A stretch of 64,000 bases of DNA from Citrus sinensis (Eukaryota; Streptophyta; Magnoliopsida; Sapindales; Rutaceae). The notes under the pieces are model-generated. The model ran no database searches and had not been told where the DNA came from. It saw nothing but the letters and a program-made list of their open reading frames with translations. This document shows positions 1 to 64,000 of this stretch, one piece after another. The translations under genes and the position numbers were made by a program. Location of the stretch: NCBI RefSeq assembly GCF_022201045.2, contig NC_068561.1:23008501-23072500 (forward strand), written 5' to 3'. How positions within the stretch are numbered: the stretch's first letter is position 1; every line of letters starts with the position of its first letter.

Positions 1-1592
1 AGCTGCAAGAACCGGCACTATTAATTAATATCTTTTTAATTGCTGTTTAAAATCATAAAACATTGATCCAAACCCCCCAAAAAAAAAAAAAAATGAAGAG
101 TCAAACGAATTGGCACCACCCATGTATCGAAAATGACACATATGTTGATATATAAAAAAAAAAAAAAAATTAACGAGAAGAAGGGTTGTCTGAATTTTTC
201 GTACTTTCAATTTAAAATAAATTAAAGATGTGAACTATGTAATAATTTAAATTAAAAGGCCAATAGAAGACAATGGAAATTGTATATAACTACAAATGAT
301 TAAATATATAGTTTAAAGGACTATTTAACATAATTTATAATCACAAATACTAGAACTTAAAAAAAAAAAGTATGGTTAGGTGGGATTAATAAGAACAACG
401 TGTGATGCTTGGTTTGATAAATCAATGGATTCGGTAATATACTATTAGCATCGTTATTATCGTTAATGATGCAATTAGAATCTCAGACATTAATCGAAGA
501 TGTTGATGACACTAACTAACCTGGTAAGTCGTACATTAGGTTGTTGAGGCTTTAATTGTGTTATTGTTTTATTAATGAATAGACAAACTGATATACAATT
601 AAATTACCAAAAGAATCACGCTTCCAACCTGCATATACAATAACACAATTAAAAGAAACCAAAAGTAATCATGCTTTCAATTCTAAAAGAAACCAAAAGT
701 AAAAGGGAAAGAAAGAACTGCAAAAAGCGATCAGATTCGACTTCTGTACAGGTATTGAATACGTAAAATTATTTTAAATTGATTTGGCATAAATAATTTA
801 TAAATTATTTTGTGGAAATTCTGACGGAATCTCAACTTGATAATTGGGTTGGTGGTGTGCAGCGTCTTCTCGTCCCTCAGCCGCTGCTTTTGGGCTTTCA
901 GGCCGAAATGTCAATACTTTAGAACCATTGATTTATTTTTACTTTATTAAAAAAAAATTAAGGAAATGTAAAATAATGAATCATTTAGTAGAGCGTTAGA
1001 CCAACTTTGAGATTATGAATTCCTGGCACGCACGGAAAGATAACATAATTAGAAGACTCAAAGGGCATTTCAAATTCAACGCTTTGAATTTGGCCACATT
1101 GTTGATTTTGTCATTTTTGCCTTTTCGTGTTTATTCGAGCAATGTGGAGAAATTAAGGTTCTGTATTTGATTTTATAGGCTTTGGAAAACGCTTTTGGTT
1201 CTCTCTGCGCTATTGAAAAGACCAATTCAATCATCATGACTTAAAAAATGTCAAGTTTGTTGCACAATGGCAAAGATGAGAGCAATTGCGGTGATTAATA
1301 GAGCTGAAATTAAGATCGACATTTTTATAATTCGGACTGAACGATTATTAAAAATAAGAGAAATTGTAAGTACTTTCACCATATGCCTTTTTTTAAAATT
1401 AAAATGGTGTTATTATCTCTCAATCAATTAAATGGAAAAAAATGAATATGTGACAAGAATCGAATTAGTGAAAGAAAAAGTATATAAAAGTAGTTTATCC
1501 ATAATTTTTTCCAAGAAAAAGATAATATTTTTTATTTTTTAATAAGTAGCTATGACCCAAAAAAAAAAAATTTAATGCCAGTGAAGTCAAGC
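1..1592. other. AT-rich intergenic spacer
   Basis: No gene can be supported. All open frames are short and compositionally simple, with several poly(A)/poly(T) runs (for example near 80-93 and 155-169). The nearest recognisable item is the SINE that begins just downstream. Confidence 0.6.
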
Positions 1593-1963
1593 AAGGATGA
1601 CTATCTTGCCACTTCGGCCTTGGTCGGAGTGGTGGGCTGCTGCCCTCACAAGCATTGTGAGGGCAGCGGTTCAAGCCCCCACAAAAGCATTTGTGGGGGC
1701 TAACGTGCTTATTTGTTTAATATTTCAAAAATTTCCTCTTCCTCGTGCAATATGAGTGGAGTATGGACATCCATCTTCTGTAAGGGATTATTTGTCTGGG
1801 CATGTACTTCACATAATTCAATGTAATAATATAAGTCCCAATCATGTATTTCTGATTGTAAATATCAGTGTAATATATCTGCTATAATAGCAGTTGTAAT
1901 TATCTGTGTAATGCAGTAATATGATGATTAATCAGTATTCAAAAAAAAAAGGACGACTATCTT
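1593..1963 (+). mobile_element. tRNA-derived SINE with target-site duplication
   Basis: The body (1608-1948) is flanked by direct repeats AAGGATGACTATCTT (1593-1607) and AAGGACGACTATCTT (1949-1963), 14 of 15 identical, which read as a target-site duplication. The 5' part resembles a tRNA promoter: an A-box-like segment near 1620-1632 and a B-box-like GGTTCAAGCCC at 1668-1678. The 3' end is an A tract (1941-1950). Two perfect hairpins lie in the head: arms 1639-1651/1655-1667 and arms 1674-1685/1690-1701. The family is unnamed here; SINE is inferred from the Pol III-like boxes, A tail and duplication. Confidence 0.8.
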
Positions 1964-4188
1964 AGGGTTCAATTAGTATTTTAAATTTTATTTTTTAAAA
2001 AAGCATTATAAATAAATTTAGATTAAATATTGGGTTGGATTATTGTATTTTGTGGTACTGTATCCAATATTCTTAGCATCGTTAAACAGCAGCGGAATCA
2101 ATATTTTATTTTGAGATTGCTAAAACATAAAAATTAGTTATTCTCTTAAAAAATATGTTGAGGAATAATTTTTTTTTTACTTTTTACATTATTTTAAAGG
2201 GTATAGACTTACTTCTCGTATACCATTAAATGATAAAAAAATCGATAAAATTTGATGTTCTAACATGTTCAAATTGTGAGTTAATGCAGTCATAGTCTTT
2301 ATTTATATGATCTTGATTTCTGCATTCGAAAATTTGTAGCTACTTGAAAATAAAAAACTTGAAATTTTAAAAATACAGATTTCGAGAATTTTGCTGAAAT
2401 TTGATTTTAGCATATGGTAGCGCGAACCAAATATAAGTTAAAATTTTTTAAACAGAAAAACTATCTACTTGTGCGAATAAACAAATGTTGCACAAAATTA
2501 AAATATTCTTTTGAAAAGATCATAGCTTATATGTATAATTATACGATCTAATTTTTTATATAAACTACGTAATATATCACCATCGTTTGAATAAAAAAAT
2601 ACAGTAGGAAATATATAATTCATTTTTTTTATTATTTAACCAATTAATTATATTTCATCATATCGATTTATAGAACATTGTTTGTACCACTGTCTGTCTC
2701 TATAATTAAACTTATAAAGGGTGCATGTTACATGTTGGCCGGTAAGTAATTTCACGAACTAATAACTTGGCGCGTGGTTTGGTCACTGAATGGTATCGTG
2801 ATTTAAGTAATTATTGTATTTTCGAGAAAATAAAAAAAAACTTTTTATTGGGTATGATTAATTATTTCAATATATTAAAAAAATTATTGAAAATGCTATC
2901 GTAAAAAGGGTTTCAACCGATGTTTTTCAATTGGGAGTTTCGAGGCGGACTGGGGCCCACCCGATAGGAGACTCCAAACCGCAGTGATAGTGGACTTTTC
3001 AACTTAGACGACACGTGGCGGTAAGTACGATGTCCTCACCTACAGTAGAGGCCCCACGTCCTTCACCGTACGACCGCATGCTCTGTTACTTCACCACCCA
3101 CCACACCAGTTCCCAAATTTCAACGACTTTTTCCTGTATATTTATTATTATTAGTATTATTATTTAATTCTCCTTATTTTTTAATTATTAATCACCATTA
3201 TTATTTTATATTAAAAACATGTTTAAAATACTAAAATATATTGCTTATTAGTCTGATAATCACTTATGATGGTATTAAAAATAAGAGAAATACATCAGGA
3301 CGGATCATGAATCTAGTATATACGAGATAATTGAAAACAAAATACAATTTAAAAGATCATGTAAATATATTAATAAAATTCTACCATCTTATTCGTCCTG
3401 ACTCTGTCTTCATCTCTAATACAAACATAACATAAAATATTTAATTATCAATTTTAAATATTCGTTTCAACTATTAAATTTTATGTTATATTTGAGAACT
3501 TGTGTTTTTTTTACACAAACTTTTAGAATCATAATGAATAACTTAAAAAAAAAAATATAACAAAATTTGTTAAAAAAAGTTGACAATTGTATTTGTATTT
3601 TAAAATTATTATATACTCAATCAAGAACAAAAATTCATAAGATTTTACTTGTTTCAATAAAAGTCAAATTATATTATTTATTGCCGCCACTAAACTTGCA
3701 ATATCTTTGAAGTATCCTTCTCTATTATAATGTCAATATGTATAAATGGGTGCACTAAAACATCATAACATTTCAAATTTAAAGTATAATGAAAACAAAT
3801 TCCAAATTTAGTATTTTACCGAACTTGCTTAAATTTCTTAATCACTGATACAAAAGAAATTAAATTCCAAAAAAATACAAAAGAAATTTTTTTCTTTGGA
3901 AAAAAGACAAAAATGACTCATCGTGGGGCCATTAGCCAGTCACCGGGTAATTAAAAATCTCTGCCAACGTAGGGCCCCTCTGATAAGATTCTACCTGCAC
4001 GAGTAAAATAGTAATAAGCATCTTCAACTCCCTTTCACAAGATGACACTTCATTTTAAGTAATTTTTTTTCTATAAAAAAAAAATTTACCAGCAGTTACG
4101 ATTCCTATTTTATATTTCTATTTCTCCTGGAAATTGAATCAAATACAAAATAGAATTCTTTTTTATTGTCAACACTGCGAAACCGCAC
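1964..4188. other. intergenic / distal promoter region of the glutamine synthetase gene
   Basis: No coding region is seen. A GC-richer island at about 2935-3110 stands out in the AT-rich context and holds CACGTGGC (3012-3019, a G-box/ABRE-type core) and GGGGCCCACCC (about 2953). Further GGGCC-type elements occur near 3924 and 3969. These are candidate regulatory sites by motif only. Confidence 0.4.
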
Positions 4189-4196
4189 TATAAAAG
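4189..4196 (+). promoter_or_regulatory. TATA box of the glutamine synthetase gene
   Basis: TATAAAAG lies 120 bp upstream of the chosen ATG (4316). This places transcription start near 4220 and gives a 5' leader of roughly 95 nt. The first ATG after it in the correct frame starts the conserved MSLLSDL N-terminus. Confidence 0.7.
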
Positions 4197-4315
4197 CCAG
4201 GCAACAACAGCCTCCTCCGTTCACGTCTCTGTGTAGCACATTAACATCCCTTCAATCACAGCAATCTCATTACCAGTTTCTTTGTTGTGTTAAGAGACTA
4301 AAGAGTCTTCGAAAC

Positions 4316-7249
4316 ATGTCTCTGCTCTCAGATCTCCTTAACCTTAACCTCTCAGAATCCACTGACAAGATCATCGCTGAGTACATATGGTTCGTTTCTT
4401 GTTCTTCTCTTACACTCAACTCTGTTTCTTATTACACTCATTAGTAATTACACATGTGTCTATAAGCTTGTTTTTTATTCGTCCGTGCTTGTTGCTGCGT
4501 GTGCTTTAATGGGTGTGTTTTGTTTTTGAGTGTTCTTGTTTTGATCTACAACTAAGGGGCGGTGCAACATCTTTCATACACAGAGTTTTGTTTGATGTTT
4601 TCTCTTATGACGCTTTAATATAAATGATCCACCACTGGTTCTATAACATCTGTGTTTCGTTGATTCTTTTTGGAATTTTTTTTGCTTTGTTATATTTGCT
4701 AAGAGAGTGGTAGAAGAAAGAACAATCATCTCATTCAAAGCCAAATAGTTGTCGCAGTGTGCTTTTGTTTTTATTATTTCCTGTGACAAAATATGAAAGT
4801 TTTTGTTTTCCATTTTATTTTTACTTTCATAAATTAGCAACAATAGAAAGAGGGGCTCTGTGTTTTTACTTCTTGATTTTTGTCTATGTGACGAGTCAAC
4901 GGTTTTGTTCCGCAGATTTTCATCTTAATACTTGTGTATGGTTGATATGTATGCTGATTTTGTAATTTTGTTTTCAACTTCTTAAATAGGATCGGTGGAT
5001 CTGGCATGGACATGAGGAGCAAAGCAAGGGTAATGATGAACTTTTTCTTTTTTAGGAGAATAAAAAGAAACTTTTGTTGTTTTTATTAGCTTACTTGTTT
5101 CGGTTTGTAATTTATTTTGTGTTTTTTTGGGTGATTTGTATAGACTCTTCCCGGTCCCGTTAGTGATCCTTCCAAGCTGCCTAAGTGGAATTATGATGGT
5201 TCCAGCACAGGCCAAGCACCTGGAGAAGATAGTGAAGTGATCCTCTAGTAAGTACTCTGGTTACCTTTTTCTTTCTCCATCATCATTTAGTTTAAATATT
5301 TATATGATCTGACATATTTCGTGTGATTTTAATGTAATGCGACAGTCCTCAAGCTATTTTCAAGGATCCATTCAGGAGAGGCAACAATATTCTTGTGAGT
5401 TCCATTTATGCACTAAATATTATGCTTCTTATATCTATTTATTCCGTCACAGATTCTGTATTATATTAGTTTTCTTGAGATGAAATTGATTTTTTTTTTT
5501 AATGTTAATTGACTTAGGTTATGTGTGATGCTTACACTCCTGCGGGAGAACCAATTCCAACAAACAAAAGACATGCAGCTGCCAAGATTTTCAGCCATTC
5601 TGATGTTGTGGCTGAAGAACCATGGTAATTTCTGCTCCTTATTTCTATTTGTGTACTTGTTCTGTATTTTTTTCATAGGCGATACAGTTAACTTGCTGCT
5701 TAATCTGGTGACAGGTATGGTATTGAGCAGGAATACACCTTACTGCAGAAGGATGTTAAATGGCCTCTTGGCTGGCCCATCGGTGGTTATCCTGGGCCTC
5801 AGGTTTTATTTGTCTTCCCTATACTTACACTGCAATTCTTCGATTTATTGCAATTTCTTTTGGTTTTGTTATTTACTGCATTGGTGGAAAATTTTCCTTA
5901 TGGTTTGCTTGTGCTTAGACGTGACAAATAATCACACACTTCATGTTTTCCTTTGTCAAGTACTTTCTAATTCAAGTACAGGACATATTATCACTATGAT
6001 CTCTTACTTTCTGTTATTTTGATAATTGGTGATGTCGTTGATTTATTTTCCCTGATTAGATGTATGATTGAGTACCGTGTTGTGGCTTAACAGGGACCAT
6101 ACTACTGTGGTGTTGGTGCTGACAAAGCTTGGGGGCGTGACATTGTGGACTCCCATTACAAGGCCTGTCTATATGCAGGAATCAACATCAGTGGCATCAA
6201 TGGAGAAGTCATGCCGGGGCAGGTAAATTATCATAACTTTTCTGCTTATCCTGGTTATTTTCATTTTTTCCCTCATACACTTGGTAGCTAAATCTAGTTT
6301 TTAATAATTAAATCATTCTCCATATTCTGTGCAGTGGGAGTTCCAAGTTGGTCCCGCTGTTGGAATTTCTGCTGGAGATCAGTTGTGGGTTGCCCGCTAT
6401 ATTTTAGAGGTAATCTATTATACTCAATATATATATATATATATATATTTTTTTTTTTTGAGAGGATACTTCCGTAACTACTACCGGTATCTATTAAAGA
6501 TTTGAAGTGTTCTTAATGCCAACATTTGAATTTAACAGAGGATTACAGAGATTGCTGGAGTTGTGCTTTCTTTCGATCCCAAGCCAATTCAGGTCAATAT
6601 TTGATTCTTAGAGTTTTCTGCTCAAGTATAGTCATTTTTCATTCTTGTATATTGACTATTTGTATCATTTTTAATTTTTTCCCTATCAGGGTGACTGGAA
6701 TGGAGCTGGTGCTCACGCAAATTACAGGTTACTTATTTGTTCTCTTTGTGTTAATTGGATCACTGGGATAAAATTTCCATATCCTCATGAAATATTCGAC
6801 AATGCTGCAGCACCAAGTCGATGAGGAACGATGGAGGCTTTGAGGTTATTAAGAAAGCAATTGAGAAACTTGGACTGAGGCACAGTGAGCACATTGCCGC
6901 ATATGGTGAAGGCAATGAACGCCGACTCACTGGCAAACATGAAACAGCTGACATCAACACTTTCAAATGGGTATAAATCATTTGTGGAGTGATTTAACTT
7001 ATATTGCGAATTTGAATGTTATTTATGAAGTGTTTTCTTGTTAAAAACTGAACAATCAATGTGTTTTATTTCTCCTCGAATGCTGTCATTTTTCAGGGTG
7101 TTGCTAACCGTGGGGCATCAATCCGTGTTGGACGAGACACAGAGAAAGAAGGAAAGGGTTACTTTGAGGACAGGAGACCTGCTTCTAACATGGATCCATA
7201 TGTTGTCACCTCCATGATTGCAGAAACCACTATTCTGTGGAAGCCATGA
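4316..7249 (+). CDS. GLN1: cytosolic glutamine synthetase (GS1)
   Basis: ATP-dependent ligation of ammonium to glutamate in the cytosol (EC 6.3.1.2), for primary assimilation and nitrogen recycling. Exons: 4316-4389, 4990-5029, 5144-5247, 5346-5394, 5518-5624, 5715-5802, 6094-6222, 6335-6409, 6539-6592, 6690-6727, 6811-6970, 7097-7249. They join in frame to 356 aa, the usual plant GS1 length. Seen: beta-grasp segment with [17 protein letters not shown], the catalytic-domain signature [20 protein letters not shown], and a C-terminus ending ILWKP. There is no N-terminal transit peptide and no plastid-type C-terminal extension, so it is the cytosolic isoform. The start is the first ATG after the TATA box; the longer frame from 4166 contains the TATA box and is not the start. 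All twelve exons keep phase and no damage is seen. Confidence 0.97.
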
Positions 7250-9763
7250 ATGCTCCTCTAGCAACCTTTGAAATATTTTGTTTGATCTGCTGGCTTTACT
7301 CAGGATTCACGAGTTCACGACAGAATTGTGTTCTGCTAAGGATGCTTTATTAGTAGTAGTTCAGCTTTTGTCTTGTTTCAATCTCTGCCCCTGTATTTGC
7401 AACAGTGGGTTCTTTGCTTCCTGCTGTCATATTGGGTTGAATAATGTAAACATTTAATTTAATAACATTATGGAAGGGTCAATTCCTTTTGTTCAAAACC
7501 TTTGTTTTGTGTTATTTTATTGCAGTCTCATTTCACTAAGCATTCGAATTTCAGATTCATTTGGCACACAAAGACTAACATGGGTGTGCTTCTGATGATT
7601 TTAGTTCCTGAAACAAGTTTTCATATTAAGAACGGTTTTGATGTCTCTATTCTTCTTATTCCAAAGTATGAGGCGTCTATGTCCCATGTAATGTGATTCC
7701 TGTATTATGAAGTCCTATCTACTGTGCATTATTTCCAACATTACATGACCACAATCTTCCCGTCACGTCTTGAAACAAAAGCAAGGATAAAAATTGACAG
7801 AGAACAAGTGGAGTGCAATGAAAAGTCATGATGGGTTTAACGCTGAGGCTTGTGCACGGCAGAGTATGCTCATAGCAATATTAATAGATGAAAGAAAAAA
7901 AAAATTATTGACAGGCAGCATATGGCTTCCTGCTCATCACTTGCACATAAATAAAAGAGACCATTCGATAATTCATTCTTTTTCAGGATGATACAGCAAA
8001 TAGATGAAAGGAATCATTCGGAGGACTGCATTATTTGAGGTTCTTTCCACAATTCAAGTCCAAATAGCAGGCATAGTTACTTCTAAGTCACCAATCACCA
8101 TTGCACTAATCAAAATTTCCTCTAATCCTATTATGTGGTTATTATTACAAATGAGTCTTATCACATGATTCTTACAAAAGGAAAAGGCATATCATTATTG
8201 AATATGTGGTATCTGAGGAGGAATATGGGCTGACACATCCAGCTTGCTGCCTACCCAATCTCACATGCTTTTTCTTGCTTTTATATTCTTGTTTTTTGTG
8301 CTTTCTTTGAGTGAACTATTGATGCTTAGCCAGTAGCCACTCTTGTTGGCCTTGAAAAGATTATTTATGGGCATAATGTTTTAAATATTACAAAAACCTC
8401 GAAAAAAGAATCATTAAAATTAATTCTTAAAGGATCCAATTTTTTACAAATAGTTTCTAAATAAAAAGATTCTTTGAGAGGTATTGCCAAGAGGATCCAC
8501 TGGAATCTGGACCTTTTTGTTATTGGTTGTCCACGCTCTCTCCATTGTGCCAAAAATAGCTAATACACGTGCCATGCACAAGATGAAGCTTTTAAATAAG
8601 GACCATCTAATTAATTGGTTGTCTACACACACTCCATTACAAGCAGTATCCCATTACTAAATCATACTCAAAGCCAATCTGAAGAATCTCCATATGATTC
8701 CAAGTTCTGACCAATATTTAAATGTTTCTTAAGTAACCTGTTTCTGTTACCTGTATCAGTACTTGGCACACCAAATTATTCAAGTAAAATGTGGGCCAAT
8801 GAGAAAAAAAGGCATGTTTCATATGTTATTTAATGATTTTATATAGTCTTTAGTTGGGAAGGATAGAATTGTAAATACCTGCACTTTGGGCCTAGATCCT
8901 GGGCCTTCAAATAGAAGCCTAAGGCCAGGGTTTTTAGGATATATACATGGGTGGAGCTATTGCCACCCCTCAAAGCCCCTCTTAAAACCTTTTTTCTTAA
9001 TACCACACTAAAATATTTTAAAATTATACAATCTCCTATAACAACCCCTTGAAAATCGAAAATAACCTTATTTACTGGGTTTTCTTCCTCATTCTCTTAC
9101 ATTGGGGTTTGGTGCTACATAAACCCTAATAGATTATAGGTAAAATATGTAGTTGCAATTTTTTTTATTAAAAATAAATTATGGTTCAACTTCTCCTATG
9201 ATTACTGGCAGACAAAAAGCTTTGAAATTTATCAAAAAGAAAGTTGGAGGCATACAGTGAATTATAAAAGACTTCCAGCAAATATTACAAGCCTTCTATG
9301 GCTCCTTGATATTGCCAGCTCATCTTCTCTCTGGCCTCTGCATTAAATTTCACCAAATCAATAAATAAGGAATTATCTCTTTTTTTTTTAATTTTAATTT
9401 TCATAATTTTTGTATAGTATAAATTTTGTAATTTCTAAATGCAGTCACAATCAAATAATCTGAATTAGTCTGTTAGTTTAATCGTAAAGTGTGGGTTCTC
9501 CACAACAATTTTTGGGGTATACTTAATATCACACCCTAAAAATTTGAATAAACAAGCCCAATTAGCAACAAAAAAGCTCTTATTACTTCATTAGCCAATC
9601 ATGATGGCACCGTATTAATTACAAATCAAGCCGTGACTAATGAGTACTAATCACAAATCAGGCGCTAAACAATCCCACCTCTTCAGGATTCTGGGTTTAA
9701 GGATTTAACCGTTGAACCTTCTTCTTTCCGCTCTCGGTGAAGCAGTGACAAAAATATCAAAAT
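7250..9763. other. spacer between the GS and TPR genes
   Basis: The first ~240 bp are probably the GS 3'UTR (TAATGTAAAC and TAATAA-like signals near 7440-7465). No other gene is supported. Site II-type GGGCC elements occur near 8886-8907. An imperfect inverted repeat lies at about 9508-9545. Open frames here are short and unrecognised. Confidence 0.5.
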
Positions 9764-12700
9764 ATGTATCTGCGACAGCAAGCAATAGCTAACTTGCTAA
9801 CAAGATTCCGCCACGTTCGTTCTCGAATTTTCTCTTCTTCTGGCGCTAACTCGTTGCCACTGCTCCAAGTCTCCTGTATGAACAAATCACGCCTATACGC
9901 TTTTTCAATGTTAAATGTTTTCAAATAGCAGATTGCATCTTCCATTTATTAAACAAATTTTTTGATTGTCGTGTATTGCAGGCAAAATGAAATTTTCTCA
10001 TCAGTATGGTTCTGCAGCTGGAGGTTATGCGTGGAGAACAAATCAAAACGATTCTCGTTTATGGATTCTTTTGTTTGCTCCAGCTTGTATATTTTTACCC
10101 TCTCGTTTCTTCGCTTTTTATTTTTATTATTTAATATGGCTATAAATTTTATTTTGGAAGTAGCAAAGGCAATTGTGTAGACATTAACTGGTAGAAGATG
10201 AAAGAACGAAAATGTAGGCAACTAAGAGCTTGCATGTTCGTAATCTTACGAAATTGAATCTCTCTCTCTTTTTTTTTTTGTTTGTGATTTTCTGGTGCCT
10301 GCACTCATATCTGAATAAAATTTATTTAATGTACATCTGTAGCTTCATTTTGAAAAAAGAACAATGTATGTCTCTGTTGTTTTAAGCTGAATTTCGTTTT
10401 TGTTTACCCTTGTTAATTAATGTTGCAAATGATTTCTTGGTGACAAATCTGATGCTTTTGCAGCCTTAATTTATGGGATAACTCCAAACCCTGTCTTAGC
10501 GGAAGATATTTCAATCGAATCAACTTCTCAAAATGACACAGAAGGGGAAAATGCTTTTGGACTACGCAAAATTGAGGATGGTTCAGTGGTTTCTAATATA
10601 CACACATCAAAGTGGCGGGTCTTTACTGATAGTGGAAGAGATTATTTTTTGCAGGCTAGTTTTTTAGCTGTTGTGTTGCTTTTTCTTTCATTTGTTATCC
10701 TTTCAACTCAGAAATTTGTCCACACTTCCTCTCCATAGGGAAAATTGGCAGAAGCGGAGAAGTTGTTCCTTTCTGCCCTCCAAGAAGCTAAAGAAGGATT
10801 TGGGGAGCGGGATCCACATGTTGCTTCTGCTTGCAATAATCTGGTTAGTCTTCTATTTAGACAATTTCAGTCACATAGGATTGATTATATCTTCATTTTA
10901 TATCTAGCGTAGGCAGTTGGTAGAAAAGCCTTCTTAGGATGGTACCAGTCTTGAATTTATTTTTCCTAAATTTTTATTGAAGAAGTTGTCATTACTTTCT
11001 TTTGTTATCCTAATAGGCAGAGCTATATAGGGTTAAGAAGGCATTTGATAAAGCTGAACCTTTGTATTTGGAGGCCATCAAAATCCTGCAGGAATCATTT
11101 GGTCCTGAAGATATACGGTAATGCATGCATGGATACCTATACACATTCGTCAATATGTACATGTATGTGCATACAATTTATACACATGTATTTACATACA
11201 TATGTTAATACTTGCATGCATGTGTGTGCTTGCATACATATGTAGTTACATGCACAACATACATGAATATAAAAAGTACTTGGACATGAAATCCAGCATT
11301 GCTGATATGCACATATGTATATAGACAGGTATAATATAAATAATTACAGTCATTGAACCCTATTTTGAAGACTTTTGCATGAACACTATACTAAATACTA
11401 TGGTCATTTATTTAGTATTTAAAATAACCATATACCAGCCAATTGCCAACAAGTTCTAGCTTTGTCTAGAAAAAGCTACATCAGTTCGAGCATACATCTT
11501 CTGGGGGGCCAGAGCTTGACGTTCTCTGAAAATTGGGATGGTCTCTTAGCTTAAGCAAGAATCTGGTTTGATTTGGCTTTTCCCTTGCTTCGCTAGATAA
11601 GGAGACAACAATCTGTGCAGTGCTTGAAATATTTGAATCATTTTTGCTATTGAGAAACTTTTAACTGTTTTCATGCAGTATAGGGGTTGCTTTTCACAAT
11701 CTTGGGCAGTTCTATCTAGTCCAGCGGAAACTAGAAGATGCTCGTACCTGCTACGAGGTAAGATATGTTTTTGATCTACAATGCATTTAGTTTTTGGGAA
11801 ATTATCTTTATTGATTGTGGTAAGAGTTTCATTTCCCTTTTTTGTAATTTTTTGGAGTTTCAATTAATAATATTTCAGCTTTTACTTTTGTATAATATTA
11901 CAATATCTGCTGATCTGTTTTGTTTTGTTTTGTTTTGTTTTGTGTTTGGTGATTTCTCAAACAGCGTGCTTTAAAGGTATAAACCAGAAGTGTGTATTAC
12001 TGTTTAGTGTTGAGAAACTTCTTTAATGCTTGAACTTCAACTTATCCTTTTCCTCCATTTATTTCTTCTGTGTTTTAATGGGATTAATTATGAAATTATG
12101 TTCTTAATTACCTTATAATAATCCAGATAAAGGGACGTGTTCTGGGACATGGAAACATTGACTATGCAGATACAATGTATCACCTAGCAACAGTACGTTC
12201 TCCAATACAATTTTTTTCCTTAATTTTTTAAAAATTTTTATTGCAGTATTTTGTTGATAAAGTTTTAATAGTATAGTTAGACTTTCACCTATCAGTTAAG
12301 CTTTTCAATTAAGTAATAACTTTATGATATAGAGCTAGTTGGCCGAGCATTCTGGTGTTCAAATCCCCCAAGATATTAACTAAATTACAATAAGTTGTAT
12401 TTGTGGTTATGTTTATGTGCTGCTTGTTGTTTTGTTTAGTCCATGACTCTTGTATGTAAAAGTTGAGGTATTTTATCACGCTTTTTTGGCCTTTATCATT
12501 TTTATGTACCCGGCTCATTATTATTGTGTTTGAGTGACTTGTTACAACAGGTGCTGTATCTTCAAGGGAAAGAAAATGATTCTGAGGCCCTTTTTCTAGA
12601 GTCTATCAGGATTTTAGAGGTGGCCAAAATTTTACTTAGATTGGTGCTGATTTTAGTTTTTCTGGTATTTTCAAGTTGATATTAGTGGTCTTACAACCAT

Positions 12701-15700
12701 GTATTGTATCCTTGCATAGGAAAATGGTGAAGGGGATTCAATGACATGCATAAGGAGACTTCGTTATCTTGCACAGGTTGGAATTTTACCTACTTGCTGA
12801 TATAATTATATTCTGTTGACTCAGTAAGGTGTAAATAATTTTGGAAGGATTTCAAGCTCAATGCACCTAATTAAATAAGAGGTTTGCGTCAGACTGTGTG
12901 TTCAAACATGGTTGCAACTTTGCATTCTGCTCTAGAATTTGCCTTATTACGTTGCTACTTAATCTTACTTATATTTATACTATTCTTTCTAGACGTACGT
13001 GAAAGCCAATCGTCTTACAGACGCTGAGACCGTACAGAGAAAGATCCTGCATATTATGGAATCATCGAAGGTTTTTTTTTTTTTTCTCTCATATTTAATA
13101 TGTTTATTGTTTCTGTATTTAAAAAAAGGTTCTCTTCAATGATGTTGTTGCTATAATTAAAAAGATTATTTATTGAATTGTGTTAGTAGACACAGATGTT
13201 ATTACCTTGTTCTTTACTCTGTGAAACTTTTATTTTGTCATTATCAATTACCTACCCTAATAGCAACTTTGTGAGCCAGGGATGGAATTCTTTGGACACT
13301 GTAATTGCAGCTGAAGGGCTAGCCCTTACCCTACAATCAACTGGGAGCTTAATGGAAGCACAAGAACTTTTTGAAAGGTGAATAATTAAATAATCTATGA
13401 AACGAAAGAAGAGATTAACAAAAGGTCTAACATTAGATTTACAAATTTTCTTATAGGTGCCTTGAAGCTCGGAAAAAATTAATGCCTCAGGACCATATTC
13501 AGGTTTGCTTTCTTTGACATATTCAACTCCTCAGACAGTTATGAAAGATAGAGTTGATATCATCTCAATGGATGGACGTGTTTTCATTTATGTCTCTTTC
13601 TTTACATAAAAATATGATTGAGGTACCATGACATGGAAAGAGATGGTTTATGGAAGCTGTGAATGTGGCAGAAGTACAGGGAGAATGTGTTATTTCTTTT
13701 AACAAAATGTTCCGGTAGCAGATTACTTAGTTATGTGCAGTGGGCTCTAAAGGACTTTAATGGAAAATGAATAGGGAGTAGGAGCCTCAACTTTCTTCGC
13801 TGGGCATATTGGTATCCAACTAAGGTTTGTGGTGAAAAAGTGGATTAGCTTCTTCGGATTGCCAGTAAAATAATGTTTTTAATAAGCCCTTGTGATGGGA
13901 GGTGGATAGGTGGTTCTCCAGACTACGGGATCCCTTCAGTAGAAGAAATTTGGTAGGTTAAAACCGCCACCGGTACTTTGTATGTTTTACGGGGACCATT
14001 GCCTGAGAAATATCTCCACTGCCGATTATCATATCAGGAGAGATGAGACTGTCATCACTTGGTGTTGTATATGGTCAGAAAGTTGAGTATTCATAATCTC
14101 ACCAGCTCTGCTGTGGGATTTTGGTCTTCAGTTCTTCTCCTTTCGTTGGTTTCTTTGGCGATTTTAGCAACAGTAGCTAGAAGGTGACTTCTTGAAAATT
14201 CAACTTGTCCTGCAGAACAGGATTTGTGGGAGAGCATCTTCTAATATATTATAATTTTTCACAGAGTTTCTACATTGTTTCATCTTATATTTTTAGTGAT
14301 TAGTCAATCTATTGTCTACATGCATATTGCTGTTTTGATTCTTCATGTATCTTCTTTTTGCTTATACAAAATATTTAATAGTGATTAACAATGAGAATGA
14401 GGTTGGATCAATACAAGGTATTTGTATAAAAGGGTCAAACCGAATGGAAGTTGTTTATTTTAAATTGATATCAAAATTGTATTCTTAAATACTAATGCCA
14501 TATCTATTTGTTTGTAGATGGTACATTGTTAATATCTTATAAATCTAAAAGGCAGAATATTATGGTAGCACACCTGATATGAGTTGTTATCTTTCTTTAT
14601 GCTAGATTGGTGTGAACATGCTTCACATTGCTAGGGTAGTAATGCTAAATTCCAACAGAATGAGGAAGATGAATATTTCTGAAGCAATTGATGAGCTTGA
14701 TCGGGTGAAAGAACTATTAGACAATTCCACAAGGTTAGTGCAATACGACTACATCTACCTAATTTTCTGATTGTTGGAATCAATATGAAAGATACAATGA
14801 CTTTTAGAAGTGTTGTAACTAGCATAACAGTCCGTCATTCTAGATACGGTATCTTTGGATGGAGTTCTTGAGACAATCATTCTATTGGTCAGGTTCTTTA
14901 ATCTTGCTTTGCTTAATTTATTCATTTCATTAGGTGCATTGAATTTCCATAAGCAAGGTTTTATGTCAGGGGTTTCTTTTTGTGTCATTTCTATGTCCGT
15001 GGCTTAGTTTTATGCTTCCATTTTGGCATCTTTTTTGCGCTATTAGCTGTCCGTTGAAAATAGGTAGATCCCCTTGCAAAGCTAGTGCCCCAAAATGTTT
15101 CACTGATACTTCAAGGATCCCTGGTGCCTCAATGTGTTTCACTCATTTAAATAATGATTAATTGCAATGAAGATGTTATTGATATTATAACTGAAAGTTT
15201 ATCTGGACAAATTCAGGGCTATGGTGACTTTAGTTTAGTTTGTTGATTTTGTTAAGAATGTATCTTGATATTGTGGATGCATTTGACTTTTCTCTCCTTG
15301 ATAGGATAGCACGACATGTTTTAAATAAATTGATAAAACAGAAAGGTGAGAAGCAAAATTATGGAGCATCCGGAGAAGCCTTAAGAGAGGGGCATACTGC
15401 CTTCATCATCCTGGTACGTTAACGTTCCATTGTGAATATTCCTTGAACTTTTGGTTTCGGTTTTCCAGATTATCCTGTCTTTCTAATTTCTAGTCACCAA
15501 ACAAGATGTACCCATAGATGTAGAGGTTCTGATAATATTCTTTTTAGTTATTTCCTCCGATATCCTGCACTATGTAATACAATTGCAGGCATTTCCTTTT
15601 ATCTTTTACACATTAGTACTGCTTTGCAGCTTTTAAACTCAACTTACAAGTGTGTAGAGAAATCATTCATTATGTATATTTATTCTATCTGCTGTTGATT

Positions 15701-17527
15701 TTATTTTTCGGGTAAAGATATATTTATTAATTCAAAAAAGGTAAGTGTGATACTGGTTGCCACCAAGGGCGTGGTCGGGTTAGTAACAGCACGAAGCTTG
15801 TAGCCGCTGACCACCCGGGTTCGATCCTTGGGGGTAGTAAGGGAGAAAAATAAAAAAATTATTTGGCTTTGCCCACCCCCCTTACTTCAAAAAAAAAGTG
15901 TGATATTGGTTCACAGATTTTCTCCAACACGTACTGATGGGCTATGGTTGTGTTTCCAGTTACAATCGCTTGAAATTCTTGCACTTCTGGAGACAAACAA
16001 ACAAGAACTACAGGAGTCGAAGGTTAGTGCATAAATTTTTGCTGAGAGATTTGGAATCACGAATACCTGAATTTTTGGATTTCATGATTGAAGATTTCTT
16101 AATTCAATTTGGACATTTTTCATAATGCTGTTGAGATCAGTGACTTCTTAAAGGCAACATTTTTATTACATCCCATGTAGTTTGTAGTTCACTGATTGTT
16201 ATATTCAAGTAGATAGCTAAAGGCAGATCAGTAACCTGGACCCACCGATCTTGCATCTCCAGCTTGAGTTAATATATTAAAAACTTGAAAACATATATGC
16301 ATCTCAGGAATATACATTCACCATAATTAACCTCCAAAACATTTAGAAAGCAATCAGTATTTTGTTTCCAGTTTCTGCCTGTTTTTAGTATTTGCCAACA
16401 TTCTCACTGATGCAGCCTAAAATTGATGCATGATTGCCTAAACAATACTCTGGAAATTGAGAATGTCGTTTTCTGGGACATGATTTGTAAGAAATGGCAT
16501 AATGTTTACTAGTTCAAACTCACGATTTGACCTAGTTTTTGTTAATTTATTTTATCCCATTTCTTTTCTTACCATTTGCTTGCTAACTACGAATGTTCTT
16601 GTTCTAATCCAGGAGGAAATTTTGGCTTGTTATGAGGCTGAAAATGCACTTTTGGAATGCATTTCTGCTTACAAAGAGGTAATGCATTTCATGATCTCTC
16701 AGAAAGTGTTCTGCATATTATGTATTTATAATGTCTTGGTAGGTTGTTTCAATCTTTTTCTTATAATTTATTTGTATTACCATGTAGTAAGGTTTCCCAT
16801 TTCACTGATTTCTGGGGTTGTGTGCCTTTTTTGTTAACTCATGTCCATTAAAAAAACTGAAGTTGGCTACTTTATTGATGAAATATGACTGTCATCAACG
16901 AATAAGTTTATTAACAGTTTGCTTGGTTTGCTTGGTGTATATTAATAAAATTCACATTACAAGCCTCTTAAAAACGAGAAGGTATTTTTGCTAAGATTGT
17001 TGTGAAGTTTATACTAGGGTTATTGTGAAATTAGAAGTGGAAAGTTTGATTGATCTGGTCCATTTTTCATCGTTCTGAGTTTTAATCTATTTATTATTTT
17101 GTCATTTGGAATGTTTAGTTTATTATCTTGATTTGCACTCCTAGAACTTAAGCGTTCTGATTGCTGGCGCCTAGGCTGATATTGTTGGTCAATAATTTTA
17201 TGAAACATTATAGGCTATAATGATATTGCTTTAGTTACTGAAAATATTTGGACAAAATGGGGAATTACCGAATTTTGTTAGAACAAGTCTTTTCTATATT
17301 GGGACAATGGAATTTGAACTTGATTAATGCAGTTTGGAACTGAGAAGCCAATTGGTGATTCTTTCGAAGTAAAGGCTGCATATCTTTCATGTTTGAAGCA
17401 TCTTTCAAGTTTGATCAGTACTGGTAGAGCACAACGATCAAAGGAAGCAACTCTACAGGGCCTGAAAGACGAAATTAAGCGTATAGAAGCTGAGATTTCT
17501 TCTAATAGGAGGAGGCACAAACGCTAA
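9764..17527 (+). CDS. tetratricopeptide-repeat protein, kinesin-light-chain-like
   Basis: Eighteen exons join in frame to 559 aa: 9764-9875, 9982-10086, 10464-10654, 10739-10843, 11017-11117, 11679-11757, 11965-11976, 12127-12192, 12551-12619, 12720-12776, 12993-13070, 13280-13377, 13457-13502, 14606-14733, 15305-15413, 15960-16022, 16613-16678, 17333-17527. The N-terminus (MYLRQQAIANLLTRFRHVR) is Arg-rich and presequence-like, followed by a hydrophobic stretch at about residues 64-79. From about residue 128 come TPR-like helical pairs of the kinesin-light-chain type (GKLAEAEKLFLSALQEA; AEPLYLEAIKILQ; ARTCYERALKIKG). The C-terminus is basic and coiled-coil-like. The family mediates protein-protein contacts; partner and function are unknown. 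An organellar location is inferred only. Oddities: intron 3 uses a GC donor, and exon 7 is 12 nt. It resembles an uncharacterised Arabidopsis TPR protein (possibly At5g53080, from memory). Confidence 0.88.
15743..15911 (+). mobile_element. short tRNA-derived SINE inside a TPR-gene intron
   Basis: Direct repeats AAGTGTGATACTGGTT (15743-15758) and AAGTGTGATATTGGTT (15896-15911) flank a ~137-bp body. The body has an A-box-like GGGCGTGGTCGGGTTAGT, a B-box-like GGGTTCGATCC, and a 3' A-rich end. It sits in the intron between TPR exons 15 and 16, in the sense orientation, about 50 bp before exon 16. It matches, in opposite orientation, the element at 50248-50414. Confidence 0.78.
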
Positions 17528-17867
17528 ACTTCCTGCTGATTTTGGTGGCACCGGAAGTTATAGCTTCGAAGATGATTGTGTACTTGGATCCCGAAGCAGC
17601 GGTGCTCAGCTGGTGCCCGTACTTTGTGGTTTACTGTGAATAAAGTAAGTCACTTGGTTGGCCCAATGGATGGATGGTTGATCATTTTCTTCCACACTTC
17701 CACAAGCATAAGTTAATTTTTTCTTCATAGTCTTTTGTAATCTAAGTCCCAAAGTGAGAGTAACATTATCCGGAGGGAGGGAGAGGAAAACCAGCGTATA
17801 TTTATTTGTTTGGATATGTTGCCTTGTCAACAAATTAATCAAACAAAGAAAGTGAATAATCAGCGAA

Positions 17868-18800
17868 CTAATTTCGACGAGAAACAACAATATTAGCCAT
17901 ATGACACGAAGGTGCGGCCCTTGTAGAACCAAAGTAAGCAAGCTCTTGGTTTGCTTCAGCCACCAAATCCATTGCATACGTCTTTGCACCATCCATACCC
18001 ACAACATTCACATATGTTGCCTTATCATCGCGAGAATCCTTCTCCATATCCGAAGTATCATCCCACACTTGATAAGCCAGCCCGACGCATTTTCCATACT
18101 TGTATAGCCTCTCAGTCTCTTCTTCATTCCCCGCTTCAAATAAAGCTCCACCTTCATCCGATTTCTCTAGGATCTTGCCACATTTCTTCCCGTGAATCGA
18201 CTCCACTTCGCTCAAACTAACTTCTTTAACCTTGCTGTTAATTCCCATGATCTGCCCTGCCGGACATCCTCCTGAGCCAGCTCACAAGCATATGTCTGCA
18301 ATGACTCGAAGAAAGGTGGCCTGGTGAAACGCTTTTGGTCCTGGTTGCAATAAGGTCAATGGCAAAGAAGAGCAAATCTTGACAAGCAAGAACTGAGGTA
18401 GGCTTGCCTCGTCGAGAATCAACGTTGTCCAACCAAGGGAGGTCATCCAGAGAATCAGCCGTCGTGATGAGTATCTCCATTGCACAAGCCAGTGGCATCA
18501 CCGTAGAATCATTGCCTCGTTTGATTTTTTTTTTTTTATTTATTTGGCTTTCGTGGCCCTGTATTTTATCAATTTGAAACTCAGCAGCCAAAGGGCAAGG
18601 CTGCTGGCTTTTAACTTGACCGTCAGGTTTTCTGCTATGAATAGTTGCTGATCTAGTAATGATGATTTTGGAACAAGGGATGCCTTTTCGGCCTAATGGG
18701 ATTTCTGAGTGGGATTGTTGTAGAGCAGCAATATTGATGAAGTTGGTTATCAGAGTTGAGCCAGTTGAGCCATATTTTGAAATAGATAGATATATAGCGT
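17868..18800 (-). pseudogene. GGPP synthase-like pseudogene, frameshifted and deleted
   Basis: The downstream frame (17868-18248) encodes a recognisable C-terminal half: KEVSLSEVESIH, YKYGKCVGLAYQVWDDTSD, and an end like NQELAYFGSTRAAP. The upstream frame (18238-18804) encodes PLACAMEIL and DDLPWLDNVDSRRGK, and an N-terminal segment resembling copy E of the cluster. The two halves are in different frames around 18240, and the region between the N-terminal FQIDK segment and PLACAM lacks the GGKR and CxxxC block, replaced by simple sequence. The closest relative in the window is copy E at 56.3 kb (shared IPLACA-type, YGKCVGL and EANQELAYF stretches). It cannot make an intact prenyltransferase. 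Confidence 0.85.
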
Positions 18801-18809
18801 TCACTGTTT

Positions 18810-19785
18810 AGCCAAACAGACTACTGTTAACACCTTCTCAAGTTCTAGGATTTATGTCTTTCTGTGTAGTTATGAGTGTAGAATTTTTTTTGTAATTTAA
18901 TAGTAATCCCCATTTTAAGAATCTAAAAAGATCCATGTGATCCTAATTCAAAAATTCAAATTCGTATAATTAAAAAGTGGATTTGAATGAGGGATTTTAA
19001 AATTTACGCTGATTTGGATTCAAAAGTAGAAGTAAGTAATCTAAATTTTAAAATTCGAACGATTATTTTATGCATTGACTAATTTATGTTTATATTTGTT
19101 GATACTTTATATAATTGAATTGATGCTTATTTTTATTCATTTATTTATTTCTTTTTTTGAAATGGGCGAGTCAGTTTAATATGATAATAAGAAAATATTA
19201 ATGTTTATGTTATGGTTTTATACATTAAACCATTAAAGTGTAGAGAGGATAAATATTTTGACCCAAAATGAGCAGACTTTTAGCTCAATGAAGATGTATA
19301 GCTAAATACGACTCTTTTTTAAGATTTGAAATGTCTAAGGATCAGCGCATAATCTAGAAAATATTTTCTAAAAGCATATGCCCTATAAAATTTTGGGAGA
19401 CTTTGAGTTATATTTAATGTAACTTAGCATTTACTAAAATTTACACTGTACTTTTGATGGATTGTTTGAAAAGAGGTCTCAAATACTTTTGATTATAATG
19501 TCGGTAAAATTATATTATAATATTAATAAATAAAACAACTGGTAAATTAGAAAAAGAAGAATATTAATTTATAACACGAAAAACATAACTGAAAAGAGCT
19601 GTTGTTTTGATTTATAATACGAAAAACACTAAAATAAATATATTAAATCAGAGACTCGTTGCCATATCGAAATGAACAAACTTCAAAACTGAACAGTAGC
19701 TAGCAAGAGCGTGAAATCTAACTATGGCCATGATCCATATATTATTATTATTATTATTCACGACAAGGGAACAAAGCCTTCATTA
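18810..19785. other. spacer upstream of the pseudogene and 3' of RPS28
   Basis: AT-rich sequence without a supportable gene. The last part probably includes the 3'UTR of the ribosomal protein gene on the minus strand. Confidence 0.45.
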
Positions 19786-19986
19786 TCAACGAAGCCTCCT
19801 TGCTTCCCTTTCACTCTCAAGCAGTGTGAGAATATCGCCAACTCGAACAGGTCCCTTGACATTTCTTGTAATCTGACGCTTTGTGTCGTCCATAAACTGA
19901 ACCCGAACCTGAGTCACCTGCCCTCTCGATCCCGTCCTACCGATCACCTTTATCACTGTTGCTTTCTTCGGTCCCCCCGTATCCAT
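19786..19986 (-). CDS. RPS28: 40S ribosomal protein S28 (eS28)
   Basis: A 66-aa small-subunit ribosomal protein that sits near the mRNA exit/E-site region of the 40S subunit. The uninterrupted ORF contains the family core [19 protein letters not shown], the block [20 protein letters not shown], and the invariant end EREARRLR. Plant eS28 is about 64-66 aa, so it is full length. On the minus strand an acceptor-like CAG lies about 30 nt upstream of the ATG and a donor-like CAG/GTTTCC near 20550, suggesting a 5'UTR intron of about 530 bp, as is common for plant ribosomal protein genes. Confidence 0.96.
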
Positions 19987-20017
19987 TTCACAAACCTAAT
20001 CCACTGGCAAAAGATTA

Positions 20018-20551
20018 TACAAACAGTCAGTCCATTTGGAACCAAAATCAAAATGCATGAACGTACGTGGTTACCCGCGCACTGACATGCTGATACCCAA
20101 ATTTTGATCATCAAATCGAACCACGAATATCCACTGGGGTATTAAGAATGCGTATGTTTCAATGTAACCAACGTTTATATTTTCTTGTTCCGAAATATTG
20201 TAAAGAGTTTATACATAGTCTATAATGACCAAAACCAAAAAAAAAAAGAAAAAGAAAAGAAAAAAGAACAAAACGAAAAGAAAGTCATAACATGCAAGGG
20301 CTTAAAGTGTTGAATAGAACGCAGCAAAATATTAGAAAATCACACCCACTATTACAGATCATGGACTGAAAAACTATACCAAGGAACATAACAAAAAGAA
20401 ATATGAATACACAAACAAATACATAAAGTGATACAAAGCTGATGAAACGATTTTTAAAAGGAAATGTATACACATATAATGAATATCAATGTGTACAGCA
20501 AATAAAGGAAAACCCTAGTGTGGAGTTGAAGCATGGAGAGATAGATAGGAA
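20018..20551 (-). other. probable 5'UTR intron of RPS28
   Basis: On the minus strand the donor reads AACAAACAG/GTTTCC and the acceptor TTTTGCCAG, both with plausible context, and the interval contains no coding potential. An AAACCCTAG telo-box-like motif on the plus strand falls inside it (20510-20518). Inferred from splice-like sites; no transcript evidence. Confidence 0.45.
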
Positions 20552-20649
20552 ACCTGTTTGTTAATTTGCTTTGAGGATCGGGATAATGTGAATATGGGGT
20601 AGGGAAAGATTTGTTATTTTACTCAAAGATTAAGAAATAATAAATGAAG

Positions 20650-20666
20650 TATTTATATTAGGGTTT
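20650..20666 (-). promoter_or_regulatory. telo-box plus TATA box of RPS28
   Basis: Read on the minus strand: AAACCCTAA (20658-20666) immediately followed by TATAAATA (20650-20657). The telo-box AAACCCTAA is a known hallmark of plant ribosomal protein and translation-factor promoters. Transcription start would fall near 20620, and the leader would then be spliced by the 5'UTR intron. Confidence 0.7.
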
Positions 20667-21764
20667 GTGAAAGCAATTTGAGTTCCATTTTTATTGCTTA
20701 AATATAGAGCATGCAGTTGTTTGTAATGACGAAATTACCCATCATGAATATTTACAATTAAACAAACCAACCCGAGTGAGCGAATATCAATAATTTGCCT
20801 ATTTATACTGAAACGATTGAATTATCATGGATTGTTAAGTGCTGCAATGTACTGTGATGGACTCAAACGTCAATACTCGAACGGTTTTTTTTTTTTTTTT
20901 GTTGTTGGTTGATTTGAAAAGAATTATGAATCGATTTGACATAGAAATGATATCTTTATTCGAAAATATGCAAAAATTCAAGTTTCTTGGTGTCATTACT
21001 TCTTTTAATTATGCTATTAATTTGCTGCTTGTATACTAACTTATGAAACCTTTGTTTATGTTATTAAGAACTTATGCAACTCAAACATGGGATCGATCTA
21101 GCAGTAGCTGCTGATAGTCAGCTCCGAAACTCAAGCTTATTCATAAAGGCCAACAGTGGCAGTTTAATCTTACTCCGAATCTGGAAATTCTGATTCTATC
21201 TCAAGAATGATATAAATATAATTAACTTTAGACTTAGGTTTGTGAACTGAGCAACAATCTATAGCATTTTCCGAAGATGAAATTGGTAAGGAAAAATCAT
21301 GAATCTACAAGCAAACTAGTATTTTAAAACAAAATTAATTCATTCCAAGTATGTATACACAAAGTTATACATATAGAGAGGTGAACTGTTCCTGGTCTAA
21401 AGTATAGACACATGATAAAAGCAATCTGAACAGCAAACAAACAGGGGCCTCAATATTGGCGACGGCAAACAAAAATGCATCACCACATTGCCCAGATACG
21501 AAGGAGGTAATGATACATCACCAATGATTCCCTTGGGCAGCCCAGCCCCTGGAAGAACGAAATGAAGTTACTAACACGCAATTCGTCTTGTACTTCCATT
21601 GTATGCTAAAGCAGAGAAAATAGCTGAAATCTGTACGAAGTTCCTTGTTGACCTGGATGCTGTGCTGCCTGTCCTTTGAATGGTACTTGGTCAAAATAAT
21701 GATTCCCCCCCAATCAATCAGTCTCAGTTGTGGCGAGACAACGAAACTTTGTCACTGATGAAAC
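20667..21764. other. spacer between RPS28 and the valyl-tRNA synthetase 3' end
   Basis: No gene is seen. The part near 21300-21764 is likely the 3'UTR of the valyl-tRNA synthetase gene. A long T run is present near 20886-20904. Confidence 0.45.
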
Positions 21765-24700
21765 CTATTTTGTAACCATAACTGTTGATCTAAGAAAGGC
21801 CAGACGGTTCTTTGTCAGATTTATTTTCTCTTCCGCTTCTGCAGCTTTTTCTTGAACCCCACGAACAACATCCTCTGGAGCTTTCTCTACAAACTGCAGA
21901 GGGGAAAACAAAGAATGTAGAGTTGCAATCCTTTTGCACATTTTTGAGCAAAATCTTTAAGATTTATTATATCTATAACTACATTAGCACACATGCACAG
22001 AAACATGATGGGAGTATGATTTTCACTAGTTCCATACACGAACTCCGAATGTTTCTATTAATTTTTTCTTTACCGTTCAACGATTTTTCGAAAGAGTTTT
22101 ATTCGATCTGTAAGCTAGAAATCCATCTACAAGTGATGAATTTTTAAAATACAAGCACAAAATGTTCAGAATCAAATGCATCATCTATTCCTCCCCCCCC
22201 CCCCCCCCCCCCCCCCAACCCCCCGCAAAAAAAAAAAAATAGGAAACAACAAAAATTTTATTGATATAAAGAGAAAGTAAAAAGGATGGACTCGTACTCC
22301 AAAATATAAAGATTACAAGGAAAAGGGATACAAGTAAACTAGAAACAGCGATTATTTGATTGCAGCTTCCGAATTTGATGAATAGAATGAAAGAAATACC
22401 CTTAAAATCAGTAAGGGCAAATACATCATTGTCAACCTAAGACCTATTCTAAAAAATCTCAAAAGGATTGATCAAAGAAATAAAAATATTGTTCATCTGG
22501 AATTTAAAACTTCTTCTACGATGTGCTCTCCATAAAGTCAAAAATCCAAAGTGAATGAATGTGTTTGGGTAAAGTATTTGCATACAATGAGTAAATTAAG
22601 ATCATACCTTGGAAGAACTGAGCCGAGCTATAAGTCCATCATACTCTGATTGCATCTTGGAAAGACGTTTCGAAAGGCGCTGGACTTCAGCAGAAATATC
22701 CACCATATCAGCAAGAGGAAGATATGCCTCTAGTCCTTCACTAGCAACAAGGTGGACTGATTGATTTGCATCCCCTGAAGTATAGTGACATTTAACATCA
22801 CAATAGTCCACAGTTAATCATCCCATTACATGTAAAATATAATAGACACCAGCCAAAAACCTATACAAAATATAATTTCCAGACCAGGGCTATGAGGAAA
22901 ATCACATTGGAACTACACATACCAGGAGGAGATTCTGTAAAATGGACATTCAGTAAATCCAGCCTGGACAAAAGAGCTAAAACTTCCTTCTCCTTCTGCG
23001 TTAAACAATTAATATAAATTTATGAATTCTGACAGAGACAATGCAATAATCTCTTTACCCGGCCCTAAAATTTCTCTAGGTAGCAGTAAGTAGCAGGGTA
23101 TTTATATCGGCACATCCAAGCTCAAGACTACTTGAAATTATGCCGCACAGTTAGAAATAGAGCACATATTCCCCCCAAGACAGTAGCCTGGAAAATAGAC
23201 AGTACTTACAGATATATACTGGATGACTTCTTCATTTGCAACTATAGAAGCAGATATACGCTTTGCCGGCTCAACAGAATATTCAGCCCGAGCATTCCGA
23301 ATTGCCCTCGTCTAACTCATATAAAGAAATTAGTGATTCTTTCATTCCTGTGACTTGGAAAAAGAGAGATAAAATGTACTAATCCAACTAAAGAGAAGGC
23401 TGGTGAGGAGGTTTGGAGTGCAAAAAGACTAGATTAATATTACCAAAGATTGAAGATTTTCAAATCTCTTTATTGCGCTCATATGCCGTGGAAGAGAAGT
23501 TTGGGGCCATGGGGATACAATAAGAGCTTCTTTCCTTTTTCGGAGTGACTGCTTATTAAATTAAAATAAATGAGGGCCCAAAAAAAAAAAAATGAAGGCA
23601 TCATGAATTTGAAAAAATAAAAAAAAGGTCCCAAGCAATGGAGATATCAAGAATGCATTTAAAGAATAAAGAGAAGGCAACAAATGCGTGTTTCATATGT
23701 AACAGAATTTCCAAGAAGTGCCTTGGGAATGTTTCATATCATCACCTATTAGTTCAAAGTATGATCTTCAATCAACAAGCAAGATTTGGGAATTTTTTTA
23801 ATAAGAAATAGAATGACTAAAAAGATCAAAAATTCAAAACGCATAAAATACACACAAATGGCTAAAACAAACACAACATGAACAGCAAAAGCTGAATCTT
23901 TTACAAGATAATTATAAGATTTCACATTGAGAAATAACTCAATAGCGAACTGTTTTGCTAATATAGTGATTCATATCAAGAAATAAAGTTCCAGTACACT
24001 AGCATTTTAAAAAAATAAGCACTTTTAGTATATCACTGGGCTACGCAACAGGAAGTAGCCCTTCCTACCCTAATCCCAACTATTCTCCCAGGAAACCAAT
24101 GATTTTGTGCATTTTAAGAAGTGTATGCCAACAGGGCACAAGACCCTTGGATAAATATATGATGTCATTAATCAGACTTAAAGACTATTAATGGAAAATT
24201 TTAAACCTGGCAAAGATTGGCCAAATGACAATAAACAATTTGATAGCAGAAGGTACCGACAGCAAAGTCCAATCATTAACTTTAGGTTTAAGACAAAAGT
24301 ACCAAAAAATTCCTTACCTGCCACAGTTCCTCAGTTACAAATGGCATGAATGGATGTAGCAACTTCAGTATGTTTTCAAAAACATATAATAGAACTGCCT
24401 GAGCTATTATAGCATCTGAGTCATATTCAGAGCGGTATAAACGAGCCTTACTGGCTTCAATGTACCTGGAAAAGTGAAAATGACAAATCTCAGCAATAAG
24501 AATGCTATTTATAGTCCATCCATGGAAAACTTTCGAGTAATGTGTGAATCTCAGCAAAAACATCACTAGGTGTGACCCAAACACTAGACCACACACATCT
24601 TTTTCCCAAATATTCTGGATTCAGTGAGTGCGTACACACAGATAGGAATATCAAGTATACAACCACAAATAGATGACCGAGAGAGGATATAACTGCATTA

Positions 24701-27700
24701 ACAATATCAATACACACTTTCCAATGAAATTACTTCAATCAAGTTATTGAACATACCAATCTGCAAAATCACTCCAAAAGAAATCATATGTTTCTCTTCC
24801 AACATCTCCAAAGAAATACTTGTCATAGCTTGCAGTGACGGTATCAATAAGCATATGGAGTTTCGAGACCTGGAAGTTAATAAGATTTATTCGTTTATTT
24901 TCATGACCATTTTGCATTATACAAACACCAAAAACCAGACATCATACGTAGCAGTGAACTCATTTGATTAGCTAAAGAAACATAATGGTTTGAGAAAGCA
25001 GCACATACTACATCATATAATAATTTTCTTACCACCCAACATTCTGGTAAAGGTGCTTTACATAGACACTCCTCTTCATCAAACTGTAAAAGGAAAAGAA
25101 AAAAAAAATGTCTAAGTTCAGATAATAAGATGCCTTCAACATCTACACTGCAGATAGCAGACGTGGAAAGAACAAAAACCCTATAATCAATAGAGAATAA
25201 GGTCCAAGGACTTCAATAAAAATACAATGGTTAGATATTTCTTTCATATTTCATGCCCTCATACCGTGTGGGCTAAATAGCAATAAGAATGCTATTTAGA
25301 TACTTCAATAAGAGATGTTGCACATTATGTAAATAAGTTAGGGTGAAGTTCGACTATGAGCGCAGGGCAATAGTCTCAACTCTCATGACCTGACTTTGAC
25401 TTGGAATGCAGGGAGTTTGTTCCTCCCTGGATATCCGAGTTAGACCTTACAAAAGTGAAGCAGTTACAGACTGTAAATGAGAACATCTGGGACTTGCATC
25501 AAACTGCCACAATCTCAGAAACTTAATCTTGCTCTAAATTAGAAGCTTTGAATGATTGTTGTCAGAAAACTTCACTGGCTCCTAAAAATTTGAGTTTGTG
25601 CTCAGGAAGGGGTAGGGTGATTGCATTTTGTGTTTAATATTATCAAATCTCCTTTGATTGCACTCAGTGATAAGAGTGACTTACTTGCATGAGAAGCAGG
25701 AATTAATGATTGCATTTTGTGTCAAGAAAAACTTAAAACTATGGAGAATGCATAAAAATTATCTAGTTCAGTTAAAATATTAAAAAAAAAATTGCTCATA
25801 TTCAGTTGCTACTCCCATCTTAATCTGAAGTAAGGAATTTAAAGAAAAATTCATCAGTAATTAATCATATGTTAAGTGATTTTTTTTTTTTTTTGCTAAG
25901 AAACAAAGATTAAATATAACTATAAGAAATATGTACAAGGATATCATATGTTAAGTGATTTTGCAAATCGAATATGTGATATTTGCTTCACAATTTATTA
26001 AATTCTGTCTAATCAAAAGAAATTCAGAAAGGCAGGAAATGTGTGGAAGTTGTCAAACACTTGCCAGTATCTCTCTAGTTCCCATACGTCAGGACACAAA
26101 CCTTATAAGCCAGTAAAATTTCCCATCGAGATATATCATTTTGACTTGGCAAGTTCTGTAAAATGAACTTGCCAGCATTCCACAACTTGTTGGTGAAGGC
26201 CTTGTTGGCGGTCAATCTCTCAATAGATAAACTGAGGTCCTGGAAAAAAAGAATGTGAAGTTAGATGAGATGGTAAAGATATTCATCAGTCTAGGACCTG
26301 CATACATTTAAAACCAGCATAATGTCTAGCTCTAAACTTTATTATTAATCATTTGATCTAGCTTTTTTCTAGTCATTTTAAGAATTTTCAGACAAACCTG
26401 ACCAGCAGTTCCTAAAGAAATAGTGAACCGTAAAGCATCAGCGCCAAACTCCTTGATCGTATCTATTGGATCAATCACATTCCCTAATGTTTTTGACATT
26501 TTTCTCCCCTAAAATTCAGCAAATGATTTGTCAGGGCAACCAAGATAACTATGCTACAAAGCATACAAGATAAGACATGGTTATTAAAAAAGGAAAAACT
26601 GAAATTTATTCTCATGGAAAAACTCTTTTGTCTTGTCATTGTTGAACATGCACTTTTATATGCCCATTTGAAGCTATATATAAAGACACTTTTCAGTTTA
26701 TGAACAGCAACAAACAGAGAAATTTTATTAATCCACTTAGAATTCAAGGTTGCAACATTAGTGTTTAAAATCATGAAGACAGATAAAATTAAAAGCATAA
26801 TTAAATCAAAACATATCAGAGTTCAATATATGGTATTGTAAGCACAAACCAGCTCTCCACCAACTAAACAAAAAACCATCTGTCCACCAACTAAGCGAAA
26901 AACCTGCAGAGTGAAACCTAAACTTTTCTGTAGTAACTAGCCATTCTGGAAGACACATTGCTCTTAACTAGATGACAAAACCAATGTTCAAGCATTAGCT
27001 TTGCTTGTGCATTCTACTTACCTGAGAGTCACGAATCAATCCATGAAGATAAACATGGGAAAATGGAACACTCCCCGTGAACTCGATTCCCATCATTACC
27101 ATTCTTGCCACCCAGAAAAATAATATGTCATGCCTGCCCAAACAAGAGAGAAATATCAGCACCACTGATCATTAGATAACCATTAACGTGGATATGCAGA
27201 AGAAAATTAGCAGGCTTCCATCACAAGAAATGGAATTATTGGATGTACAAGAGAGTGAATGAGGATTTAATGCTAGGTAGATTTTCCACATTCCCAGTCT
27301 GCATTCTGATTTTGGCACAAAACTTATCAATTAATTGCAAGGCTATGCAGAACAAAGCACATGTTTATTCTATGTGCCAGAAAATTTACTTTAGTATAGA
27401 ATATTAATGCTAACATAGACAAATTTGAGGTGGTTGTAAGGTTTAAACACATTTCTGCTGTACCTGGTTAATTAACAGGCCATGATGATGAAAATAGTCT
27501 TAAATTGGGCAACATTTGTCCATTAACTGACTAAATCAGTTATAGTCCTTAAAACTAAAGTAGCAACAGTAAGATGCATACCCAGTTTCAAGCATCGTTG
27601 TTGGATAAAACTTCTTAAAATCATCAGCTGACACATCTGGCCACCCAAGAGTACTGAAAGGCCAAAGCGCACTGCAGATGAAAGGGAGAACTGATGTCCA

Positions 27701-30700
27701 GTAAAGATAAGTAGTATTTATCACATAGAGAAATTTAATATGTGTACTTGGAAAGAAATTCAAAATTGTATCAAAAGAGAAAAAGGTTAAGGCTGTACAG
27801 CTTTAGATCAGATCGTCCACACAGAAAGCAGAATAAACTTGGGGAAGGGAAAAAACTATACAGCACGCATACAAGAAAACAAGTGTATCCATCCCTCCCT
27901 AAGCGAAAACATCCTAGCTAAGCAATTAAAATATCAAGAATCAGGTGAAACCAAGAAAAAGCAAGCATGAGAATTATATGCAAAACCGTAATATGATGAC
28001 CTTGAAACGCAAGTGACTGTGTATAATTCAAGAGTATAATGCATTCATCAACCTTGTCCCAACCAAAAAAAAAAAAAAAATTCAGCATAGATCAGGTTGT
28101 TCAATAAACCTCGAAAACCAGGTGTCAAGTACATCCGGATCCTGATATATTTCCACATTTTTTCCATACTTTTGATGGGCTTTCTCAAGAGCTTCATCAG
28201 CATTCCTAGCCACTATATATTCCTCTTCTTTTCCAACAATATACCAAACTGGTATACGATGCCCCCACCACAGTTGTCTGCTTATACACCAATCTTTAAT
28301 ATTTGATAGCCAATGATTGTAAATCTGTTGTCAACAAGAACGGAAAAAAGAATAGTTTTCAGTGGATGGTAAAGATTATGATCCATGAAACAATAGCAGG
28401 TACATGGGTATTGCATAAATGTCAAAAAGGTACCAGGTTAAAACTTTTTTTTTTTGGGTCCCCAGAGATAGATAAAAGCAAAGGATGTTCCATAAAGAGT
28501 AGCCAAACAAAAAAAGAGCAGGGTAGTGAATCCACGAACTGTAGAGTACTGAATATATGAGGTTGAGGAAAGTGGTAACCACAGAGTAAATACAGAAGAC
28601 ACTGTCTGCCTGTATTGGAGGCAAAAAGAAGTCTTCATAATAACTCTACATACCTTCTCAAATCTTTCAGGCATAATTGTTAGTTCCCCTTTCTCAACTG
28701 CATGAAGGGCCTTTTCAGCTAAAGGCTCCATGGTAACAAACCACTGCTTGCTTACTAGGGGCTCAATTACCTAATAGAAGAGAGAAGAAACAATATTAGT
28801 GAATTTCCATTGAAAGAGGCATCCTCATTCACATTAATTCAGCTTTCAAAATATGAAAGGGCATCAGTAGGATACATAAGTATCATACTTCTCCACCTCG
28901 CTGGGATCTGGGAACTCGTAAAGTGTGGGGTTCCTTTTTGACAGCTAGGCCTGTCTCCTCAAGATCTGACCACAATTTCTTCCGTGCCTCAAACCGGTCA
29001 AGGCCACTATTGTTCAATAGTTACAGCCAAAAATTACAGGGAGAACATAAAGTTGTTTCATAATCCTCCGCAATTAATTTATTCCAATGTATTACCGGAA
29101 CAATCCTGCAACCTCGTTAAGTGTCCCATCCTTGTTCATCACATTAAGTATTGGAAGGCCTAGCTTTCTTGCAAGAAGGTAGTCATTATGGTCATGTCCA
29201 GGACTTATCTTCAATACTCCAGTCCCAAATTCTTTATCAACATACTGTGACCACAAAGATGTCAGATTATTAACATAAGGTGTTTGGAGTACACTTAACA
29301 ACCAAAGAATTGGTGAGTTTGCATCTTTTCCAATCCGCAAAGAAAGAGAAGCAAGCAAAAGGAGAAAAAAAAAAAAAGGAATTGCACAATGTTTTATTCA
29401 AGAACATTATGATAAATTTCATGTTCTACTATCTACTAGAAGAAAGGATAAAGCGAGGGTGGCTGCAAACTCATAATGACCATAGTAATAGAATATTCAT
29501 TTTCCTGGAATACAGACTGACAAGCACCATGAAAATATATAATTATCAAAATGGTATAATTTTAAAAGTTTATAGTCTCAGAAACCATGAATTGGGTTAT
29601 TATGAGATCTTTATCGAGATATACCAAAGGTTCCATGCATGCACAAAGATGTAAGACTATTCCTCAGTAATTGGATGTACCACCTCTTAACAGCTTGCAT
29701 TTCCTTTACCAGAGACTAACAACCATATAAACCCAGAACTAAACTTGGTTAGCCGGATAGGTTTTCTTACAGTTGAAACTTAACAACATAGAAAAAAGTA
29801 ACCAAATACATTTCATTATTCAATTAGACAAGAAGTGAAAAATTGCATATAACTCGAGAGGACCTAAAACTCAGGTTCTCAAAAGCAGTATTAAACCTTC
29901 CCACAATGTGAAAACAATTGTTAATCCATTCTACTTTCTGAAACCCCCATAATTTACAACCGGCTAATTGTTTTAAAGCAAAAGGTTCATATTTCATACT
30001 AAGATCATAAACTTCCACCATATCTAAGTGCCTTATGAAATTATTATTAAGTTTGCAGAATGGAAAAGCCACCAAATGATGCTGAAGCTTCAAGGAAAAT
30101 AAGCATGATACAAGTAACATAAATGTACAAGTCAAACAGTTATTAAGAAAATGGTGAATGGATACTTTTACCTTGTCGGAGATGATAGGGACATGACGGC
30201 CATATGTCATAGGCACAATTGCCATCATCCCAATAAATTGAGAATAATGCTCGTCCTGCAAATGAAGAATAAATATAAAATTTCAAGAATTGATAACCCA
30301 AAATGTTTTCCTGAGTCCTGATTCATAAAAATATTCATACGCCAGGATAGGTTAGAGAAATTGAGTGTGTGCGCCTGTGAATGCACTGTATACATAAACA
30401 TGCAGTGTCAGAGACATCTAAGCACTTTAGTATGGTTAGGAGTGATTATCAAGCTTGTCACCAAAGGCACACCATTTCTCAGAGGGAGTAGAACTTATAT
30501 GGTGTTCTGCTCCATAAAATTCTACAAAGATGACTGAAAGTTATATTTACCCAAGTCATACTCTTTGGTTCAGCATGCAACAAATCAGCTTAAAAAAGAA
30601 ATTATTTGGAATATATAAACAGCTTAAAAATAAATGAAGTAAAATTTTTCGAGACTAAGCTCCGACAATTAAGACAAAGAAGACCAGAAGATGCCCGAAA

Positions 30701-33700
30701 TCAGACTAGCTAATGAAGGCGAACCTCCATGTGCGTCCTTCTCTAGAAACCAAATACTTTTGTATGGCCCCCAGAAATAACAGAATGATTATCCCTTTCA
30801 CCTCCCATACAAGATAAAAGATAAGGAATAATATAGTTTCTGGAAAAAGTCTTATAGTCCATAGAATCATGTATGTAACTGAATTAATGGATTGAAATTA
30901 CTCTTGTCCTAAATTTAAATTAAACATTGAAAGCACTATGAATATTTCTGTGTCTTTTAGTTAAAGTTATTTGCAAAAATTAATAAAATTCGATCACTGC
31001 ATTTTATATCTTTGAATCCTTGTGTTGACATTTTACACAAAGTAACTTTTGAGCACCAGGCCCATCCATCTCTAAAACACTAAAGCATTGTTTAGTATTG
31101 AGAAGCTGTATCTTAAAAGCTAGTAAATAAAAGCTAAAACTGTATAATAAAAGTTAATAGTGTGGTTAAATATGACTCTAAATAATAACTTTGAAAAAAA
31201 ATAGTAAAGATATTATAGGTCTTTCATCATACAAGTGAAGTGATGCATCAAATTAACTTGGCTTCCAAATCACAACAGCTAGTGTTCACCAAACACCTTC
31301 GTGCTGCAGCTTAAGCTACAACACTCCAACCTAAATACCAAACAGGGTCTAATACAAGGCAAACAAAATTGTCATACCTGAGGATTGACTGCAAGAGCCA
31401 CATCACCAAACAAAGTCTCAGGTCGTGTTGTTGCTATTGTCAAGAAGTCACTCCTACATACCAGTAAAATCTCAATATCAATAATTATAAATTATTTAAA
31501 TTACAAAGGATGATAAAAAGTATGTAAAATTAACATAAGAGGCGATGTTCAATCACATGAAAAATTATAAAAGTTGGAGAAACAGAAAGAACCAGATAAT
31601 ACTAGTGGTCTACAGTTCAAACAATTTGTGATATTCCAACATATGTTAGCACAGCAATGCAAAAGACATCTTCCTTCTTCCATGGTACCATTTCAAGAAC
31701 CAAATGAAGAAAATAGTTCATTTTTGGTATCTTATATTCCATATCTTACTACCTCTTATTATTTTTAAAGTTAATTCTTTCTCACAATTATCCTTATACA
31801 TGTACGTATCTATGCATGTGACATATAGGATAACAAGGCTCCCAAGAAAAGTTGCAATCTCTTAAAAATTAGCCATGGATTTGCATCCACCAAAAATAAG
31901 AGTGCCCATGAGATTCAACCAGAAGCTTCTCTTCAGCATACCCACCAATTATTAAAAAAAGGGCTTTAAAAAATCTACTATTTTAGTTGATAGCCAATGA
32001 AAGAGGACAGGATGCTTTTCAAAAATTTTCTTTTCTCTATCTAGGAAACACAGTACTTCCTCTGTTTGAAACCATTTTTTCTGACAGCACTGATTAAAAA
32101 AAATAGCACAATCACCTCATTGTAAAGAGAAATATAAAGAAAAGCATTCATCCATCAAGAAATTATCATACTTGTCGACATTATTGACTTCTTTGGATAA
32201 GTTCATTGAAGTTTTGTATTAGAAATCAGTAGAACAGTTTTTAAAAGAAAATCTTTCTATTTGTCTTTCTTGTCAGTCTTACAACCAGAAAAATTTATCC
32301 ACCTTCATTGAGTTGCCTCTCTGATCGGCTAACTGAGGCACTAAATAACTGAAGCATCATCTCAGTAATCCCTATATCGATCTTTACAAAGTCGAAAGGG
32401 AAGAAATTCATCGAACTTCACTATCCCAACTTATTGGCAGGTCAAAAGGAAAGGAGATACTTGGATCTTTTGTTGCTTAGTGAGAGATAAACAACTAATG
32501 TGTTCTTCTGCAGATTCTGAAACTCTTACGCCATCTGGCCATTTTATAGCTTCAACATGAGTTCTTGTCCCACTGCCCTAAGCTTCTTTAATGAATATCT
32601 AACTAAGAAGTACTGATAAATTTTCTTTGACAAAAGGAAACATAATAAAGCCTCCATTTTCTTTGAGTTCAGTGTGGCCAGATTTACATCCCATTTGGTT
32701 GTTCAACCATTTTTCACTAAGCAGGTAGCTTAGCTTCTCATATCAAAGCAAAAGCGCATTCCATTTATTATCATAATTAGTACACTTTTTTATTATAAAA
32801 AGGCAATTAATTCATTTTGAAATTTTCACAATTTCTAGCGAGAGATTGTAATCTACAAGAACAAATTTTCGTTTGAGAATAAAAAGAAAGAACAGTCAGG
32901 TAAATAAATACCTTCCAGCAACGCGGTACTTAATGTAATATAATGTACCAGGTTCTTCAGAATATTCTACTTCCTAGACAGAAAGGCAATATGATGTATG
33001 TCAAATGCTATCACTTTGAATAAAAAGTCACTAAGAACAATACCCGCATGAAACCAAAAATAGCATACCAAGTCTGAAACTGCAGTCTGCAGATTAGGAG
33101 ACCAGTTAACCATGTATGACCCTGAAAGAAATGTCAATTCACCTTGAGAACTAATCATACATAGAATGTCAATTATAAATGAAATATCACTTAATAACCT
33201 AAGATTGTAAGACAAGTGGCATACTTGAGCATTATTAAAAAAAAAAATTAAAAAAAATCTAGGAACCTTAAATTTTAAGCAGAAGAATAGTATAGTGCAC
33301 TTTATGCTATATATATATATATATGAAGAAAAGCATAGTGCGCTCTATGCTATATATATATATATATAGTAGGAGTACCCTCACATTGCAAAATCTCAGT
33401 ATCTCACAATTTATTTCAGAAAGACAATTACATTTAACCCATTATAAACTTATTCATAAGTTATAGACTTTTGGGTTAATAAACATATATAATTTAAGTG
33501 TATCATTGCATTTCACAATTTCTGTACGTGAACTAGGCCCTAGATAGAGTTGAAGATTCATGCAGCCAATACCAAGCAGCTTGAATATACATATTTGTTA
33601 ATTTATGTGGCGTCTACATGTATAAACCTATAACTATTATTATATCAAATATATAAACCAAATCCCACAACAACCTTGATGTAGGAGCAACTTGATCCCA

Positions 33701-36548
33701 GACCTTGTCGTGTAACCCTAAGAGAGATTGTAGCAGTTTAGCTAACTAGTTTCCACGATTAAATTTTAAATCTAATACTTCGATAATAATACATTAACTA
33801 TATCTAGAATGATTGAATGTACCATGCATGCATTGACATTCTGCTATAAAATATGGAGCTCAAACGAGATTTTAGGCGAAAATGAGACAAGTGCAAGCAT
33901 TCAGATCATAGAACTCGTTGCTAAAATATCAAGGTGCACAATAAATCACGTGGCCACCTTGCTAAAATATCGTATGGGCTATAGAGGTAAGTCCAGATCT
34001 AAATATTTGTGAAGTTACGAAACCAGTCAGTCTGAGTTTCTGGTCAGCAAAGGCAACAAGTACAGTGATCTATGGAACTTTGGTCTCTACCTTGATAGAT
34101 CAAGCCTTTCTCGTGAAGCCTGATAAATGCTTCAACAACAGCTCCTGCAAAATTGAAAGAACATGATCTCAGAACAAGTCAAAATTAAACACTACGAGGT
34201 AAATTGAAACTCCACATATATTTGAGCAACAATTCGATAACCACGGTTTTCAAAGACACATCTCCATATACACAAAGACTTTACACATCATGTGCTAATC
34301 TAAATAATTTTTTTTTTTTTTTTTGGCTACGAAACAAGAAACATTGTATTTAAATAAAAATCAATTAAAAAAGGGGGTGACCAGCAATGCTGAAGGCCCT
34401 AACAAGAGCAAAAACTGTAGATAAGAGAAACGCCTCTACGAACTGTAGCCACAGGACAAGAAAATCACTATCACTTCCCAATTACCAAAGAAAAGGTAGG
34501 AGATTTCCTGAACTCTAACAAAGTAAAGGTCCAAACTTCATTTTGACCAAGGGGCACAGACTACACTACTCTCAATGATCACAAGAACTTTCTGGAGCGC
34601 AACTAGATAGAAAAACTGTCTTACGACTTAGCTGCTCATCAAGCGTGAACCGTTCTCTTGTCCAATCACAAGAAGCACCAAGTCTTTTAATCTGGCTGGT
34701 AATAGTTCCACCATATCTGAAATTAAAAAGAAAAGAAAAAGCAAGAAATTAAGAGCAACCCCACCCTCCCAACCAAATAAATAAAAAAAGTCATACCTGT
34801 ACTCATAAGGATACATAATGATAGATAAAATAATTGTAACATTAATGGTTAAAATCAATCACAAACCAGCAAGCAAGCAGAAAAAATAATCAAATTTCAG
34901 AAGGTGCGGATATTCAATCGAGAAAGTATCCAGATAAACTAACAAAAACTAAATAAAAAAATTGTACAACTTCACTCTTTTTATGTAGACACAACAAAAG
35001 AAAAAATAAATAAATTCTATATCATGTCCCGAGAACTGAATCTTATGCTCAATGATTAGAATTTCTAAAGACAGCTCATAAATTAGATTTTGACTATTCT
35101 TACCCCATAAAATGATTTAAATCTCTATGACATGTGGGCACAAACAGACACAGCAGAGATGGGGGGGGGGGGGGTGAAAGACAGGGGAACAAATATGGAT
35201 TTAGCCGAACGCTTTGAGGAAGGTAGAGGATACACTTAATTGGAAAACATGTATTGCTGAAAGAATATGTTATGGAGGAATGCATACTTTTCTTTCCACT
35301 CCCAAACTCGTTTTGTGAACTCATCTCTACTCAGCTCAACTCTTTTAATTCCTTCAGCAGCCAGCATTTTTTCCACAACCAACTGCATAAATCATGATAA
35401 AGTAAAGACATTTTAGCTTCCAAAAATGAATTTAATCTAAAAATCTCAAAAGTGCGACACTTAGCTAAAATTCTATTCTAGCATACAATATATATGATAT
35501 AGAGATGTAATCCATGCACGTATCCACTCAAAACATGTATTTTCATGCATGTCTATTTGTATGTGCACATATGTATGTGTGTGTATGCATTTCTGGATGA
35601 GTGAGAAGAAATAGAAGCTTGTAATCCCCGTGTTTAAATCATAACAAGTGGCATAGAAGTTAAAAATCTTTGTTCTTGGAGAAATGTTTACCACAAAGAA
35701 AATAGAAAATAACTAACTGCATGGCCAAATGTATTTGACAGAAGAATCATATGAATTAATTTAGACAAAAAAGCAATATACTCATGCAAAATAAATAGCC
35801 TTTCAGTGTGATAACAGACCTGAGTTGCGATACCGGCATGATCTGTCCCAGGAAGCCAAAGTGTTGGTCGACCCTTCATTCGATGGTATCTAACCATAAT
35901 ATCCTAGCACAGAAGACCATAAGTGGGGATAAAAAGATTATTATAAGCACATGAAAAATGCAATTGAAGACGTAAAATGTCTTTTAAAACCATTTTAACA
36001 ACCTCAAGAGTCACAAACATTGCATGCCCCATGTGCAGCGAACCGGTAACATTAGGAGGTGGCATCGATATCACAAATGGATCACTTCCCCGTTCAAAAT
36101 TTGGCTTAAAATAACCTTGAGACTCCCACCTAACATCCAACAATGAGCATAACAAGAAACCATACAGAGGCCAACGGATACAAGAACTAAAGAGCATGAA
36201 GCAATCAACATGGTAACATATCGAAATACCAGTTGTATATTCGTTCCTCGGAAGTAAAATCAAATGTTTTTGGTAATGTATCCTTATTGTTCTCTGCGGC
36301 AGCAACTGAAATGCAAAAAGAAGCCATAATTCCACTGTAAAAGAACTAAAAGAGAATATAAAAAAAAAATTGTCAAAAATTCAGTGGGGGCAAACAGCGA
36401 TACCGGCAAAGAATTTTTGTTTGGTACGGTTGAAATTCCAGTGAGGGAGCTTCATGCAACGCTGTCGTTTAGAAAATAGTAAAGGATTGAGTCTGTAAGA
36501 AGATAAAAGAGTAGGACCAGAAATCAAAGGACTCATTTGTAAAATCAT
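21765..36548 (-). CDS. EMB2247: valyl-tRNA synthetase, organellar type
   Basis: Charges tRNA-Val with valine (class Ia). Twenty-seven exons, 5' to 3': 36404-36548, 36230-36305, 36003-36129, 35820-35903, 35288-35382, 34625-34716, 34091-34144, 33069-33121, 32912-32973, 31378-31453, 30172-30255, 29096-29244, 28889-29006, 28654-28770, 28110-28324, 27582-27671, 27022-27133, 26398-26508, 26102-26239, 25033-25083, 24757-24869, 24318-24465, 23444-23548, 23210-23311, 22923-22995, 22608-22774, 21765-21893. They sum to 961 aa with every phase matching. Seen: an N-terminal Ser/Arg/Leu-rich transit-like segment, [14 protein letters not shown] with the HIGH-type motif (106-109), [10 protein letters not shown], editing-domain blocks ([10 protein letters not shown]), KMSKT (about 586-590) in place of KMSKS, and a C-terminal Val-arm coiled coil. 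The transit-like N-terminus and length suggest plastid/mitochondrial import. Start: first ATG, with an in-frame Met at residue 5. Confidence 0.96.
22193..22216 (+). repeat. 24-nt poly(C) tract
   Basis: Uninterrupted C24 inside the last intron of the valyl-tRNA synthetase gene (G24 in its transcript), followed by CCCCCC and an A13 run. On the minus strand the adjoining sequence reads like the 3' tail of a retroposon (ATCAATAAAATTTTTG then T/A-rich). The length may be unreliable because of sequencing. Confidence 0.7.
25864..25962 (-). mobile_element. ultra-short non-LTR retroposon insertion with long target duplication
   Basis: The 20-nt sequence ATCATATGTTAAGTGATTTT occurs at 25864-25883/4 and again at 25943-25962. 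Between the copies is a T tract (poly(A) on the minus strand) plus about 45 nt ending GCTAAGAAACAAAG on the plus strand. A similar end (GGCTACGAAACAAG after a T tract) begins the element at 34309. This is a severely 5'-truncated LINE-like copy in a valyl-tRNA synthetase intron. Confidence 0.75.
31084..31348. mobile_element. MITE, family M1 copy 1 (intronic)
   Basis: A ~265-bp AT-rich element with imperfect terminal inverted repeats: left TTGTTTAGTATTGAGAAGC, right (reverse complement) CTGTTTGGTATTTAGGTTGG, then GTAGCTTAAGC-type subterminal matches. It lies in an intron of the valyl-tRNA synthetase gene. The interior (TTTCATCATACAAGT, AGTGTTCACCAAACA) matches the copies near 41628 and 61895. 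Confidence 0.65.
33290..33370. repeat. two-unit repeat ending in (AT)n
   Basis: Two adjacent units of the form ATAGTGCNCTNTATGCT followed by (AT)8-11, at about 33290-33323 and 33336-33368, lie in the intron between exons 7 and 8 of the valyl-tRNA synthetase gene. Within the second, AGCATAGTGCGCTCTATGCT is nearly palindromic. Confidence 0.6.
34306..34610 (-). mobile_element. candidate LINE-type 3' fragment in a valyl-tRNA synthetase intron
   Basis: A T17-18 tract on the plus strand (poly(A) tail on the minus) is followed by GGCTACGAAACAAGAAACATT and about 280 bp of more balanced base composition than the surrounding intron. The tail resembles that of the short insertion at 25884. I could not find a target duplication, so the limits are approximate. 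Confidence 0.45.
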
Positions 36549-36927
36549 TTTTGTTTCGGTGAAAAATTAGAAAACACCGAAAACCCCTGGCTTTTGAAGA
36601 TGGAGTGGCGTTGTGCTAAGCTATGCAGTGCAGGGTTTAACGTTTCAGTGGCATAGAATGGATGTGTAGAGTGCGGACTCAAGTGAAACAAAGTGGATGA
36701 TGAAATAATTTCTTATGGAACGAGAAGATAGAGCCCAATACATTCGTGGGCTCAGGAAAGGCCCATCGGTGTGGCCCGTTTCTAAAATTCTTACAGGTAA
36801 ATTTCTTTGGAGGCCTAAAACTATTTCTAATTATTGATAAGCAAATGATGTTTTGAAACTATACTTAACAGTCCAAAATATTAAGTATGTTCTTTGATCC
36901 GTCATCCATGATGTGTACAGCAGAATC
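36549..36927. promoter_or_regulatory. shared divergent promoter (valyl-tRNA synthetase / PPR)
   Basis: Only 379 bp separate the two start codons, which face away from each other. The spacer holds site II-type elements: AGGCCCAT (36759-36766), GTGGCCCG just after it, and an inverted pair GAGCCCA (36731-36737) / TGGGCTC (36747-36753). GGCCCA/TGGGCC elements are known in promoters of plant housekeeping and organelle-biogenesis genes, which fits both products. No TATA box stands out. Confidence 0.6.
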
Positions 36928-38589
36928 ATGCTTCCACTCCGTCAAAGAATTCAATTTATCATCTCTAAATCATTCTGCAAATCCAGCCACTTACTGTTGC
37001 CCAAATTCATTCATAGTACCAGAAAGCCAAAGAGTAACTCACTGGTGACAGCCATTTGTGATTGTTTTAGAAGAGGCTGGAACTGGGACACACTCAGTAA
37101 GCAATTCAATTCCATTCATTTAAACGATTCTCTCGTTGAGAATGTATTGCTAGAACTGAAAGAACCTGTCGATGCAAAACGCGCTTTGGGGTTCTTCCAT
37201 TGGTCGGCTCATCATAAATCCTATCAACACAATCTTTGTTCTTACAGTGTCACTATTCACATATTAGTTCAAGCAAGACTGCTTGTTGATGCCCGTGCTT
37301 TAATCGAATCAGTTTTGGAAAAACATATTGGAGATGATTCGAGATTCTCAGTCGTGGATTCACTGCTTGATACTTATAATGTTGCGGATTCAATTCCGCT
37401 TGTGTTTGATTTGTTGGTACAGACTTATTCTAAAATGAGATTGTTTGAGGTTGCTTTTGATGTTTGTTGCTACTTAGAACAACGTGGGTTCTCTTTAAGT
37501 TTAATAAGTTTCAATACTTTGATTCATGTTGTGACAAAATCTGATAGGAATGATCTAGTGTGGCGAATTTATCAGCATATGTTAGAAAATATAAGATACC
37601 CAAATGAAGCGACAATTAGAACTTTGATTAGTGCTTTATGCAAAGGAGGGCAGTTGCAAACTTATGTGGATATGTTGGATAGGATTCATGGGAAAAGATG
37701 TTCTCCTATGGTGATTGTTAATACGAGTTTGATTTTAAGGATTATACAAGAGGAAAGAATTGAAGAGGGTATGGTGTTATTGAAGAGAATGTTACGAAAG
37801 AATATGATTCATGATACCATTGCTTACTCATTAATTGTTTATGCTAAAGTGAAAATGGGGAACTTGGAGTCAGCGTTGGTGGTGTATGAAGAAATGCTCA
37901 AGAGAGGATTTAGTGCAAATTCTTTTGTTTATACTACATTTATAGGAGCCTATTGTGAGTATGGAAAAATTGAAGAAGCAAATTGTTTGATGCAAGAAAT
38001 GGAAAATGCGGGTTTGAAGCCTTATGATGAAACCTTTAACCTGCTTATTGAGGGCTGTGCAAAAGCAAAAAGGATAGAAGAAAGTTTAAGTTACTGTGAG
38101 CAAATGATGAGCAGAAAACTTCTTCCTAGTTGTTCAGCCTTCAATGAGATGATAAGAAGGTTATGCGAGTGTGGGAATGCGAAGCAAGCCAATGGGATGC
38201 TAACTCTGGCATTAGATAAAGGGTTTTCACCTAATGAGATCACATACTCTCATCTCATAGGTGGGTATGCAAAGGAAGGTGAGATTCAAGAAGTTTTGAA
38301 GCTCTATTATGAGATGGAGTACAAGTCAATCTCTCCGACACTGCCAGCTTACACATCTTTGATTAGTAGCCTTTGCCAATGTGGAAAACTAGAGGAAGCA
38401 GATAAGTATTTTAAAATCATGAAAAGTCACTCATTAGTTCCAGGTGTAGATATTTACGAGTCATTAGTCGGTATCCACCTTGAAAAGGGTAATAAAGCAA
38501 AAGCCCTTCACCTTTGTGAAGAGATGGTTTCTGAAGGATTGAAACCTAGCACTTCATACCTCTGCAGTGCTAGTACCTGTAGAGGCTAG
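36928..38589 (+). CDS. P-class pentatricopeptide repeat protein, probably mitochondrial
   Basis: An intronless 553-aa protein. The frame is open from a GTG at 36913, but the first ATG in frame is 36928, giving MLPLRQRIQFIISKSF, a basic amphipathic presequence. From about residue 90 onward there are tandem 35-residue PPR units; the last six are cleanly spaced, for example FVYTTFIGAYCEYGKIEEAN, TFNLLIEGCAKAKRIEES, ITYSHLIGGYAKEGEIQEV, AYTSLISSLCQCGKLEEAD and IYESLVGIHLEKGNKAKAL. There is no E, DYW or SMR domain, so it is P class, a family that binds organellar RNA for stability, splicing or translation. The RNA target is unknown. It resembles the At1g66345 type from memory (unverified). Confidence 0.93.
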   Translation: MLPLRQRIQFIISKSFCKSSHLLLPKFIHSTRKPKSNSLVTAICDCFRRGWNWDTLSKQFNSIHLNDSLVENVLLELKEPVDAKRALGFFHWSAHHKSYQHNLCSYSVTIHILVQARLLVDARALIESVLEKHIGDDSRFSVVDSLLDTYNVADSIPLVFDLLVQTYSKMRLFEVAFDVCCYLEQRGFSLSLISFNTLIHVVTKSDRNDLVWRIYQHMLENIRYPNEATIRTLISALCKGGQLQTYVDMLDRIHGKRCSPMVIVNTSLILRIIQEERIEEGMVLLKRMLRKNMIHDTIAYSLIVYAKVKMGNLESALVVYEEMLKRGFSANSFVYTTFIGAYCEYGKIEEANCLMQEMENAGLKPYDETFNLLIEGCAKAKRIEESLSYCEQMMSRKLLPSCSAFNEMIRRLCECGNAKQANGMLTLALDKGFSPNEITYSHLIGGYAKEGEIQEVLKLYYEMEYKSISPTLPAYTSLISSLCQCGKLEEADKYFKIMKSHSLVPGVDIYESLVGIHLEKGNKAKALHLCEEMVSEGLKPSTSYLCSASTCRG

Positions 38590-40034
38590 TGTTTCCCTGG
38601 TTGTTGGCCATATCTGCACATAATCTTTCTCTGGCCTGATAGCTGTCACTCAAGATCAAGTCCACGTAATGCTCTCTTGCTTTCAGTTTTTGAAATAGAC
38701 TGTATATCTTTATATCTTATCAGGCATAATTTGGTGAAAAAATGTCTTTCCACGGAAGTTCTGCTTCCGTGATTGGTTTGTTGATAGGACGGCACTATGA
38801 ATTGGTGAGTTGCCTGAACAAGTGACTTTTCGTCAATCTCCTTGTCCTTGATATCTGAATCAATTCACAGTGTCTTCTAGCTGTGGAAGGTAGTTACATG
38901 TTTCTTCAAAAACCATCTGCTAAGCTCATGCTTATATTTCTATCCTTTTTAATCTTACTTGGGTTGCTTTTACCATTAGTCAAACCTTCTGTTTAAGCTC
39001 TAGCTTCAAAGAGTATATATGTGTGCATTTATGTTGATGTTGTGTACAATATACTCAACAGACAATAAGAACGAAGATGGCAGAGTATATAATTGACTCC
39101 CAAACTTATATCTTTTAGAAAACACACTCGTGAATTATACACAAGATTTATATTTTTATGATAAGGTTTTATAATGAGAGATGATTAAGATCTGTTATTG
39201 TAAGAATAATATTAGAATATCTTCTGAAATTAACATTGAAAAGAAATTGGTATGGCTAAATTGATGATATTAAACAGAGGCACCTGCTCTGCATGGTTGA
39301 CCCCGTGTTGCAAGTTTTTGCTCATGATTTTGCCAGATATTGCACTAAAATTTGTCCTCAGTGAGAATCTGATACTCCTTTCATTTGATTTTGAAGACCA
39401 CACGGTAGACTATAGGCCAACACGTGAGCACAAAAGGGAATATGTCTTGCTCAGAATCAAGGTAACAGGTGTGAAATATTTTGGCAGCTTCTGGCTTGGA
39501 ATCTATTCCTCTTGCTTGTTAGGCAGGCTTCGGAATCATTTCCTCATATGAGTGGGTTTTATTAATACTATTATTTTTTCTTAAAAAATATAAATCTAGT
39601 TTAGGCATTTGATTCCCTATTGATGATGATGAATAGAAAGTAATGAACTGAAATGACTGTGAATTTATAATAGAAGTAAGTTTCCATCAGCAAAAATTGT
39701 GGGTTCTTGATTTCAGTTTTAGCATATTATTAGTGCAAAAGATGCTTCTGGTTTTTAGAATGTAGTTTATGACAACTACCTGATTATTTTAAAGCCATAT
39801 TGATATTGACCTAATTAAGGCACAAAGGTGACCTGTCAACACCTGGGCAAACTCTAATAAAAGAAATTAAGAAAGTAATAATAATGAAAACAAGAAGAGA
39901 CTACATATATAATAGTTATTGTAGTAACAATAGCATAGCCAAATGATACATTAGATTCCAATCCACAACAAAAGGAATAATCATAAGCCAGTGATTTTGG
40001 CACCCAATTCAGCATTTATTCCTCGCTCGCTTTC
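38590..40034. other. spacer before GGPPS copy A, including a duplicated upstream segment
   Basis: No secure gene. A 99-codon open frame (39252-39551) has no recognised domain. From about 39465 the sequence resembles 42230 onward (shared TTCTGGCT..GGAATCTA, CTCTTGCT, AGGCAGGCTT-like blocks), so it is the upstream part of a segment duplicated with the 5' ends of GGPPS copies A and B. Confidence 0.5.
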
Positions 40035-40042
40035 TATAAATA
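40035..40042 (+). promoter_or_regulatory. TATA box of GGPPS copy A
   Basis: CGCTTTCTATAAATAACT: the TATAAATA core lies 66 bp upstream of the codon-1 ATG. The same CTTTCTATAAATA context is conserved in copy B (42623-42630) and in copy D on the minus strand (49371-49378). Confidence 0.75.
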
Positions 40043-40083
40043 ACTACAGAAAAACTGGACAAGATCTCTCATCAACAAATTAA

Positions 40084-41202
<1,119 letters not shown>

Positions 41203-41247
41203 CTGCTAGCAAGTGGTTTTGTTGGCTTTTGTCCGCTTATCTGTTTG

Positions 41248-41275
41248 TTATATATATATATATATATATATATAT
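41248..41275. repeat. (TA)n microsatellite
   Basis: About 14 TA units in the likely 3'UTR of GGPPS copy A. Confidence 0.8.
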
Positions 41276-41627
41276 AGATGACGGAGTGACTATGGAAAGA
41301 TGTGTCCTTACATTTGCAATATACATGCCATAACTTTAATTCGTGTTCGGGGATGAAGTTTCTGTCCATTTACTTACAAGTGTATTTAGTTCTGTCTAAA
41401 AGCTTAAGAAGTGTATTATTAAGAATGTATATCAATTAATTTTCAGGGGATGTCCCTCTCTGTTTATAATTGTTATCTAAACACTCATAATTGTTATTAT
41501 TTAACACCTCAACAACTGATAATTCTCAAAGATTGGTTCGCCATATAAAAAAGAAATGATATTTTATTCAAACCTTATCAAAGATACTCTCTTACAGGTT
41601 ATTGGCCACTTTAAAATAAGTTATTTA

Positions 41628-41825
41628 TGGTGCGTTTGAGATTAAGATTAAGCAGCTATTGTTTAAAAGTTACCGTATTAAAGTATTTGGTAAACATTAG
41701 TTGTTGTACTTTAAAAGTTATATTAATATGATTTTTTACTTGTATGATAGAAAATTTATTATATTTTTAATAATTTTATCAAAATTATTATTTAAAATTT
41801 ACATTTACTATATGCCTGATATCAT
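41628..41825. mobile_element. MITE, family M1 copy 2 (one end lost)
   Basis: Begins TGGTGCGTTTGAGATTAAG, which matches the reversed right end of the copy at 61895-62149 (CCCAAACGCACCCA). The interior, read in reverse complement, follows that copy closely (TTTTAAATAATAATTTTGAT, AATATAACTTT, TGTTTACCAAATA). The other terminus is not recognisable. Confidence 0.6.
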
Positions 41826-42622
41826 CTTGGCTCCAAGTCAATTATCATTCACCTCCTTTCAATGATGAAGAAAAGGGATTATCACCAATAGCATAAGTCA
41901 CTGATAGAAGATGTGAATTCTTGCACTATACTCTATCCTCCTCTGATCTCTCTGTTGTAACCAGCACACCAAAAACGATCATCAGCACAACCTCAAATCT
42001 CTGTTTGTTTTAGTCTGGAGCTGTGCCTGCAAAATAAAGCTAAGACAGTGAGAATATTGTTAAAAAATTTATTCTGGAAATTAACAATTGGAAAGAGATA
42101 TTTGTAAGCTACATTGATATATACACATGATCATTTATTGCAAGCTATTAATCTGTCGCGCAGCAGTTGAAACAAGGAATATCTGTTGATCAGGATTCTG
42201 ATTGAATTTAAAAATAATGAAAATCAAACAAGACAATGGCTGGAGTTGAATATTTTTTTGCAACTTCTGGCTCAGAATCTAATCCTCTTGCTAACCCAGG
42301 TAGGCTTTAGCATCACTTGCTCATTTGGGAGTTTCTTTTTTTTTTTTCTCCCTAATATGTAAATCTAGCAGGACTTCCTCCCTTGATGATAAAGTTAATA
42401 GTTCATTGAAAACAACGAACTGAGTTGCGAATGAACGGCTGATCCATCATAGAAGCATGGTTACCTTCAGAGTGCTTGAAGCATATTATCAGGTGCTCAT
42501 TTTCTAAGCCAAATTGATGTTGACCCATTTAACTAAGAAACAAAAGGAATGTACATGATAGTTACTGTACTAGAAACAATAACATGATCTCCCAACACAG
42601 CACCTATCAATCCATCGCTTTC

Positions 42623-42630
42623 TATAAATA
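42623..42630 (+). promoter_or_regulatory. TATA box of the GGPPS copy B remnant
   Basis: TATAAATA in the same CTTTCTATAAATAACT context as copy A, 64 bp upstream of the remnant ATG. The core promoter was duplicated along with the transit-peptide region. Confidence 0.65.
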
Positions 42631-42694
42631 ACTAAACAGAAACTAGCCAGCCACTCTCATCAACAGATTATTAAGTTTACCAAAACCATTCTCA

Positions 42695-42895
42695 ATGGAT
42701 GTTATCTCTGCAACCATTCATAGCTACGGCAATTCAGTCCTCCACAGAAATCCAATCAATTATTTTAAAAACGAACGTGAGATCCCATTTCCTCACTTGA
42801 ATCTTTCCCCCATAGAAAATAAAGTCAGTTATGCTGCACACTCAGGCCTCAGCTTTGGTGCCAACATTCCAGGACGAAGAAATCATTAAGCCTGC
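42695..42895 (+). pseudogene. GGPP synthase 5' fragment (copy B)
   Basis: Encodes only the transit-peptide region: [20 protein letters not shown] aligns with the copy A N-terminus ([17 protein letters not shown]). Relative to A there is a 7-nt insertion (the CTCAGGCCTCAGCT context) that shifts frame; the alternative frame continues the match as far as GACGAAGAAATCATTAAG, then similarity stops near 42892. No catalytic domain remains. The promoter with TATA box is retained, so it may still be transcribed. Confidence 0.85.
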
Positions 42896-45330
<2,435 letters not shown>

Positions 45331-45921
45331 TTCATGAACTCAATCAGAATTTGTAGCTTCATTTGTTTTGTTTAATTAAAAGATACAGGAGAGTGACTAT
45401 GGTGTTTGGTTGGTCAGAGTGTCCTTACACATATGCAATTTGATATTAAAGTCATAATTATGAAATTCTAAGAAAATTTGTATCACCAGATTATTGCCCA
45501 ATTTTCCTTTTCTGCTGTGAGTTTCCTATAAAAAGCAAAATTCAATGCATAAAATGAGAAATGGTCCGCGATAAGCAATGAGGAAGTCAATTAATGAGTA
45601 TTATGATATCATTATGAGGAAGTCAAGGAGATTCATGCCGACAGCTGTGCTCACTGCTCATGGATCTTTGAACTGGAGATAATGGGCCGTGTCAGGATTT
45701 GGGAAATTGGCATTTACCCCCCTCCATTTTGGGGATTTTCTCACCTTCTCTTCTTATTTTTTATTTGAAAATATCGATATACTGCTACAAAAATTTCATT
45801 AGAATTTTTTTTTTTAACTTCTATTCTTCTGTCCAGGGTTGGCCCAGAACAAAAAAAGAGGCCTGGATTCAGGATCGGCAGGCCCTGCCCGGCATGTGAG
45901 AGGGCCGACTCTGCAAAACGC
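45331..45921. other. spacer downstream of GGPPS copy C
   Basis: Likely includes the 3'UTR of copy C. A more GC-rich patch at about 45835-45935 immediately precedes the tandem duplication. No gene is supported. Confidence 0.45.
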
Positions 45922-47805
45922 CTGGCCCAGTGTTTCAAACTAAAAATTGATTCTTTTCGCAGAAATTACATGATATACCCCCATTTGTGTTATGTTAATT
46001 ATAAGAGTAATGATACACGTTTCAACATTGAAAAAAAAAATCGCGATTTACGTACTTCTTAATTTACAATAATGATAAGAATATTTCAAATTTAAATCGA
46101 ATCCTAATGTTATGTATCACTTATAATTTATTTACATAATTTATTTGAACACATTATTGATAGTGCAATGATGTTTTCAAATTTTAATTATGATGGGAGT
46201 AAATTAAAGTATACCGTAACTTGAGGGGATAAAGTGAAATTTTACAAAATTAATTAATAAAATTATCTGTTATTCATTGTCTCGCTATTTTTTTCCTTTA
46301 AACAAAAACAAAAACCAAAAAACCACTGAGTACTTTTTCATTGTTCCATCGCAATTTTGCCTATAGTGAGCATTTGTTGCTTTCTTTTGGGCTGAAGAAC
46401 TTCTTTCACGTTAAAAATAAAATAAATAAAAATAAAATAAATGAGATCCATGCCAATATTAATTTCAAGAAGAGACAACCGTCTCTTAGAAGGCAAATGC
46501 TAAGTTACAATTATTATAACTTACACCTCTAATGTAAACTATACAAATTTTCACGTGAAAAAATAAAATAAATGAGATCCAGGTCAACATTAATTTCAAG
46601 AAGAGACAACCGTCTCTTAGAAGGCAAATGCTAAGTTACAATTATTATAACTTACACCTCTAATGTAAATCACACAAATTATGGGTCTTATAATTTTGTG
46701 TGATTCACATAAAATGTATAAGTTACAATGATTATCATTCAGAGGTTCCTCTCTTAGAAATATCATGTGGGTTTTGTTATAAGTAGTTAATTATTAAATT
46801 GTATAAAAGTGGGTCCGATATAAAAAGTACGAACTTAGTTTGTTTTTGACTTGTCTCCCTTTTCCTACCCGTCTGGCCCAGTGTTTCAAACTAAAAAATA
46901 ATTCTTTTCGCATAAATTACATGATATACCCCCATTTGTGTTATGTTAATTATAAGAGTAATGATACACGTTTCAACATTGAAAAAAAAAATCGCGATTT
47001 ACGTACTTCTTAATTTACAATAATGATAAGAATATTTCAAATTTAAATCGAATCCTAATGTTATGTATCACTTATAATTTATTTACATAATTTATTTGAA
47101 CACATTATTGATAGTGCAATGATGTTTTCAAATTTTAATTATGATGGGAGTAAATTAAAGTATACCGTAACTTGAGGGGATAAAGTGAAATTTTACAAAA
47201 TTAATTAATAAAATTATCTGTTATTCATTGTCTCGCTATTTTTTTCCTTTAAACAAAAACAAAAACCAAAAAACCACTGAGTACTTTTTCATTGTTCCAT
47301 CGCAATTTTGCCTATAGTGAGCATTTGTTGCTTTCTTTTGGGCTGAAGAACTTCTTTCACGTTAAAAATAAAATAAATGAAATCCAGGCCAACATTAATT
47401 TCAAGAAGATACAACCGTCTTTTAAAAGGCAAATGCTAAGTTACAATTATTATAACTTACATCTTTAATGTAAATCATACAAATTTTCACGTTAAAAAAT
47501 AAAATAAATGAGATCCAGGCCAACATTAATTTCAAGAAGAGACAACCATCTCTTAGAAGGCAAATGCTAAGTTACAATTATTATAACTTACACCTCTAAT
47601 GTAAACCACATAAATTATGAATCCTACAATTTTGTGTGATTCACATAAAAAGTGTAAATTACAATGATTATAACTTAAAGGTCCCCTCTTAGAAATATCA
47701 TGTGAGTTTTGTTATAAGTAGTTAATTATTAAATTGTATAAAAGTGGGTCCGATATAAAAATTACGAACTTAATTTATTTTTGACTTGTCTTCCTTTTCC
47801 TACGG
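45922..47805. repeat. ~950-bp tandem duplication with nested repeats
   Basis: Unit 1 (45922-46872) and unit 2 (46873 to about 47805) both begin CTGGCCCAGTGTTTCAAACT and run in parallel with high identity; the offset between the starts is 951 bp. Inside each unit a segment of about 120-131 bp, starting at AATRAGATCC-like sequence, is itself repeated (46441 and 46572; 47388 and 47509). Each unit ends with an imperfect fold-back (arms about 46631-46683 and 46689-46741 in unit 1). No coding capacity. Confidence 0.88.
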
Positions 47806-48214
47806 GCAGTGGCACCTTGATAATGAGAGTAGAAAGCATTTAAAGTGATAGTGGACCTTGAGTCCTTGAGTAGTTTCTAGTTTCTATCAATAGAAAAATG
47901 CTACACTAGGATTTTTTGCGCATTAACAATAAGCTAAAATTGGGATTTAAGTTGACATTAATTTCAATAAGAGACATCATTGAGATCATGTTTTACAAAA
48001 GTCTCTCGAAAATATCATATATTTAATTATAAGTTAGTTAATTATTAGTTCACATAGTAACAGGGTTCTCGAGAATTTTTTATTATAATATATTATTTTA
48101 CAAATTTATTAAATTATTAATTTAGCACCTTGCCCCAAATCAAATCGAAACTAATCAAATCTATTGTGAAATCAAAGTTATTAATTTATAAATTTGTTGA
48201 GATTTAACTGTAAA
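47806..48214. other. spacer 3' of GGPPS copy D
   Basis: AT-rich, probably including the 3'UTR of copy D on the minus strand. Nothing else is recognised. Confidence 0.4.
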
Positions 48215-49495
<1,281 letters not shown>

Positions 49496-49748
49496 TTATC
49501 ATTTAAAACCTTGATAAATAAGTACATCTACCTTGATTTGGTCATATTAGTCTTATTGATTAATAGTTGTGTTAAATTGATAGCAATAATAACATCATTG
49601 TAAACCTTTAAAAAATAAAAATAAGATCCTTCTAAGATTTGCCGAATGAGCAATGACTCTCCTTATTGTTAGGAGGATTCCTTGTTGCGGCTGTATTTTA
49701 TAAATGAAAGCAATGTTAGGAACTTCAAAATCTAAATCTCAATTTGAG

Positions 49749-50078
49749 TCATAAATCTTAATGTAGCATTCATTCAATCAATGGTGATTTAGTACTTTTA
49801 GAAACTATAAAATCCATCATTTAACAAATGAGTAAAATATAGTTGACAAATACTCATTTAATCCTTATATTCTGGACAAAATATATGTTTAGTTCCTATA
49901 TTTTAAAAGTACTTCATAAATCTTAATGTAGCATTCATTCATTCAATGGTGATTTAGTAATTTTAGAAACTATAAAATCCATCATTTAATAAATGAGTAA
50001 AATATAGTTGACAAATGCTCATTTAATCCTTATATTATGGACAAAATATATGTTTAGTTCCTATATTTTAAAAGTACC
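49749..50078. repeat. 165-bp tandem duplication
   Basis: Units 49749-49913 and 49914-50078 both start TCATAAATCTTAATGTAGCA and differ at a handful of positions. No coding content. Confidence 0.85.
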
Positions 50079-50247
50079 TCAAAACACCAAGTGTTAAATA
50101 TGTTACACTTATACCTTAATTTTTCTTAAGTTTTACAATAATACAATTGCAACAATATTTTTAAGGACATTTTATTAATTTATCCATAAACAACTAATTA
50201 AGTAATACTTAATTAAATTATCCAATAATAATTTATTAGCAAATTAA

Positions 50248-50414
50248 CCAATAATTAGCAATTTTTTTAAAGGTAAAGAGGGGGGGGGGGGGGGGGGGGG
50301 CAAGCCTAATACATATTTTACCCCCTTACCACCCCAAAAATCGAACTTGGGTTCTAATAGAGGCTACAGCTGCACTGCAATCAACCCGACCACACCCTTA
50401 GGGGCCAATAATTA
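50248..50414 (-). mobile_element. tRNA-derived SINE, minus orientation, with long G tract
   Basis: Flanked by CCAATAATTA (50248-50257 and 50405-50414). Read on the minus strand the body has GGGTGTGGTCGGGTTGATT, a B-box-like AAGTTCGATT, then GGGGTGGTAAGGGGGTAAAA, which parallels the SINE at 15759-15895 (GGGCGTGGTCGGGTTAGT, GGTTCGATCC, GGGGGTAGTAAGGGAG). The 3' end carries a ~22-nt C tract (G tract at about 50280-50300 on the plus strand). Confidence 0.72.
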
Positions 50415-50981
50415 TTAGTTTGAAAGAACTAGTATTTTTCATATCCTCCAAACAATCTTGTCAATAATTATTTATAAATAAATTAAAACCAGCCAACTTG
50501 AAGTAATATTCAATACAGTTGCAATAATAGTGCTAATAATTATTTATAAAAAAAGTTTAGCAAAATAATCCTAAAAGTGACAAAAAAATTTACATTTATT
50601 TTTATTTTACTTTTAGAGTTAATTTGTTAATTAAATTTTTTATACATAAGTTAATTAATGTCCCTAAAAATATCATTGCAAGGATATTATTAGAAAAGTT
50701 AAGAAAAAGTATACTCAACCGTTAACATATTTAACACTAGAAGTGTCTTAAGGTGCTTTTAAAAATATAATAATTAAATAAGTATTTAATCCAAAATATA
50801 AGAACTAAATAAGCATTTATTTGGAACATAACATTGTGATTCAAATGTTGAGATTCTTAATATTATTATTTATAAATTAACTAATTAATATGAAGCCATA
50901 ATAAAAGCTATTTTTTTAATACATCAAAACATGTAAACAACCCTATTTATTTTGATTAAAAGAGAATAACACACAATATAG
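50415..50981. other. AT-rich spacer
   Basis: No gene seen; simple AT-rich sequence between the SINE and the MITE. Confidence 0.4.
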
Positions 50982-51381
50982 TAGAGCTGGCAAAATTTGA
51001 TATGATCGAATTACTTAACATAAACACAACACGAATAAATAGGTATGAATGATCAAATTTCACTTAATTATTAAATGGGCTGGTTCGAGTCCGACACGAT
51101 TTTTTCTCTTGTCAGATTAGGGTTAAAGTTTTTTATTCATTTACCTGATGACTCATTTCCCGTGTTAGATTATGTTTAAAACCGTGTGGTTTTAAAGTTT
51201 TCTCAGACTTTTTCGCACTTTAAAATTCCGAACCAGAAGACTATTATAAATTTTTTATTTTTTTTTTCATGTCGGGCTAGAGTTTCAATATTTTAACATG
51301 ACTATTGAATAGATTGAGTTTGAGATCACTTAAATTTGACACAATATGAACACGACTACATGGCTCGTTTTGCTAGCTCTA
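50982..51381. mobile_element. 400-bp hAT-like MITE
   Basis: Terminal inverted repeats TAGAGCTGGCAAAA (50982-50995) and TTTTGCTAGCTCTA (51368-51381), 13 of 14 matching, with further subterminal similarity (AACACAACACGAA against an inverted TTCATATTGTGTC-like segment). Flanks CAATATAG and CATTATAA are a possible degraded 8-bp target duplication. TAGNGCTGGCAAAA-type ends are typical of plant hAT-related non-autonomous elements. No transposase ORF. Confidence 0.75.
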
Positions 51382-51969
51382 CATTATAATATTATACAAC
51401 AATGAAGACATTTCATGTGAAAACATATTTTAAATACAAAACACACATTTTACGGCAATAATTTCAAGACATTTCACATGAACTTATATTTTACAAAAGC
51501 TTCATACAAGAAGCAACATCAAAAATATTTTTTTTATAAAAGATTCTAGACACACACACATGTACATTATGAATCTAACTTTAAATTAATTAATTATTAA
51601 TTTATATAGTAATTGACCTATATAGAAAAGTTGTGGCTGTTGAAAACAACCTTTAAATTGAATAAGTAAAAGTATTTAGTTGATTTTTTTCCTGCAGTAT
51701 GGTGCTAATTTTGTATTACTATTTAATTGTATCGTTTTCTTTTTCTCTACAGTAGGTTTAATTCAAAAAATTATTTTTTCTTAAAAAATATAATAAAACC
51801 TCAATAAATTAATAATCTCGATCAAATAAATTTTTTTTTTATTTCTAACATGGAGCCAACATGCTAAATTAATACTTCAATAAATTTATAAGATAATATA
51901 TTTTATAAAATCCTTGTAACTTCATATAAGACCCAATTACTACTTATTTACTAATATGCATATAAATGT

Positions 51970-52640
51970 ATAAAAATAATCGATACTAACAAGTCAATAA
52001 TACAAAGATAATCAATATTTATGTGCTAGGTATATAGAAACAATCAATTTCTAACATGAAAATAATATAAAGATCAATGAAATACTGGCTAAAAGGTTGA
52101 AGAAATCACGTGTTGCAAGGGATGTGATCGAATGGCCCACACTAGATCAAGCTCCTGTGTTGTTTTTTTTTTTTTTTTTTTTTTGAAGAGAAGCTCCTGT
52201 GTTGTTAACATCACATATATTTGATTCGTTGGGGTGAGCTAGTTTTCATTCGACTCCTTCACATATATAAAGATAATTAACATTTACGTGTTTTGTGTAA
52301 ATATTATAGAGATGGGTGAGCTATTTTCGTTGTAAATATTTGTTTACAAAATACTAAAATATATGTTTACGAAATTGGAAACAGGGTCCCGAACATTATA
52401 AAGTCTGGAATTCTTGGAAGGAGAAATATTTCGTATCGAGATAGTCAATATTTACAAGCCTATAATGTAGAGATAGTCAATATGCACATGCCATTGATAT
52501 ATGGATGGTATTTACATATCACTAACATAAAAACAGTAAGTATTTAGTAACACGTTAGTAATATAGAGCTGTAGTCATTAGTCAATGTTTGCATACCAGT
52601 AATATAAAAATAGTCAATTTATTTGTGATGGCATTTTGTG
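51970..52640. repeat. degenerate ~30-40-bp minisatellite with a retroposon scar
   Basis: The motif GATARTCAATATTTAYRTGY followed by an AT-rich spacer and TATAAAGA/TATAGAGA recurs irregularly, most clearly at 52438-52630 (five to six units) and at 51990-52085. The array is broken by the poly(T) insertion at 52149-52206 and by unrelated sequence. No coding content. Confidence 0.5.
52149..52206 (-). mobile_element. poly(T) micro-insertion with 16-bp target duplication
   Basis: AAGCTCCTGTGTTGTT occurs at 52149-52164 and 52191-52206. Between the copies are only a T tract of about 20 nt and GAAGAG. It reads as an almost completely 5'-truncated retroposon (poly(A) tail plus six bases). Confidence 0.7.
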
Positions 52641-52741
52641 GAATCATTGCCGATACATCTTTCGTATTGAACGATTTAATATCAATGTTATGTATGGGTT
52701 ATATCTCTTGACGTAAGATAAAGATTCAGTGCTGAGCTGAG

Positions 52742-52837
52742 TTTTGCCGAGCACTGAATCAATAATTGTTAGGTAAGAAAAATAAAAAAATAAAAACTCA
52801 AAATAAATCTTGATAATTGATTCAGTGTTCAGCAAAA
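52742..52837. repeat. fold-back repeat
   Basis: TTTTGCCGAGCACTGAATCAAT (52742-52763) pairs with ATTGATTCAGTGTTCAGCAAAA (52816-52837) with two mismatches. A third copy of the core, GATTCAGTGCT (52723-52733), lies just upstream and can pair with AGCACTGAATC (52750-52760) instead. No gene is associated. Confidence 0.6.
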
Positions 52838-53149
52838 AAAAAAAAAAAATTATCTCGAGCTTTTATATCCAATAACAATAATACAATATCCAAAGATATA
52901 ACCTTTTATTTATTGTTTATGGATTAGAAGAGAATCATATTTCATTATTTTTGTCAAATCTTACTCATAACCTACAGTTAAGGTAGCGTTTATTTTTTAT
53001 AAATATTTTCAGATAAATTATTCCTCCAAGTATAAATATCACAACTCAAATCCATATGCGAAAGACAATCTACAGTAAAATTGCCCTCTCCGAATATATG
53101 GGAGCATCAAAATTAGAAGTTCCAAATCGCCTTAAGCGATTCATCCGAC

Positions 53150-53290
53150 GAACATGTAGAGAGCGAGACGGCTGAAATTTAGAACTAATTAAATGCAAGC
53201 AACAGCAGCTATTAAATCACTTCAACCAAGATATAAGGCAATCGTTTATCATCGGCCACTTCCAAAGCCTGATAATAGCAAATTACATAT
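53150..53290 (-). pseudogene. possible RNase H-like retroelement remnant
   Basis: On the minus strand one frame reads QALEVADDKRLPYILVEVI then a stop, resembling the ALxxAxxxGxxxIxVExD core of the RNase H-like domain found in plant non-LTR elements. The expected SD after VE is degraded. Only a short match, so this is tentative. Confidence 0.3.
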
Positions 53291-53299
53291 TGTATTTGT

Positions 53300-54160
53300 A
53301 AAATTACCAAAAGTACGTGTTCTATTAATATTTTTAATTTATTAATTGTATGTTTATTACATCATCGATGCCATATTGAATAAGTAACATATAAATATTT
53401 TGAATATTTCAAAAATCTTGGTCATTTGATTTAAATATGAAACTTTATAATATAGTTCGGAGAGGTGGCAGTGGAGCTAAAATCATCGTCGTTCGGTGGT
53501 GGGTGGCACGGAAAGTCGTTTTACATTGCTGACACCGACGATGGTTGCCGAAGGGAACGTTGACTCCGGCAGTGACTGTGCCTAATTTCGAATTGATTTA
53601 AAGTTTGAAAGTATTAAATTAATTAATTATTATTAATCAAATTATTTGAAATATTTATTAATTTGTCTATCAGTTGCAAATGTTGTTGTAAGGGTATTTT
53701 TGAAAATATATGTTTCCATAAACGGAATTCTGGTATTACATATTATAAAAATTTAGGGTCCGGTTGGTATTGTCTTTTAAATGATGGTTTTTTGTTTTAT
53801 TTTATTTTATTTTATATTGTGGATAAAGAATTAATTGTTGTCAATAAAAATTAGTTTGTCTAGAGATTAAAATCTAAAAACGACCATAATAAAAAGATTT
53901 TTGGTGGCTTGTCTCATAGAATTTTATGTAATCAAGACTTATTATTAAAGCTATACTTAGATTAAAAATGAGACGTGAATTGGAGGACAATATTGTTATA
54001 ATAACATTAAAAAAGTAATGCGGTCCCTATTTTAAGACCTGAGATTGTAATGATTAATAAAATAAATAATTTTTGGTTGGTCGATAAAATAAAATACAAA
54101 TTATAAAAAATTTAGTGTTTGATATATTGTGTTAAAAACTTGTCGATTTCTCGGTCAACA
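53300..54160. other. spacer with a GC-rich patch
   Basis: A GC-rich patch at about 53460-53585 (CGTCGTTCGGTGGTGGGTGG, GACACCGACGATGGTTGCCG) stands out but has no recognisable protein in six frames. The rest is AT-rich and empty. Confidence 0.35.
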
Positions 54161-54199
54161 AGTTCCTGACACGTCATTTCTCATCATCGGCTAGCATGT

Positions 54200-54553
54200 A
54201 TGGGAGGTGGATACGTTACAGATTCTGTAACCATACATCCCCCACTCCATGCACTCCACGTGTCCTTGTATGTGAAAACAAAGTATGCAAATGGCACCCT
54301 TGGGGAGCTGGCTAAACTGGTCTGTAAGGTCCAGAAGCTGTACCGCATGTATGCCATCTTATACATGGCATCTGATGCAGTAAGTGAAACACATGATTTG
54401 TCACGCGTGTCACTTAAACACATAAGGCTTATGCAAGATGCTCAATTGCTGCTCTGGAAATTAAAGCTTGTACGCGTGGGACACGTAGACTTGAGCTATT
54501 CAGAATGGCGGTTATGGCTGTTGAAGAAGGGGAGAAAGTTCTGGGTTTTGTAA
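54200..54553 (+). other. unassigned 117-codon open frame in a GC-richer island
   Basis: An open frame with no domain I recognise (it contains ANGTLGELAKLVCKVQKLYR). It begins next to a perfect palindrome GTTACAG-ATT-CTGTAAC (54215-54231). An ACACGTAGAC/ACGCGTG-rich stretch lies at 54400-54490. Could be a degraded mobile element or a long-terminal-repeat remnant, since the flanks look non-genic; a real gene is not excluded. Confidence 0.2.
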
Positions 54554-54599
54554 CAAATCCAGAAACGGGTATTGACACAGTCTAGGGATGTTTCTAAAT

Positions 54600-55881
54600 C
54601 CATATATGATTATGTATAAAGTCTGAGAGTTTGCTCATTCGATTCTTTTACAGTTCCTTAATAACATTGTGCCTTGTATTCTCACCAATTAGCTAGTGAA
54701 ATCTATCATCTCTTCTCTCTTCATAGTGGATATATATGGGCTAGTTGGAAGCCGAACCAATATAATATTTTTTTGTTGCTTCTTTGATTCCTGTTACTTC
54801 TTTGAGTTTGAGCTTGACAAATTAGATTCTGATTTTCAAGGTTTAAGCTTAAGTTTGGATCTTGGGGTGACTTGAAGTCAACATCTTGCTGGATCAAGCA
54901 CAACAGATATATTATGATTTGATTTTTTTATTTTTTTTTATAAGATTGGAAATTTACTGAAGGTGTGAATTCATACATTTGTAGCATAAAAACTGATGAA
55001 GAATCCTAAAGTGACAATATGGTGGGAAAAATAATCTTAAAATAGTGTAGTGCTGTAGTGTTAATTGAAAAATAATAATATTAATTTTTTAATTAACACT
55101 GTAACGCCATATAGTTTTTACAATTGCTTTATGGCCGTTGTATTAAATTCTTCTTCTTTCAAATATCAATACTCTTGCAGCAAACCTCAAAAATACTTTC
55201 ACAATTATTGGGAGATTATCTACTTCATACAAGGAAAATTACCATTAGGGGCTTGAAGTCATGCCCTCCGTTGGGCTAATGGATTTAATTATATATATAT
55301 ATATATATATAATTGAGGAACCGGATTGCCTCTTGTTATTTATTTATTGGGAAAATTACAGATTTTTCCCTCAAATATAAATTAGAAAAACTTACAATTC
55401 CCTTCAAATCTAAAAATGCTATAATTAATGCCTTTTCACTAACAATTTAAGTTATTTTATACTAAAAAGTCTATATGCCCCTAATCAATTTAAGTTATTT
55501 TTAAAAATCATAAAAATAAAATATTATGTATGCATTATGACTATTATATTTTATAAGTTGAGTTAATTAACTAATTTAAGAATTTTTTATTTTCTAGACT
55601 TAAAACCTAAAACAATAGGACAATGTAGTATTTGAAGGTTCAGTGAAGCTTGCTTTATATGCTAGCAATGACAAAATCAATTGTCTTATGTGAGAAATAA
55701 AATTAATATACAATCCATCACGTGATGAAAATTGAATGAATGAAATTGTCTTATTATGAAAAAAAAAATTTTTAAAGAAAATCCAATATACAAATAGTTT
55801 ATATTTGTATCAAAATTTTAAATTAAAAAATATAAATTAAGTAATCAACTTATCTTATCAAGGATAATATTATCATATCAC

Positions 55882-55923
<42 letters not shown>

Positions 55924-56328
55924 ATGGATTTTTATTGTTTGTAAATTAAGTTAAATTGATTTGCAGCAATATGAACTTTTTATTATAAAAGAACTTAAAT
56001 TGTTAGCATAAGGTAAGTTTTATGAATTTAAAAGGATGAATATCACAATGTATTTTCTATTCTATTTATATTTGGCGAATCCATAATTTTCTCTTTATTT
56101 ATTTTGCTGTCTCTTTAGTCTATTTTTGACTCGTGTGCGAAAAGTCTTAAAAATACAGCGGATCCGGTGCATAAAAAAATTAACAAACAAATGTCGATCA
56201 ATTGAATTGTGATGTGCATTATCTGCCAGTAATAAAAAAAAAAAATTGTTCACTCTGAAGAAGCATTGTCGCCGAGAAGAATTAATCAACATAAACAACA
56301 GCCTGTTTCACTAACTATCATTTCAATT
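54600..56328. other. AT-rich spacer before GGPPS copy E
   Basis: (AT)n microsatellites at about 55290-55312 and 55884-55921. No gene seen. The last ~60 bp form the likely leader of copy E. Confidence 0.5.
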
Positions 56329-57252
56329 ATGGCTTCAGCTCTGATGACCAGCTCTATGAATACTCCTCTCCATCACCACTCAAAAACCCCATTAGGCCAA
56401 CCTAAAGTTGCCCCCAACCCCAAGGCGTCCCATGTTCCAAAATCATCATCGTTGGATCAGGCCGAAAACCTCACGATCAAGTCAAACAACAACAACCCTT
56501 ACCCTGAATTCCAGATTGATGAATACATGAAATTGAAGGCAAAGAAAATCAACAAGGCACTATTTGAAGAAGCAGCAGTTCCATTAATATTGCAATACCC
56601 AACTCTCCCCAATCATGAAGGGGAACGTGTTCATGGAACTCTATGCATTGCTTCATGTGAGTTGGTGGGAGGAAATGAGTCTTCAGTGATACCACTGGCT
56701 TGTGCTGCAGAGATGCTCATGACTCTGGCTCTTAGCCGTGCTCTTCTTTGTTATGCCGTTGAGCATATGGCAACGAAGACCAAAAATGTTTCCCCTGACC
56801 GCCTTGTTAGAGCCATCGGTGAGATAAGCTCAGCAGTAGGCACAAGAGGAGTCTTGGCAGGGGGGATCATGGAAATTAATAGTAAGGGCAAAGACGTGAG
56901 TTTGAGCGAATTGGATTTCATTCAGAGGCACAAATGCGGAAAGCTTATTGAGGCATCGGTTGTTTGTGGAGTTTTAATTGGTGGGGGTAGTGAAGAAGAC
57001 ATTGAGAAGCTAAGGAAGTATGGGAAATGTGTAGGGTTAGTGTATCAAGTGTGGGATAATATTTTAGATAATATGAAGAAGGAAGCTGGTGACGATAAGG
57101 TAACATATCCAAAGTTGATGGGTGTGGATGGGGCAAAGAGGTATGCCAAGGAGCTGGTGGCTGAAGCAAATCAAGAGCTTGCTTACTTTGATCCTACGAG
57201 GGCTGCCCCTTTGTATCATTTGGCTGATTTTTTGGTTTCTCGACACAAGTAA
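56329..57252 (+). CDS. GGPP synthase-like protein lacking catalytic motifs (copy E)
   Basis: An intact 307-aa intronless ORF. MASALMTSSMNT is chosen as start; the frame is open to 56266, but that extension does not resemble the family. The fold core and C-terminus are clearly GGPPS ([47 protein letters not shown]). Losses: the block containing [10 protein letters not shown] is missing before LCIASC; an in-frame deletion of about 34 codons at residues 136/137 removes the first Asp-rich motif; the SARM reads DNILD (243-247); and GQxxD reads GGIME. CxxxC is kept (106-110), a motif reported for GGPPS small/large subunit pairing. It should be inactive as a synthase; it is a regulatory subunit candidate or a young pseudogene. 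Related to the 18-kb pseudogene. Confidence 0.75.
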   Translation: MASALMTSSMNTPLHHHSKTPLGQPKVAPNPKASHVPKSSSLDQAENLTIKSNNNNPYPEFQIDEYMKLKAKKINKALFEEAAVPLILQYPTLPNHEGERVHGTLCIASCELVGGNESSVIPLACAAEMLMTLALSRALLCYAVEHMATKTKNVSPDRLVRAIGEISSAVGTRGVLAGGIMEINSKGKDVSLSELDFIQRHKCGKLIEASVVCGVLIGGGSEEDIEKLRKYGKCVGLVYQVWDNILDNMKKEAGDDKVTYPKLMGVDGAKRYAKELVAEANQELAYFDPTRAAPLYHLADFLVSRHK

Positions 57253-57696
57253 ATAGATAATTTTCACTCTTACTTTTGTTTATTTTGCTGGAATGTTAAT
57301 TGAAAGATGTAAATTAGGTTATGGAGTCGTGAGAATAATAATAACCCGCGAAATATTCCACCGTTTTGAAGCACAAACAGACTCTGGAGGAAACGGCTTC
57401 ATTTAATTTAAATGCAGAGTGTTTTTTTTTTTTTTTGTGTGATGAAGTGAATTTAGCTTGTTGAACAAATTATTGTATAAAAACTAATGTGACGTGATGA
57501 ATAAATTCCATAGGTCAAATAACTACTAACCAACAATTATAGTGTCCATTGGTTTCTAAAAAGAGATTATAAGCCCTGCTTTTTTATGATCAAACTTTTC
57601 AATTTGCTTTCAACTGTAAGTCCGTAATACTTCATTAGTTTGAATCTTAGATTGATGAACATACTTGCAAGGTAAATTTCATTCTGGTATGTTTTA

Positions 57697-57890
57697 GATG
57701 CATCTGGAGCTACAGAGGAGTTGGGGACGTAAGCTGGCAGAAATTTGATGTGAGATAAGGCAACCTATCAGAAGTTGATGGGTATCGATGAGTCCAAAAA
57801 TATGCAAAGGAGCTGGTGCCTCGAGCCAACAAACAGCTTGCCTACATTGATTCTACTAGGGCTGCTCCATTATATAACACCTGGCTAACT
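57697..57890 (+). pseudogene. GGPP synthase 3' fragment (copy F)
   Basis: A C-terminal remnant: TEELG, then TAA in place of the K of GKTAGK, AGRNLM then TGA, DKATYQKLMGIDES, a frame change, YAKELVPRANKQLAYIDSTRAAPLY. It lies about 445 bp downstream of copy E in the same orientation and starts abruptly at a DAS segment equivalent to the DVT after the SARM. Two stops and at least one frameshift make it non-functional. Confidence 0.85.
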
Positions 57891-58263
57891 TCATATATAT
57901 ATGATAATGAAAAATCCATGCTTCGTCGTTTAGAATGGAAGCCAATTAGCCAAAATAAAACACCCCCATGAAGAGGGACTCACGAGATACATTTCAAGAA
58001 TATGAAAACAGCTTGTAGAGAATGCAATGCTACATAATATTTGATTAAACTGAGATTGACATGAGTGATTTTTACCGTTTGGTGATGTATCCCATCTTCG
58101 AGAGAGGATTTTATTTGATTTCAAGACTAGGATACATGCAAGGAAGTTAATATACAAGATCTCATAGAATTTTACCACTTAACCTCAGAAAGGGAAGTTG
58201 ACAGGATATATATTATACCCAAAGAGTTCATAGGGAAAGAAAAGGAGCAATGACAAAAAGCTA
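57891..58263. other. spacer 3' of dehydroascorbate reductase
   Basis: Probable 3'UTR of the minus-strand DHAR gene. No other feature seen. Confidence 0.4.
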
Positions 58264-61485
<3,222 letters not shown>

Positions 61486-61582
61486 TTCCTTCCTCTGCCT
61501 CTGCCTTCAGCCCTCCGTTTTGCAGTTTATCAATCAATCAAAATCAGTAGATACAATTCTTGATTTGATTGTGTGAGTTCAA

Positions 61583-61590
61583 CACGTGGC
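61583..61590 (-). promoter_or_regulatory. G-box/ABRE-type element upstream of DHAR
   Basis: CACGTGGC on the plus strand, 98 bp upstream of the DHAR start codon. CACGTG cores are known bZIP/bHLH targets in stress and light responses, which would suit an antioxidant gene. Motif evidence only. Confidence 0.5.
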
Positions 61591-61766
61591 GGCTCTAGAA
61601 GGCGTGCAGTCTGGATTATATCTTTATTCTTCTGCCTTCGGCTTTCCGTTTGCGGTTATCAGAAGTCTGTAGACAAATAATTATTCTAAAGATTTAAGAT
61701 GTGCGTTTCATCTTCATTGGGCTCTCTCTGTTTCCTACTTCGGGCCGGCAATTAAGATATTGACGT

Positions 61767-61778
61767 ATTGGGCCCAAT
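61767..61778. promoter_or_regulatory. palindromic site II-type element
   Basis: ATTGGGCCCAAT, a perfect 12-bp palindrome with TGGGCC on both strands, about 280 bp upstream of the DHAR start codon. Flanking TTGGGCT (about 61718) and CTGGGCTT (about 61801) are related. Such elements are TCP-type binding sites in plant promoters. Confidence 0.5.
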
Positions 61779-61894
61779 AACTAAGATAGCGATTTACGGA
61801 CTGGGCTTGTCGACATAAACTGTATCACCACCTCATGAATGCAGTTAAAAAGTGGTAGATTTATAAAACCGCGTCACTTAGAAATTACGGATAT

Positions 61895-62149
61895 ATTTGG
61901 GATTCTGGTGCTACAGATCCTGTGAAAAAAAAAATTATAATTATTAAATAAAAGTTAATAATATATATTAAATATAAATTTTAAATAATAATTTTGATAA
62001 AATTATTAAAGATATAATATATTTTTCATCATACAATTGAAAAATTATATTAATATAACTTTCAAGTTACAACAGATAGTGTTTACCAAATATTTTAGTG
62101 TTGTAGCTTTTAAGATACAGCTGCGCAACCTCAATCCCAAACGCACCCA
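61895..62149. mobile_element. MITE, family M1 copy 3
   Basis: About 255 bp with imperfect terminal inverted repeats (left TTTGGGATTCTGGTGCTACAG; right, reversed, GTTTGGGATTGAGGTTG...GCTGTATC). The AT-rich interior is shared with the copies at 31084 and 41628. It lies about 400 bp upstream of the DHAR start codon. Confidence 0.68.
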
Positions 62150-62586
62150 TCGTTCATCATAATGTGTCGTCTACTTAATGACTTAAATGATTGTTTTCGA
62201 AATGAGAAATGTGATATTTTGCATGCTTTTGAATTTACCACATGGAAAATGATCTATGTTTTCGTCTTGAAGGGTGAAAAGGGAAGACATTCGTTTGAAG
62301 GGAAGATTCACCACCGGCCTGCGTCAACATTTAAAGACCCACATTCCATAGAAATAAAATCAAGAATTGGGACCCGTAATGTCTCAAAAATCACATGGAA
62401 ATGGACGGGAGTTGCGGTTTGAGATAAGCGACAAATTGCCCAAAGAAAGAGCCCACCGGTCCAATCTCTCATTTTCTCTTTCGTTTTGGCAAAGGCCAAA
62501 GCTGCCTCAAACATCAGTAACATGAAATGAATTGCCTCAATTTGGGACCCCATTAAAATTATTGACATGAGAAATACAGCAAAAAC
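62150..62586. other. non-repetitive spacer with overlapping short frames
   Basis: Two short open frames on opposite strands (62162-62422 + and 62308-62646 -) overlap; neither has a recognisable domain, so no gene is called. Confidence 0.35.
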
Positions 62587-62706
62587 GACTTTCCAATTCC
62601 AGTTGATGTTTGCAATAAAGATGTGCATTTGGGGATCATCAAGCACAACTTTTCAATTCCAGTTGATGCTTGTAATAAAGATGTGTCTCTGGGGATCATC
62701 AAGCAC
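62587..62706. repeat. 60-bp tandem duplication
   Basis: Two units with an exact 60-bp period (62587-62646 and 62647-62706), each ending GGGGATCATCAAGCAC, differing at a few positions. No coding content. Confidence 0.85.
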
Positions 62707-64000
62707 ATGGGAGGTATAGATTGTGTTTTATTGTTTCTCTGGTCCTACTCCTGTGGTTCAATTAGAGATTGGTAGTTGGCTCACAGAGTAGTAGTCCATG
62801 CATGGCATGAGTTTTAATATTAAACCTAGATATTAAATTAGAATGTTGAATCTTTTACTTAATTAATTTGCTCTATTATTACTATTTTGCGTCTAACATT
62901 GGATTCACAAAAATTTCTCCAATAGAGACTTTCCTTCAATGAAATTTCTTGTTTCTCATCTGTTCCGTTTGTAGAACGGATTGAATCTAATTTTTGCTAT
63001 GCTTTATAACAGATCATAATACTTTGTCATCTAAAGTTCTCTAGGGTTAGGGTCTAATTACCTTTAGACTTTCTAAAGAAACTCCAAAATACATCGTTTT
63101 CTGGCTATCATCTCAAACAAACACTTAAACTCAAGAAAAGTCCTACTATCTTTCTCTTTCAGTAATCAATATCCATTTTTATTTTTAAAGCTATTCCATT
63201 TTCTTTTATTTCCTTTTCACAATTGTACAGACGCACACTTCGTTAATTAATCCACCGAATCAATTGTTTTTCACATGCTTTTTTTTTTTTTTATGGATTC
63301 TATTCCTCTTTCTAATTTATATTTGATTTCACTCTCTCTATTGATTATTACAATTACTTCATCCATTCTGAGAAAGGACTCAGAATGGATGTGTGAGATG
63401 AACGATCTATACGTATAGGTTATCAATTGGATACATATAAGAAGATAAAAGACCTATGTTAGCAATCAATAAAAAGAAATAAGAGAGTGAATAAATCTCA
63501 ACCATAGAAGTTTAAAACTGCCACGTGTCTTAAGATCTTCAAATAATTAGTAAAAATTAGATTAGGAGAGGTTTGAGTTGTACTGGTTGAACTCCAAGAG
63601 TACTTGCAAACGATAAGGTTCAGTTCTTGATCACTAAATCAAGGGTTGTTTAGCAATATAAATGGAAAAAAAAAAGACATATTTAAAGAAAAAATATAAT
63701 CCATGATTAAGTGTGTAGCAAAAGCTCAATTCAGCATTGAATCATAATTTCTTGCAAAAAGAGACCCCCTTGTTAAGGACAATTTACAAATAGTTATTAC
63801 TATGGAGATAAATTTCTTAAAATGAAATATAGAAAAATAATGATTTATTACGATGTAAATCTTATTTTTATTAATAATTGATTAAAATTAGAACCAATTT
63901 TTTTTATAATTATATAGATATTATTCTTATATAAAATATTACTATAAAGAACTTTTCCTACATTTATAATAAGAAATTTGGCAAAAAAAAATAACTAATT
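62707..64000. other. AT-rich terminal spacer
   Basis: No gene supported. The one clear structure is a perfect inverted repeat with 13-bp arms, CATCCATTCTGAG (63360-63372) and CTCAGAATGGATG (63379-63391), with a 6-nt loop. Confidence 0.5.

Follow-up and report, generated by a model that had tools for sequence, protein, structure and literature searches.

The window, the whole 64-kb stretch of DNA analysed here (C6:23008501-23072500), carries a cluster of GGPPS-like copies, A to E. GGPP synthases (GGPPS) supply terpene, carotenoid and chlorophyll synthesis, and the small subunits of plant GGPPS help to steer the precursor towards C20 products (chlorophyll, carotenoids) or C10 products (monoterpenes). 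The copies in the window and a decayed fragment were positioned as follows.

17871..18763, minus strand: copy C, sister of copy E, broken by a frameshift, stop codons and a deletion that spans the GGKR region
40108..41202, plus strand: copy A, intact, GGPPS large-subunit type, possible partner of copy E
44266..45330, plus strand: copy B, intact, GGPPS large-subunit type; start set by alignment with A and D (listed open reading frame from 44092)
48215..49318, minus strand: copy D, intact, GGPPS large-subunit type, possible partner of copy E; start set by alignment (listed open reading frame from 49441)
56329..57252, plus strand: copy E, an intronless GGPPS-like open reading frame of 307 codons with no working active site, as judged from sequence and Pfam
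57691..57911, plus strand: decayed GGPPS-like C-terminal fragment just downstream of copy E and nearest to it (60.5% over 38 residues)

The segment 42647-42850 corresponded to roughly the N-terminal 50 residues of A, B and D and is a relic of a further copy. The cluster is adjoined by a 558-codon open frame with PPR repeats (36913-38589, GTG start as listed). Upstream of copy E, an inverted repeat of about 80 bp (55439-55517 and 55928-56006, 82.5% identical) ended approximately 320 bp 5' of the ATG, and the segment between its arms contained an (AT)18 run (55886-55921). This repeat could be a small transposable element. At the GQxxD position, copies A and B showed GExxD (GEIMD at 40780-40794 and GEFVD at 44908-44922, respectively), a change visible in the translations that may affect their activity. 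The GQ was retained in copy D, in the copy on contig C7 and in the four intact open reading frames on contig C5 described below.

Motifs and predicted fold of copy E

The open reading frame of copy E ran on the plus strand from the ATG at 56329 to the stop at 57250-57252 with no internal stop, and the intact 307-codon frame announced in an earlier note on this DNA was thus borne out. Neither the broken frame nor the lost start that marks a pseudogene was found. The translation scored 56.2 bits against the Pfam polyprenyl_synt profile (PF00348, cut-off 27), which places it in the trans-prenyltransferase family; copies A, B and D scored far higher, at 190-203 bits. The following features were located within copy E, all on the plus strand.

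56329..56454: N-terminus, first 42 residues, with 8 Ser, 3 Thr, 6 Pro and no Asp or Glu
56560..56634: remodelled stretch before and at the GGKR loop, with indels summing to frame; GERVH at 56620-56634
56644..56658: CIASC, residues 106-110, the sole CxxxC motif of copy E
56733..56735: junction of a 96-nt deletion (within a base or two), in frame and private to copy E
56860..56874: GQxxD position, reading GGIME in the alignment
56929..56937: HKT position, reading HKC, the Thr to Cys change being common to copy C
57055..57069: SARM position, reading DNILD (against DDILD), with QVW just before
57070..57099: shortened loop behind the SARM, about ten codons below copies A, B and D and mostly common to copy C

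The composition of the first 42 residues resembles that of a plastid transit peptide. The CxxxC motif, the DNILD and the GGIME were all as the earlier note had described them. An active large subunit is expected to possess a FARM of the form DDxxxxD and a SARM of the form DDxxD; in copy E the former is deleted and the latter altered. On the evidence of the alignment, copy E is a paralogue of GGPPS whose active site is no longer functional, in agreement with the earlier note. The GGKR loop, by contrast, had been considered missing. It is present in a form remodelled by indels, in which GERVH stands for GGKRVR: the Lys is changed to Glu, the first Arg is retained and the second Arg is changed to His. 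In the region preceding it, protein and DNA alignments disagreed between a compensated frameshift and purely in-frame indels; a compensated -13/+1 pair is possible. Two further losses were identified that had escaped earlier attention, the Thr to Cys change in HKT and the approximately ten codons behind the SARM, which correspond to a ten-residue segment of copy A. In an alignment with four of the five structure sequences (Sinapis was omitted, its chain being without the loop behind the SARM), copy E retained the SARM Asp 243 and 247, Gln 240 and three motif Lys.

The FARM was lost through a single uninterrupted gap of 96 nt. The in-frame deletion reported previously is therefore real, and its size is 32 codons rather than about 34: in the protein alignment, 34 residues of copy A stand against two, S-R, in copy E. 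The deletion removed the FARM, the RRGKP that follows and the beginning of the next helix. The helices that flank the FARM loop comprised residues 132-153 and 176-197 in the copy A model; by alignment, about three residues were trimmed off the end of the first helix and about seven off the start of the second, and the whole loop was gone. The model of copy E showed helices at 117-132 and 137-150 with a short turn between them, which is compatible with a shortened hairpin. The overall predicted fold resembled that of plant GGPPS large subunits. One of the five AlphaFold models of copy E reached a pLDDT of 61.6 and the remaining four 38-42, against 54-63 across all five models of the control, copy A; the fold of A, B and D is already contained in the alignment behind the copy E prediction.

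Relatives of copy E in the genome

The genome (299.7 Mb, 11 contigs) was searched with copies D and E as queries, and the locus counts given here are lower bounds. A canonical GGPPS was found on contig C7. A type I small subunit (SSU-I), with neither FARM nor SARM and with two CxxxC motifs, was present on C9. A type II small subunit (SSU-II) was present on C8 in two frames, presumably separated by an intron, with the FARM, two CxxxC motifs and a SARM reading DDILE.

A second cluster was observed on contig C5 between 7.77 and 7.93 Mb (C5:7773500-7936000, L029-L033), with at least four intact open reading frames of 349-355 codons in addition to fragments. The SARM read NDIVD in all six copies found to span the site, and the DDxxxxD FARM was kept in all five that span it. 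In the intact frames, GGKRFMS, GGKRLMS or GGKYFLS replaced GGKRVRP, and a single CxxxC was present. A near-identical segment recurred at L030 (C5:7868500-7872000) and L032 (C5:7931000-7936000), where almost the same 131-codon plus-strand frame accompanied nearly identical GGPPS-like C-terminal parts. This near-identity suggests that a recent segmental duplication produced part of the C5 cluster.

The core identity of copy E was 60-63% with the C5 open reading frames, 54-58% with A, B and D, 47% with the C7 copy, 34% with SSU-II and 28% with SSU-I. In protein trees, copy E and the four C5 sequences (C5a-d) were set apart from every other sequence with 100% UFBoot support, and SSU-I and SSU-II grouped together, also with 100%. 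Copy E and copy C have in common the short loop behind the SARM, the HKC and the QVW, the W of which is also found in the C5 cluster. Their grouping as sisters received 96% UFBoot support over 690 columns of the codon alignment, with a log-likelihood 8.2 better than that of the tree placing E nearer to C5, and 81% in another alignment of 631 columns that included one more broken copy. The latter, L034 (C6:22904000-22907500, at 22.905 Mb), lies about 100 kb from the window and displayed four TGA and four TAA codons in one matched stretch. It possesses the 96-nt FARM segment with the first FARM Asp changed, and it groups with C5 (83% UFBoot). Judged by these alignments and trees, the nearest kin of copy E are copy C and the C5 cluster rather than A, B and D, and mere degeneration of A or D does not account for copy E.

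Copy C keeps a FARM (DDLPWLD) and both of the first SARM Asp (DDTSD). Because it still has both, copy E lost its FARM and the second Asp of its SARM after the split between E and C. The losses private to copy E sit on one branch, with no dating within it. All the members of the E/C5 branch found on the contig of copy E, namely copy C, the copy at 22.905 Mb and the fragment downstream of E, were broken.

Selection on copy E and its possible role

Selection was estimated among the paralogues of this single genome using a codon model in which dN/dS differs between branches (230 codons, or 209 with copy C). These fits and the two variants given below omitted codons 1-60 and 81-95 of copy E and the columns in which E has gaps, as well as the 208-codon piece of C5, the L033 copy and the copy at 22.905 Mb. 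The values were 0.14 for A, B, D and C7, 0.35 for C5, 0.35 for E and 0.88 for copy C. For copy E, a dN/dS of 1 was rejected (2dlnL 7.38, p 0.007). Equality with A, B, D and C7 was also rejected (2dlnL 5.92, p 0.015), indicating a weaker constraint on E, and equality with C5 was not (2dlnL 0.00). Copy C fitted neutrality, a value of 1 not being rejected (2dlnL 0.22). Five-sequence fits gave 0.25 (210 codons) and 0.29 (236 codons) for E, with 1 rejected (8.42 and 6.68, respectively), no difference between E and A, B and D (0.57 and 0.37), and equality of E and C slightly below rejection (3.38 and 3.76). Excluding the 11 motif codons, the estimate was 0.32 (1 rejected, 8.22); under an alternative topology it was 0.42 (1 rejected, 6.40). 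The Ka/Ks comparison recommended in the earlier note, made here on same-genome paralogues, thus yielded 0.25-0.42 for the E branch in three fits and two variants, with 1 rejected each time. The interpolated profile range was about 0.18-0.71. Along the protein, from the N- to the C-terminus and with branch lengths fixed, the values were 0.40, 0.53, 0.24 and 0.24, a pattern like that of the sister C5 cluster.

Neutral drift was simulated from the sequence of copy E, with substitutions and without indels, in 3000 runs for each of two base compositions. Over the fitted 0.225 substitutions per site, a mean of 6.8-7.9 stops accumulated and the probability of no stop was 0.0007-0.001; copy E has none. 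This probability was 0.04-0.06 at 0.075 substitutions per site and 0.13-0.15 at 0.05. The dN/dS fits together with these simulations rule out that copy E was neutral throughout the time after copies E and C split. On the same grounds, copy E was kept as a selected protein for most of the time since that split, and the final third of its branch may be neutral. The motif positions were not preferentially eroded, with 5 of 12 changed compared to 27 of 88 other conserved sites (Fisher 0.51), and erosion confined to catalytic positions is ruled out.

The explanation that we tentatively place first, while giving it somewhat less than an even chance, is that copy E encodes a catalytically dead protein of GGPPS fold, probably plastid-targeted, which was under purifying selection for most of its history and serves as a non-catalytic partner protein. 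By its relationship to copy C and the C5 cluster, copy E belongs to a lateral branch of this plant's GGPPS family. The deletion would have trimmed two neighbouring helices and the loop between them, and the rest of the all-helical body would still fold. By analogy with small subunits, the protein would associate in the plastid with one of the intact GGPPS copies, either one of A, B and D or that on C7, and change the activity, the product length or the location of its partner. We propose that the capacity to pair persists, since copy E keeps its CxxxC segment and the helices lying beyond the active-site cap. Weighing against this explanation are the upper limit of about 0.71 on dN/dS, a constraint weaker than that on A, B, D and C7, the probability of 0.04-0.06 that a frame neutral for about a third of the branch stays open, the even erosion of motif positions, the low pLDDT of four of the five models, the single CxxxC and the broken state of the other branch members found on this contig. 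The earlier note had suggested an independently evolved regulatory subunit. The loss of motifs and the protein constraint fit that suggestion; copy E has one CxxxC, without the second that both small subunits of this genome carry, and does not group with them. A regulatory role is possible and is made more plausible by the outcome of the selection test and by a side branch whose SARM has changed.

The competition with a second explanation is almost even. Copy E could be a very young pseudogene, selected until recently, which then lost the FARM and motif residues and is now drifting; we regard this as nearly as likely. The other copies of its branch that were found on this contig (copy C, the copy at 22.905 Mb and the fragment at 57.7 kb) are all dead. 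The 32-residue deletion strikes the core of the protein next to a region scrambled by indels, motif residues have suffered no more than other conserved sites, and the data allow neutral evolution over as much as about one third of the E branch. However, the point value of dN/dS for E is the same as for the intact C5 frames, with no visible neutral share, the length changes sum to frame, and there is no stop. Even if copy E is merely a young pseudogene, the uniform SARM change of the intact C5 cluster still wants explaining.

A third explanation seems improbable to us, in which copy E retained or gained another protein role requiring neither a FARM nor pairing with GGPPS, such as binding of a prenyl diphosphate or of a pathway enzyme. 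The constraint on a protein with no working active site and the retention of Asp 243, Asp 247, Gln 240 and three motif Lys would agree with such a role, but the pattern of constraint along copy E resembles that of the sister cluster.

Comparison with known GGPPS classes

In Coman et al. 2014 (PMC4034038), SSU-I is defined by the loss of both Asp-rich motifs and by two CxxxC motifs, and SSU-II by an intact FARM, a changed SARM and two CxxxC motifs. PMC9863795 describes the two types likewise, but with a SARM detected in tobacco SSU-II. Like the SSU-I copy on C9, copy E is GGPPS-related, has no working FARM or SARM, the latter through a single Asp to Asn change, and retains the first CxxxC. It differs in having one CxxxC, where the C9 and C8 small subunits have two each, in its low core identity and in branching with C5a-d instead of with the small subunits. 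The changed SARM that defines SSU-II, with the FARM present, is found in the C5 relatives of copy E. Copy E itself differs from the C8 copy by the deletion of its FARM, its sole CxxxC, its single open frame and its 34% identity. Orthology of copy E with SSU-I or SSU-II is ruled out by the tree, the identities and the CxxxC motifs, and the genome has its own copy of each. The titles and abstracts of the top-ranked papers contained no such Citrus branch and no third small-subunit class.

According to PMC4034038, Arabidopsis GGPPS5 is an expressed pseudogene, truncated by a frameshift, for which an influence on its paralogues at the RNA level was suggested. Like copy E, it is a damaged GGPPS paralogue within a recent expansion; unlike it, GGPPS5 is truncated, whereas the frame of copy E is unbroken with a dN/dS below 1. 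Following this precedent, copy E might act purely as an RNA, as an expressed pseudogene influencing its paralogues. We consider this very improbable, as the selection on copy E is codon-based, which an RNA role does not predict.

Returning to the partner protein, a broader version of that proposal, which we hold to be rather unlikely, is that the E/C5 branch constitutes a third lineage with an evolutionary origin of its own, made up of non-catalytic partners of GGPPS that share only the first CxxxC. The SARM changes NDIVD in C5 and DNILD in copy E arose independently, because different Asp residues are affected. As part of this broader version, the C5 state (FARM kept, SARM changed) and the E state (FARM lost) would repeat the SSU-II-like and SSU-I-like states, respectively. 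The C5 cluster is a stronger candidate than copy E for a separately evolved non-catalytic class. If this broader version is true, small-subunit-like regulatory proteins would have arisen from intact GGPPS a second time. The genome would then display, next to one another, what may be the stages of that path (intact enzyme, FARM present with a changed SARM, FARM lost, dead), so that the route from enzyme to regulatory pseudoenzyme could be tested.

Among solved structures, the class closest to copy E was that of the plant GGPPS large subunits, with 200 bits for the mint LSU, 196 for Sinapis GGPPS and 193 for Arabidopsis GGPPS11. The scores were 58 bits with the mint SSU and 80 with the chain pairing with rice GGPPS1 in 5xn6 (GGPPS-recruiting protein, SSU-II). 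From these large subunits, copy E differs by the absence of the FARM, the altered GGKR, GQxxD and SARM motifs and the short loop behind the SARM. Copy E may work like a small subunit although it stands outside both small-subunit classes.
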